This document shows, piece after piece, positions 1-47,233 of a DNA stretch of 47,233 bases (its first letter is position 1; each line of letters opens with the position of its first letter). Both the position numbers and the translations under genes were made by a program. The DNA comes from Nanobdellota archaeon. GTDB lineage: Archaea > Nanobdellota > Nanobdellia > Pacearchaeales > GW2011-AR1. The notes beneath the pieces are model-generated. The model had not been told where the DNA came from. It did not search any database and saw only the letters and a list, made by a program, of their open reading frames with translations. Location of the stretch: the NCBI GenBank assembly GCA_020053375.1, contig JAGVNG010000031.1, positions 1-47,233 on the forward strand, given 5' to 3'.

Positions 1-1
1 A

Positions 2-877
2 ACTTGGGCCAATGTAACTAATGGAACCATGGCAACATGGGAACAAGTTATGAACGGGACAGTTTCTGGTGGAGGAATAACATGGGCAGTTGCAAACAAC
101 GGTACGTTGTTGAATTACAGCAATGCATTGAACAACACATTAATGCAACAAGCTAACTGGAATGCTACTAATATATCTTACAGAGAAATAATAAACCACA
201 CTTTCTACAATTCAACAAATGTGTTCTTTGGAATAAACACTTCAACACCACAAAATCAATTAAATGTGATAGGAGATATAAATGCAACGCTTGATATTTG
301 GGTATATAGAACTCTTAATCTTACAAGCGGATATCTTTATGCAACAAATGGGACATTCCTGACAACAGAAACATTCTGGAATGCAAATGCTTCTAACTTT
401 ACCACATTGTATGGAAATCAATTAGGAAATGCAAGTAATTTCACAACTAATTACGGACATATATTAGGTTGGGCAAACAATGCTTCTAACTTTACAACAT
501 TATATGGAAATCAGTATACAAATTGGACTAATGTAACTGGTTATGCAAGAGCGTTAGCATGGCAAGGCAATGCTACAAACTTTACAACGATTTATAGTGG
601 ATTACTTGGAAACTATACTAGTGGACCTTGGCAAAGTAATGCTTCTAACTTTACAACATTATATGGAAATCAGTATACAAATTGGACTAATGTAACTGGT
701 TATGCAAGAGCGTTAGCATGGCAAGGTAATGCTACTAATTTCACAACAATATACGGATATGCAATAAATAAAACATATACAGAAAATTCATCCTTAAACA
801 CAAGTTACATAACAAACGGAACAGGAGGAGCTTATATTTACCACAACGGAACAGGGTGGTGCATAGGAGGGTGTTAA
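2..877 (+). CDS. Sequon-dense repetitive cell-surface protein, 5' truncated by window edge
   Basis: Frame stays open upstream of the ATG at 29 and reads TWANVTNGT; about 34 N-x-S/T sequons in 282 aa; repeated NASNFTTLYG units. Confidence 0.6.
   Translation, partial: TWANVTNGTMATWEQVMNGTVSGGGITWAVANNGTLLNYSNALNNTLMQQANWNATNISYREIINHTFYNSTNVFFGINTSTPQNQLNVIGDINATLDIWVYRTLNLTSGYLYATNGTFLTTETFWNANASNFTTLYGNQLGNASNFTTNYGHILGWANNASNFTTLYGNQYTNWTNVTGYARALAWQGNATNFTTIYSGLLGNYTSGPWQSNASNFTTLYGNQYTNWTNVTGYARALAWQGNATNFTTIYGYAINKTYTENSSLNTSYITNGTGGAYIYHNGTGWCIGGC
479..726 (+). repeat. Tandem 159-bp in-frame repeat; 89 bp (479-567) identical to 638-726
   Basis: Direct comparison of the two copies; encodes NASNFTTLYGNQYTNWTNVTGYARALAWQG twice. 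Confidence 0.9.
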
Positions 878-2016
878 TGAAAAATAAAATCTTTTTGTTA
901 ATTATTCTTGGAATGTTTTTTCTTTACATTGTTCCTTTAATTTCATCTCTTCAGGCAACCATTATTAAATATAACTTTACAACAAACCTATCGGATAGAA
1001 ATGCATATTTTGAGTACCCTGCAACAGCAAACGCTTGGAACACCACAGAGGTGGCTGGATTCTATGGAAATGCAACATCAGCACGGTATACTGCTCTTGG
1101 TTCTCCGGGCGGAACAACAGCAAATGTTTGGGCTCACGGTGGAAATGACAACCCGTTTTGGAAATTCAACTTTACCGTGAAGGAGGCAAATTTAAGCAGA
1201 AACCAAATACAATGGCTTAACGTGAATGTTACCGGTTACGATAACGCCACTGCTGCAGAAGTGGGAAAAGCGAGTATATGGAATTTTACCTCTGGAGCTT
1301 TTGTTCAATTTGGAACTCTTCCGGATTCAACTGCTGGAATTCGTTCTATGAATTATACTGGAAATGCAAATGCAACTAATTTCATACAACCTGCAACTTC
1401 AAATGTGGTGGTATATGTTTTGGGTCCTTCTTTTGATGCAATTGACGGTTTATTCATTGATTTCGTTGAAGTTCAAATAATGTATCTAAAAGATGTCAAT
1501 GCACCCGCTTGGTCAAGCAATATGACAAATGGAACTTTGGCAGGTTCAACAATAAATCATAGTGTAAATTGGACGGACGATGTTGGTTTTTCAGGTTACA
1601 TTTTCAGCTTTAATAATGGAAATGGAACTTTTCTCAATGATACTTGGCAGCCAATGACTTCTGATAATTGGACAAACATAACAAAAAATGTAAATTCAAC
1701 AGTGGGTTCAATAATAAATTGGTCTGTTTATGTAAACGATTCTTCAAACAATTGGAATGTCACAAGCATCTTTAATTATACAACAACAGGAGCAACGGAT
1801 TCCTGTTCTTGCCCAGCTGTTAACAATAACTGGCTCATAATCAATGGGGACCAATGCACTCTTTCAGCAAGTTGCAATCTTGGGACGGGAACATTAAGAG
1901 TTTTAAGTGGCGCTTTGAGAATAGGCAGCACAGGAATTCTTAATGCAAATCATTGTTTTGTTCAAAATGCGCAGAATTTATTTGTTACAAATGGAGGCAA
2001 ATTATCCTGTAGATAA
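877..2016 (+). CDS. Secreted cell-surface protein, N-terminal signal peptide
   Basis: MKNKIFLLIILGMFFLYIVPLISS signal; ATG overlaps previous stop (TAATG). Confidence 0.7.
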   Translation: MKNKIFLLIILGMFFLYIVPLISSLQATIIKYNFTTNLSDRNAYFEYPATANAWNTTEVAGFYGNATSARYTALGSPGGTTANVWAHGGNDNPFWKFNFTVKEANLSRNQIQWLNVNVTGYDNATAAEVGKASIWNFTSGAFVQFGTLPDSTAGIRSMNYTGNANATNFIQPATSNVVVYVLGPSFDAIDGLFIDFVEVQIMYLKDVNAPAWSSNMTNGTLAGSTINHSVNWTDDVGFSGYIFSFNNGNGTFLNDTWQPMTSDNWTNITKNVNSTVGSIINWSVYVNDSSNNWNVTSIFNYTTTGATDSCSCPAVNNNWLIINGDQCTLSASCNLGTGTLRVLSGALRIGSTGILNANHCFVQNAQNLFVTNGGKLSCR

Positions 2017-2017
2017 A

Positions 2018-3856
2018 ATGAAATTAATATTTAGTAGATATATAAAAACTTGGAAAAAAATCGATATTAAATTATTTGCTATCGCATTAAGCGTTTTATT
2101 ATTAACACTTCTTTCAGTTTCAACTTCTGCTCTGACTATCAACTCAACAAACTACTCAGGCTTTATCACTTCTGGAGCGTCTTCGGGAAACCTCACAGGA
2201 GATACAATTGATGGGAGCACAGCGGGTTTTTACCAGCAGCCAATAAGATATCTTAACGATTTGCTTTATTCCGGACTGGCTAGTTTTTCCTTCAATGTCT
2301 CGGCTCCAACAGGGAATCTTCCCTCTTTAACCATCAATCTTCCAGAAAATGAGACTTATCTAAAAAACACAAATCTTAAGCTTAATTTTACCTCTTCGCT
2401 AGCCAGTTATGTATGGTATAACCTTGACGGCACAGGCTCAAACACAACAATAACCGAAAACACAACCTTCACCGCAGCAGATGGGCTTCATACCCTTTAT
2501 TTATGGGCTAACAATACCTACGGAAATTCCACAAAGAATATAACCTTTACAGCAAATGAAACAAAACATATAATATCTTACGATAATTATTCCGGTTCGA
2601 CAAGAGGTGAATCAACAGATTTCAATAAATCGTCTTATGAAGATATCCAGGATCTGTCAGGAGTTATTCTTGAAAACACCAATTATGGAAAAATTAAATT
2701 CAATGTAGTGTTGAATTTAACAAATGACAGCAATTTATCAGATAACACCTTTAATTTGGACATTTATACAAGCATTTTGAATAACAGCATTTTCATAAAC
2801 TCCACTGCCCTGCCAAATTTCAACAAGTCAGCCACCCTCTATCTCTACAGTCTTGCGCTCACAAATCCAAGAGTCCTGAGGGACGGAGAGGCATGTTCTT
2901 CTGCAATCTGCGCGGAAGTAAATTATTCTGGAGGAACTTTTGTTTTCAATGTCACGCAATTCAGCAATTATTCCGCAGATGAAACACCTGCTGCGGGCCT
3001 GGACACAACAGTTTCGCCGGGGGGAGGCGGTGGCGGGGGAACTGCTTCGACAGCATTTATTACAGATAAAAGCCAGATTTCAGTGACACTAACGCCCGGG
3101 CAGGTAAAAACTGAGAATATTACAATAACTAATACTGGAAGCCAGGTTGCGAGCTTTAAAATAGAAAACCTCTTGCCTGATTTCATTGTGAGGAGAGAAG
3201 ATATAATCGTCCTGAATCCAGGTGAGTCGAGAGCAATTCCATTATATATTCTGGCAAGAGTCGACACTATTCCTGACTTATATCTTGGAAAGATAATCAT
3301 CAGCTCTGGTTCAACTAAAAAAGAAATCTTAATAGCCATTGAAGTTGAATCAGAGGGAGTCTTGCTGGATGTAAGGGCAGAGATATTGGAAGATTATGGA
3401 AAAATACTGCCAGGTGGAGAAGTTTTGGCAGAGATGAGATTATTTAATTTAGGGGAGCCTGGTGAAAGAAAAGATGTTTTAATAGAATACATAATAAAAG
3501 ATTATGATGATAATGTTATTGTAACAGAAACAGAATCCCTGGCTATACAGACACAGACAACCTTTATAAAAAGAATTTCTATCCCGGCAGATGCAAGGTT
3601 AGGAAATTATACCCTTTATGTAAAGGCGACTTATGAGGGCAAAATAGCAAGCTCCTCTGATAATTTTGAGGTTGTCTCCTCAACAGTAACGGACAATGAA
3701 AAGATATATATAATAATTATAATTATTCTCTCTGTAATAATAAGCTTAGTTGTCTATTTAAGCATTGAGCACCAAATGAGAAAACACTATAAAGAGGGAA
3801 AAACCCATGAAAAAACAGTCGGGAAGGTTAACCTGAGCAAAATAATGAAAAAATAA
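2018..3856 (+). CDS. Large membrane-anchored extracellular protein (Ig/NEW3-like C-terminal region, C-terminal TM)
   Basis: Signal/TM near the N-terminus, many sequons, Gly-rich linker, C-terminal TM IYIIIIIILSVIISLVVYL. Confidence 0.7.
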   Translation: MKLIFSRYIKTWKKIDIKLFAIALSVLLLTLLSVSTSALTINSTNYSGFITSGASSGNLTGDTIDGSTAGFYQQPIRYLNDLLYSGLASFSFNVSAPTGNLPSLTINLPENETYLKNTNLKLNFTSSLASYVWYNLDGTGSNTTITENTTFTAADGLHTLYLWANNTYGNSTKNITFTANETKHIISYDNYSGSTRGESTDFNKSSYEDIQDLSGVILENTNYGKIKFNVVLNLTNDSNLSDNTFNLDIYTSILNNSIFINSTALPNFNKSATLYLYSLALTNPRVLRDGEACSSAICAEVNYSGGTFVFNVTQFSNYSADETPAAGLDTTVSPGGGGGGGTASTAFITDKSQISVTLTPGQVKTENITITNTGSQVASFKIENLLPDFIVRREDIIVLNPGESRAIPLYILARVDTIPDLYLGKIIISSGSTKKEILIAIEVESEGVLLDVRAEILEDYGKILPGGEVLAEMRLFNLGEPGERKDVLIEYIIKDYDDNVIVTETESLAIQTQTTFIKRISIPADARLGNYTLYVKATYEGKIASSSDNFEVVSSTVTDNEKIYIIIIIILSVIISLVVYLSIEHQMRKHYKEGKTHEKTVGKVNLSKIMKK

Positions 3857-3857
3857 A

Positions 3858-4523
3858 ATGGCACTAGATTACATAATTGTTGGAATAAGCATGGTGGTGT
3901 TTATCTTTTATTTAATAGCTCTTTTTTTGCTGTTTGATGCAAGAAAAAGACTGGAGGGAAACGCAAAAGTTGCCTTTACATATTTTATAATAGCATTTCT
4001 CTTTTTGGTAATCAGAAGGCTTCAACAAATTTTCCTTGAGTCGCAGATAGTGGCATTCATCCCTTATTTTGCTGACTATATAACATTAATATTTGCCATA
4101 TTATTCACTGCAGCGGTGTTTTATTTCCACAAGGCTATAACAAGCGCCGGCGGAAAGAGCAAGGGAGTTCGGGCAAGTTCAAAGCCTTTTGGAATCAAGA
4201 TATTGCTCTGGGGATTGGCCATTCTTATTGCTGTTAATTTGCTGGCCAGATTTGAAGTTATACAGCTTGTCGGTTTCCAGTCCGACCTGCTAAGCCTTAT
4301 AACCCTTTTATTTGTGGCAACAGAAATAGGCGTAAAAAGTTATGTAAAAGAGGGAAAAAAGAAGTTGGATGTAATTGGATGGTTTGGGGTGATTATTATA
4401 GCTATATTATTTCTTGCTTTAATAACAAGTTGGCTTGGACTGACGCTGCCAATTATAAGCATATTAAAGCAAACTATAGAATCAGCTCTTCTTGTGTTTG
4501 TAATAATAGAGATATTCAGATAA
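3858..4523 (+). CDS. Multi-pass membrane protein
   Basis: Hydrophobic helices throughout; starts 2 nt after upstream stop. Confidence 0.65.
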   Translation: MALDYIIVGISMVVFIFYLIALFLLFDARKRLEGNAKVAFTYFIIAFLFLVIRRLQQIFLESQIVAFIPYFADYITLIFAILFTAAVFYFHKAITSAGGKSKGVRASSKPFGIKILLWGLAILIAVNLLARFEVIQLVGFQSDLLSLITLLFVATEIGVKSYVKEGKKKLDVIGWFGVIIIAILFLALITSWLGLTLPIISILKQTIESALLVFVIIEIFR

Positions 4524-4563
4524 ATAGAGAAAATTATATATAATGCTTCCTCCTTCCTATTTT

Positions 4564-4800
4564 ATGGGTTGGAAAACTTATTTAGTGGTGTATTTTAAAG
4601 CGGGAAATAAAAAAGTGTCGGAAGTGGTTAAAAAAGTGGAATCAGTTGGGTTCAAGTCATCTCTTGGTCCTGTTGATTTTATCTATGAATGGAAAAATGA
4701 GCCGACAAAAGAGCAGGTTTTGAAGCTTGCGGACAATCTGGCAGAAGCCTTAAAGGGCACAGAATCTATGTTTAACATAGATACCCATGAAGGCCCTTAA
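4564..4800 (+). CDS. Small conserved hypothetical protein
   Basis: TATA-like ttatatataa at ~4533 is about 27 nt before ATG 4564, fitting a leaderless start at MGWKTYL rather than 4543. Confidence 0.55.
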   Translation: MGWKTYLVVYFKAGNKKVSEVVKKVESVGFKSSLGPVDFIYEWKNEPTKEQVLKLADNLAEALKGTESMFNIDTHEGP

Positions 4801-4814
4801 ATCTTAATTTAATT

Positions 4815-5386
4815 TCATTTCAAAAACCGTAGTATTTCCGGCAGTTTTTTTATTCCATGCCCTTCGTCAAAATGATATCGATTTTTTAGAATTAAAATCG
4901 TGGTATTCAATTTTTCCCTGAACAATTTTTTATTTGACAGGGGAACATAAGGATCATTATCCGAGAATATACAGATAAAATCACCACAATGAGATTTCAC
5001 TTTCTCCCAATTTATAGGTGTCTCCATCCATGGTTTTGCAATTGCAACAACTTCTTCTCCCTCTTCTTTTATTGTTTCCTCATCCAATTTCATCCATGGT
5101 GCAATTAAAATACATTTGGCAATTTTCACATTTTTGGCAAAGTCTCCATATATCTTAAAACTGCTTGTGCACCAATACTATGCCCAATAAAGATAGTTTC
5201 ATTGTCTATTTTACCAGCAATTTTAGCCAAGTGTGAAACCCAAGCTTTAATCTCTGGCAGTGTCGGATTTGGCATCAAGGGTACAACAACCTCAAACCCT
5301 ATAGATTCTGCTTGCTTTTTTATCCACTGATGCATAGGCTCTTTCGGAGAGCCATCCCAACCATGAACTAATATTACTTTTTTCAT
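4815..5386 (-). pseudogene. RBBP9/YdeN-like serine hydrolase split into two frames by a 1-nt shift
   Basis: 5126-5386 has HGWDGSP and GHSIGAQA; 4815-5129 continues with APWMK, SDNDPYVP and HFDEGHG; junction at a T5 run (A5 on coding strand) 5131-5135. Confidence 0.7.
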
Positions 5387-5497
5387 TGTGATTTATTTCA
5401 TTTAGTAAGATAGAAACATTTTAAATATAACTATTTCTTCTTTTTTCGAAGAGCCTTAAATCGATAATTTATTAGCGATTTAGAGTGAACGAAGTAA

Positions 5498-5572
5498 GCC
5501 CTCGTAGCTCAGCCTGGAAAGAGCACTTGCCTTCTAAGCAAGGGGTCGCAGGTTCAAATCCTGTCGGGGGCA
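5498..5572 (+). tRNA. tRNA-Arg(TCT)
   Basis: GCCCTCG/CGGGGGC acceptor, CTTGC-CTTCTAA-GCAAG anticodon arm, GCAGG-TTCAAAT-CCTGT T-arm. Confidence 0.93.
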
Positions 5573-5632
5573 TTTGTCTGAGAAGACAAAGCCAACGAAC
5601 ACGAAACGTTAGTTTCAGTGTCGAGGGCATAT

Positions 5633-5727
5633 GCGGAGGTGGCACAATGGCACTGCGTCTGCCTGCAGCTCAAAGGAATAACTGAGTAGAGAGCAGATTT
5701 TCGTGGGTTCGATTCCCACCCTCCGCT
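5633..5727 (+). tRNA. tRNA-Cys(GCA) with ~23-nt anticodon-loop intron (~5669-5691)
   Basis: GCGGAGG/CCTCCGC acceptor, TCTGC/GCAGA anticodon stem interrupted after position 37, T discriminator, CTCA/TGAG intron helix. Confidence 0.88.
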
Positions 5728-5775
5728 TTAAATCAAAATAAAAAAGAGGTTTGAAAAAATTTCAGTTTTATAATT

Positions 5776-6015
5776 ATGAAAATAAAAGGCTGGAAAATAA
5801 AAAATAGGAAACTTCACAAAGAATTTAAGTTCAAAGATTTTAAGGAAACCCTCAAATTTGTCAATAAAGTTGGAAAAGCAGCTGAGAAACAAGGGCATCA
5901 TCCCAACATTTATTTCACATGGGGAAGATGCATTATTGATATTTATACACACTCCATTAAAGGGCTGAGTGAAAAAGACTTCGCATTGGCTTCAAGAATT
6001 AATAAGATAAAATAG
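5776..6015 (+). CDS. Pterin-4a-carbinolamine dehydratase family protein
   Basis: FVNKVGKAAEKQGHHPNIYFTWGRCIIDIYTHSIKGLSEKDFALASRINKI. Confidence 0.88.
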   Translation: MKIKGWKIKNRKLHKEFKFKDFKETLKFVNKVGKAAEKQGHHPNIYFTWGRCIIDIYTHSIKGLSEKDFALASRINKIK

Positions 6016-6151
6016 TTAGATAAATCTATTCTTGCATTTAAGAAAATAATCTATTGGTGATAAAATTCATCCATATTAAATAGAGTAAAAAGTGTTGATT
6101 TATATTAAAAGTTGTCTTTGCATTCTAACGTCTTATTGCCGTCAGTCCAAA

Positions 6152-7045
6152 TCAAACTTCAAAGACATCCAAATCCTTTGCTAGGAATGTGTTCTTGAAG
6201 ATTTTCTGCGCTTCACTTAATATCCTTAATGGGTCCTTGTCGTATCTCTCGCTTAAATGCGTTAAAATTAATTTCTTCACCTTCGATTCTTTTGCAATCT
6301 CGGCAGCCTGTTTTGAGGTCATATGCTTGTGTTCTCTTGCCAGTTCATGCAATTCAGCATCATAGGTTGATTCAATTATCAGCGCATCCGCATCTTTTGC
6401 AAGAAGATGCATATTTTTGTTTGCCATGCTATCCATCACAAAGCATATTTTCTTTGAGTCAGCAAGATATGTAAGATTCTTTGCTAAATATTTTTTCCCA
6501 TTATGGATTATATCCTTTCCCTCTTTTAATTTATGGAGTAATGGTCCCAATGGGAGCCCTGATTTCTGCAGTTTTTTCTTGTCTATTCTTATCTGCCCTT
6601 TCTTGACAAAGCAGTATGCATTACAGGGTATTCCATGCACCATTAATTTGGATTCAAGGTAAAACTCATCATTTTCAAAGAATTTTCCGTTAACCTCCTC
6701 AACTTCTATTTTTATTCCTGCAGCGGATGGAAATGCAGTAAGCAAATCTTTCATGTGCCTCTTTATCCCCTTAGGACCATAGATAAAGAGGGTTTTTTTA
6801 TATCCATTAAGAGAAAGAGTTTGTATAAGCCCAGGAATTCCAAGAACATGGTCTCCGTGCCAGTGTGTAACCAGAATCCTTGTTACTTTTGTAGGGCTTA
6901 TTCCAGCCATCCTGAATTGTCTCTGTGTACCTTCTCCGCAATCAACAAGAATATTTTCTCCATCATAAGTTAGAAGCATTGCCGGATGATTTCTTTTTAT
7001 GCTTGGAAATGGTCCAGATGTTCCCAAAAAAGTAACCTTTATCAT
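6152..7045 (-). CDS. rnz: Ribonuclease Z
   Basis: FLGTSGPFPSIKRN, HWHGDHVLGIPGL, HMTSKQAAEIAKES, TRNase Z architecture. Confidence 0.95.
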   Translation of the reverse strand: MIKVTFLGTSGPFPSIKRNHPAMLLTYDGENILVDCGEGTQRQFRMAGISPTKVTRILVTHWHGDHVLGIPGLIQTLSLNGYKKTLFIYGPKGIKRHMKDLLTAFPSAAGIKIEVEEVNGKFFENDEFYLESKLMVHGIPCNAYCFVKKGQIRIDKKKLQKSGLPLGPLLHKLKEGKDIIHNGKKYLAKNLTYLADSKKICFVMDSMANKNMHLLAKDADALIIESTYDAELHELAREHKHMTSKQAAEIAKESKVKKLILTHLSERYDKDPLRILSEAQKIFKNTFLAKDLDVFEV

Positions 7046-7144
7046 AACTAAAACAGGGAAAACTGATTAATAAAAGTAACGAACAAAGCCCAAGCTAAGT
7101 ATAAGCTTTTTAGAATCCTCGCGAAAACTTAAGAGGAAAAACGC

Positions 7145-7399
7145 TTATTCTTTTTTTAATGCTGTTGATGCGGGAGATATAAAAATAATTGTATCTCCTC
7201 GTAGAAAGGTTAACCCGACATTTCTCTTTACTTCGTTGTTTTGCATTTCTTTGGTGTTATCCAAGACCAAATTGATATGGATATCAAAAGCCAATAATGT
7301 CCCAACAAACTGCTTGTCTCCTTTCAGATGCACCAAAACTTCTTTTCCCTTGGAATTGTTTAGCAAGTCCAAAGGTCTCTCGATTCCGTTAACCATCAA
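7145..7399 (-). CDS. Sm-like (Lsm) archaeal RNA-binding protein
   Basis: RPLDLLNNSKGKEVLVHLKGDKQFVGTLLAFDIHINLVLDNT ... FLRGDTIIFISP. Confidence 0.93.
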   Translation of the reverse strand: MMVNGIERPLDLLNNSKGKEVLVHLKGDKQFVGTLLAFDIHINLVLDNTKEMQNNEVKRNVGLTFLRGDTIIFISPASTALKKE

Positions 7400-7424
7400 T
7401 TAGTTTTGGGAATTTTGTTTATAA

Positions 7425-7444
7425 ATATTTCCGTTAGGAAATAT
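7425..7444. promoter_or_regulatory. Inverted repeat ATATTTCC-gtta-GGAAATAT at the lsm promoter
   Basis: 8-bp perfect arms, adjacent to a TATA-like box for the minus-strand lsm gene. Confidence 0.55.
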
Positions 7445-7553
7445 CGATTTGAGAAAACAGAAATTTTCGATTCGTAACAAAATACAGCAAGATATTTAAA
7501 TCACTTTTTTCAACTAATCCTATGAATAAGGGAGAAATACATTTTTAGATAAA

Positions 7554-7916
7554 ATGCATAAAGGAAGAAAAATTTCAGGTGGAAAATATTCAAAAAGAAG
7601 AAAGAAAAGGCTGTATGAGCGACCAGGACAAAAAAGGATAGTAAAACTTGGAAAGGAAAAAATAAAAAGTAAAAGGATGAGGGGTGGAAAATTAAAGGCA
7701 TTCCTAAGTGGCGCAGAATTCGTGAACGTTTCTGTAAAAGGAAAAAATAAAAAGACACAGATTAAAAATGTTCTTGAAACCCCCTCGGATAAATTCCTTG
7801 CAAGACAAAATATAATAACCAAGGGAACAATTATTGAGACAGAGATGGGTAAAATAAGAATAACAAACAGACCAAGTCAGGAAGGGGTTTTGAACGGAGT
7901 TCCTGCTGGAAAATAA
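7554..7916 (+). CDS. rps8e: 30S ribosomal protein S8e
   Basis: GRKISGGKYSKRRKKRLYERPG ... NPRNI-like NIITKGTIIETEMGKIRITNRPSQEGVLNGV. Confidence 0.93.
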   Translation: MHKGRKISGGKYSKRRKKRLYERPGQKRIVKLGKEKIKSKRMRGGKLKAFLSGAEFVNVSVKGKNKKTQIKNVLETPSDKFLARQNIITKGTIIETEMGKIRITNRPSQEGVLNGVPAGK

Positions 7917-8063
7917 TTTTCTCAAATTTAAGTCTTTTTTCTTAACATTACCTTCAATCGTCGTCTATAAAAACCTGCCTTGCACAAATTTGGGCAAGTT
8001 GCACAATAGAGTTTAAAGTTGCACAAAAAGGAAATTTTATATATTTGAAGTATAAGTAATGTG

Positions 8064-8918
8064 ATGCCTTCACCATACAATTTTAGAAGAGGATGGGAAA
8101 GCGAACATTTAGCCAAGTTTATATTATCAAAGTTCTCCTTTGTAGCAGAACCTTCAACCATTTCAGATGATTTAGGTTCTGACTTCTTTTGTACTCTATT
8201 TAAGGTTGAAGATGGAATATATCTCCTTCCTCAAAACTCGTTTGCAATACAAGTCAAAAGTAAAAAAGATGTAGATAGAGATAATAACAAAATAGAAATA
8301 ACTGATAAACAATCCTACTTGAATGGATTAGAAATACCATTCTTTGTGGGGGTAGTTGATAGAGATAATTTAAAATTAAGCATCTATGTGGGGGAATACC
8401 TCTGTGATTATTTTTCGCTTCTTCCAAACCATGGAGAGGTTCAAAAAGTATTTATAGAATTAATTGAAGAAAGAAGTGAGCCGTTAAAAATGTTTAGAGT
8501 GGAGGGTGATAAAGCTTATATTGAGTTTCCGAAAGTACTTGAAATTGAAGCTGGTTATGAATATGCTTCAGACCCTGATAAGATTAAGGATTTATTTAGT
8601 CTTTGTAAACTAATTCAAGAGAATATTGCTTCAAAATTAAGCCACGAATACATTTTCAAAAAATCCAATAACAACTTTTTTTATATCTATACTGGAGGGA
8701 CTTCAGTTCAACATTTTAGAACAAATTTTAAAAAAAGGTTAGCGGAAGTTTTCTTTAATTTGAAGTGGTTACATGATACCAACTCTTTGCCAAAAGAGGC
8801 AATCAAATCAGAGTTTGAAATCTATAAAAGACTTTATTGTGATTTACTTGATAGAGAGGGTAATTTGCCAGACTATTTGACTAAAATATTTGATGAGTTA
8901 AATAGGTTAATGACTTAA
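8064..8918 (+). CDS. DUF4365-like predicted PD-(D/E)XK nuclease
   Basis: N-terminal pattern RGWESEHLAK ... DDLGSDFFC ... FAIQVKSKK (E...D...QxK). Confidence 0.55.
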   Translation: MPSPYNFRRGWESEHLAKFILSKFSFVAEPSTISDDLGSDFFCTLFKVEDGIYLLPQNSFAIQVKSKKDVDRDNNKIEITDKQSYLNGLEIPFFVGVVDRDNLKLSIYVGEYLCDYFSLLPNHGEVQKVFIELIEERSEPLKMFRVEGDKAYIEFPKVLEIEAGYEYASDPDKIKDLFSLCKLIQENIASKLSHEYIFKKSNNNFFYIYTGGTSVQHFRTNFKKRLAEVFFNLKWLHDTNSLPKEAIKSEFEIYKRLYCDLLDREGNLPDYLTKIFDELNRLMT

Positions 8919-8969
8919 TCTCGGCTTTGTTAAATAAGTCCTAATTTTAGCTTACTTTTTTAACAGAAA

Positions 8970-9131
8970 TCATCTCTTTTTCTTTAAAGCCTTGAGTTCT
9001 CTTTCTATTTTTGAGATATGCTTATCAAGAATCCCAAACAAATAATTATCCCTTTCCTTTATTATCATCCAGATTTTATCAACTTCCTTTTCAAGTTTCT
9101 TTATTTTCTTCTCAGTTGCTTTGTCATTCAT
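8970..9131 (-). CDS. 53-aa charged coiled-coil-like micro-ORF
   Basis: MNDKATEKKIKKLEKEVDKIWMIIKERDNYLFGILDKHISKIERELKALKKKR; read by hand, below ORF-track cutoff. Confidence 0.45.
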   Translation of the reverse strand: MNDKATEKKIKKLEKEVDKIWMIIKERDNYLFGILDKHISKIERELKALKKKR

Positions 9132-9271
9132 TTGATTGTTAAAGCTGTTTAATTTAAATACTTTTACGCAGAATTGTCTTTGTTTAATAAGTAGGCGAGA
9201 GCGGGGATTGTCGCATTAAGGGACTTTTGAGTTTTAGGTAAGTTTTTATATAATACCTCATAAATTTGTAT

Positions 9272-12200
9272 ATGAAGGCAGATTTATTCAATGAAAAGAC
9301 AATAAGTAAGTTTATATTGAAAATCGAGCCAAATTCTAAGCAAAAAAGTGCCTCTAAGAAATGGATTGAGTTATTAGAAAAAGATGAACTTCAAGAAGAG
9401 GTGTCTAATTATCCTAGATTTACGGAAATTATATTAAAAGAGATTTTAGGATACGATACACTTAATTTTAAACACGAAGAAAAGAATATGGAATTTCCAT
9501 TTAGAGACAAATCTGGAAACTTTTTAGTATGTTTTGAAGCAAAAGGAACAAAAACTAGCGATTTATGGGCTTTACAAGGCAGAAGCATAAAAATAAGAGA
9601 AACACCTGTAAATCAAATAAATGACTACCTCTATAAAAACAAAATTCCTTTTGGAGTTTTAACAAATTATCGGGAATTTGTTTTATTCAAAAGAGAAGAA
9701 GGATACACTAAGTTCCATAAGTTAGACTTCTTTGATATTAAGAACAATCCTGAAAAATTAAAAGAGTTTATAGCTATATTTTCCAGAGAGAGCTTTGAAG
9801 GAAAAGAGACTGAAAGATTGTATAACCAATCAATAACAGAGGAGAGGAATTTTACAAAAGAATTCTATAAACTGTACCATGAAACAAGACTTATGATTCT
9901 AAAGGAGTTCAAAGAAAGTGGAATTGAAAATGAAATTTGCTTACATTATTCTCAACTATTTTTGAATAGATTAATGTTTATCTTCTTTGCAGAAGATAGC
10001 GATTTACTTGAAAAGAGATATTTTGAAAATAAGATTTTAGAAGTTCTTGATAAAAGTGGAGGAATAGATGGGTATACTAATTATGTTTTTGGGAAGATAA
10101 ACGGGATTTTCAGAGAGTTAGATAAAGAAATTCCTAAGCAAATAAAAGGTTTTAATGGAGAATTGTTCAAAGAAGAAATTGATGGAAGGTTGTCTTTCAA
10201 GGATTATAGAAACCCAAATTTCTTTAAAGACGTATTTCAAAATTATAAATTAGACAAAAGTTTAGAACTAAATGAAAATGATAGACAAATCTTCAACAAG
10301 CATAAAAATAAACTAAACAAGATAATTGAAAATATTTTATTGATGGCTTCTTTTGATTTTGAAACAGAAGTTAATGTTAACATTTTAGGTCATATCTTTG
10401 AACAGTCTATTTCAGACATAGAAAACTTGAAAGAAGAAACATCCTCAAAAAGAAAACAAGAAGGCGTTTTTTATACTCCTGAGTATATAACAGAGTATAT
10501 TTGTAGAAATACTATAGTTCCTTATCTCTCAAAAAGTGGGACTAATGACATTAATCTGTTAATAGAAGAGTATTCAGAGAATATGGGGGAGTTAGAAAAG
10601 AAGTTTAAAGATATTAAAATTTTAGACCCAGCTTGTGGCTCTGGAGCTTTTTTGATTAAATCAACTGAAATTTTGTTTGAAATATTTGAAAAAGTACAAT
10701 GGGTTAAAGAGAACTATGGGGAATATCAAGCGAACAGGGGATTAAAGAGAAAAAGTAATTTTAAAGGACAATCAACATTAAAGAAATGGGATGAAAGAGG
10801 AGAAATAAAAAATATTATAGAGAACAATATTTTTGGGGTGGATATCAACGAAGAATCTGTTGAGATAACTAAGCTATCTTTATTTTTGAAAATAGCGACA
10901 AAAAATAAAAAGTTAATTGACCTTTCAAAAAATATTAAACAAGGCAATAGTCTAATAGATGACGAAGAAATTGCTGGTAAATTGGCTTTTAATTGGGATA
11001 AAGAATTTCCATTCAAGTTTGATGTTGTTATAGGCAATCCACCTTATGGTGCAAAAATGAATGAAGAGGAAGTAAAATTCGTGAAAAAGAATTATTCTGT
11101 TGGCAACTCAGAAACAGCACAGTTAATGATGGAGAAAGCATATTCTTTGCTTAAGGAAAATGGATATCATGGTTTTATAATTCCAAAAGCATTTACTTTT
11201 GTGTCTACTTGGGATAAAATAAGGAACAAATTTTTAGATGAATTGAATACTTTAATTGATTGTAAAAAGGTTTGGAAGGAGGTTAAGTTAGAGCAAATAG
11301 TGTATACTCTTCAAAAAGGAAATAAGTTGAGCAAATACAATTCTGGAATAAGAGATAATCAATCAATAAAAATTATAGCTAATGTGGACAAGTCACTTAT
11401 TCCTAAATTTGATGGCGTTTTATTAAACTCTTTAACAAATCAAGAGATTAAAATTGGTTCAAAAATTAAGGATATAAGGACTAATTTAGGAAAGATTGGG
11501 ATTAACAAATGGGGAGATGTATTCTACAAACAAATGAATCAAGACAAAAAAGGATTTAAGGTTTTGGGAGGTAATGAAATACAAAGATACTATAAGAGAG
11601 GCGTTAAGGGGTATATTGAAGAGAAGTATGTTAAAACAGACCAATCTTTAATAAAACCAAATTCTATTCTACTACAAAGAATAATTTCACATATTGAAAA
11701 CCCCATAGACCATTTAAAAATTTCTGGAACTATTTTTGATGAATCTGATTATAGGATTGTGAACACCGTTCATCAATTAAATCTGGATAAAGATGTCTCT
11801 AATAAGTATGTTTTAGCAATTATGAATTCTAATTTTATGAATTGGTTTGTTTACAGATTCGTGTTTGCTAAAGCGATAAGAAGCTTTCAGTTTTCAGGAG
11901 ATGTTGCAAAAAAGATACCAATTCCAAAAATCTCTTTAAAAGAACAAGAGCCATTTATAGAAAAAGTGGATTTAATGCTTAAGTTGAATAAAGATTTTTA
12001 TGAAAAGAGAGATAAAATCTTAAGGTTACTGAAACAAGAGTATAACCTGAGTAAAATTACTCAAAAATTGGAAAGATTCCATGAATTAGACTTTGACGGA
12101 TTTATCAAACAATTAGGAGTTAACAATTTGAGCATGAGTAAAAAGTCTGAACTACTTGATTTTTTTGATAAAAACAAGAAAGAGATATCAGAGATAGACA

Positions 12201-12298
12201 GTAAAATTGAAAAAACGGATGGCGAAATAAACAAAATGGTTTATGACTTATACGGAATCACAGACCCTAAAGAAAGAGAGATTATTAGAAATTCTTAG
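9272..12298 (+). CDS. Type IIG-like restriction-modification enzyme (Eco57I-type N6-adenine methylase fused to nuclease domain)
   Basis: DPACGSGAFL and NPPYG methylase motifs; N-terminal FPFRDKSGNFLVCFEAKG (D...ExK); C-terminal specificity region; TATA box ~25 nt before ATG 9272. Confidence 0.88.
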   Translation: MKADLFNEKTISKFILKIEPNSKQKSASKKWIELLEKDELQEEVSNYPRFTEIILKEILGYDTLNFKHEEKNMEFPFRDKSGNFLVCFEAKGTKTSDLWALQGRSIKIRETPVNQINDYLYKNKIPFGVLTNYREFVLFKREEGYTKFHKLDFFDIKNNPEKLKEFIAIFSRESFEGKETERLYNQSITEERNFTKEFYKLYHETRLMILKEFKESGIENEICLHYSQLFLNRLMFIFFAEDSDLLEKRYFENKILEVLDKSGGIDGYTNYVFGKINGIFRELDKEIPKQIKGFNGELFKEEIDGRLSFKDYRNPNFFKDVFQNYKLDKSLELNENDRQIFNKHKNKLNKIIENILLMASFDFETEVNVNILGHIFEQSISDIENLKEETSSKRKQEGVFYTPEYITEYICRNTIVPYLSKSGTNDINLLIEEYSENMGELEKKFKDIKILDPACGSGAFLIKSTEILFEIFEKVQWVKENYGEYQANRGLKRKSNFKGQSTLKKWDERGEIKNIIENNIFGVDINEESVEITKLSLFLKIATKNKKLIDLSKNIKQGNSLIDDEEIAGKLAFNWDKEFPFKFDVVIGNPPYGAKMNEEEVKFVKKNYSVGNSETAQLMMEKAYSLLKENGYHGFIIPKAFTFVSTWDKIRNKFLDELNTLIDCKKVWKEVKLEQIVYTLQKGNKLSKYNSGIRDNQSIKIIANVDKSLIPKFDGVLLNSLTNQEIKIGSKIKDIRTNLGKIGINKWGDVFYKQMNQDKKGFKVLGGNEIQRYYKRGVKGYIEEKYVKTDQSLIKPNSILLQRIISHIENPIDHLKISGTIFDESDYRIVNTVHQLNLDKDVSNKYVLAIMNSNFMNWFVYRFVFAKAIRSFQFSGDVAKKIPIPKISLKEQEPFIEKVDLMLKLNKDFYEKRDKILRLLKQEYNLSKITQKLERFHELDFDGFIKQLGVNNLSMSKKSELLDFFDKNKKEISEIDSKIEKTDGEINKMVYDLYGITDPKEREIIRNS

Positions 12299-12310
12299 TA
12301 TCATTTTAAT

Positions 12311-12439
12311 TTAACTCCATCTCCTCCGTCTCGCTAAAAAGGTTATTCTTCGTCTTCTTCCTTCTGGAGACCTTGCTACAAATGAAACTCTTCTTCTGAG
12401 AGGTACTCTCCTTCTTATAAGTGCAAATCTTCTTGCCAT
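12311..12439 (-). CDS. 42-aa Arg-rich micro-protein
   Basis: MARRFALIRRRVPLRRRVSFVARSPEGRRRRITFLARRRRWS; starts 2 nt after the stop of the 12442-12630 gene. Confidence 0.55.
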   Translation of the reverse strand: MARRFALIRRRVPLRRRVSFVARSPEGRRRRITFLARRRRWS

Positions 12440-12441
12440 TT

Positions 12442-12630
12442 TTATTGTTCTTCAAGTAGACCTTGGTCTTCCATCAATTTTAGGTATTTCTTTATCAGTT
12501 GTGGACTCTTTGTTATTCCTTGTTTTTCTAACTCAATTTTTAGTTCTCTTATACTAAGAGGTCTATTTTCTCTATCTAAGATAGATGAGATTTTTTCCAT
12601 AATTTCCTTTTGTGTTTTAGTCGTGACCAT
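12442..12630 (-). CDS. Small winged-helix/HTH-like protein
   Basis: ISSILDRENRPLSIRELKIELEKQGITKSPQLIKKYLKLMEDQGLL. Confidence 0.65.
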   Translation of the reverse strand: MVTTKTQKEIMEKISSILDRENRPLSIRELKIELEKQGITKSPQLIKKYLKLMEDQGLLEEQ

Positions 12631-12886
12631 TTATCTCCTCTTTTTCAAATTTTTCTTTATCTTCTAAAAAACCTTCCAAATGTAGATTTTCTTTGTCTAA
12701 TAAAAAAACAAAAACATCTGTTTGGGGATTTATATCCAATGCTTCTGCAAACTGTTTGGGTATTCTAACACTAAGCTGTTTACCATCATCGATTATTCTA
12801 ACTGGAATTCCTACTAAATTTTCTGGCTTATCCTCTTTCTTCTTATTTTGTTTTTCTTCCATTTTTGCATCCTTTATGATTTTCAT
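12617..12886 (-). CDS. AbrB/SpoVT-like DNA-binding protein
   Basis: GIPVRIIDDGKQLSVRIPKQFAEALDINPQTDVFVFLLD; ATG at 12886 or 12862. Confidence 0.65.
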   Translation of the reverse strand: MKIIKDAKMEEKQNKKKEDKPENLVGIPVRIIDDGKQLSVRIPKQFAEALDINPQTDVFVFLLDKENLHLEGFLEDKEKFEKEEINGHD

Positions 12887-13022
12887 AGAAGTCAATTAGA
12901 GTCTCAACAATCTGCGAATCTGTAGTTTTTCTTTCCACAAAATCCAGTTTGTCCATTCTCTTTTTAACCTCCTTTTTTACTCTGGTTTGGCAGTCCTTAC
13001 TTCCCATAAGAGACTTACTCAT
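12843..13022 (-). CDS. 59-aa possible ribbon-helix-helix-type regulator
   Basis: Hand-read ORF MSKSLMGSKDCQTRVKKEVKKRMDKLDFVERKTTDSQIVETLIDFYENHKGCKNGRKTK; just below ORF-track cutoff; overlaps start of AbrB gene. Confidence 0.5.
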   Translation of the reverse strand: MSKSLMGSKDCQTRVKKEVKKRMDKLDFVERKTTDSQIVETLIDFYENHKGCKNGRKTK

Positions 13023-13036
13023 TTCTCTTTTATAAA

Positions 13037-13081
13037 AGTATTCAAAGAATACTCTGAATACTAAGTATTCTTTGTATTCAG
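13037..13081. promoter_or_regulatory. Operator-like cluster of AGTATTC/GAATACT half-sites
   Basis: AGTATTC-aaa-GAATACT (13037-13053), GAATACT-a-AGTATTC (13056-13070), then GTATTCAG; immediately upstream of the regulator operon. Confidence 0.65.
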
Positions 13082-13263
13082 CATATTTAAGCTTTTCTAT
13101 ACAGCGGACGACAGATGGAAAGACTTAAATAGTCAATAGAACAATAGTTTATATCTGTCGGACGATAGATTATAGTAAAGACTGGCAGTCCTTACTTCCT
13201 ATCAGGGTAGAACGCAGTGGGAGGTTATCAAAAACTCCGTTCACCCACGACAGAATTTTAATC

Positions 13264-14301
13264 ATGGAAGATGAAATATACAAGATAACACAAGGGCAGA
13301 AGAAGCTTAGCGAATGGGGTGTAGAAGCTGATAAGCCCTTCAACTGGTCTGCTTACAACAATAGTCAGACCAAAGAGAAGATAATGTTCATAGAGCTTCT
13401 TAATGACCTCTGTCAATTAGTGGATGATAAAGACTCTGACATGTATGGAAGGGATAGAAAGTCAGTAGCTCATAAAATATTCTGTATTGGTCTCAAGGCT
13501 TATTCTAACACAAGCTCAAGAAGGCTTATCTCTGAATTAGAGTTATGTAAGAGAAAGGGTTTTTTGAATTCGGTTCCACATTTTAACACCGTGCTTAATT
13601 ATCTTGATGATATAAATGTAAAAAGAGTTTTGAATTATCTAATAGAGTTATCTGCTTTGCCTTTAGCACAACTTGAGAATCAGAGTTTTGCGATAGATTC
13701 CACAGGATTTTCAGAAAGAAAATACTTGGACAGATGGAGTGTCATAAGACAAGAATATTCTAAGCACAAAGCATACAAAAAAGCTCATTGTATTTATGGA
13801 ACTAAGAGTAATGTAGTGGTTTCAGCTATTATTACCGACGGCAATTCAGCAGATTCTCCAAGATTCAAGGAGTTGTTAAGTAGTGCTTCAAGAAACTTTG
13901 ATGTAAAGGAAATTACAGCAGATTTAGCTTATTCATCAAGAGAAAACCTACAACATGCTGAAAATCTGAATATAACCCCTTTCATTCCATTCAAGAAGAA
14001 CGCCATCGGAGCATCTAAGGGAGCAACAATCTGGAATAAGATGTATAAACACTTCAAAAACAATCCAGATGACTTTCTAAAGCATTATCATGCAAGGTCA
14101 AATGCAGAATCTGGCTTCTTTATGATAAAACAGAGGTTCGGAGACTTTGTAAGATGTAAAACAGACCTATCACAGACCAATGAAGTCCTTGCAAAAATAC
14201 TTTGTCACAACATTTGCGTTCTCATTCAAGAGGTCTTTTTATCAAAAATTGAAACTGACTTTTTTCTTTGTGCAAAACACTATGTTGCACAGCGTCGGTA
14301 A
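13264..14301 (+). CDS. DDE transposase (DDE_Tnp_1/IS4-IS5-like)
   Basis: AIDSTGF ... EITADLAYSSREN ... HARSNAESGFFMIKQRFGDFVRCK. Confidence 0.85.
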   Translation: MEDEIYKITQGQKKLSEWGVEADKPFNWSAYNNSQTKEKIMFIELLNDLCQLVDDKDSDMYGRDRKSVAHKIFCIGLKAYSNTSSRRLISELELCKRKGFLNSVPHFNTVLNYLDDINVKRVLNYLIELSALPLAQLENQSFAIDSTGFSERKYLDRWSVIRQEYSKHKAYKKAHCIYGTKSNVVVSAIITDGNSADSPRFKELLSSASRNFDVKEITADLAYSSRENLQHAENLNITPFIPFKKNAIGASKGATIWNKMYKHFKNNPDDFLKHYHARSNAESGFFMIKQRFGDFVRCKTDLSQTNEVLAKILCHNICVLIQEVFLSKIETDFFLCAKHYVAQRR

Positions 14302-14331
14302 ATGAATTGTGCAAAGCCATAAAAACCAACA

Positions 14332-14360
14332 GGTTTATAAAGCCACAAAATTTATAAACC
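14332..14360. promoter_or_regulatory. Palindromic promoter element of tfb
   Basis: GGTTTATAAA-gccacaaaa-TTTATAAACC, perfect 10-bp arms; right arm is a TATA box 20-29 nt before ATG 14380. Confidence 0.6.
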
Positions 14361-14379
14361 TTACTACAACAATTCTAAA

Positions 14380-15309
14380 ATGAGCTTCATAAAAAAATGC
14401 CCTGAATGTGGAAGTGTCGATATAACATATGATGCTCATTTAGGAGAAATTATATGTAATAACTGTGGGTTGGTTATCGAGGAGAAAATGGTTGATACAG
14501 GAATAGACCTCCAGGGCAAGTTTGATAAGGGTGAGAAAAAAGGCAGAGGAGGAGCCCCTATAAGCATGCAGAAATTTGACAAGGGGCTTACAACAAATGT
14601 GGGGGAGATTTCAGATATATACAAGCTCGACCCGAAGCAAACACGAAAATTCTTAAGGCTGAAAAAATGGCAGGAAAGAGTCTCAACCAGTATTGAGCGT
14701 AATTTAAGGCTGGCTATGGCAGAATTAAGAGTCATTGCTTCATATTTGAATCTTCCAAATGTTGTTAGGGACGAAGCTTCCAGAATATACAATTATGTTC
14801 TACAAAGGGGACTTGTAAGGGGAAGGAGCATGGAATCAGTAATTGCATCCTGCCTGTATGCTGCATGTCGTTCATATAATATTCCAAGAACTCTTGATGA
14901 GATGGCAACAGCATCTGATGTTGAAAGAAAGGAAATAGGAAGAACATACAGATTTATAATTCGAAAGCTGGGAATAAAAGTAAAACAAAGTTCTCCAAAA
15001 GATTACATATCAAGATTTTCATCAATTCTCAAGCTTTCTCCAAAAACGCAGAATGATGCAATAAAAGTTCTCAAGCAGGCAGAGGATGTCGAGCTTACCT
15101 CTGGAAGAGGTCCTGCTGGAATCGCCGCTGCTTCACTTTATGTCGCGGCACTGATAAACGATGAAAAGAAAACTCAGAGAGAAGTCGCGGATATTGCAGG
15201 TATCACCGAGGTAACGATAAGAAACAGGTATAAGGAGCTTATAGAAAAGCTAAAGCTCGAAGACAAGATAAAGCAGAAAGAAAAAGAAAGCAAGGAAAAA
15301 GTAAAATAA
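14380..15309 (+). CDS. tfb: Transcription initiation factor IIB (TFB)
   Basis: N-terminal zinc ribbon CPECGSVDITYD...CNNCGLV, two cyclin-like repeats. Confidence 0.96.
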   Translation: MSFIKKCPECGSVDITYDAHLGEIICNNCGLVIEEKMVDTGIDLQGKFDKGEKKGRGGAPISMQKFDKGLTTNVGEISDIYKLDPKQTRKFLRLKKWQERVSTSIERNLRLAMAELRVIASYLNLPNVVRDEASRIYNYVLQRGLVRGRSMESVIASCLYAACRSYNIPRTLDEMATASDVERKEIGRTYRFIIRKLGIKVKQSSPKDYISRFSSILKLSPKTQNDAIKVLKQAEDVELTSGRGPAGIAAASLYVAALINDEKKTQREVADIAGITEVTIRNRYKELIEKLKLEDKIKQKEKESKEKVK

Positions 15310-15453
15310 GATTTATTAATTCAATATTTTAAGACCATTACTAACTGCAACCCCTAATATAAAATTAAGCAGTTATTCTTTCTTCATTAAGTTATATTAA
15401 TCTTTCTTCTAACAGCAAACTTTATTAAAGAAAAAATTCCTAAAATTATTAAC

Positions 15454-15537
15454 GCGGGAGTGCCGGAGTGGTCAAACGGGTCAGCCTTAGGAGCTGATAG
15501 CTTAGTGCTTACATAGGTTCGAATCCTATCTCCCGCA
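15454..15537 (+). tRNA. tRNA-Leu(TAG)
   Basis: GCGGGAG/CTCCCGC acceptor, TCAGC-CTTAGGA-GCTGA anticodon arm, long variable arm. Confidence 0.93.
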
Positions 15538-15540
15538 TAT
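15515..15540 (+). repeat. Direct repeat copy 1 (att-like, within tRNA-Leu 3' end)
   Basis: aggttcgaatcctatctcccgcatat, 26 bp identical to 16753-16778. Confidence 0.92.
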
Positions 15541-15609
15541 TTGTATATTTGTTTATTAATCATTTCAAAAAACAAAAGATTTATATATTATAACGTATAA
15601 TTACGTAAT

Positions 15610-16428
15610 ATGGAAGAAATAGTGGCGAGAATAAGCAAGGGAAGTAAAATGGATCAAATCTACATACCAAAAAATAGAATAAGTCTGGAAAACGGCGCAT
15701 TTGTTATAATAAGACCTCTTTCTGAGCAAATAAAAAAGAGAGAAAATGTCAAGAAAGAAACCCCCTATTTTTACAGAATTAAAAAGATTGAACCAGTAAA
15801 AATGCGAATAATCAATGAAATATTCTCAATTATAGAAGGTAATGTGAAATCTTATGATAACATTATTATAACGGGCTCTATTCTCGAAATGGGATTTAAA
15901 TTCAATGATATAGACATAATCATATTATCCGAAGAAAAAATAAACGAAAACATACTGAAAGAAAAAATAGAATTAAAGACAGGAATAATAACCCATATTA
16001 TTTACCTTTCTAAAAAAGCGCTACAGCAAGGTTTGGAAATAGATCCTCTTTACCAATCAATGTTATCAAAATGCGTGTCAAAAAAAAGATTTTTTTTTAG
16101 ACTAAAAAGGAAAATAGAATATAAAATATTGGATTTGCACCTGTTGAAAAGTGAACCAATAATTCATAGTTTTGATATTTTAAATGGAGAACAAAAATAC
16201 CATTTTGCAAGAAATCTTATAGCCATAAAGTTATTTCTGGAAAACAAAAAAGTTGATAATGAAGATATTAATAAAGAAATAATAAAATTATTCGGATTAA
16301 AGGATATAAATGAAATAAAAGATAATTTGCTGGAAAAAAAGAAATTCCTTCATAAATATGAAAATTTATATAAACAACTTTCTAATACAATTCTGAGAAA
16401 TATAAAAAATGGTTCAAAACAGAAATAA
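15610..16428 (+). CDS. Nucleotidyltransferase-fold protein with AbrB-like N-terminal segment
   Basis: DQIYIPKNRISLENGAFVIIRPL; IITGSILEMGFKFNDIDIIILS resembles GSx(n)DxD NTase motif. Confidence 0.5.
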   Translation: MEEIVARISKGSKMDQIYIPKNRISLENGAFVIIRPLSEQIKKRENVKKETPYFYRIKKIEPVKMRIINEIFSIIEGNVKSYDNIIITGSILEMGFKFNDIDIIILSEEKINENILKEKIELKTGIITHIIYLSKKALQQGLEIDPLYQSMLSKCVSKKRFFFRLKRKIEYKILDLHLLKSEPIIHSFDILNGEQKYHFARNLIAIKLFLENKKVDNEDINKEIIKLFGLKDINEIKDNLLEKKKFLHKYENLYKQLSNTILRNIKNGSKQK

Positions 16429-16488
16429 ATTAATTGTCTTGCTGGTTGGGAATATATCCAATTCAATAATCCATACAATTAGCCAGAG

Positions 16489-16734
16489 TTGACAGACAAA
16501 TACAAAAGAGAATCAATTTCTAGTTTCGAAATTGCCATGAGATACAGAGAAAAAATGAATCCTCTAATCGAGCCTTTTTCCCTAACAGATATTGAACACA
16601 TAAAAAACAAGATTATCAAAAAAGTAACGGCAGAATTAAGGAGAAGAATTTTAAATTGTTATGAACACATAAATCTCTCTTTAATCGAAAAAGAAGTGGA
16701 CAGGACATTGAAAAGCCTCAAAATTTCTGATTAG
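16489..16734 (+). CDS. Small helical hypothetical protein, TTG start or ATG at ~16537
   Basis: Follows the NTase-like gene inside the tRNA-Leu insert. Confidence 0.4.
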   Translation: MTDKYKRESISSFEIAMRYREKMNPLIEPFSLTDIEHIKNKIIKKVTAELRRRILNCYEHINLSLIEKEVDRTLKSLKISD

Positions 16735-16752
16735 ATGATTATTGCTTATCAA

Positions 16753-16778
16753 AGGTTCGAATCCTATCTCCCGCATAT
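16753..16778 (+). repeat. Direct repeat copy 2 of tRNA-Leu 3' end
   Basis: 26-bp identity with 15515-15540. Confidence 0.92.
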
Positions 16779-16818
16779 AAAGGATTCGACTAATTGGTTT
16801 AAATGAAAAGGGAAGCTT

Positions 16819-16846
16819 ATAAAAGAAACCGCAAGGTGTCTTTTAT
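16819..16846 (+). other. Hairpin ATAAAAGA-a-ACC-GCAA-GGT-g-TCTTTTAT with GNRA tetraloop
   Basis: 8-bp plus 3-bp perfect complementarity. Confidence 0.7.
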
Positions 16847-16848
16847 TT

Positions 16849-16866
16849 GAATCCTATCTCCCGCAT
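16849..16866 (+). repeat. Direct repeat copy 3 of tRNA-Leu 3' end
   Basis: gaatcctatctcccgcat, 18-bp identity with 15521-15538. Confidence 0.88.
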
Positions 16867-16868
16867 GA

Positions 16869-17987
16869 TCATCTCAAAGCCAGATTAAACACTTTCTTAT
16901 AAATTTTGTACTCTTCAGGATAATTAGAAGAAAATGAATCATAAACTTCTTTATCTATATACCTTGTATAGTCTTGAGACGAGGGATATTTCTCATATTG
17001 CGCCATATAAGCATATATTTCCTGCCAATTTCCCGTTGACAAAGTAAGTCGCAAAGCAGCAGGAACCAAGGTAAATTCCGGGAGATTTGCTGATAATAAA
17101 GGATCAAAATCAGATATTTTTTTGTTTGATAAAAGATTCCTCTCCTCTTCTGTCAATTCTTTGTGGATAATCTCATGAATTCTTTCATGAAATAGATAAT
17201 CATCAGGGTAATCTTCTATAAGAACGATATTTCCCTCAGTTGTTAAAATTTTATAATAACTTTCTATTTCTTTATCAGAAAATTTTGTTTTTTCTTCTAA
17301 AAGAGAGATAAATTTTTTTTTGTCAGACGTTACAAATGGCAAGAAATCAAAGGTTTCTCCTGGGATAAAATTTTGTGAAACATAGAATCCTCCGGGATTT
17401 GATTCCTCCCAGCTTTTATCCATTATTACAGAATAAATAGCTTTTAAAACTGAATCGGGAACAGCATACTCATTAGACTTTAATTTTAATTTGTGTGTTA
17501 TTTCTATGTTACATGTAGATGAAGAGTTAATGGAAGTAAGAATTAAATTTCTTAGTTCATCGGAAATGAACAAAAACATTTTTGAGATATCCTCGTTAGA
17601 TGGAGAAGGAGAATTCAGAACATCCTGAACGGGGGAAGTTCCCTTAATTTTTGCTAAATTCTCTTCTCCTAAACTGCAATGTGCATAAGTAACAAATCTC
17701 AATTGATTCTTTTTGACATTATAAAATACAAGAACGTTCCAATTTCTATTAGGTCCTCTTTGCAAACCTTTTAGAACAAAATCATAAAGAGATTCCCCAA
17801 AAATACTCCCATCCGAATCAGTTACATCAAAAATAACCCGGACACCATGATAATTTTCTAAATCATTTAGATTTTCAGTTATTTTTTGCAAATTTTCAGA
17901 GGACAAGATTGAATCTAAGGGAACAGCAGAGGCTGTTGCAGTTTTAATAAAGAAAACAATTATCAAAAAGAAGACTATTTTTTTCAC
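16869..17987 (-). CDS. Secreted TPM-like domain protein with C-terminal HExxH region
   Basis: Signal peptide, N-terminal TPM-like LNDLENYHGVRVIFDVTDSDG...NWNVLVFYNVKKNQLRFVTY; LFHERIHEIIHKEL. Confidence 0.55.
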   Translation of the reverse strand: MKKIVFFLIIVFFIKTATASAVPLDSILSSENLQKITENLNDLENYHGVRVIFDVTDSDGSIFGESLYDFVLKGLQRGPNRNWNVLVFYNVKKNQLRFVTYAHCSLGEENLAKIKGTSPVQDVLNSPSPSNEDISKMFLFISDELRNLILTSINSSSTCNIEITHKLKLKSNEYAVPDSVLKAIYSVIMDKSWEESNPGGFYVSQNFIPGETFDFLPFVTSDKKKFISLLEEKTKFSDKEIESYYKILTTEGNIVLIEDYPDDYLFHERIHEIIHKELTEEERNLLSNKKISDFDPLLSANLPEFTLVPAALRLTLSTGNWQEIYAYMAQYEKYPSSQDYTRYIDKEVYDSFSSNYPEEYKIYKKVFNLALR

Positions 17988-17989
17988 TT

Positions 17990-20900
17990 TTAAACTCCTA
18001 TCAAATTATCTGCTGGGTTTTGATCTTTTTCCAGAAAGGGATTCACCTTAAGGTTTTGGGTATTTAACGAAGAAGATGATTGTGACGAAAGAGAGGTTGA
18101 ACCACTGCACGTCTCAGGGAAGAGTGCTTCTACCTCATCTTTATTGTTAAGAACATTATCAACATATGCTGGATCACCAACAAGCAAAAAGTTTCCGTGG
18201 CTATCTAGTTTCAGACTTTTATCAGCATTTGTTTGTAAGCATTGGGTATTCCAACCATTATAACCCCTCAATGCCCTTTTCCAATCAGAATAAGATACTT
18301 TAGAGAAATCTGTTTCTCTAACTGGACCTACAAAGATTGATGACCTATAACAATCATAAACTTTTGGATTAGGATTATATTTATTTATTAGATAATTTAT
18401 TCCAAACTTTATATTCTCAGAAAATTCCTGTACTTGAATTGTTGGATGTTCACCTATATTTATCTGCATAATTCCTTTGCTATTGCCATTATCCCCTGAA
18501 AGGACTCCATCAATATTTCCGTTGCAATATAAAGGATCCCCATCCCTTTCATAATCAATAATATTTCCATTTACAATTTTTCCGCATTGCCTTATTTTTG
18601 ATTCTTGATATGCTAACTGCAATATCAAACACTCAAAATTCTTTGCGCCTGTTTGCTCAGTTATTTTCCGGTCATCTTCTGAATCTATCTCATTTTCCTT
18701 TTTTATCTCTCTTGCTGCAAGAACGATTTCTTTTCCCAAAGCCTTCTGGCATTCTTCTTGTGTGCTACAGACAAGGCCACTTGGAGTTGTTTCTCCGCTG
18801 CTTGCAGGAGTGCCAAAATCTGCCGCGTTGATGCCAAAAATAATTAGCGCACCATCAATATCATTTTTCCCGATAAGACTCTTTATTAAATTAGCTTCTC
18901 TTTCTACAGTGCTATCAAGCCCTACCAAGAATATTTCTGATGAAACAGATTTCCAGATTTTCTCATCAGTGGAACCTCCCATGTAAGTCCATTCATTTGC
19001 TATTCCAAATTCAAAGTAAATAGGAGTCGCCTGTTTAACAGTGAATATCCCTTCTTGTGAAAATGACACTTTATTTGTAAACAACTCTACATTAGAAAGA
19101 ATACCTTTTCCTGTATTTGCCCTTGTTGCCTTCATGAGTATGTCTATACCTTGTTGAATAGTCTGATCAGATAATGAAGATGTAAATTCTTTAATTTCTT
19201 GAGACAATGCGGGAACAATTTCTACTGTTGTTGCATCCTGCCCTGTTTTCAAGCCAGAAGCGCCAGCTGACACTGCTTGATACCATTTCTGTTTGTCTAT
19301 GGACCAATACCAATTATTTCCAGAATAACTATAATAGATAGTGTTCTTGAAAAGTCCCAATCCTCCCCCATAATTGTATGCAAAGATAGGGGAAATAATT
19401 CCAATTTTTGATATCTCTTGGTGTTGCTCTTCTAAAATTTTACTAATTTCATCCTTAGGGGTTGCTGTGGCTGTTGTCTCTGTAGTAGTTGTCTTCTCAT
19501 CATTCTTCTTCTTGAACAACTCAAAAGCCAATTTGCTATAAACATCACCTCTTGTCATCAAAAGCCATCCTTTTTGGTAATTATAAAAGAACTTTCCTAT
19601 TACATCATTTATCTTGCTTATTTTTTCATTGTTGTCTCTGGTATTTTCTATGCCTGTTAAAGTGCTTTCAAAGTCAGGAGCATTTCCTTTGGCATTCAAA
19701 TCAGCCTGCGCCTGCGCATTAATTGCTTCAACAGTTCCATTCCGTATGTCCAGATTTCTTATGTTATCATTTACGCTTTGCATATCAAGCCAGCATTTTA
19801 TTTTTGTGTTTCCGCAATAGCCGACTTCAACCCATCTTTGGTTTTCCGTGTTTAGAAGCCCATCCGTTCCCTGTCCTGGATTGTTTGTCGCGCATATTCT
19901 GTAAATTCCCTGATTGTACAAGTCAGGATTTACCGTATTGCTGACACCTTCCTGCAAATTTGGATTAAGCATACTGTAAAGGCTTGGTGTTCCAGAGATG
20001 CATTCAGCCTCTGATTTCACATTAGTAGTAGACTGCTCTTTCAAATACTGGTCCTTTACATAATTCACTGTAAAGTCCGTCGATACTTGCTTGAATCCGC
20101 ATTCTTCCTGTCCATTGACAAGTATGCACATTTGTGAGTAACCAGAAGGAGCAGTAAAATCAACTGTGCTAGAATTGTATCCACCTTTTTGCACATATCC
20201 ATAACCAACAACCCTACTCATGGCAGTGTCATCATAATACGAACTTCTGGGAGCTCCTTTCAGATAAACTCTGTAATAAGCTCCCGTGTCTTTTCCTGCA
20301 AATATGTGATAAAATACTTTGTACTGTGAAACTGGAGGATTTGTTGCCGTTGTGAAAGGAATTTCATCAAACCTTCCCGTGAATTGAGGGGGTGAGTCGG
20401 CCTGTGTTAGGCTATCCAGTAGGTTTCCGCTGTTTGGATAAACCCCTGATGCAAAATTCTTGCAAAACTCTCCTCCGACTTCGTCGGTGCTTCTTGCCTT
20501 GAATGCCTTGAAGGAATCATCTGCATAATATTGTGTGAAATACGTGACTGACTTCTCCGCATTTTCCCATGCATTTGCAACCCCAAGATATTCTCCTCCG
20601 CCTCTCGTGCCTTGCCCAAGAGCGCTGCTCAGAACCGCGGGAATGGCTATCTTAGCAACTGGAAGGCTTTGTCTCCAGAAGAACTCGCACATATAAATGC
20701 TCTGAATTTCATCACATATGCCCACTGTTTTTCCTGTATCTATCTGTTCCCGCAAGCAGTCCCTATATGATTTCTGTATGCTTACCCAATTGTCCAATCC
20801 TGCCTTCACTCCTGTCAGGCAAACAGGCATACCTATTCCTTCATTTATGTTTGGCAGGCATAATGCAATGCTTCCTATTACCCCGCTCTGCACAACATCT

Positions 20901-23900
20901 GCAACAGGATATGCCCCGCCCAAATTGCATCTCGATGAGGGACATATTACAGGGTCGCAAACATTGAATAAGATTTGGCATTGGCCTGGAGACATGAAAT
21001 CCTCGCATTCAACTGACGGCACGTTTGCAGAAGGGCTTCCAACTTTTATTGATTCCGCTATTCCTGGCACCTTTACGTGGGCATTTGCTTTGCCCACAAT
21101 AGAAGGATATTGTTTCTGCACGCTTAATATTGCCTCCTCTGCCTTTCTTACAAGGCTTGCAACCTCGCTGTCCGATAGTCCTGAAAACCTCGAAAATGTT
21201 TCCTTTGAGCCAAGAACAACAAGCTGGGAGATGTCATCTCCTCCGCCCTCAAAGAAATCAACATTCCCATTTGTTCCAGTATTTCCAAGATAATAACTGT
21301 AAACCCTTCCTGATTCATCAAAGCTTCTTACATTTCCAAATCCTGGCAACGTTTGCGACATTGCAACATACCATCCTTTCTGAGTATCTAATGGAACAAG
21401 TGCAGGCGCTCCCTTGAACGGCTCTGTCTCGAAGTATTTTACCTCAGGATTGTTGTATTTATTACTATAAGAAGAACTATCAACTTTCTTGAATTGAAGG
21501 GCAAGTGGATTGACTGCATCTGTATTAATAAATAAATTATTGCCCTGTATTTCAAATGTTCTGTCAACAACATATGAATTGTCAAGAACAAGCATGTATT
21601 TTTTATTATTTGATATGTCTGTTAGAAGATAAACATACTCTGCATCTTTTGGAGAGAGATCCATTGTGATCTCAGTAGAAGCGCTGGTTGCTCTTCCTTT
21701 GAATGCCATTAAATTTACTGGAACGCTGCCAATCACCTGTGTAAACTTGCCTTTAACCTGTACCCATGTTTTAAGTGTAGAAAATTCAACGCTCTTGATA
21801 TCTTTTCTCGTTGATATAGAACCCCCTTCTCCAGGACTAAGTCCAAATTCGTCTAGGAAAGTATCTCTCTGCACTATTTCTTTCGAGTTTACATTGACAT
21901 TCGAGAGCAACGAGTAAAGTTTCTGCTGTGCCCTTGCATCGCCTGGATTTGTTTTAAGAACATTGCAATAGAACCCAACATCCCTCAACTCTTCAAAGTT
22001 GTAATTCTTGCTTTTGTTCCATATTTTAAATGAAAGAGCTTCCTGAATATCTTTTATCTTTATTTTCTCAGATGATTTTAATGGATTTGTAATTTCAGCA
22101 CTGGAGCAGCTGGCCAAATCTGAGGAAACCTTTACGGAATAATCTTTAATCAAGCCAGTGCTGTCAACTACATCTTCTGAAAATAATCCTCCACTCTTTA
22201 TTATATTTGCTTTATCTATATTCTCAATTTCATTATTTTGTTCTGTCAGGGTCTTGTAATACTTATCCACTTCGGCATCAATTTTATCTGAATTTTCAAA
22301 CAGACAATCCTGCAGTGTTGAATATACCTCACCATCAATCAATGTTTTTTCTCTCACCCACTTATTGCACTGGTCATACCACCCGTTAGGGTCCCTCATT
22401 ACTTTCTGTCTTGCCAATCCTTTTCCATTCAGATTGGATAGCAAATTATCAATAGTAAATATTGCACCCGTTGCCAGACAGGCAGTCTTCAATCCAGTAA
22501 CAACGTTTCCTAAATCAGAGGAAATCTTATCTAATTTTTTTACATCTTCATCAATGCTTTTTATTTTGTCTTGCGCTTTGTCGGGAGACAGTTTCATTAA
22601 ATCACTTCTTTTTTCTATTCCTATTTTGAACTTGAACGTTGTCTCTGTTCCTGAATAATCTATGTTTGGAAGCACAGAAACTTTTGCAACTCTTTTAAGG
22701 TTTATTTTTTGTATCGTGACTTCATAATTGCCTATGCCTGCCTGAGGAATCCCCTTCTTGAAAGAAACCGCTCTCTCAAAGCCAGCGCTTCTGGCTGTTC
22801 CTATAGCGAGAATATCAACATTGCTTTCATCTTTTATTGTTCCAAGTTTTATGTAAGTAGCAGTGGTTGAAGTGCTTGGAACACTTAATTTGCCCCCTGT
22901 TTCTATAATAAGTTTTTTCCCCTCTTCAAAACTCTTTCCCTTATCAGAAGCAAGAGCTTTTATTAAATCAATATTGGCTGATGTGAGCATTTGTCCACCA
23001 GTAATTCCCGCTTTTGTATAGTCGCTTGGAATTTGTGTAACTGGATAGAAGGTAGATGTGGTAGCCCATTTCCAGATATTATCTTCATACTTAAACCATA
23101 AAGAATTTGACGAAGCCCCCCTGTCAATAGTAAATAATGTTGAAGCGGTGTCCGTAACAGGTGTTTCCAAGTAAAATATCTCATTGTTTCTCAGTACAAA
23201 CTGAACAGGGGCGCTGGATGCATCGCCTATTTTTCTTGCATATCCTTCAACGCTGTATTCATCGTAACTTGGTTCATAAATTCCATTGAACGATATCTCC
23301 TTCACTTTCCCGTTTATTGTGACAGATCTTACGGAGCTCACATCACTTGAAAGCTTCAATGCATCGGAGCATGTTTCAGGAGCAATTTCATTAGGATATG
23401 CTTCGCTGAATTCCTTGCACAAATCAATCATTGTTCTCCTCTGCTGCATCTGCTCTGCGAAATATATCTTCCTGAAGAAAGTTTCCTTCCCAATGTTATT
23501 AGAACCATAATTCTCAGATGCAAAGCTCTTAAGCACTTCATCATAGTCATCAATTGCTTTTTGATAAGATGTAAGAGTGTCTTTGTCAAGCTCTGCATTA
23601 ACAGCTCCCGAGAAATCTTTTATTTTTATTTTGATGATATTGGTATTTCCCTTTGTGTCTTTGAATATTTCTTTTTCCTTAGAGTAGGTTACCCTGTCAA
23701 TTGATTCCTCAGTCACTGCAGATCTTCCAACCTCATAAACAGATGCACCAGCTCTTTTCACTCCAGTTGCAATCAAATTGAAAACATTGTTAGGCGACGT
23801 GGAATCTTCATAAAGAGGACCAAGCCTTGTTGAAATTTCTTCCAGCGTATTTTCATCCAACGTCTGGATAGCTTCTGTAAGGGCAATAAAAATTACCTGC

Positions 23901-25186
23901 AAATCTTCTTTCTTATTTGTGTTTTTTTCGGAGCCTATATATCCAACATAAATGCTCTTACCATCGCTTGTTTTCTCTACAAAGTCTCCCAGTCCCATGC
24001 TTCTGCTCTGTCCGTTAACTTCCAATTCAACTTTTGGAGCTGTTTTTAATGTGAAAGCCTTGCTTCCAAACAACCCGGAACCCTGGTCTTCCTTGCACTT
24101 TATCTCAACTCTTTCGTTTAGTCCGTATTTGTCCATGCTCAAAACCTCGCACTTTCCATCAAGGAAAGTTTCATCCTCTGCAACTTCCTGAACATCTGAG
24201 TTGACTTTTATTCTTGCCCTTGTGTCTGGGAAAGTGATGTCATCAAGCCTTATCCTCATGTTTGCCAGGCAGTAATTGAATCCAGTCATATATATTTTTT
24301 CAGATGTCGCACCTTCTTTCAATGAAACAGTGTTTGTCTTCTGCAGATTCCCTGTGTACCCTGTTTTTCCTGAATAAATGGAGATTGTTGCTCCATCTTT
24401 TTCAATATTTTCTGCTTTCAAAAATCCTCTTCCATCCCAGAATCCGTACGATTTATACCTGCCATTATCGAATTCATTCGAATCTATAAGAGGGAGATAA
24501 TAAGTTGCTTGTCCTACCCCAAATGCGTTCTCAATATTATATTTTATTTTGGCCGTCAAATTGCCTTCCACAACACAAACTTCCCCTACGTCTAATCCTA
24601 ACAATTTAGAATCCATACAATTAGTCAGCGCAGATTCATTTGGCTGCCTCTTTAAAACAATAACAGCAGAGCCAATATTTTCAAGAACAGGATAATTATC
24701 AAGTGTTGTGGATCTTCCTGTTCCCAAAGCAGCCTTGTTTGGATTGAAGCCAACTCCTGCAACTTCCTTTGGAGTCTGTCCGGAGAAGGTTATGTAATCA
24801 ATCGCCTTTACATCAACAAGAGGATTTATTTGTGTTGCAGCTATCTGGCAATAAACAGGAACATTCTGTTCTTCAAGCAAATCACTTCTAACAACAGCGG
24901 GAGTACATCCAAGGGGGGCCATCTGCAAAACAAAATCTTGTCCTGCTTCGCACATGCTTCTGTCAAACTGTCCGGGAGTTTCCCCGAAAAATCCTCCGGC
25001 AAAACTTCCTATTCCCCCAAGCGCATGGTAATTATTCGTCCTCGTATATCCTGCAGAGATAAATGACAAGCTCGATATAATTAAAATCCCGATTAGAACT
25101 GTTAATAATAGATTAAATTTCACATCAGCCTTTTTATCAATTAACAGTCCTGTTTTATTCATTAGCAATCTTTTTTCTCTTTCCAT
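17990..25186 (-). CDS. Giant (2398 aa) secreted surface protein with lytic-transglycosylase-like C-terminal domain
   Basis: N-terminal TM; Cys-rich core CDPVICPSSRCNLGGAYPVADVVQSGVIGSIALCLPN; C-terminal LAYQESKIRQC ... NSKGIMQINI ... NIKFGINYLINKY. Confidence 0.7.
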   Translation of the reverse strand: MEREKRLLMNKTGLLIDKKADVKFNLLLTVLIGILIISSLSFISAGYTRTNNYHALGGIGSFAGGFFGETPGQFDRSMCEAGQDFVLQMAPLGCTPAVVRSDLLEEQNVPVYCQIAATQINPLVDVKAIDYITFSGQTPKEVAGVGFNPNKAALGTGRSTTLDNYPVLENIGSAVIVLKRQPNESALTNCMDSKLLGLDVGEVCVVEGNLTAKIKYNIENAFGVGQATYYLPLIDSNEFDNGRYKSYGFWDGRGFLKAENIEKDGATISIYSGKTGYTGNLQKTNTVSLKEGATSEKIYMTGFNYCLANMRIRLDDITFPDTRARIKVNSDVQEVAEDETFLDGKCEVLSMDKYGLNERVEIKCKEDQGSGLFGSKAFTLKTAPKVELEVNGQSRSMGLGDFVEKTSDGKSIYVGYIGSEKNTNKKEDLQVIFIALTEAIQTLDENTLEEISTRLGPLYEDSTSPNNVFNLIATGVKRAGASVYEVGRSAVTEESIDRVTYSKEKEIFKDTKGNTNIIKIKIKDFSGAVNAELDKDTLTSYQKAIDDYDEVLKSFASENYGSNNIGKETFFRKIYFAEQMQQRRTMIDLCKEFSEAYPNEIAPETCSDALKLSSDVSSVRSVTINGKVKEISFNGIYEPSYDEYSVEGYARKIGDASSAPVQFVLRNNEIFYLETPVTDTASTLFTIDRGASSNSLWFKYEDNIWKWATTSTFYPVTQIPSDYTKAGITGGQMLTSANIDLIKALASDKGKSFEEGKKLIIETGGKLSVPSTSTTATYIKLGTIKDESNVDILAIGTARSAGFERAVSFKKGIPQAGIGNYEVTIQKINLKRVAKVSVLPNIDYSGTETTFKFKIGIEKRSDLMKLSPDKAQDKIKSIDEDVKKLDKISSDLGNVVTGLKTACLATGAIFTIDNLLSNLNGKGLARQKVMRDPNGWYDQCNKWVREKTLIDGEVYSTLQDCLFENSDKIDAEVDKYYKTLTEQNNEIENIDKANIIKSGGLFSEDVVDSTGLIKDYSVKVSSDLASCSSAEITNPLKSSEKIKIKDIQEALSFKIWNKSKNYNFEELRDVGFYCNVLKTNPGDARAQQKLYSLLSNVNVNSKEIVQRDTFLDEFGLSPGEGGSISTRKDIKSVEFSTLKTWVQVKGKFTQVIGSVPVNLMAFKGRATSASTEITMDLSPKDAEYVYLLTDISNNKKYMLVLDNSYVVDRTFEIQGNNLFINTDAVNPLALQFKKVDSSSYSNKYNNPEVKYFETEPFKGAPALVPLDTQKGWYVAMSQTLPGFGNVRSFDESGRVYSYYLGNTGTNGNVDFFEGGGDDISQLVVLGSKETFSRFSGLSDSEVASLVRKAEEAILSVQKQYPSIVGKANAHVKVPGIAESIKVGSPSANVPSVECEDFMSPGQCQILFNVCDPVICPSSRCNLGGAYPVADVVQSGVIGSIALCLPNINEGIGMPVCLTGVKAGLDNWVSIQKSYRDCLREQIDTGKTVGICDEIQSIYMCEFFWRQSLPVAKIAIPAVLSSALGQGTRGGGEYLGVANAWENAEKSVTYFTQYYADDSFKAFKARSTDEVGGEFCKNFASGVYPNSGNLLDSLTQADSPPQFTGRFDEIPFTTATNPPVSQYKVFYHIFAGKDTGAYYRVYLKGAPRSSYYDDTAMSRVVGYGYVQKGGYNSSTVDFTAPSGYSQMCILVNGQEECGFKQVSTDFTVNYVKDQYLKEQSTTNVKSEAECISGTPSLYSMLNPNLQEGVSNTVNPDLYNQGIYRICATNNPGQGTDGLLNTENQRWVEVGYCGNTKIKCWLDMQSVNDNIRNLDIRNGTVEAINAQAQADLNAKGNAPDFESTLTGIENTRDNNEKISKINDVIGKFFYNYQKGWLLMTRGDVYSKLAFELFKKKNDEKTTTTETTATATPKDEISKILEEQHQEISKIGIISPIFAYNYGGGLGLFKNTIYYSYSGNNWYWSIDKQKWYQAVSAGASGLKTGQDATTVEIVPALSQEIKEFTSSLSDQTIQQGIDILMKATRANTGKGILSNVELFTNKVSFSQEGIFTVKQATPIYFEFGIANEWTYMGGSTDEKIWKSVSSEIFLVGLDSTVEREANLIKSLIGKNDIDGALIIFGINAADFGTPASSGETTPSGLVCSTQEECQKALGKEIVLAAREIKKENEIDSEDDRKITEQTGAKNFECLILQLAYQESKIRQCGKIVNGNIIDYERDGDPLYCNGNIDGVLSGDNGNSKGIMQINIGEHPTIQVQEFSENIKFGINYLINKYNPNPKVYDCYRSSIFVGPVRETDFSKVSYSDWKRALRGYNGWNTQCLQTNADKSLKLDSHGNFLLVGDPAYVDNVLNNKDEVEALFPETCSGSTSLSSQSSSSLNTQNLKVNPFLEKDQNPADNLIGV

Positions 25187-25188
25187 TT

Positions 25189-27018
25189 TTATTCAAACCT
25201 TATATCCAGTTTTTTATCATCAAACAATATGAAATTATTCTGCAGCTGCTCGAGTGAAGTTGGCAAAGGAAGGCTTTCTGCATTTATTCTGACAACATCT
25301 GAGGAAGTCAGTTCCGATTCCAATATATAATAATCCTGCTTTCCTCCTCCTGCCAGAACACTTGAGATTATCTGCGAAGGTATTCTAATGTCAATGCACT
25401 TCTCTGCCGTAAGCCCGAAGAATCCCCCTATTCCTCCTGCGGGAACCTGTACACATTCTGTCTTCGTTGTTTCTGGGAACTTTAGTGAGGAATTCTTGTA
25501 AACGTAAACCTGAACTGCATATTGCCCCGAACTTAATTCAACATTTTTCTGCTCGGGATAAACGACAGTATTTGTACTTCCGTCGCCTTTTACAAATGTT
25601 ATGATTGCATTTCCATTGTATGCCTGCCCATCAAGCCTCAAATCAACATTTAAGTCGTGAGTCTTCTCAAGGAACACATTCACAACCCCTATTTCAGAAG
25701 TTGTTGAATGAAGAAGATTTCCTTCTTCATATCCATCTGCTTTTGCAACAACATATCCATTGACGCATTGTGGGAACATTCCTTTCAAGACTCCATTCTG
25801 GGTCTTTCCAATATTGCATATCTCTGAAAAGCATCTGTATAAAACATCTGCCTCTACAGGAGCAAGATTTGAATCAAATGTGTGAATCTCCAACTCTGTA
25901 TTTTTGTATCTGCAAAGTTCAGGCACGCCTATCTCTGTTGCGCTTGAGTTCAAAGGCTGTCTTGGCTTGTTTCCCTCCACAACAACCGCCATTGGAAACT
26001 GGAATGTCTCTTCTCCTTTTTGAACTTGGACTAAAACAGGATATCTTGCATTGTAAACAAAATGATATGGAACATAGCAGAATCCAAGAACGCCGAGCCC
26101 AGGCTGGTTTCCAACTGGACTGGCCATTAAAAGATTATCTTCAGAAGGAGCAACTTCAAATGTGCTTGGCCATCTTTTATCATTCAAAAATCTCACTTCG
26201 CCATCAATAGAAACATCAATATTGTAGTATCCTTTTCCAAGGTTGCTTCCAAGCACAATGGTATTCTGCTCCAGGGCAACCTGTAAATCATCAAATACCT
26301 TGTCTGCGCTCCAGATTTTTGGAGAGCAGGATATTTCAACTCCGTCAACAGGGGCATATAACCTGAGAACGTCAATGCTATGATTTTCCAAAAATAAATT
26401 TTTCTGCTCGGAATCATAAACCCGTAGCGCAGAATCATACAATGTTCCTAAATTGGACACCACAGTCTTGTCATGATTTTGAACACGCACCGTATCATTT
26501 CCTTTTTCAAGCGTCATGTCCATTGCCAAATTCACATCAATGGAATCATCATTTATTGTTACATCTGAATATGGCTCTTCCATTGACACAACGACTCCCT
26601 GTCCATAATATGCCTGAAAACTGCAGGCTCTTATTCTCTCATTGATAAATCTTTCAAGCTGCTTTTCCATCGCGCTTTTTGTGGGAACTTGTTCTTTCTG
26701 TATCCTGTTGCCTGAAACATAATACCAATATGGAACGCTTGTTCCCAAAAAATCGAGTTGGGAATTAAAGGGATAATAATGAGAGCCCAATTCCACAGAT
26801 GGCAGATAAATATATCCCGCCTGGCTTTCCAATAATCCCACACCGGTGTTTGTATCATCTTCCAAGCATGACAAAAAACTCGTGTAAGTAGGCTGTAAGC
26901 TTGCAGGAATTGAAACAGAAGTCAGGGTTCCCCTGAGCAAAAAATATAATCCCACTGCGGCAACAATTATGATGGCCAAGATTACAAATACCGTCAGCTG
27001 CCCCCTTTTATTCTGCAT
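25189..27018 (-). CDS. Pilin/class III signal-like membrane-anchored protein
   Basis: MQNKRGQLTVFVILAIIIVAAVGLYFLLRG N-terminus; 2-nt spacing to the giant gene. Confidence 0.65.
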   Translation of the reverse strand: MQNKRGQLTVFVILAIIIVAAVGLYFLLRGTLTSVSIPASLQPTYTSFLSCLEDDTNTGVGLLESQAGYIYLPSVELGSHYYPFNSQLDFLGTSVPYWYYVSGNRIQKEQVPTKSAMEKQLERFINERIRACSFQAYYGQGVVVSMEEPYSDVTINDDSIDVNLAMDMTLEKGNDTVRVQNHDKTVVSNLGTLYDSALRVYDSEQKNLFLENHSIDVLRLYAPVDGVEISCSPKIWSADKVFDDLQVALEQNTIVLGSNLGKGYYNIDVSIDGEVRFLNDKRWPSTFEVAPSEDNLLMASPVGNQPGLGVLGFCYVPYHFVYNARYPVLVQVQKGEETFQFPMAVVVEGNKPRQPLNSSATEIGVPELCRYKNTELEIHTFDSNLAPVEADVLYRCFSEICNIGKTQNGVLKGMFPQCVNGYVVAKADGYEEGNLLHSTTSEIGVVNVFLEKTHDLNVDLRLDGQAYNGNAIITFVKGDGSTNTVVYPEQKNVELSSGQYAVQVYVYKNSSLKFPETTKTECVQVPAGGIGGFFGLTAEKCIDIRIPSQIISSVLAGGGKQDYYILESELTSSDVVRINAESLPLPTSLEQLQNNFILFDDKKLDIRFE

Positions 27019-27060
27019 AAAGAAATAAGAGAAATTATGTATATAAACTTTGTTGAGAAA

Positions 27061-27333
27061 TTACAAAATCCTCTTGCTTGCCCTCAGATAATTCACCATT
27101 CCAAGAAGAATAAGCAAGCCACCAGCAAAGATTATCCAATTTTGAAATTTAAGAACTGTTTCAGGAACTTTAAAAAAAGCAAATGGAAAATTAATAAAGT
27201 AGGCTGCAAAAATCAGGCTAACAATGGAAAAAAATATCTTCAGTCCGGTATTCCTTCTGTATGTCTGAAATCCCATCGGACTGCGGTTAAAGCCTCCGCC
27301 AAACATTGGATTTCGGTTAAACATCGGACTCAT
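27061..27333 (-). CDS. Small membrane protein, two predicted TM helices
   Basis: LKIFFSIVSLIFAAYFINFPFAFF and WIIFAGGLLILLGMVNYL. Confidence 0.6.
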   Translation of the reverse strand: MSPMFNRNPMFGGGFNRSPMGFQTYRRNTGLKIFFSIVSLIFAAYFINFPFAFFKVPETVLKFQNWIIFAGGLLILLGMVNYLRASKRIL

Positions 27334-27494
27334 ACAAACATTAAAGAAAGAACATATTTAAATCTTATCAAAATCGCAAATATTATAGGGGGTTTTCTTT
27401 TGAGAAAAGAAGGAAAAATTATTTATAGGAATGAATTGTCTTATTATTTTGAACAGGAAAAATATAAAACATTAAACTTACCTTTCATTTTAAA

Positions 27495-27565
27495 GGGCGT
27501 ATAAGCTAGCGGCAAACTGTATCCTTGACGTGGATAATTCCCAAGTTCGATCCTTGGTACGCCCA
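27495..27565 (+). tRNA. tRNA-Val(GAC)
   Basis: GGGCGTA/TACGCCC acceptor, TATCC-TTGACGT-GGATA anticodon arm, CCAAG-TTCGATC-CTTGG T-arm. Confidence 0.88.
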
Positions 27566-27633
27566 TGCCCTTGACGTGACGTGACTCTCACGGAACCTTT
27601 GAGAAGGCGTTCTCGAAATGGATAGGGCCCGGG

Positions 27634-27654
27634 TTCGATCCTGGGCAGGGCCAT
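27634..27654 (+). repeat. Diverged copy of the tRNA-Val 3' end
   Basis: ttcgatcctgggcagggccat matches 27546-27566 at 17/21 positions. Confidence 0.6.
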
Positions 27655-27708
27655 TCTCTCCACTAACTTTAAAAACCTATTTTCTGTTAATTTTTTATTA
27701 AGGTTAAA

Positions 27709-28026
27709 ATGAAACTTCCAAAAACAGTCAACAGATATTGTCCGCACTGTAACAAAAAAACAGAGCAGAAGGTAAAAATAGTCGGAACAGGTGGAAAAAG
27801 AGGAACCCTTAGAAGAGGGGGCATAGCCAGAGCAAGATTAAGAGGGTTGGGAAGAGGATATGGTAACAAGGGAAAATGGGGTTCCAAACCGGCTGTTTCA
27901 AAATTCAAGAGAAAATCCAAGACAACTAAAAAGTCAAATATAATGTATACCTGCACCGTATGCAAGAAATCAAAATACAGGCAGGGAAGAAGAAATAAAA
28001 GGACGGGAAAAATAGTACAGGAATAA
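27709..28026 (+). CDS. rpl44e: 50S ribosomal protein L44e
   Basis: MKLPKTVNRYCPHCNKKTEQKV ... MYTCTVCKKSKYRQGRRNKRTGKI. Confidence 0.95.
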   Translation: MKLPKTVNRYCPHCNKKTEQKVKIVGTGGKRGTLRRGGIARARLRGLGRGYGNKGKWGSKPAVSKFKRKSKTTKKSNIMYTCTVCKKSKYRQGRRNKRTGKIVQE

Positions 28027-28030
28027 GAAA

Positions 28031-28156
28031 ATGATAAAAATATCAATGGCTGCTGGATTCATAAAATATGGAGTTTTTAATCTGAATCATTCGGAGGCAA
28101 TGAAAAGGTTCAGTCTGGCTGCTGGATTCATAAAAACCAGCAGGAGGTTTTTATAA
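28031..28156 (+). CDS. 41-aa micro-ORF with internal repeat between L44e and S3Ae
   Basis: MIKISMAAGFIKYGVFNLNHSEAMKRFSLAAGFIKTSRRFL; 20-bp direct repeat at 28047-28066 and 28116-28135; stop overlaps S3Ae ATG (TAATG). Confidence 0.45.
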   Translation: MIKISMAAGFIKYGVFNLNHSEAMKRFSLAAGFIKTSRRFL

Positions 28157-28683
28157 TGGCAATCGCAAAAAGAAAAAAAAGATTTTTTGATGTTGAAATT
28201 CCTATTTTGAACAAAGAAACACAGCTTCAGGCTTATGAACTTCAGGAGCTTGATGGAAAATTTCTTAGTTATGATCTGACAAGATTATTAAGGGGAAAAA
28301 ATATGCTTGCACAATTTAAGGTCAGTGTTTCCGGAGACAAAGCCGAAGCAAACCCAAGAATGTTGCAAATAATGCCTTCTTTCCTGAGAAGGATGATTAG
28401 AAAAGGAACACACCAAGTTGATGATTCTTTTGAAGTTCAGACAAAGGACTCCAAAGCCATAATAAAGCCCTTCTCAATAACAAGGAGAAAAGTGCCAAGA
28501 GCAATTCGGACATCTTTGAGAAACGCAACGAAGGAATATCTGATTTCTTATGCGCAGGGAAAAACCGGATTGCAGATATTCGAAGATATCATAAGGGGAA
28601 GTTTGCAGAAAGACATGAGTTTAAGGCTCAAGAAGATATACCCTCTCTCGCTCTGCGAAATAAGAATTTTCAAGATAAAATAA
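28156..28683 (+). CDS. rps3ae: 30S ribosomal protein S3Ae
   Basis: Basic N-terminus KRKKRFFDVEIPIL; MPSFLRRMIRKGTHQVDDSF. Confidence 0.9.
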   Translation: MAIAKRKKRFFDVEIPILNKETQLQAYELQELDGKFLSYDLTRLLRGKNMLAQFKVSVSGDKAEANPRMLQIMPSFLRRMIRKGTHQVDDSFEVQTKDSKAIIKPFSITRRKVPRAIRTSLRNATKEYLISYAQGKTGLQIFEDIIRGSLQKDMSLRLKKIYPLSLCEIRIFKIK

Positions 28684-28703
28684 CAAATAAGAAATCTTTT
28701 AAA

Positions 28704-29696
28704 CTAATTATTTTTGCCAAAAAAAGACTGAAACTTTAATAGATGTTTTGGATTTTTTAGAGGAATTTTTTTTAAAAATTTTCTAATGGAATTATTCCCA
28801 TAAAAAATTATTCTACCTCGTTCAACATTAGTATAGTGATTAAGATTATTTTTATATAAAATAAAACTTAACTGTTTGATTAATGAAGGATTATGTACAT
28901 GAAATTCAAATCGGATATAGGGGTTATTATAAATTTTTCTTTTATCAATAAAAACACATCCCTCTGCATCAAATAGTCCTGCAATACAAGATAGGAGATT
29001 ATTAGAAGAAGATTTAATTATTTCATCTGGGATTAAAACCGTAGTGGACTTTCTTCCAGCAGTAATTTTAAATCTTTCAGTTAACATAAAAAACAAATAT
29101 TTAGAATTAAAATTAATTCTTATAAAATTAACATTCTGATTTTCTATAATTTTGGGATGCCAACCAAATAATTTTTTTGATATATTAAAGATAGTTTCTT
29201 TATAATATTCAAGTTCTTTCTTGTGCCCAACAAATTGAATTTGATAATGTCTTCCGTATTTGTTACAAAAACCATCTCCGATAAACAAACCAATAAAATA
29301 AGCTAATTCTTTATTAAGAGGCATATTAATATCAAATTTTGGTTTAGTGTTAAGTTCTTTCAATTTTTTTAATCCCTCTTCTCTTCCTTTTTCAAAAATA
29401 GATTTATATTTATAATAAGTTATAATTCCTCCTTTTACTTTGCCCCAATTTCCGTTTTTAAGTTCTATAAATGCATCAAAATCTTTTAAAATATTTCTGT
29501 CCAAATTTGAGTTTAATTTTTTATAAAGAGATTCTGGAATAGTTGTTTTTCCACTACGATAATCATCTAAAAGTTTTCTATCTAAATTAAAAGACATGGC
29601 TAACTCTTTCCATCTTATTAAGTTTTTATTTTTTAAAACCATATAAAAAAATTTATCTCTCATCTTTTTCGAATTAAAACAGATTCTCTTCTCCAT
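28704..29696 (-). CDS. LAGLIDADG homing endonuclease, free-standing
   Basis: YFIGLFIGDGF and CIAGLFDAEGC motifs. Confidence 0.9.
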   Translation of the reverse strand: MEKRICFNSKKMRDKFFYMVLKNKNLIRWKELAMSFNLDRKLLDDYRSGKTTIPESLYKKLNSNLDRNILKDFDAFIELKNGNWGKVKGGIITYYKYKSIFEKGREEGLKKLKELNTKPKFDINMPLNKELAYFIGLFIGDGFCNKYGRHYQIQFVGHKKELEYYKETIFNISKKLFGWHPKIIENQNVNFIRINFNSKYLFFMLTERFKITAGRKSTTVLIPDEIIKSSSNNLLSCIAGLFDAEGCVFIDKRKIYNNPYIRFEFHVHNPSLIKQLSFILYKNNLNHYTNVERGRIIFYGNNSIRKFLKKIPLKNPKHLLKFQSFFGKNN

Positions 29697-29799
29697 TATT
29701 AATAATAATCAATTGAATATTTAAATGTTATCACTCTGAGCTTGACCTACATTTAATAAATCAAAAAACTTTAAAGGGAGATTAAATAAGTATACTAGT

Positions 29800-29895
29800 G
29801 CCTCAGTAGCTCAGCCCGGTTTAAGAGCGGCAGTTTTGTAATCCTAAGACGGACAAATGAACTGTAGGTCGGGGGTTCAAATCCCTCCTGAGGCT
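29800..29895 (+). tRNA. tRNA-Thr(TGT) with ~19-nt intron (~29841-29859)
   Basis: GCCTCAG/CTGAGGC acceptor; GCAGT/ACTGT anticodon stem, anticodon TGT, UCC/GGA intron helix. Confidence 0.88.
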
Positions 29896-29918
29896 TTTTT
29901 CTGAAAAAATTCTGAAAA

Positions 29919-30473
29919 CTATTCCACAATAACATCTGCCTTTCCATCATCCACTAATATCCTGGCAATTTCAACAGGAAGGTTGACTATCTGTCCCTTT
30001 TCAAATGCTCCCACCGTTTGACCATCAAGCCCCATAAATTCTTCAACATCTTTCTTGAAGACAATCATTTCATACACCTTTGGTTTGTTTTTTTCTCCGT
30101 TCAAGGACTCTGCCAATTTCTTATCGGAAACATTTATGTTTTTCATGAGGTTGTCAAATAACTCCTTCTCAAACAGGAGCATATTGTCAAAATCCTGTTT
30201 GGATATGCCTGTTTCAGTGGCAATGAGAATAAGATTAAGCAGTTTTTTCCTTCTTCGAAGCATCAATTCCTTAAAGAGAGTTACTGCATTTTCAAGCTGC
30301 TTTTGGGTTTTTATTATCACATCTGAGAAAACATCCTCTTCCTTTGAAGCAAGCTCCTTTTTCTCCTTGAGATACATGGAAACTTCATCTATGAACTTTT
30401 TGGGAAGTTTCTGCAGTTGCTCGGAATATCTCTCCTTCCTCGCAGCTTCATAAATATCGTTATACACTATCAT
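29919..30473 (-). CDS. GINS complex subunit (Gins51-like)
   Basis: Helical A-domain with LKELMLRRRKKLLNLIL; C-terminal B-domain FMGLDGQTVGAFEKGQIVNLPVEIARILVDDGKADVI. Confidence 0.72.
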   Translation of the reverse strand: MIVYNDIYEAARKERYSEQLQKLPKKFIDEVSMYLKEKKELASKEEDVFSDVIIKTQKQLENAVTLFKELMLRRRKKLLNLILIATETGISKQDFDNMLLFEKELFDNLMKNINVSDKKLAESLNGEKNKPKVYEMIVFKKDVEEFMGLDGQTVGAFEKGQIVNLPVEIARILVDDGKADVIVE

Positions 30474-30634
30474 GTGTGTCTTTTTGGAAACCTTTTCTAA
30501 AGGTTTATTTGCTATAAAAGAAACATAAACTATTTATTTTTAATGATTGCTGTGTTGGATAATCATAGTATTTCAACAATTTCTCCAAGAAACATTATGA
30601 AATATAGAAAAAAGGGACAAATATGCTCAAGAAA

Positions 30635-31360
30635 TCAAAGTTTCTTTCTCAAATCTGAAAATGGCTTTAACAATTCAGGCTTAACTGTTGCTTCCAATCC
30701 TTTTACTGCACTATCAAAAGACTGCAAGTCAACCATTGTATATGCCTTTATGTTTGAAGCGCCTTTACCAGATACACTCAGCGCCTCTGGCGCTATACCG
30801 AGGAAACGCCCAACGTAGTTGTCAAGGCTGCTCCTGCCATTGGCAAAAGACCTGTCCACAAGCCAGCTGACACACCAAGCCCTTAATTTTGGCTTATCGC
30901 TTGCTGAATCTGGGTAAACTCCCATCGCAGTATCATATCCAAATCTTTGCTTTCCTTCTGCAAAGATATAATCAACATAATCATTAAGCAATCCTTGGTC
31001 TCTTGCCAAAGCTTTCCAAACAAGATGAGCCTTAACATCTGCTTTTGAAAGAGCGTCATTTATTTTTCCAAGTTTTCCTTTCTTAAATTCCTCTCCTTGC
31101 AAAGTCTTGTAAACATCTTCTCCTAAAATTAATGCTCCACCATCTCTTGGGCTTTCAGGAGTCATGTCCCTTAAGGTTTGGGAATCAAGAACTATCTTTA
31201 CCCTTCCATCAGGATGATAAACAACTGCATCACCAGTATCAAAATAATTATCCATATAAGAGGTTTTAATCTTTTCATCAGAATTTCTAACATCAAGCTT
31301 TTTTTGCATCAATTGGGCAACATTCATAGGAACTCTGCCGTCAGCTATAAGCTTCGGCAT
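30635..31360 (-). CDS. Hypothetical protein
   Basis: Long ORF consistent with operon direction; family not recognised. Confidence 0.65.
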   Translation of the reverse strand: MPKLIADGRVPMNVAQLMQKKLDVRNSDEKIKTSYMDNYFDTGDAVVYHPDGRVKIVLDSQTLRDMTPESPRDGGALILGEDVYKTLQGEEFKKGKLGKINDALSKADVKAHLVWKALARDQGLLNDYVDYIFAEGKQRFGYDTAMGVYPDSASDKPKLRAWCVSWLVDRSFANGRSSLDNYVGRFLGIAPEALSVSGKGASNIKAYTMVDLQSFDSAVKGLEATVKPELLKPFSDLRKKL

Positions 31361-31460
31361 TTGCTCTACATTTCTGCCGTAAAATTCTTGGTATGTTGAG
31401 GTTTATAAATGTTTCTATATTGTTGTTCTTTGAAAGAGGTAACAGAAGAGGAAAAGGGGG

Positions 31461-32702
31461 TTATTTATCAAAACCAACCTTTCTAAGTAGGTCATTTCCA
31501 GATATCACTCCAAGCTTTCCTTTCGCGGCTTCTGCCTCTGAAAAATGTTTTTCCTTTAGTTCAGAATCATTATAGAACAGCACGGGAACTGGATCTGCTG
31601 AGTGCCTCTTTAGCTTGCAGGGAGTTGAATGGTCCCCTATAACAACCACCTTTATCTTGTTAGGAGGAGCAAATCTTCTGATAAATTTGAATAAAGTTTT
31701 GTCAATGTATTCAAACATCAATTTTTTTTCTATTGGCTTATTATCGTGTCCAGGCAAATCTGTCTCTTTTATATGCACATAAACGTAATCAAAATTCCCC
31801 TTAATTTTATTAATGGTTTTTTCCGCGAAGTCACAGGCTTTCTTCAGACCATCATGCAGATTCTGATAGGCATCCAATCCCTTCAAAGGAGGATAATCAA
31901 AACTGTAGACAGTCATTCCAGACATTTTTGCGAAGCCAATTTCAAGAGGCATATATGCAACCGACGCCCATTTCCTATAAATTTTTAACTTTGGAACTTC
32001 TATCCCTGCCCCCCTAATCATCAGATAGTTCGCGGGCAACAGCCCTTTTTTTCTTCTCTCCTGATTCACGGGATGCCTGTCAAGCACCTCATATGCCTTT
32101 TCTATAAACTCATTTGCGATATTTGCAGAATACTGCGAGTTCTCATCCTCATCAAGAGGCTTGCAGTACTTTACTTTGTCTTCCTGTATGCTTTTCCCCT
32201 TGGTATATATCGAATCATTTCCAGAGATATTATCTGAAAACCCACCTTTGAAAACAAGAGCTGCCCTGTGTTGTATTGTTGGCTTGAAAACAAACTTCAC
32301 AGACATGTTTATTTTGTTTAATGATTTTGACAATTCCTTTGCTTCCTCAGTTGTAAGTGTTCGTCCTGCTCTCCTATCGATAATATTTCCTTCCTCCATG
32401 GAATCTATTGTTGCAAAATTAACCCTGAACGCCAAATCTCCCCGAGTCAATTTCAAATCAGCTCCCCTTGCTTCCAATTGCCCCCTTGTGCTGTCTATCT
32501 GGCGGTTTCCAAAGATAGATACAATAGCTTCATCTGATTCGGGCACAAACCCCAGTTTCACGGGGTGCATCAGTCCCATCTCTCCCCTTGCCGCCAAAAA
32601 ATTAAGGTTAGGCATCTCTGCGCTCTCCAAAGGAGTCTTGTCATTTAATTGCCTGGATGGCAAATCCCCCATCCCATCAAGTACAACCAATATTCCTTTC
32701 AT
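31461..32702 (-). CDS. apgM: Archaeal-type 2,3-bisphosphoglycerate-independent phosphoglycerate mutase
   Basis: MKGILVVLDGMGDLPSRQLNDKTPLESAEMPNLNFLAARGEMG ... KVVVIGDHSTPC. Confidence 0.95.
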   Translation of the reverse strand: MKGILVVLDGMGDLPSRQLNDKTPLESAEMPNLNFLAARGEMGLMHPVKLGFVPESDEAIVSIFGNRQIDSTRGQLEARGADLKLTRGDLAFRVNFATIDSMEEGNIIDRRAGRTLTTEEAKELSKSLNKINMSVKFVFKPTIQHRAALVFKGGFSDNISGNDSIYTKGKSIQEDKVKYCKPLDEDENSQYSANIANEFIEKAYEVLDRHPVNQERRKKGLLPANYLMIRGAGIEVPKLKIYRKWASVAYMPLEIGFAKMSGMTVYSFDYPPLKGLDAYQNLHDGLKKACDFAEKTINKIKGNFDYVYVHIKETDLPGHDNKPIEKKLMFEYIDKTLFKFIRRFAPPNKIKVVVIGDHSTPCKLKRHSADPVPVLFYNDSELKEKHFSEAEAAKGKLGVISGNDLLRKVGFDK

Positions 32703-32715
32703 TTGGCAGGTTCCT

Positions 32716-32741
32716 CCTGACGAATGCCTGCCTGCGTCAGG
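32716..32741. repeat. Inverted repeat CCTGACG-n12-CGTCAGG upstream of apgM
   Basis: 7-bp perfect arms at 32716-32722 and 32735-32741. Confidence 0.7.
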
Positions 32742-32860
32742 ATTGAAAATTTATTTACTTTCATTTTAGAATATCACCTTCTTTCATATCAGTTAATAGC
32801 AGGTGTTGTTTATAAAAATTTATATTCAATAGTTAAAATTATAAACGTTTAAAAATTAAA

Positions 32861-33973
32861 ATGGTTATGTTCAAATTTTTAAGGGAAAAAATAAAAAACT
32901 GGGCGGAAAAAATCTCAAAGCATGAGGAAGAAAAAGCAGAAAAGGAAATTGACATAGAAAAGCTGTCTAAGAAAGCTGACAAAATTAAGAAGGAAGTTCA
33001 TTTGGAGCCTTCTCTTGACAAGCAATTAAGAGGGAAAACTATCGGCGATAGCCTAAGAAGCCTAGAAGAAGATGAACCGAAAAAAGAAGGCTTCTTCGAG
33101 AGAATAAAATCAAAAATCCAAAAAGTAAAGATTTCCGAAAAAGAGTTTGAGATATACAGTGAGGAATTGGAGATGCTTCTTCTGGAAAACAATGTCGCTC
33201 TTGAAGTTTCGGAAAAGATAATAAAAGAGCTAAAAGAAAAGGTGGTAGGAGAGGAATTCTTGAAAAAAGAGATAGAGGGGCAAATTAAGGAAAATCTTCG
33301 GGATATAATTGAGGAAATTCTCATTGAACCCTTTAGTATTGTCGACAGGATAAGGGGAAAGACGGCGGATCAGGCAAAAGACCCCTATGTTATATTGTTC
33401 TGCGGAATAAACGGAACAGGAAAAACAACGACAATTGCAAAGATAGCAGACCATCTAAAGAAAAACGGAATCTCGTGCGCGCTTGCAGCCTCGGATACTT
33501 TCAGAACAGCAGCCATAGAGCAGATAAAAAAGCACGGTGAAAAGCTCGGCATAAAAGTCATCGCCCATGAATATGGCTCAGACCCTGCAGCAGTTGCTTT
33601 TGACGCCATAAAATATGCAAAAAGGAATTTCATAAATTGCGTGCTGATAGACACTGCCGGAAGAATGCATACTGCAAAAAATCTCATAAGGGAAATTGAA
33701 AAGATAGCAAAAGTCTGCAAGCCGGATTTGAAAATATTTGTCGGGGAAAGCATAACCGGCAATGATATAATCGAGCAGGTAAAAAGTTTTGATTGGGCTT
33801 TGAACATAGATGGAATAGTTCTCACAAAAGCAGACATAGATGAAAAAGGCGGAACAGCCCTCAGTGTTAGTTACATTCTGAAAAAACCGATTCTTTATTT
33901 GGGAACTGGGCAGGAATACAACAAGATTGAGGTTTTCGACAAGCACAAGTTTATCGAGAAGCTTGGGCTGTGA
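32861..33973 (+). CDS. ftsY: Signal recognition particle receptor FtsY
   Basis: FCGINGTGKTTTIAKIA, DTFRTAAIEQ, DTAGRMHT, TKADIDEKGGTALS. Confidence 0.95.
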   Translation: MVMFKFLREKIKNWAEKISKHEEEKAEKEIDIEKLSKKADKIKKEVHLEPSLDKQLRGKTIGDSLRSLEEDEPKKEGFFERIKSKIQKVKISEKEFEIYSEELEMLLLENNVALEVSEKIIKELKEKVVGEEFLKKEIEGQIKENLRDIIEEILIEPFSIVDRIRGKTADQAKDPYVILFCGINGTGKTTTIAKIADHLKKNGISCALAASDTFRTAAIEQIKKHGEKLGIKVIAHEYGSDPAAVAFDAIKYAKRNFINCVLIDTAGRMHTAKNLIREIEKIAKVCKPDLKIFVGESITGNDIIEQVKSFDWALNIDGIVLTKADIDEKGGTALSVSYILKKPILYLGTGQEYNKIEVFDKHKFIEKLGL

Positions 33974-34028
33974 AAACTTTTTCTTGATAAACCGCAACTT
34001 TATTAACTCTTAAAAAACTTATTTTTAT

Positions 34029-35399
34029 ATGCTCGAAAAGTTGGGCGAAGTTCTTAGAAAGGCAACGGACAGGATAGCAAATGCCATATTTCTTGACAAA
34101 AATCTGGTTGATTCAATTGTAAGAGATTTGCAAAGAGCCCTTCTTGAAGCAGATGTAAATGTTATTCTTGTAAAACAACTGACAGACAAAATAAAAAAAT
34201 CAGCGGTGGATGAAAGAATAAAAGGGATAGAGAAAAAAGAGCATCTTATAAAAGTTCTGCATGATGAATTGCTAAGTCTTCTTGGCGAGACAAAAAAGCT
34301 GATTTTGCAAAAAGAAAACAGGATAATATTTCTTGGACTATACGGAGCCGGAAAAACAACTACAATTGCCAAAATCGGAGATTATTTTGCAAAAAGGGGT
34401 AACAAGGTTGCATTGATTGGGCTGGACGTTCATAGGCCTGCTGCAAAAGAGCAGCTGCAGCAGTTGGCAGAAAAAAACAAGCTGGATTGCTTTGTGAATT
34501 TCGAAGAAAAAAACGCACTGCGTGCGTGGAAAAAATTTAAGCCGCAGTTAAAGGATTATAATCTAATTTTGGTGGACACCGCAGGCAGGCATACTCTTGA
34601 TAAGGAGCTTGTCAATGAGATTTCCACCCTAAGCAAGGAAATCAATCCCACTGAATCTATTCTGGTGATGCCAGCAGACATAGGGCAGGCGGCAAAGAAG
34701 CAGGCAGAGGAATTCAAGAATATCCTAAAGATTACTGGAGTTATCATAACAAGGATGGATTCCACTGCAAAGGGAGGAGGTGCTCTTACTGCGTGCGCTG
34801 AAACAAAAGCGCCTGTCTATTTCATAACAACCGGGGAAAAAATAAACGACATAGAGGAGTTTGACCCGAAGTCATTCTTGTCAAGACTCTTGGGAATGGG
34901 AGATCTTCAGTCCTTATTAGAAAAAATAAAGTCGGTGACAGATGAGGGAAAGCAGGAAAAATTAAAAAAACAAATGGAAGAGGGGAGGCTTAGTCTTGAT
35001 GATGTTATTGAGCAGGTAAAGTCAATGAATTCCTTAGGAGGTTTTGAAAAGATAAAATCCATGATTCCCGGGCTTGGAAAAGCAAAGATTCCTGAAAACC
35101 TTCTTGAAAATCAGCAGGCAAAGATAACAAAATGGGAGCATATCGCAAAGTCAATGACTCCCGAGGAAAAAGCCAATCCAGAACTTCTGAAAAAAGAAAC
35201 ATCAAGAATATCTAGGGTTGCAAAGGGAGCGGGGGTAAGCGCTTCAGACATGCGTTCTTTGTTGAAGCAGTATGATATGCTGAACGAGATGATTAAATCA
35301 GGGAGCTCAATGGACATTAATAACTCTGGAATGCCATCTCAAAAGCAGATGATGAAGCTTGCAAAAAAATTCGGAAAAGTTAAAAAAATGCGGTTTTAA
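34029..35399 (+). CDS. srp54: Signal recognition particle protein SRP54
   Basis: GLYGAGKTTTIAKI, DVHRPAAKEQL, DTAGRHTLD, TRMDSTAKGGGAL, M-domain. Confidence 0.96.
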   Translation: MLEKLGEVLRKATDRIANAIFLDKNLVDSIVRDLQRALLEADVNVILVKQLTDKIKKSAVDERIKGIEKKEHLIKVLHDELLSLLGETKKLILQKENRIIFLGLYGAGKTTTIAKIGDYFAKRGNKVALIGLDVHRPAAKEQLQQLAEKNKLDCFVNFEEKNALRAWKKFKPQLKDYNLILVDTAGRHTLDKELVNEISTLSKEINPTESILVMPADIGQAAKKQAEEFKNILKITGVIITRMDSTAKGGGALTACAETKAPVYFITTGEKINDIEEFDPKSFLSRLLGMGDLQSLLEKIKSVTDEGKQEKLKKQMEEGRLSLDDVIEQVKSMNSLGGFEKIKSMIPGLGKAKIPENLLENQQAKITKWEHIAKSMTPEEKANPELLKKETSRISRVAKGAGVSASDMRSLLKQYDMLNEMIKSGSSMDINNSGMPSQKQMMKLAKKFGKVKKMRF

Positions 35400-35442
35400 A
35401 TAAATAAAATATATTTAAAAACATCCCTTAATTTTCAATAAT

Positions 35443-35835
35443 ATGAAGTATAAAATATTCCTTGCAATTTTTGTGATAGGGTTAATAAGCTCTATAATCC
35501 TGTTTTCAAATTCAACAACGGGAATATGCACACCTGGAAACGGATGCGACACCGTAAATAGTTCAATTTACGGCTCAACACTGGGGGTAAAAAATTCTAT
35601 GTATGGAATTTTCATATTTTCCTTCATGATAATTCTTACATTGTTTCACATAAAAAGGCCAAACCGAAGCACAAAAATGATTATCCACGCAGCAATTATG
35701 CTTGGTTCAGTGATAGCACTTTACTTCCTATATCTGCAGATTTTTATCATAAAAGCACTTTGTGAATTTTGTCTTGTTATTGATTTGGGTTTGCTAGTAG
35801 GTTTGGGTTTTATGTTCTATCTGTGGAATCATTAA
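35443..35835 (+). CDS. VKOR-like membrane oxidoreductase
   Basis: CTPGNGCDTVNSSIYGSTLGVKNSMYGI ... ALCEFCLVID. Confidence 0.88.
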   Translation: MKYKIFLAIFVIGLISSIILFSNSTTGICTPGNGCDTVNSSIYGSTLGVKNSMYGIFIFSFMIILTLFHIKRPNRSTKMIIHAAIMLGSVIALYFLYLQIFIIKALCEFCLVIDLGLLVGLGFMFYLWNH

Positions 35836-35836
35836 A

Positions 35837-36442
35837 ATGAAGAAAATATTGCAGCAGGGGGCAGAGGCAGTAATTTATCTCAACAAAAACATAATTATCA
35901 AGGACCGAATAAAAAAATCTTACAGAATTCCTGAAATCGACGATAGAATAAGAAAGCTAAGAACAAAATCCGAAGCAAAACTTCTTACAAAAGCTTCGGA
36001 GATAATTAATTCTCCAAAACCCGCTCAATCCCTTGAGCATTCATTTATTATAGAAATGCCTTTCATAGATGGAAAAAAACTCTCCGATAATCTTGACAAT
36101 TTCCCCACAAGCAAACAAAAATTAATCTGCGAAAAAATAGGAGAAAGTGTTGCAAAGCTTCATGAGCACAACATAATTCACGGGGACCTGACAACAAGCA
36201 ATATGATTCTAAAAGACAAAAAAGTTTTCTTCATTGACTTCGGATTGGGTTTCATCAGCAATAAGATAGAAGACAAAGCAGTTGATATCCATTTATTCAA
36301 GGAAGCATTGGAAGCAAGGCATTTCCGAAGTTGGGAGACACTATTCAAAGAATTTCTCGAAGGATATAAAATATACTCCGAGCACAAAAAGGTTCTTGAG
36401 CAAATGAAGAAAGTAGAAATGCGGGGGAGATACAGGCATTAA
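35837..36442 (+). CDS. bud32: KEOPS complex kinase Bud32
   Basis: QQGAEAVIYL, HEHNIIHGDLTTSNMIL, FFIDFGLGF. Confidence 0.93.
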   Translation: MKKILQQGAEAVIYLNKNIIIKDRIKKSYRIPEIDDRIRKLRTKSEAKLLTKASEIINSPKPAQSLEHSFIIEMPFIDGKKLSDNLDNFPTSKQKLICEKIGESVAKLHEHNIIHGDLTTSNMILKDKKVFFIDFGLGFISNKIEDKAVDIHLFKEALEARHFRSWETLFKEFLEGYKIYSEHKKVLEQMKKVEMRGRYRH

Positions 36443-36505
36443 GCAAGATATTTTTATAAAAGTATTATTAGGAAAGAATATAAAATAAAAAAACGTGTTA
36501 GATAT

Positions 36506-37159
36506 ATGGACATAATATCCTTAAAAGGGGTAAACAAATCATTTGGTAATATCAAAATTTTGGAGGATATCTCTCTTTACGTAAAGAAAGGGGAAAGTGT
36601 TGGGCTTGTTGGAAGATCTGGAAGCGGAAAATCAGTTCTCATAAAAATTCTTATTGGATTTTTAGACAAAGATTCTGGGGAAATAAAAATAGATCCAACA
36701 ATAAAAGATAAAATAGGATTTTCGATGCAGAATAATTCAATTTACCACTATCTAACCGTTAAACAAAACCTCAAATATTTTTCAAAGATGTATGGGTTAC
36801 CTAAAAAAACCAGAAACATTATCATTCCTGAAATAATAGAAAGATTAGACTTAAAAGAATTTGAAAATAAACTCGTAAAAAAGCTTTCAGGGGGTACCAA
36901 AAAAAGAGTAGATATCGGATGTGCATTATTGAATAACCCAGAGGTGTTAGTTTTAGATGAGCCTTTTTCAGGATTAGACCCCGAATTAGTAAATAGCCTA
37001 AGCAATTTTTTCTTGGAATTAAATAAAAGAGGAAAAACAATAATAATCTCTTCTCATGGGTTGGGAGAGTTAAGAAAAATCTGTTCAAGATTTGTATTAG
37101 TAAAAGACAGAAAATTAAAATTTATTAGCAGAGACGAGCTAACAAATGCATACAAATGA
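36506..37159 (+). CDS. ABC transporter ATP-binding protein
   Basis: GRSGSGKS, LSGGTKKRVDIG, LDEPFSGLDP. Confidence 0.93.
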   Translation: MDIISLKGVNKSFGNIKILEDISLYVKKGESVGLVGRSGSGKSVLIKILIGFLDKDSGEIKIDPTIKDKIGFSMQNNSIYHYLTVKQNLKYFSKMYGLPKKTRNIIIPEIIERLDLKEFENKLVKKLSGGTKKRVDIGCALLNNPEVLVLDEPFSGLDPELVNSLSNFFLELNKRGKTIIISSHGLGELRKICSRFVLVKDRKLKFISRDELTNAYK

Positions 37160-38696
37160 CAATTTCAAATATATTTACAGTAATTGCAAGGAACTTAAAA
37201 GTTTATTCTAATTCCAAACTCTCATCTCTAATAATCATTCTTGGTCCATTGATGTTAATGTTAATTATAGGAGTTTCATTACAGGATAATTCCTTAAAAA
37301 ATATTCAGGCAGGAATATTTTCATCTGACAGTGGAGATCTTAGCGATAATTTCATAAATCTCTTAAAAGAAAAAGGTTTTAATATAAATATAGAAGAGAC
37401 CTTGGAAAAATGTAAAAAAGATGTGATTGAAGAAATAAATCATGTTTGCATACATCTTAAAAAAAATGAGATTGGATTGGAACAAATCTCTTCAAATTAT
37501 AAAAGTTATGATATAGATATATATGTGGATTTTTCCAAGCAAAGAGTTGTTTGGGACATTATTGGATCAATTCAGGGGATAGTTGAACAGGAATCATATT
37601 CCACAAGGAGGACTATAATTAGGGATATAAATGACAAAATAGGAGATTTAGATTCCAGAATAATTCTGGTAGAAAATGGACTGAACAATGCATTAGCGAT
37701 AACCTCCTCTTTAAAACAAGAAAGTTTGGATACAACTGGAGATTTGAATAGCTTAAAGTTAATTTTTTCAAATACAAAAAATCTCTTGAAGATATACAAA
37801 ATGCAAAAATATTGGTAGAACCTTATGCTTCAACACTAACCACCACAATAAATAATCTAAATTCATCAAATGAAAAATTAAATAATATTGAAGAAAATCA
37901 GGCATCATCCAGTGAAATAAGCAATATAGAAAATAACATACAGAACACAAAAAGCTCGGTAACGATTCTTAAACAAGAAATTAATAAATTAAAAGAAGTG
38001 GATGCCGACAGGTTAACAGACCCAATAATCCTTTCATATTACTCTGCTTCTGATGATCAATCAGAAGGAAGTGTAAATAAGAGATTAGAATCTTTGGATT
38101 ACCTCTTCCCAAGTTTCTTAATTTTCTTCTTATTATTTGACTCTTTAATTTTCTCTACCCTCGTAACAATAAAAGAAAGGACATCTAATTCTTATATTAG
38201 AAACGTAACGAGCAAAAATAATGGACTTACATTCATAATTGGAAATATTCTAACTGCATTATTTTTGATAACTATACAAACAGTCATAATTCTCTTGGTG
38301 GCTAGCTTTTTCTTGAATTTAGATATCTTATCCAATGTTTATTCATTAATCCCTATTATCTTAATCTCCATATTAATCTTTAGCTTGATTGGTGCTATCT
38401 TAGGCTATTTATTCAATTCTTATGAAACAGCCATTATCTCAGCTATATCAATATCCTTACTCTTCTTCATTTTCTCTTCTATAATAAGTCCTGTAGAAAC
38501 ATTACCCGGGATATTATCAGAGGTAATCAAACTTTCTCCATTGACACTTCTAGAAACTAAATTGAGAATTATATTAGTATTCGATAGTTTTTTTGGGTTT
38601 GATTTGGTAGAAGCTCTCGCTTTAGGATTAGTTTTCTTAGTCTCTTCAGTATTAATAGGGGTTTTCTACAAAAAAAATAAGGAAAAAGAAATTTAA
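37156..38696 (+). pseudogene. ABC-2 type permease with large coiled-coil extracytoplasmic domain, split by 1-nt frameshift near A6 run 37776-37781
   Basis: ORFs 37156-37818 and 37812-38696; N-terminal TM plus coiled coil in the first, coiled coil plus C-terminal TMs in the second. Confidence 0.75.
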
Positions 38697-38701
38697 GATA
38701 C

Positions 38702-38723
38702 ATGCGGGTAGAAGGGTTCAAAC
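38702..38723 (-). repeat. Second copy of tRNA-Leu 3' end
   Basis: 21/22 identity to 38771-38792. Confidence 0.88.
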
Positions 38724-38771
38724 TAAAAACCACCTGCGGGTTTTTGATCCTGCCCCATCGAACCCTTTGAA

Positions 38772-38855
38772 TGCGGGTAGAAGGGTTCGAACCTTCGTAG
38801 GCACTAAGCCATCAGGTCCTTAACCTGACCCGTTTGACCACTCCGGCATACCCGC
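38772..38855 (-). tRNA. tRNA-Leu, anticodon reads AAG
   Basis: GCGGGTA/TACCCGC acceptor, TCAGG-TTAAGGA-CCTGA anticodon arm, long variable arm; same length as tRNA-Leu(TAG) at 15454. Confidence 0.88.
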
Positions 38856-38860
38856 TTACA

Positions 38861-38881
38861 ACCTGGACTTGTCCAGGGAAG
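38861..38881. other. Perfect palindrome CCTGGAC-TT-GTCCAGG between tRNA-Leu and tRNA-Gln
   Basis: 7-bp arms with a 2-nt centre. Confidence 0.7.
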
Positions 38882-38885
38882 TCAA

Positions 38886-38958
38886 TAGCCCTGCCAGGAT
38901 TCGAACCTGGGTCTAAGGCGCCAAAGGCCTTCATACTTGACCGCTATACTACAGGGCT
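38886..38958 (-). tRNA. tRNA-Gln(TTG)
   Basis: AGCCCTG/CAGGGCT acceptor; AAGGC-CTTTGGC-GCCTT anticodon arm. Confidence 0.93.
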
Positions 38959-39113
38959 AAATTCTTCGAATTTTCCTAAAGTCGTTTTTTACAAAACACC
39001 TAGGGCTCCACTCACTACGTTCTCTCTCTGTTTTTATCTAAGATTGAGGGTATTAAAAACTTATCAATCAAGAAAAAAGAAAGAAAAAGGTAAAAATTAA
39101 AAATAAATATTTA

Positions 39114-40079
39114 TTATATTGTCTTGGTTACTTGTATGCAAGGAACACTGCTTCTAAATAAAACACCTATTGAATTCAAACAGGCGTATGCGTTGCCTGA
39201 ACCAGATAATTGATGTAACTGTATTGTGCCTTCGTTTAATTCTATTTGTTTATTTTCAAAAGCGGCACTGCCAAGAACAATTAAATCTTCTGATGCAACT
39301 GCCGGTCCCCCAAACAATACTCCGTCTCTAGCAACAATTAAAGGAACATCCCAGTTTGCTACTGATCCTAAGTCACTTTTCGTTATTATCATGTAAGGCA
39401 TTTCTCCTCCAAAATCAAAAGCGAACATTGGTGGTTTGGAATAATTGCTAAACATTGCTTCTGGTTGGTTTCTAAATGTGAAAACTGCATTGTAATCATT
39501 AGGAGCCCAATCGTAATCTCCTCCATAACCCCAACTATTTAATCCGATGTAAGAATATCCCAAACCCGGCACAAATTCAATACCATTTAGAGCTTTTATG
39601 ACATTGTGAACTTCTAACCCATTCCAGAATTTGGGTGCTGCTCCATTAAAATCTACTCTATCTGCATCAGCACTAACATACAGTAAAGGATTATTATATC
39701 TGCCTATTCCTAACCAAGCATTGTTGGTAAAAAGTCCAGAATTGTTAAATATATTTTTCAAACCAATACTTCCATTTTTCTCACATTCTATAACCTTTCC
39801 TGCATCGTCACATATGCATCCAACAGGACATTTAAAACCGGGTTCGGGTTCTGACTCGTTTCTTGTTGAGTTTTCAGTAGTTCCTCCAAAAATAGATTCA
39901 AAGAATTTAGTTATACCACTTTTCTGAACTGCCTGGCTATCATCTGTAGCAACAGAACTGTCTTCTGTAGTAACTGCTTTTCCTGTTCCAAAAAAATCAG
40001 AAAACCAACTTGCGGAAATCAAGGGAACAATTAACAAAAGAAGTATCGCTAAAAATAAAAATAATCTGTAATTTTTCAT
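39114..40079 (-). CDS. Secreted hypothetical protein
   Basis: Signal peptide MKNYRLFLFLAILLLLIVPLISA; Cys motif CPVGCICDDAGKVIEC. Confidence 0.65.
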   Translation of the reverse strand: MKNYRLFLFLAILLLLIVPLISASWFSDFFGTGKAVTTEDSSVATDDSQAVQKSGITKFFESIFGGTTENSTRNESEPEPGFKCPVGCICDDAGKVIECEKNGSIGLKNIFNNSGLFTNNAWLGIGRYNNPLLYVSADADRVDFNGAAPKFWNGLEVHNVIKALNGIEFVPGLGYSYIGLNSWGYGGDYDWAPNDYNAVFTFRNQPEAMFSNYSKPPMFAFDFGGEMPYMIITKSDLGSVANWDVPLIVARDGVLFGGPAVASEDLIVLGSAAFENKQIELNEGTIQLHQLSGSGNAYACLNSIGVLFRSSVPCIQVTKTI

Positions 40080-40234
40080 ATCTTTTTTATTAACCTCCTT
40101 TCAATCATTATCCTAATCATCAAAAGATTAGGCATTATCTTATACACTTATTATTAAAAAAAGATATATATATTGCGGTTTTCAAAGAGACGTATTCATA
40201 GAGTTAAAATGCAATGATAACATGATTATCTGAA

Positions 40235-41029
40235 TCATTCCTTAAACACCCTATTATAGAACAACTCCCTATTGACATCCTGAGGCTTGGGAGCAAGCCT
40301 GAAAATATTTTTCAGACTAAATGTCTTGTATTTCTGCCCAGTAAAAACTCCTGCCAACTTTTTGTATTCAATGCTTCCTTCTGATTTCGGCTTATGAGTT
40401 GTAAATGGAATGAATTTTGACAGAGCTCTTAAAACCTCGACATTATACGGAATAACTGCCAAAACAGGAGCTTCTATTGTTTTCTCTATATCATTGATTG
40501 ACAATTCAAAGTCCTCATTATGCACCTTGTTTAATATAAGCCCATCTATCACCGCCCCTCTTTCTCTTGCAAGCTTTATTGACTTAAGAGTGCTGCTTAG
40601 AGTTGGATGGTCGGGAGTCGTGACAAATATCAAACTGGTTGACGCTAAAATTACAGAAAGAGCATCTTCATTGATAGCGGGAGCGGAATCAATCAATATG
40701 AAATCGTAGCTTCGCCTGACCTGGTTCAGTTTATCCTTCAACGCAAGCGGATTTATCTGCATGTCTGGAAAAAGCGAAGAAGGAAGTATATCCAGTCTAT
40801 CAAGATGATGTATTGCATCTTTTATGTTTGCCGTCCTCGACAGCACATGATGAAGCGTCACAAATGGGTTAATAATATTCCAATGCAATCCTAAGTTTGG
40901 TGCAGAAAAATTCGCCTCCACTAATAAAACCTTTTTTCCGCAGCCTGAAAGGGCATCTCCCAATGAGGATACTACTGAAGTTTTCCCGACACCCCCTTTT
41001 AAACTCAGAATACCAATGACTTTGGTCAT
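40235..41029 (-). CDS. MinD/ParA-family ATPase
   Basis: ILSLKGGVGKTSVVSSLGDAL deviant Walker A; DFILIDSAPAIN. Confidence 0.92.
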   Translation of the reverse strand: MTKVIGILSLKGGVGKTSVVSSLGDALSGCGKKVLLVEANFSAPNLGLHWNIINPFVTLHHVLSRTANIKDAIHHLDRLDILPSSLFPDMQINPLALKDKLNQVRRSYDFILIDSAPAINEDALSVILASTSLIFVTTPDHPTLSSTLKSIKLARERGAVIDGLILNKVHNEDFELSINDIEKTIEAPVLAVIPYNVEVLRALSKFIPFTTHKPKSEGSIEYKKLAGVFTGQKYKTFSLKNIFRLAPKPQDVNRELFYNRVFKE

Positions 41030-41122
41030 ATCATCCTGAAGGTTTTTTTGTTTAAATATCTTACTTTAAAAATGCGCAAAATACACAACAAGGTTTAAAA
41101 ACGTCTTTTACAATTTAATGAA

Positions 41123-41470
41123 ATGCCTAAGAAAATTTCACCAAAAAAGGAAAAAAAACCCGAGAAGGTAATTGTCTCGCCTGAAGAATTTGAAAAAAAG
41201 GTTAAACAGCTCGCGGAACAGGGATTGACAAGTGAAAAAATAGGCGAAAAACTGAAAAAAGAAGGAATTCATTCAGGAGAATTCAGCAAAAAAATCTCAG
41301 TGATAATGGGAGATAGCTATTCCCCGCCAGACATACTTAATGTTCAAAAGAAACTTGATGAGCTGCTTAAGCACATAGAAAAAAACAAGCAGGATAAAAA
41401 GGCTGTAAGGGAAAAAGACAGGATTTATTCACAGCTGAGAACGCTTAAAAGATATTTTAAAATACAATAA
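41123..41470 (+). CDS. rps15: 30S ribosomal protein uS15
   Basis: LAEQGLTSEKIGEKLKKEGIH ... HIEKNKQDKKAVREKDRIYSQLRTLKRYFK. Confidence 0.8.
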   Translation: MPKKISPKKEKKPEKVIVSPEEFEKKVKQLAEQGLTSEKIGEKLKKEGIHSGEFSKKISVIMGDSYSPPDILNVQKKLDELLKHIEKNKQDKKAVREKDRIYSQLRTLKRYFKIQ

Positions 41471-41482
41471 ATTTCTGGAAAT

Positions 41483-42820
41483 ATGGAAAAAAAGGGGGAA
41501 AATCTTGAAGAGGAAATTGAGAGAGTGGTAAATAAATTTCTGGAGAAAAGCGTGAGTTCAGAAATTCAGGTGATTAGCCATTTTGACACCGACGGAATAA
41601 CCTCTGCAACAATAATGACTCAAACATTAAAAAAGCTGGAGAGGCCGTTCAGCCTGAGGATAGTAAAAAATCTGGATGAGGAAATAATAAAAAATCTGCC
41701 GAAAGACAAGATAACTATCTTTCTTGATTTGGCTTCAAACAGCATCAATCATATTGTGAAGTATAATTTAAAGGATGTTTTCATCATCGATCATCATCAG
41801 ATTATTCAGGAGATTCCCGAGGAAATAAGCATGATAAATCCGGAACTAAGCAACAGGCAAAAGATAAGCAGTTCAGGATTAACATATTTGTTCTGCAGGC
41901 ATCTCGACAAGGATGCAAAGGATTTGGCAAAACTGGCAATACTTGGAATGATTGGAGATATGATGGAAAAGGAAATCGGAAAATTGAATAATGAAATCCT
42001 TGAAGACGGAAATATTCAGAGGAAAAGAGGGCTGCTCATATATCCTGCAACAAGGCCCATAAATCGTGTTCTGGAATTGTCTTCCAATCCATATATCCCT
42101 GGAGTTACCGGAAATCTAAAGGGAGTGCAGGAATTGCTGAGAGAAGTGGGTTTAAATCCAATTGATGGAAATTATAAAAGTCTGATGGAGTTGGACGACG
42201 AGGAAATGGGAAAGTTAATAACCGGAGTATTGCTAAGAAATCCAAAGACAAAATCAGAATCAATAATAGGGGATATTTTTCTTATAAAGTTTTTTAGCAA
42301 GCTTGAAGACGCAAGGGAGATAAGCGCAAAAATAAACGCCTGCTCACGGTCAAATGAAAGTTCGCTCGCTGTACAATTATGTATGGAAGTTCCAAGCGCC
42401 AATAAAAAAGTTGAAACTATTTATGCCAAGTACAAGCAGGAGATAGTGTCAGCGCTAAAGTTTGCGCTCGAAAGCAAGAAAATAGAAGGAAGAGGTTTTG
42501 TTATTCTCAATGCCGAGAACAATATAAGGGACACCATGATAGGAACAATTGCAAGCATAATATCAAATTCAAATCTTTACGAGGAAGGGACATCAATAAT
42601 AACAATGGCTTATAATGGGGACAAAATAAAGGTATCTGCAAGAAATGTTGGAAGAGTTGGAAGAAATGTCAGGGAAATATTGCAGAACGTAATGAACATA
42701 GTAAAAGGAGAGGTTGGCGGGCATGAATTTGCAGCAGGATGCAACCTCTCAAGGAAAGATGAAAGTGGATTTCTGGAATTATTGAAAAAAGAGCTTGAGC
42801 TTGAAGTAATAAAGATATAA
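41483..42820 (+). CDS. RecJ-like DHH/DHHA1 phosphoesterase (GAN-like)
   Basis: SHFDTDGITSA, FIIDHHQ; GGHEFAAGCNL; adjacent to rps15 as in other archaea. Confidence 0.88.
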   Translation: MEKKGENLEEEIERVVNKFLEKSVSSEIQVISHFDTDGITSATIMTQTLKKLERPFSLRIVKNLDEEIIKNLPKDKITIFLDLASNSINHIVKYNLKDVFIIDHHQIIQEIPEEISMINPELSNRQKISSSGLTYLFCRHLDKDAKDLAKLAILGMIGDMMEKEIGKLNNEILEDGNIQRKRGLLIYPATRPINRVLELSSNPYIPGVTGNLKGVQELLREVGLNPIDGNYKSLMELDDEEMGKLITGVLLRNPKTKSESIIGDIFLIKFFSKLEDAREISAKINACSRSNESSLAVQLCMEVPSANKKVETIYAKYKQEIVSALKFALESKKIEGRGFVILNAENNIRDTMIGTIASIISNSNLYEEGTSIITMAYNGDKIKVSARNVGRVGRNVREILQNVMNIVKGEVGGHEFAAGCNLSRKDESGFLELLKKELELEVIKI

Positions 42821-42852
42821 ACATTTAAAACTCCCATTTTTATTCTTAAATC

Positions 42853-43560
42853 ATGGAACTTGAGGAAGGAGAGATTGTATTATGCACCGTTGATAGAATA
42901 GTTGGAACAGTGGTATTTGTAAAAATAGAGGGAAATGGAGAAGGAAGCATAGTCATGAGCGAGATAGCCCCGGGAAGAATAAGAAACATCAGGGACTATG
43001 TTGTCCCAAAGAAAAAGATAGTCTGCAAGATACTGAGAATCTCGCAGGGAGGACATATTGATCTTTCATTAAGAAGAGTGTCGCAGAAAGAAAGCAAAGA
43101 AGTAAAAAAGATGGCAGAGGACGAACAGAGTTATGCAAGAATTTTAAGGGGCATATTAAAAGATGAAGCAGATAAAGTCATCGAAAAAATAAAGCAAGAA
43201 GGAAATATCTATGACTTCCTGCAAGAAGCAAAGGAAAACCCTGAAAAATTGGAAAAGATTGTGGGAAAAGTCGAGTCCAAGAAAATAATGGATATTTTGA
43301 AAACGCAAAAAAAGAAAAAGTCATTTGTTAAAAAGGAAATAAATCTATCAAGCATGAATTCAAACGGGATAGAAGAGATAAAAGAGATATTCAAAGACAT
43401 AAAAAGTGGAAAAACAAAGTATATCTCTGGTGGAAAGTATACAATTGAAACAGAAGCAGATGATATGAAGATAGCCGATGGGGAACTAAAAAAAATATTG
43501 GAAGAAATCGAAAAAAGAGCCAAAAATAAAAAAATATCTTTTAGCATTAAAGAGAAGTAA
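42853..43560 (+). CDS. Translation initiation factor aIF2 alpha subunit
   Basis: N-terminal S1 domain GEIVLCTVDRIVGTVVFVKIEGNGEGSIVMSEIAPGRIRNIRDYV. Confidence 0.92.
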   Translation: MELEEGEIVLCTVDRIVGTVVFVKIEGNGEGSIVMSEIAPGRIRNIRDYVVPKKKIVCKILRISQGGHIDLSLRRVSQKESKEVKKMAEDEQSYARILRGILKDEADKVIEKIKQEGNIYDFLQEAKENPEKLEKIVGKVESKKIMDILKTQKKKKSFVKKEINLSSMNSNGIEEIKEIFKDIKSGKTKYISGGKYTIETEADDMKIADGELKKILEEIEKRAKNKKISFSIKEK

Positions 43561-43654
43561 ATAAAAAAGAGAAAAAAACTTTCAAGTTAAAACATATTTC
43601 TTTTAACATCACAAAGCTTAAAAATAAACAAATAAACATAATTTTAGAGATAAG

Positions 43655-44074
43655 ATGAAAAAAGAAGCTAAGATAAATAATTTTCAGGTAATAGTTCTTG
43701 GAATAATCTTTGATCCAAAGGAAAGAAAAATTCTTATAGGAAGAAGAGAAAATGACCATTATCTCCCTGAATTAACATGGTGTTTTCCAGGCGGAAGCCT
43801 TGAAAATGACGGTGAAATAAACAAAACCCTAAAGGAAAAGATCAAAGAACAAACAGGACTGGACGTAAAAAATTTGGGAGCAGTATTCTCCAAGACTTAT
43901 GAAGAAAAAAGAGATTTACTGGCAGTTTATTTCTTGTGTGAAGCAATCAGCGGAAAGGCAAAGAAAGGCGGCAAGCTAAAGGAATTGAAATGGGTAAAAC
44001 CTCAGGAAATAGAAAGCCATTTTAAGGTTTCTTTCCATCCAAGGCTAAAAGAATATTTAATAAACATAGGATGA
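43655..44074 (+). CDS. NUDIX hydrolase
   Basis: Slightly divergent Nudix box GGSLENDGEINKTLKEKIKEQTGL. Confidence 0.82.
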   Translation: MKKEAKINNFQVIVLGIIFDPKERKILIGRRENDHYLPELTWCFPGGSLENDGEINKTLKEKIKEQTGLDVKNLGAVFSKTYEEKRDLLAVYFLCEAISGKAKKGGKLKELKWVKPQEIESHFKVSFHPRLKEYLINIG

Positions 44075-44217
44075 AACTGAGAAAGTGCAAAAGCTGCAAT
44101 ATTTACACACTGAAAGATAATTGTTCTAAATGCGGCGAAAAAACCATTGATGCGCATTATAAGTTTGTGAGAGAAAAAATTTTGGAAAATAAGAAATATA
44201 TTTTGCAGAACAATTAA
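44071..44217 (+). CDS. nop10: H/ACA RNP protein Nop10
   Basis: Hand-read 48-aa ORF MKLRKCKSCNIYTLKDNCSKCGEKTIDAHYKFVREKILENKKYILQNN; ATGA overlap with NUDIX stop; absent from supplied ORF track. Confidence 0.85.
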   Translation: MKLRKCKSCNIYTLKDNCSKCGEKTIDAHYKFVREKILENKKYILQNN

Positions 44218-44246
44218 AAATATAAACTGCTCCTCGAAATATTATT

Positions 44247-44648
44247 ATGGCTGTAAGAGTTGCAGATTACTCCAAAACATTTCTTTCCACAACCGATTCT
44301 TATGATATATCCCATCATGGAAGCCCTATGTATGAAGCCTACCAGACAATTAGCGAAGAGGATCGTAAATTAAGAGATGATTTGGACAAAAAGTTTAGCT
44401 TTTATAATAAAAATGAGGGGTATGATGAGATGACCAAAGTTCCCCGAAGGACTAGTTTTGGATTTGATGGAAAGCAGATATATATCTTTAAGATAAATGG
44501 AGGACCTGAAACCTCAAGCACTAATCCAAAAAAAAGAACTAAATATCATGTTAATATCAGTGTTGTTAAAGCAGGAGATTCTCATATAATTCAAAATCTT
44601 TCTGATTTAGAACTGCGCCTTATAGATGAAGACTTTAAAGCACGCTGA
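44247..44648 (+). CDS. Hypothetical protein
   Basis: ORF in intergenic space, not overlapped; family not recognised. Confidence 0.55.
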   Translation: MAVRVADYSKTFLSTTDSYDISHHGSPMYEAYQTISEEDRKLRDDLDKKFSFYNKNEGYDEMTKVPRRTSFGFDGKQIYIFKINGGPETSSTNPKKRTKYHVNISVVKAGDSHIIQNLSDLELRLIDEDFKAR

Positions 44649-44651
44649 AAG

Positions 44652-45254
44652 TCAAAGCGTCTTCTGTTTTATCTCTTCCTTTACTATCTCCATGTCTTTT
44701 TCCCATGACTCTGTCAGTTCTCTTTTGTAAATTATTGCAGCTGGATGAAAAAGAGGAATAAGCTTTATCTTTAGTCCAAGAAAATCCATCATCCTTATTT
44801 TCCCGTGAACTTGCGTTATTCCAGGCATTTTTTCCATATCTTCGACATTTCCCCCTGCTAAAAAAAATTTTGTCGCATAATTTCCAAGAGAACATATTAT
44901 TTTTGGCTTGATTTGTTTGATTTGCTCAATCAGCCAGGGAGTATGCGCCTTTATCTCATCAGGAAGCGGGTTCCTGTTTTCAGGAGGCCGATATTTTAAT
45001 ATGTTAGCAATATAAACATCATCCATTGTTAAGCCCACCCTTTGCAATAACTTGTCGAGATTCTTCCCTGCAGCCCCTACAAAGGGCAATCCCTGCTCAT
45101 CCTCGCTATGCCCGGCTGCTTCTCCAACAAACATGATATCTGCTTCAGGATTTCCTTTTCCAAAAACCAGATTAATAGCACTCTCTTTCAGGGGAAGATT
45201 AGCCCTTCTGCAATCTTCCTCAATTTTCTTAAGCATTTCCCTTTTACTTAACAT
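44652..45254 (-). CDS. Family 4-like uracil-DNA glycosylase lacking most Fe-S cysteines
   Basis: [35 protein letters not shown]; likely start MLSKREML at 45254. Confidence 0.88.
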
Positions 45255-45444
45255 TTTTAAGCAACTCTTTTGAAGAAACAATTTTTTAGACCATTCCTCT
45301 GAGCCTCTCCTTTCAAAAGTCCTAACTCCTAACATATCAAAATAAACAAAATTTATTATTTTTAATAATTTATGTGATGAATGGAATAGTAGACTGGTAG
45401 ATTAATCAGGATAACTAAAAAACAATATTCGGTTACAGTTAAAA

Positions 45445-47067
45445 TTATTTCTTTTTCCTAATATAATAACTTATTGCCACAATAACAACTACTGCGGTCA
45501 ATGCCCACCACCAATTTGAAATTTCTCCGCTCCGCGTTTCATTTCCGCTTGATGTGTCGTTTGCTCCTGTTTCCTCATCCCCGCCGCTAACAACAGCTTT
45601 TTCTGAAATTGCAAAATAGCTGAATGAATTCATTGCAACATCATAATAATAATATGCACTGTCTTCCGAAACGTAAGTAGTGTCTAACTGATTCCATTTC
45701 TTTCCAACTTCATCAAACTTGGAAACCGCAACTTCTTCTTTTCCAAGTCCATTACTCTCGGCCCATGATTTTGCAACTTTAAATTCAACAGTTGCATTCT
45801 TTAATTTATCCGCAAGGTTCTGAGTCTCGATACGTAAGTACTGATAAACTTTTCCTGTTTTTGAGACAGATACATTTGCCGGTCTGCCGGAATACTTTGT
45901 AACGGTTATTTTCACATTCTGCGCTTCATTATTAACTTCAATCTGAATTTCTTTTATTCCTGTTTCTGCATTAAAGTCCTTCATTATAGTTGCAGCGCCG
46001 GGAGTTATCTTCGTCCATGAATGCACTCTCTCGGAAGGGGAAGTCGTACTGCCACCAGTATTTGGAATTTGTGTTACTGAATATGTGTCTGTTGCACTTG
46101 TTGTAAGTCCCCCCCAATCTGCAGTGGTACAAGTGTAAGTAAAAGCGCCTGTACTTGAAGTTGAAGTTACTGAACCAGATGTCGAAGTGCCGGTATTTGT
46201 GTTTAATCCAGACGTTGCATCTGTTCCCGAACATGTGCAGGGAAAAGTGTCTCCTGCATTAATAGTTGTTGGTGAACAAGTTGCAGTAGCTGTTGGAGAA
46301 GTTGTGTCAATCTGAACGACAAGAGTGTTATTCAATAGATTAGTAAGGGTATCATTTACATAAATATTGATCGTCTTGTTTCCATCAGTCAAATCAGTAA
46401 TGTTAATATTGGAAGAATTGCACCAGCCACTCCATCGGCTAAATTTAATCATTGGAACAGAATGATTAAGTCCTCCATTAACATTAATAAAACAATGAGC
46501 ATTGACAGAAGCATTAGTCATTCCTATTCTTGTATCATTAACATACACACTCAATGTCAAATTATTGGCAAACGTTGCTGCTGTCTTTATTGATGTCCCG
46601 TTTGCATAAGCAGTTGGAGAAGTTCCATACACAGCAACGGTAGGGGGTGTATTATCTACCGTAACTCCAAGATAACCTGAAGAACTATTAGTTGCGTTAA
46701 TGTCTCCTCCAGAAGGATTATAGTTCCAAGAAGTAACATTAAGAGTATAGTTCCAAGCTGTAATTGCCGTAGTATCCCAAGTAATATTAAACCATGTTTG
46801 ATTAGGTGTAACATTATTTGAACTTCTGCCAATCAATGCCCAAGTTTCATTATGCGCATAAGATACGGGCTGATAATAAAAAGTTACATTTCCAACATTA
46901 GCAACTGCTTCACTAGTAAGAGTCGCATTAAGAGGATATGCGGAACCAGAAATATTGGATTCATTTGATAGATAAATTTTAACACTCAATGCCGCACTAA
47001 CCCCCGACAAGAAACCTATCAGAACTAACGCCGAAAAAGCAAACAATAAAACCTTTTTATAATTCAT
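45445..47067 (-). CDS. Secreted cell-surface protein with PGF-pre-PGF-like domain and C-terminal TM
   Basis: Signal peptide; RVHSWTKITPGAATIMKDFNAETGIKEIQIEVNNEAQNVKITVTKY; C-terminal WWWALTAVVVIVAISYYIRKKK. Confidence 0.75.
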   Translation of the reverse strand: MNYKKVLLFAFSALVLIGFLSGVSAALSVKIYLSNESNISGSAYPLNATLTSEAVANVGNVTFYYQPVSYAHNETWALIGRSSNNVTPNQTWFNITWDTTAITAWNYTLNVTSWNYNPSGGDINATNSSSGYLGVTVDNTPPTVAVYGTSPTAYANGTSIKTAATFANNLTLSVYVNDTRIGMTNASVNAHCFINVNGGLNHSVPMIKFSRWSGWCNSSNINITDLTDGNKTINIYVNDTLTNLLNNTLVVQIDTTSPTATATCSPTTINAGDTFPCTCSGTDATSGLNTNTGTSTSGSVTSTSSTGAFTYTCTTADWGGLTTSATDTYSVTQIPNTGGSTTSPSERVHSWTKITPGAATIMKDFNAETGIKEIQIEVNNEAQNVKITVTKYSGRPANVSVSKTGKVYQYLRIETQNLADKLKNATVEFKVAKSWAESNGLGKEEVAVSKFDEVGKKWNQLDTTYVSEDSAYYYYDVAMNSFSYFAISEKAVVSGGDEETGANDTSSGNETRSGEISNWWWALTAVVVIVAISYYIRKKK

Positions 47068-47233
47068 CTTCCCCTCTTTTTAATCTCTTCTAATGGAATT
47101 TCTCATTTATAAATCTTATTCTTCTTCCCCATCATGTGTTATCCCGAAATTATTTCATAAGGCTGTTCTAAATAGTCCTATGAAATTGACACAAGCAAAG
47201 CTTATGAGCACTTTGAAGAAGCTTGCTGATGGC

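What the first reader, a model, noticed from the sequence alone, without database searches (positions are those of the whole stretch)
15515..16778. 1.24 kb integrase-less insert at tRNA-Leu carrying an NTase-fold gene
A 26-bp exact repeat of the tRNA-Leu 3' end bounds 15541-16778. The cargo is a 272-aa protein with a GSx(n)DxD-like motif (TGSILEMGFKFNDIDIIIL) and an AbrB-like N-terminus, plus an 81-aa helical protein. It lies between the tRNA and its trailer element, as expected of a site-specific insertion that rebuilt the tRNA 3' end. NTase-fold proteins are common in toxin-antitoxin and defence pairs (e.g. MNT/HEPN), so the pair may be an undescribed TA-like module mobilised in trans.
Basis: partly seen in the sequence, partly recalled or inferred. 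Interest (0 to 1): 0.75.

Follow-up and report, generated by a model that had tools for sequence, protein, structure and literature searches.

The report
Archaeal nucleotidyltransferase toxin-antitoxin-like gene pair
A small two-gene unit sits beside a transfer-RNA gene in a tiny-genome archaeon; the same pair recurs in dozens of related archaea and looks like a toxin-antitoxin system of an undescribed sort, but the second gene of this copy is broken and the move into the tRNA gene is not how the pair usually travels.

Summary
The repeat is real: the 3' end of tRNA-Leu(TAG) recurs exactly (26 bp) at 16753-16778 and again (18 bp) at 16849-16866. The 272-aa protein (P1) has a nucleotidyltransferase fold with its GS...DxD motif conserved in 55 homologues. 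The '81-aa protein' is not a gene as drawn. It is the tail of a ~110-aa gene (P2) that starts at 16409 and is frameshifted here by a 19-bp deletion.

P1-P2 is a conserved, mostly overlapping operon in about 56 Nanoarchaeota loci (54 of 200 genomes of the order have P1 matches). P1 genes of the AbrB-like type carry a TATA box plus a TTACGTAA dyad directly before the start codon (52/53 contain TACGTA; 0.9 expected). P2 is a four-helix protein with no HEPN motif and no structural match. All seven one-gene lesions found are in P2, none in P1, as expected if P2 is the toxin or effector and P1 the antitoxin.

Insertion at the tRNA is real in this genome but exceptional: no other sampled locus has tRNA repeats, and the genome holds a single Xer-type recombinase. 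I read it as a new variant of NTase-based toxin-antitoxin modules, inserted once at a tRNA. Toxicity is untested.

The parts
15454..15537 (+). tRNA-Leu(TAG), intact; the left boundary of the insert (attL-like)
   Evidence: ARAGORN and Rfam RF00005 61.5 bits
15515..15540 (+). copy 1 of the 26-bp direct repeat (tRNA 3' end plus TAT)
   Evidence: the repeat finder D1; alignment
15575..15609 (+). predicted promoter-operator of the P1-P2 operon: TATA box (TTTATATA) then TAACGTAT-AA-TTACGTAA, ending at the ATG
   Evidence: TACGTA within 60 nt upstream of P1 in 52 of 53 AbrB-type loci against 0.9 in shuffles; 0 of 3 HTH-type
15610..16428 (+). P1: 272 aa; AbrB-like N-terminal domain (weak), NTase domain with G89 S90 D100 D102, helical C-terminal domain
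   Evidence: AF2 pLDDT 85; Foldseek to AAD(9) 7e-4, ANT, HalB, MntA; motif conserved in 55 homologues
16409..16734 (+). P2 gene, frameshifted: frame A 16409-16492 (27 aa then TGA), frame B 16489-16734 (81-aa remainder); 19 bp lost after about 16480
   Evidence: comparison with intact P2 of relatives
16739..16778 (+). copy 2: displaced tRNA-Leu 3' half (36 nt at 92%, 26 bp exact), right boundary of the insert (attR-like); starts 5 nt after the P2 stop
16779..16866 (+). tRNA trailer element: stem closed by AGGATTCGA with the T-arm part of copy 3, two inner hairpins, ending in copy 3 (18 bp exact, 16849-16866)

Best explanation
The segment carries one copy of a toxin-antitoxin-like operon found in Nanoarchaeota. 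P1 binds the dyad overlapping its own promoter through its AbrB-like N-terminus and represses the operon (inferred from the conserved operator). Its NTase domain keeps the small four-helix partner P2 harmless, most likely by nucleotidylating it as MntA does to HepT (inferred, not shown). P2 is the toxin or effector. In this genome the operon was inserted once into the 3' half of tRNA-Leu(TAG), which rebuilt the tRNA end and pushed the original 3' end and its trailer downstream. P2 then decayed by a 19-bp deletion, leaving a solitary antitoxin-like P1.
For: Pairing: a P2 gene directly follows P1 in essentially all of about 56 non-redundant loci, including diverged and HTH-headed paralogues. A P2-led search of 200 genomes finds no intact P2 without P1. 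Patchy distribution: 54 of 200 genomes for P1, 40 of 200 for P2, often several copies per genome. Autoregulation: the TTACGTAA dyad lies between TATA box and ATG in AbrB-type loci, absent in HTH-type. NTase: fold and catalytic motif. Lesion asymmetry: P2 broken with P1 intact in 7 loci (window, L108, L121, L133, L151, L158, L159), at least 6 events on the P1 tree; P1 broken with P2 intact in 0; both broken in 1. With P2 29% of the coding length, 7 of 7 is about 2e-4 if lesions fell at random (my calculation). Gene order NTase first, helical partner second, matches MNT-HEPN dyads, where HEPN is the toxin (PMC3710099). Insertion: repeat geometry and trailer position; P1-P2 is absent beside the TFB/tRNA-Leu(TAG) neighbourhood sampled in relatives.
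Against: No toxicity data. P2 has no recognisable nuclease motif, no HEPN Rx4-6H and no significant structural match. In P1 the third catalytic carboxylate is His in 49 of 55 homologues, so activity is not assured. The lesion test starts from loci found mainly through P1, and the loci are not fully independent. AbrB assignment of the N-terminus is weak (MazE_antitoxin best E 0.019, low pLDDT). A frameshift in a metagenome assembly could be an error, though a 19-bp loss is an unlikely one.
Confidence: 0.5

Rival explanations
1. P1 is the toxin (an NTase acting on tRNA or another RNA, as AbiEii or MenT do) and P2 is its antitoxin.
For: NTase toxins exist (MenT and AbiEii; PMC10435456, PMC12988326); the NTase motif is conserved.
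Against: P2 is lost while P1 with its active-site motif stays intact in 7 loci, and the reverse is never seen; loss of an antitoxin first should be lethal. P1 carries the DNA-binding-like domain and comes first in the operon, usual for an antitoxin.
Confidence: 0.15
2. P1-P2 is a regulatory or defence pair without addiction: P1 makes a nucleotide signal or modifies P2 as a signal protein (Hailong-like or aminoglycoside-NTase-like).
For: Foldseek hits include HalB of Hailong and aminoglycoside NTases over the whole chain; the HTH-headed paralogue matches PADLOC PDC-S09 and oligonucleotide-cyclase models weakly.
Against: P2 shows no membrane-channel character (predicted soluble-looking helical bundle); no match of P1 itself to a defence family; the self-operator is typical of TA loci.
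Confidence: 0.22
3. The tRNA repeats mark a site-specific integrative cassette class that moves by an integrase supplied in trans, the pair being its standard cargo.
For: attL/attR-like geometry with the insert trimmed to the operon (about 72 nt before P1, 5 nt after P2). Two other loci, L143 and L130, have P2 ending 58 and 7 bp from a tRNA 3' end.
Against: No tRNA repeat at any other locus; the genome has one Xer-type recombinase only. Proximity to tRNAs in 3 or 4 of about 56 loci is about what gene density alone gives (rough estimate).
Confidence: 0.15

Closest known systems
MNT-HEPN (MntA-HepT, type VII toxin-antitoxin)
   Same: Two-gene operon, NTase first, small all-helical partner second, patchy and mobile distribution; Foldseek links P1 to MntA
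   Different: P1 is twice as long, with an AbrB-like head and a helical C-terminal domain; the partner lacks Rx4-6H and shows no HEPN fold match; an operator is conserved
AbiEi-AbiEii / MenA-MenT (type IV) NTase toxins
   Same: NTase in a two-gene operon with DNA-binding capacity
   Different: DNA-binding-like domain is on the NTase itself; lesion pattern argues against the NTase being the toxin
Hailong (HalB NTase)
   Same: P1 model matches HalB
   Different: Partner is a 113-aa helical protein without membrane-channel character; operon small and self-regulated
DPANN AbrB-like-NTase-helical proteins (such as NEQ050-type 'MNT fused to HEPN'; an AbrB-like NTase protein of the same genome, L198:315-1115)
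   Same: AbrB-like head plus NTase plus helices in one chain
   Different: No P2 partner examined; only the NTase core aligns (45 columns, hhalign probability 33%); NEQ050-type is widely conserved rather than patchy (PMC6393860)
tRNA-gene integrative elements (tyrosine-integrase type)
   Same: tRNA 3' half duplicated at the far end, tRNA kept intact
   Different: No integrase, 1.24 kb, single case

Membership tests
MNT-HEPN toxin-antitoxin | MNT-type NTase with GS...DxD | tested here: met
   Motif in 55 of 55 (one E for the first D) and fold
MNT-HEPN toxin-antitoxin | Partner with HEPN Rx4-6H motif | tested here: not met
   43 P2 sequences: invariant residues are H22 and N57, no conserved R 5-7 residues before the H
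MNT-HEPN toxin-antitoxin | Partner with HEPN fold | tested here: inconclusive
   Confident four-helix model (pLDDT 94), no HEPN among the 50 listed Foldseek matches, none below E 0.5; HepT-like Pfam match in 2 of 43 at best E 0.015
MNT-HEPN toxin-antitoxin | NTase nucleotidylates and silences the partner | not testable with these tools
   Needs biochemistry
Toxin-antitoxin modules in general | Obligate, often overlapping two-gene operon, patchy distribution | tested here: met
Toxin-antitoxin modules in general | Self-regulated promoter | tested here: inconclusive
   Conserved operator-like dyad before P1 in 52 of 53 loci, but binding and repression by P1 are not shown
Toxin-antitoxin modules in general | One protein toxic, the other neutralises it | not testable with these tools
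   Only indirect support from lesion asymmetry
Hailong | NTase plus transmembrane effector | tested here: not met
   Partner is a helical bundle without evident transmembrane segments, by reading sequence and model; no dedicated predictor run
tRNA-targeting integrative element | tRNA 3' part duplicated at the far boundary, tRNA intact | tested here: met
tRNA-targeting integrative element | Own integrase, or one in the genome | tested here: not met
   None in the element; one Xer-type tyrosine recombinase in the genome; serine recombinases not searched

The most novel reading that the evidence does not exclude
P2 is a new, non-HEPN toxin family of Nanoarchaeota, silenced by an NTase antitoxin that carries its own AbrB-like operator-binding domain: an NTase-neutralised toxin-antitoxin type distinct from MNT-HEPN, in archaea for which almost no such systems have been tested.
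Probability: 0.35. Interest if true: 0.65.

Novelty: new variant of a known kind. Interest (0 to 1): 0.5.

Why it matters
Proteins of this pair match no curated family above its cut-off in Pfam, NCBIfam or PADLOC except generic NTase models, yet the pair occurs in about a quarter of the sampled genomes of one archaeal order, whose members have few known defence systems. If P2 is a toxin it would be a new helical toxin family under NTase control, and the conserved operator gives a ready handle for testing regulation. The decayed copies make a simple evolutionary test of which partner is the toxin.

Tried and rejected
Pfam, NCBIfam and PADLOC on P1 and P2: nothing above cut-off for P1 of the window. 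Sequence search of the PDB with P1, and with profiles of P1 and P2: only weak polymerase-X, DrrA and Mnt hits for P1, nothing for P2. IMG/VR scan: no viral relative. Rfam on the region: only the tRNA. First genome contigs attempt with the wide alignment failed, repeated with a closer one. Idea that the whole module is a tRNA cassette: rejected because other loci lack repeats. Apparent tRNA half copies in G060, G028, G029: they are intron-containing tRNAs, not inserts. Idea that the 81-aa ORF is a gene with a TTG start: rejected. Literature search for a described AbrB-NTase pair of DPANN archaea or for such tRNA inserts found none in the held library; that is no proof of absence.

Full report
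Observation. The window is a contig of a 679-kb, 33-contig archaeal genome. By shared contigs with named records, members of its GTDB family include Pacearchaeota MAGs. tRNA-Leu(TAG) at 15454-15537 is intact. Its 3' end recurs exactly over 26 bp at 16753-16778 and over 18 bp at 16849-16866. The second copy resembles the tRNA back to nt 49 (36 nt, 92%), but its T-stem is mispaired, so it is a displaced, decaying 3' half. The trailer follows copy 2, whereas trailers elsewhere in the sample follow the tRNA directly. The simplest reading is that copy 2 is the original 3' end and that the insert supplied the present one. This is inference.

The genes. P1 (272 aa) has no family match by itself. With 13 sequences in the alignment AlphaFold2 gives pLDDT 85 and Foldseek finds AAD(9), ANT(4''), HalB and MntA. 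G89, S90 and D102 are invariant in 55 homologues and D100 in 54. The position of the usual third carboxylate is His in 49 and Asp in 6. The N-terminus is AbrB-like by pattern (SKGSxxxQIYIPK...GDYV), with only weak profile support.

The second gene is not the 81-aa ORF. In relatives a gene of about 102-134 aa starts inside or just after the P1 stop. In the window this gene starts at 16409, reads MVQNRNKLIVLLVGNISNSIIHTISQS and stops at 16490. A 19-bp deletion separates it from the remaining frame.

Distribution. P1 matches 54 of 200 genomes of the order and P2 40 of 200; some weak P1 hits are other, ~200-aa NTases. Thirty-five loci in named genomes are mostly Pacearchaeota, Woesearchaeota and other Nanoarchaeota MAGs. 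The one 'Methanosarcinales' record is probably misbinned (my guess). No viral contig carries P1 at the sensitivity used. P2 directly follows P1 in essentially every locus, including a diverged clade and an HTH-headed clade with a member in this same genome (L032).

Regulation. In AbrB-type loci the start codon is directly preceded by TTTATAWA and TTACGTAA-TA-TTACGTAA. TACGTA is present in 52 of 53 against 0.9 in shuffles, and in none of three HTH-type loci. The exception, L166, also differs in the N-terminal motif (GINVDQ for GSKMDQ). I infer autorepression.

Which partner is the toxin. Of 53 assessable loci, 45 have both genes intact, 7 have only P2 broken, 0 have only P1 broken and 1 has both broken (counted). 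The P2 lesions are of different kinds (frameshift, nonsense, internal deletion, truncation) and need at least 6 events on the P1 tree. A P2-led search turned up no intact P2 without P1. This favours P2 as the harmful or dispensable member and speaks against P1 as a toxin held by P2. It does not prove toxicity.

P2. Forty-three sequences give a confident four-helix model (pLDDT 94). There is no significant structural match, no HEPN motif and no curated family. Hence it works perhaps like MNT-HEPN but cannot be filed there.

Mobility. P1-P2 is absent beside the TFB/tRNA-Leu(TAG) neighbourhood sampled in relatives G005, G008, G012, G013 and G030. At other loci the module is not bounded by tRNA repeats. 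In L143 and L130 it ends 58 and 7 bp from a tRNA 3' end, tail to tail and without repeats. The genome has one Xer-type recombinase. So one att-like insertion happened here, by an unknown agent: a lost integrase, Xer, or homologous recombination of a circle carrying a tRNA 3' half. The pair as such does not depend on tRNA sites.

Verdict. A real, conserved, apparently undescribed TA-like operon, partly decayed in this window. It is a new variant of NTase-based two-gene modules. Shown: pairing, fold, operator-like dyad, lesion pattern, repeat geometry. Inferred: repression, nucleotidylation of P2, toxicity of P2, route of insertion.

Noticed in passing
window 16779-16866 (+), 38703-38771 (-); L070 1218-1305; L081; L038; L051: tRNA trailer elements: 65-99 bp after a tRNA comes a second copy of that tRNA's own 3' end. 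The segment starts with the reverse complement of the host tRNA's T-arm part (clear in 6 of 7) and usually folds into a closed stem with inner hairpins. 7 of 99 sampled tRNAs, 0 in the reversed control; a 67-nt core 90% identical stands after tRNA-Leu and tRNA-Arg of this genome, each with host-specific arms. No Rfam match for the 16779-16866 element. Possibly a mini-mobile element or an RNA element; deserves its own study.
   Followed up: partly
L032 (G000:C19) 7368-8482: Second copy of the pair in the same genome, headed by an HTH-like instead of an AbrB-like domain, without the TACGTA operator; canonical Asp at the third NTase position.
   Followed up: partly
L198 315-1115 (G000:C26): AbrB-like-NTase-helical protein close to the only Xer recombinase gene found in the genome; resembles the DPANN 'MNT fused to HEPN' proteins.
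   Followed up: no
window 14380-15537: TFB and tRNA-Leu(TAG) are neighbours in many relatives, but the orientation of the tRNA relative to TFB and the large 17990-25186 protein varies, as if the tRNA had been inverted.
   Followed up: partly
window 9266-14301: A 1010-aa protein with weak similarity to PglX-type DNA methyltransferases (below cut-off) and an IS5-like transposase lie upstream of TFB: a mobile or defence-like stretch.
   Followed up: no
window 6152-7045 (-): RNase Z, the tRNA 3'-trailer nuclease, is encoded in the same window; may be of interest for the trailer elements.
   Followed up: no

Follow-up and report, generated by a model that had tools for sequence, protein, structure and literature searches.

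A short palindromic repeat at tRNA ends, gene starts and reading frames of Pacearchaeota: probably a mobile element tolerated at RNA boundaries

The window analyzed here, a stretch of 47,233 nucleotides that forms contig C29 of the home genome G000 (679 kb, 33 contigs; its tRNA loci were analyzed as separate stretches), raises the question of what lies downstream of its tRNA-Leu(UAG) gene. A sequence-only reading had described positions 16753–16866 as a structured trailer element of this tRNA, related to the trailer of a second tRNA-Leu, and had taken a covarying outer helix as support for a real RNA or DNA fold. The segments it picked out here and in the minus-strand trailer are correct letter for letter, and AGGATTC (16781–16787) is indeed able to pair with GAATCCT (16849–16855). 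The features of the locus are as follows.

15454–15537, plus strand: tRNA-Leu(UAG) (ARAGORN and Rfam RF00005), with its 3' end copied twice downstream
15515–15538, plus strand: 3'-end copy 1, AGGTTCGAATCCTATCTCCCGCAT, within the intact tRNA (exact match)
15539–16752, plus strand: 1.2-kb insert between copies 1 and 2, with 24-nt direct repeats at both ends
15610–16428, plus strand: ORF of 272 aa in the insert, with patchy homologues in the family
16753–16776, plus strand: 3'-end copy 2, AGGTTCGAATCCTATCTCCCGCAT, displaced (24 nt identical)
16777–16848, plus strand: repeat element comprising left arm, linker, conserved AAAAGGGAAGCTT and hairpin (model R1, similarity)
16779–16789, plus strand: left arm of the repeat, AAAGGATTCGA
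16819–16846, plus strand: conserved hairpin ATAAAAGAAACC-GCAA-GGTGTCTTTTAT with one A.G stem mismatch (covariation counts, fold)
16821–16844, plus strand: hairpin segment around AAAAGAAACCGCAAGGTGTCTTTT
16849–16866, plus strand: 3'-end copy 3, GAATCCTATCTCCCGCAT, displaced (18 nt identical)

The displaced 3'-end copies are real, but the segment does not directly trail tRNA-Leu(UAG), since the 1.2-kb ORF-bearing insert lies between them. The repeat member between copies 2 and 3 is about 72 nt long and is matched at 16803–16847, with 65.8 bits, by R1, a covariance model of the core (45 positions, 10 pairs, 32 sequences). Its left arm resembles the 5' T-stem strand of tRNA-Leu(UAG) and is complementary to the T-loop/T-stem 3' strand of that tRNA, TCGAATCCT.

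The insert at 15539–16752 is probably explained by a tRNA integration footprint; it has the look of a classical one, but without an integrase. The protein of its ORF had no Pfam match, no PDB match and exclusively sub-threshold NCBIfam matches, and relatives were scattered over 19 of 126 family genomes. Seven of its closest relatives were inspected: a duplicated tRNA 3' end was absent from all of them, and only one lay near a tRNA. On these grounds, together with the lack of a family, the ORF was rejected as the mobilizer of the repeat. The stretch 8061–14301, shortly before a TFB-like gene and tRNA-Leu(UAG), holds a Type IIG restriction-modification gene (9266–12298), beside which lie an unassigned ORF (8061–8918) and a DDE transposase (13264–14301).

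The second tRNA-Leu of the window served as a comparison locus.

38772–38855, minus strand: tRNA-Leu(AAG) (ARAGORN and Rfam)
38702–38771, minus strand: trailer of like layout (sequence, fold)
38768–38758, minus strand: left arm of this trailer, AAAGGGTTCGA
38745–38725, minus strand: inner hairpin AAAAACCCGCAGGTGGTTTTT, which differs from that at tRNA-Leu(UAG)
38719–38702, minus strand: displaced 3'-end copy, GAACCCTTCTACCCGCAT

The kinship proposed for the two Leu trailers holds for their layout, but the inner hairpins of the two differ in sequence. By sequence, the 16777–16848 core is truly related within the home genome to the tRNA-Arg(CCT) trailer, which lies on a separate contig, C31 (L010/L017), and is 88% identical (E=2e-21); there, 21 nt duplicated from the 3' end of tRNA-Arg(CCT) itself come after the core. 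The covariation argument for the outer helix is weak because GAATCCT and GAACCCTT copy each locus's own tRNA, and it is the left arm, not the tRNA-copy arm, that carries the information, fitting the local tRNA above chance. Of the proposed fold, a structured, repeated element with a covarying inner stem stands, whereas the fold strength of single trailers is modest: in four trailers, the z-scores were −1.87 and −1.57 (the two Leu trailers), −0.60 and −2.48, and the minimum-energy fold of the tRNA-Leu(AAG) trailer lacks the claimed outer helix.

Across the seven Leu/Arg-type loci inspected, the left arm has the sequence GGATTCGA or GGATTTGA, matching the local G57 or A57 (at tRNA-Leu(AAG) it is GGGTTCGA); as read by eye, the odds of this match at the G/A site taken by itself are 1 in 35. 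Left arms of the Thr/Glu/Val/Ser type start with 4–5 nt that match the local 5' T-stem strand exactly or almost exactly (CCAAG, GCAG, CCGT, CCGA). A permutation of left arms against local tRNAs over 22 trailers, with the window fixed and the register free, gave p=0.003 for Watson-Crick pairs and 0.09 when G-U pairs were included; after removal of similar loci, the values were 0.003 and 0.034, respectively. Hand-aligned 5-mers, for which register and loci were picked after inspection, gave p=6e-5 to 6e-4. Locus-specific complementarity of the left arm, a post-hoc observation made on sequences, is likely though not beyond doubt. It would fit a selective advantage of sequestering the displaced copy, or else an origin by duplication of a piece of the local tRNA jointly with its 5' T-stem strand.

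The constant part of the repeat is AAAGGGAAGYTT(N)AAAAGAAACC-NNNN-GGTGTCTTTT. The conserved module can also be written as AAAGGGAAGYTT with an imperfect hairpin after it, AAGAAACC-NNNN-GGTGTCTT, which has one A.G mismatch and a covarying lower stem that swaps AAAA/TTTT for GCG/CGC-, TGT/ACA- or GAAAA/TTTTC-type pairs. In an alignment of related copies, 93.8% of the inner-stem cells are paired, compared to 89.3% after shuffling, and 13 cells show double changes, compared to 4.1 after shuffling and well above slid registers. This inner hairpin is conserved across genera, and a short tag, GGGAAG/GGAAG, is conserved 5' of it (alignment A1). Upstream of the module there are optional hairpins of at least two types, and other hairpin types nest in or beside the repeat (as in the tRNA-Val leader of G105), the length of which is about 70–145 bp. 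Examined by eye in alignments of filled and empty sites for features of MITEs, the repeat showed no terminal inverted repeat, and direct repeats were seen only at L083 (like GAAGAAGAAAA) and L076 (ATG). A protein-coding origin (as KGKLIKETARCLL or other readings) was rejected, the one hairpin being read in differing frames according to context.

To regard the segment as a trailer element of tRNA-Leu is to miss a genome-wide repeat that also stands at mRNA starts, in ORFs and in tRNA leaders. By BLAST, 43 of 138 family genomes contain the core, although chance may account for some of the weakest hits, with E near 0.01. Ten genomes have 3 to 68 R1 matches each; the three of the home genome are in the tRNA-Leu trailer, in the tRNA-Arg trailer and immediately before the start codon of an rpoP-like gene (C14:6308–6353). 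At E≤1e-4, a stricter filter that loses weak matches, R1 was found in 16 of 327 phylum genomes, 14 of them in the home family. Among 84,980 species (one genome each), 22 stretches contain the exact hairpin pattern, all of them from Pacearchaeota/Nanoarchaeota MAGs. A viral origin was considered and rejected: neither the exact hairpin (searched for in 2.9 million viral contigs) nor a relative of ORF 15610–16428 was found in viral contigs. On contig C3 of G095, the listed R1 matches are all on the minus strand and extend over about 450 kb. We found no description of the repeat in the open-access literature searched, and the family seems to be undescribed.

The loci studied were partly picked by similarity to a tRNA-trailer copy, so that the frequencies of contexts given here are biased. 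The tRNAs with the repeat behind them are Leu and Arg in the home genome and Thr, Ser, Glu, Val, Gly, and Leu in relatives. Most of 22 trailers continue from the repeat into a duplicate of the 3' end of the local tRNA, although in a few cases this duplicate is short or decayed. These displaced copies usually start at T-stem base 53 or T54, that is, at the T-stem/T-loop junction, and extend to 1–3 nt beyond the discriminator. The first 3'-end copy yields a full tRNA (ARAGORN), and T-stem or acceptor-region mismatches are found in displaced copies at L054, L071, L099, and L179. The repeat also stands directly before Val, Ala, Leu, and Thr tRNAs, ending at most 2 nt from the mature 5' end, and one copy is located in a tRNA intron (L061). 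Copies near tRNAs are almost all in sense orientation, the exceptions seen being L098, L155, and L060; at L098 (G130:C30), the end of the antisense copy abuts the tRNA-Thr 3' end exactly. For copies in tRNA trailers, the comparison yielded no clean empty site: at the tRNA-Val locus of G105 the trailer copy is absent, but the downstream neighbor differs as well. In three home-genome leaders (L020, L026, and L028, on C27, C30, and C3), a copy of the tRNA 5' end stands 60–66 nt upstream of the tRNA and is followed by its inverted complement (e.g., GCTCAGTCTGGT ... ACCAGATGAGC, z −2.96), an arrangement that mirrors the 3' trailers.

Away from tRNAs, close relatives have sites both filled and empty. 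In G130, the repeat is found in frame inside ORFs, the G095 orthologues of which are without the insert of ~60 nt; likewise, a start-codon copy in G071 is missing from the orthologous start in G105. Copies precede rpoP-like genes in three genera and RFC-like genes in two (names read from the sequences by eye). A coupled short ORF, the stop of which falls within −3 to +5 of the start codon (TGATG, TAATG, ATGA), was found at 19 of 24 element-adjacent ATG starts versus 20 of 364 other genes at the same loci (Fisher p=3e-17, although the copies are not independent). The coupled ORFs comprise 19–60 codons, beginning upstream of the core and crossing the hairpin, which carries GAGGTG or AGGTG at Shine-Dalgarno distance from the start. 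The leader peptide is not what is conserved, because the single hairpin is read in several frames (KKPRGVF*, KETGGVF*, KRNQGGVF*). Around these gene-start copies, no direct repeats were evident except for a duplicated ATG.

In our assessment, 16777–16866 is probably an insertion, at a tRNA 3' end, of a short, non-coding, palindromic and mobile repeat of Pacearchaeota that would be harmless at the RNA level, a reading built on sequence comparison. Insertion into a tRNA would leave an intact tRNA together with a displaced, decaying copy of its 3' end. In the precursor, the left arm may fold onto the displaced copy and leave the true T-arm without a competitor, upon which tRNase Z would cut the whole trailer off at the tRNA's true 3' end. 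Ahead of a gene, the repeat would bring in its hairpin a Shine-Dalgarno sequence (GAGGTG/AGGTG) and a short upstream ORF ending in TGATG or TAATG, such that a presumably leaderless gene could still be translated via termination-reinitiation. The repeat would then be a selfish sequence with insertions that are neutral at the RNA level, moved most likely by a trans-acting enzyme that works on the folded single strand and has since been lost in many hosts, or else by template switching at tRNA homology.

Three kinds of known enzyme were considered as the mover, in genomes that are all MAGs (G095, which has 16 R1 matches, is in just 5 contigs). Y1 transposases occur in 48 of 126 family genomes, including G071, G117, G132, and G000, and are absent from the copy-bearing G095, G078, G103, G069, G075, and G130. 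Phage_integrase (PF00589) had no match in the copy-rich G095 and G078, and RT was absent from 12 of 17 genomes tested, these two among them. With several copy-rich genomes lacking them, all three were rejected; the mover may be an unrecognized enzyme, an enzyme since lost, or template switching.

The locus could alternatively be read as the footprint of site-specific integration, in which tyrosine recombinases acted successively at the tRNA T-loop, leaving 16753–16776 and 16849–16866 as attR-like partial copies of the tRNA and the hairpin as a remnant of the integrated element. A 3'-end duplication that begins at the T-loop, opposite an intact tRNA, is the classical signature of tRNA targeting (PMC9897764), and such a history agrees well with the 1.2-kb insert that separates copies 1 and 2. 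We nevertheless judge this unlikely for the repeat, which is short and non-coding, places one core behind many different tRNAs that each have their own 3' end, and occurs before start codons and tRNAs and within ORFs, with no att-like repeat seen there; the copy-rich G095 and G078, without a Phage_integrase match, also argue against it.

We give little credence to the idea that the repeat is a conserved cis-regulatory leader or trailer of the translation machinery (tRNAs, RpoP, PheT, L10e, RFC), spread by recruitment, in which a hairpin with an embedded Shine-Dalgarno sequence and a coupled leader ORF tunes expression. The recurrence before rpoP-like and RFC-like genes of several genera, the strong stop/start coupling and the conserved hairpin would all be expected of such an element, but its in-frame ORF copies are missing in a sister genome, tandem or array copies in G117, G095, and G028 do not stand at gene starts of this kind, its occurrence is patchy between genomes, and the reading frame through the hairpin varies. 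Comparably doubtful is a spread via RNA, whereby the repeat would be joined to the ends of cellular RNAs—the 5' ends of leaderless mRNAs, mature tRNAs and tRNA 3' fragments cut at the T-loop—and copied back into DNA; if true, this would explain the sense orientation, the exact placement at RNA boundaries and the local tRNA fragment in each trailer. A self-cleaving or splicing RNA, with an intron- or ribozyme-like trailer and the displaced copy as second exon, is very improbable, for although one copy sits in a tRNA intron and base pairing between the left arm and the displaced T-stem strand is conceivable, an Rfam search of the repeat, at gathering thresholds and at E up to 1, returned only tRNA, 5S and chance-level matches and no ribozyme or intron family, in-frame ORF copies are readable unspliced, and splicing to the displaced copy was rejected because displaced copies decay while the first copy remains a full tRNA.

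The mobile palindromic repeat that we favor has counterparts among known systems. Rickettsia palindromic elements are found in frame in protein genes and also in RNA genes (PMC2229807), and the Pacearchaeota repeat shares with them both kinds of insertion as well as a palindromic, non-autonomous, dispersed and lineage-restricted nature at a size of ~100 nt. The likeness is one of kind, with no sequence relation evident, and homology is not claimed, since the exact hairpin turned up only in Pacearchaeota/Nanoarchaeota; the host is archaeal, and unlike these elements, the repeat duplicates the tRNA 3' end, may carry a second hairpin, and stands exactly at start codons with its Shine-Dalgarno hairpin and coupled ORF. 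REP/GTAG palindromes, which are mobilized by RAYT (Y1, HUH) transposases (PMC3733652), likewise have a short conserved tag 5' of a mismatched hairpin and many copies per genome; in the Pacearchaeota repeat, however, the tag is GGGAAG/GGAAG rather than GTAG or CGTC, and several copy-rich genomes are without a Y1 transposase. Archaeal tRNA-targeting integrative elements leave partial tRNAs (PMC9897764), and the intact tRNA with a displaced 3'-end copy is common to both, whereas the repeat measures 72–145 nt, contains no integrase gene, uses many tRNA species with their own ends and occupies non-tRNA sites too. The kind of element, a palindromic selfish repeat, is ordinary; its host, its anatomy and its mode of tolerance at RNA boundaries are new.

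The insertions appear to leave the gene working. If our reading is right, archaea of small size and highly compact genome carry a selfish repeat that is rendered harmless at several kinds of RNA boundary, by duplication of the tRNA 3' end, in removable leaders and introns, in in-frame ORFs, and through a Shine-Dalgarno hairpin with a coupled ORF. It would provide natural cases on which to test termination-reinitiation in DPANN archaea, account for tRNA-end fragments that confuse annotation, and raise the question of the mover in hosts without known transposases.

Two further sets of hairpins were observed. In the home genome, a second palindrome family around TTTAGTTTCAGT is found behind tRNAs (L004, L008, L009, L027, and L037), and in several cases it gives way to a degraded duplicate of the tRNA 3' end. 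A related hairpin, AAAAGGAGATGTCATAAGAAGAACC-TT-GGTTCTTTTTA, is present in dozens of copies per genome in G117 and G132, on many contigs and often in arrays.
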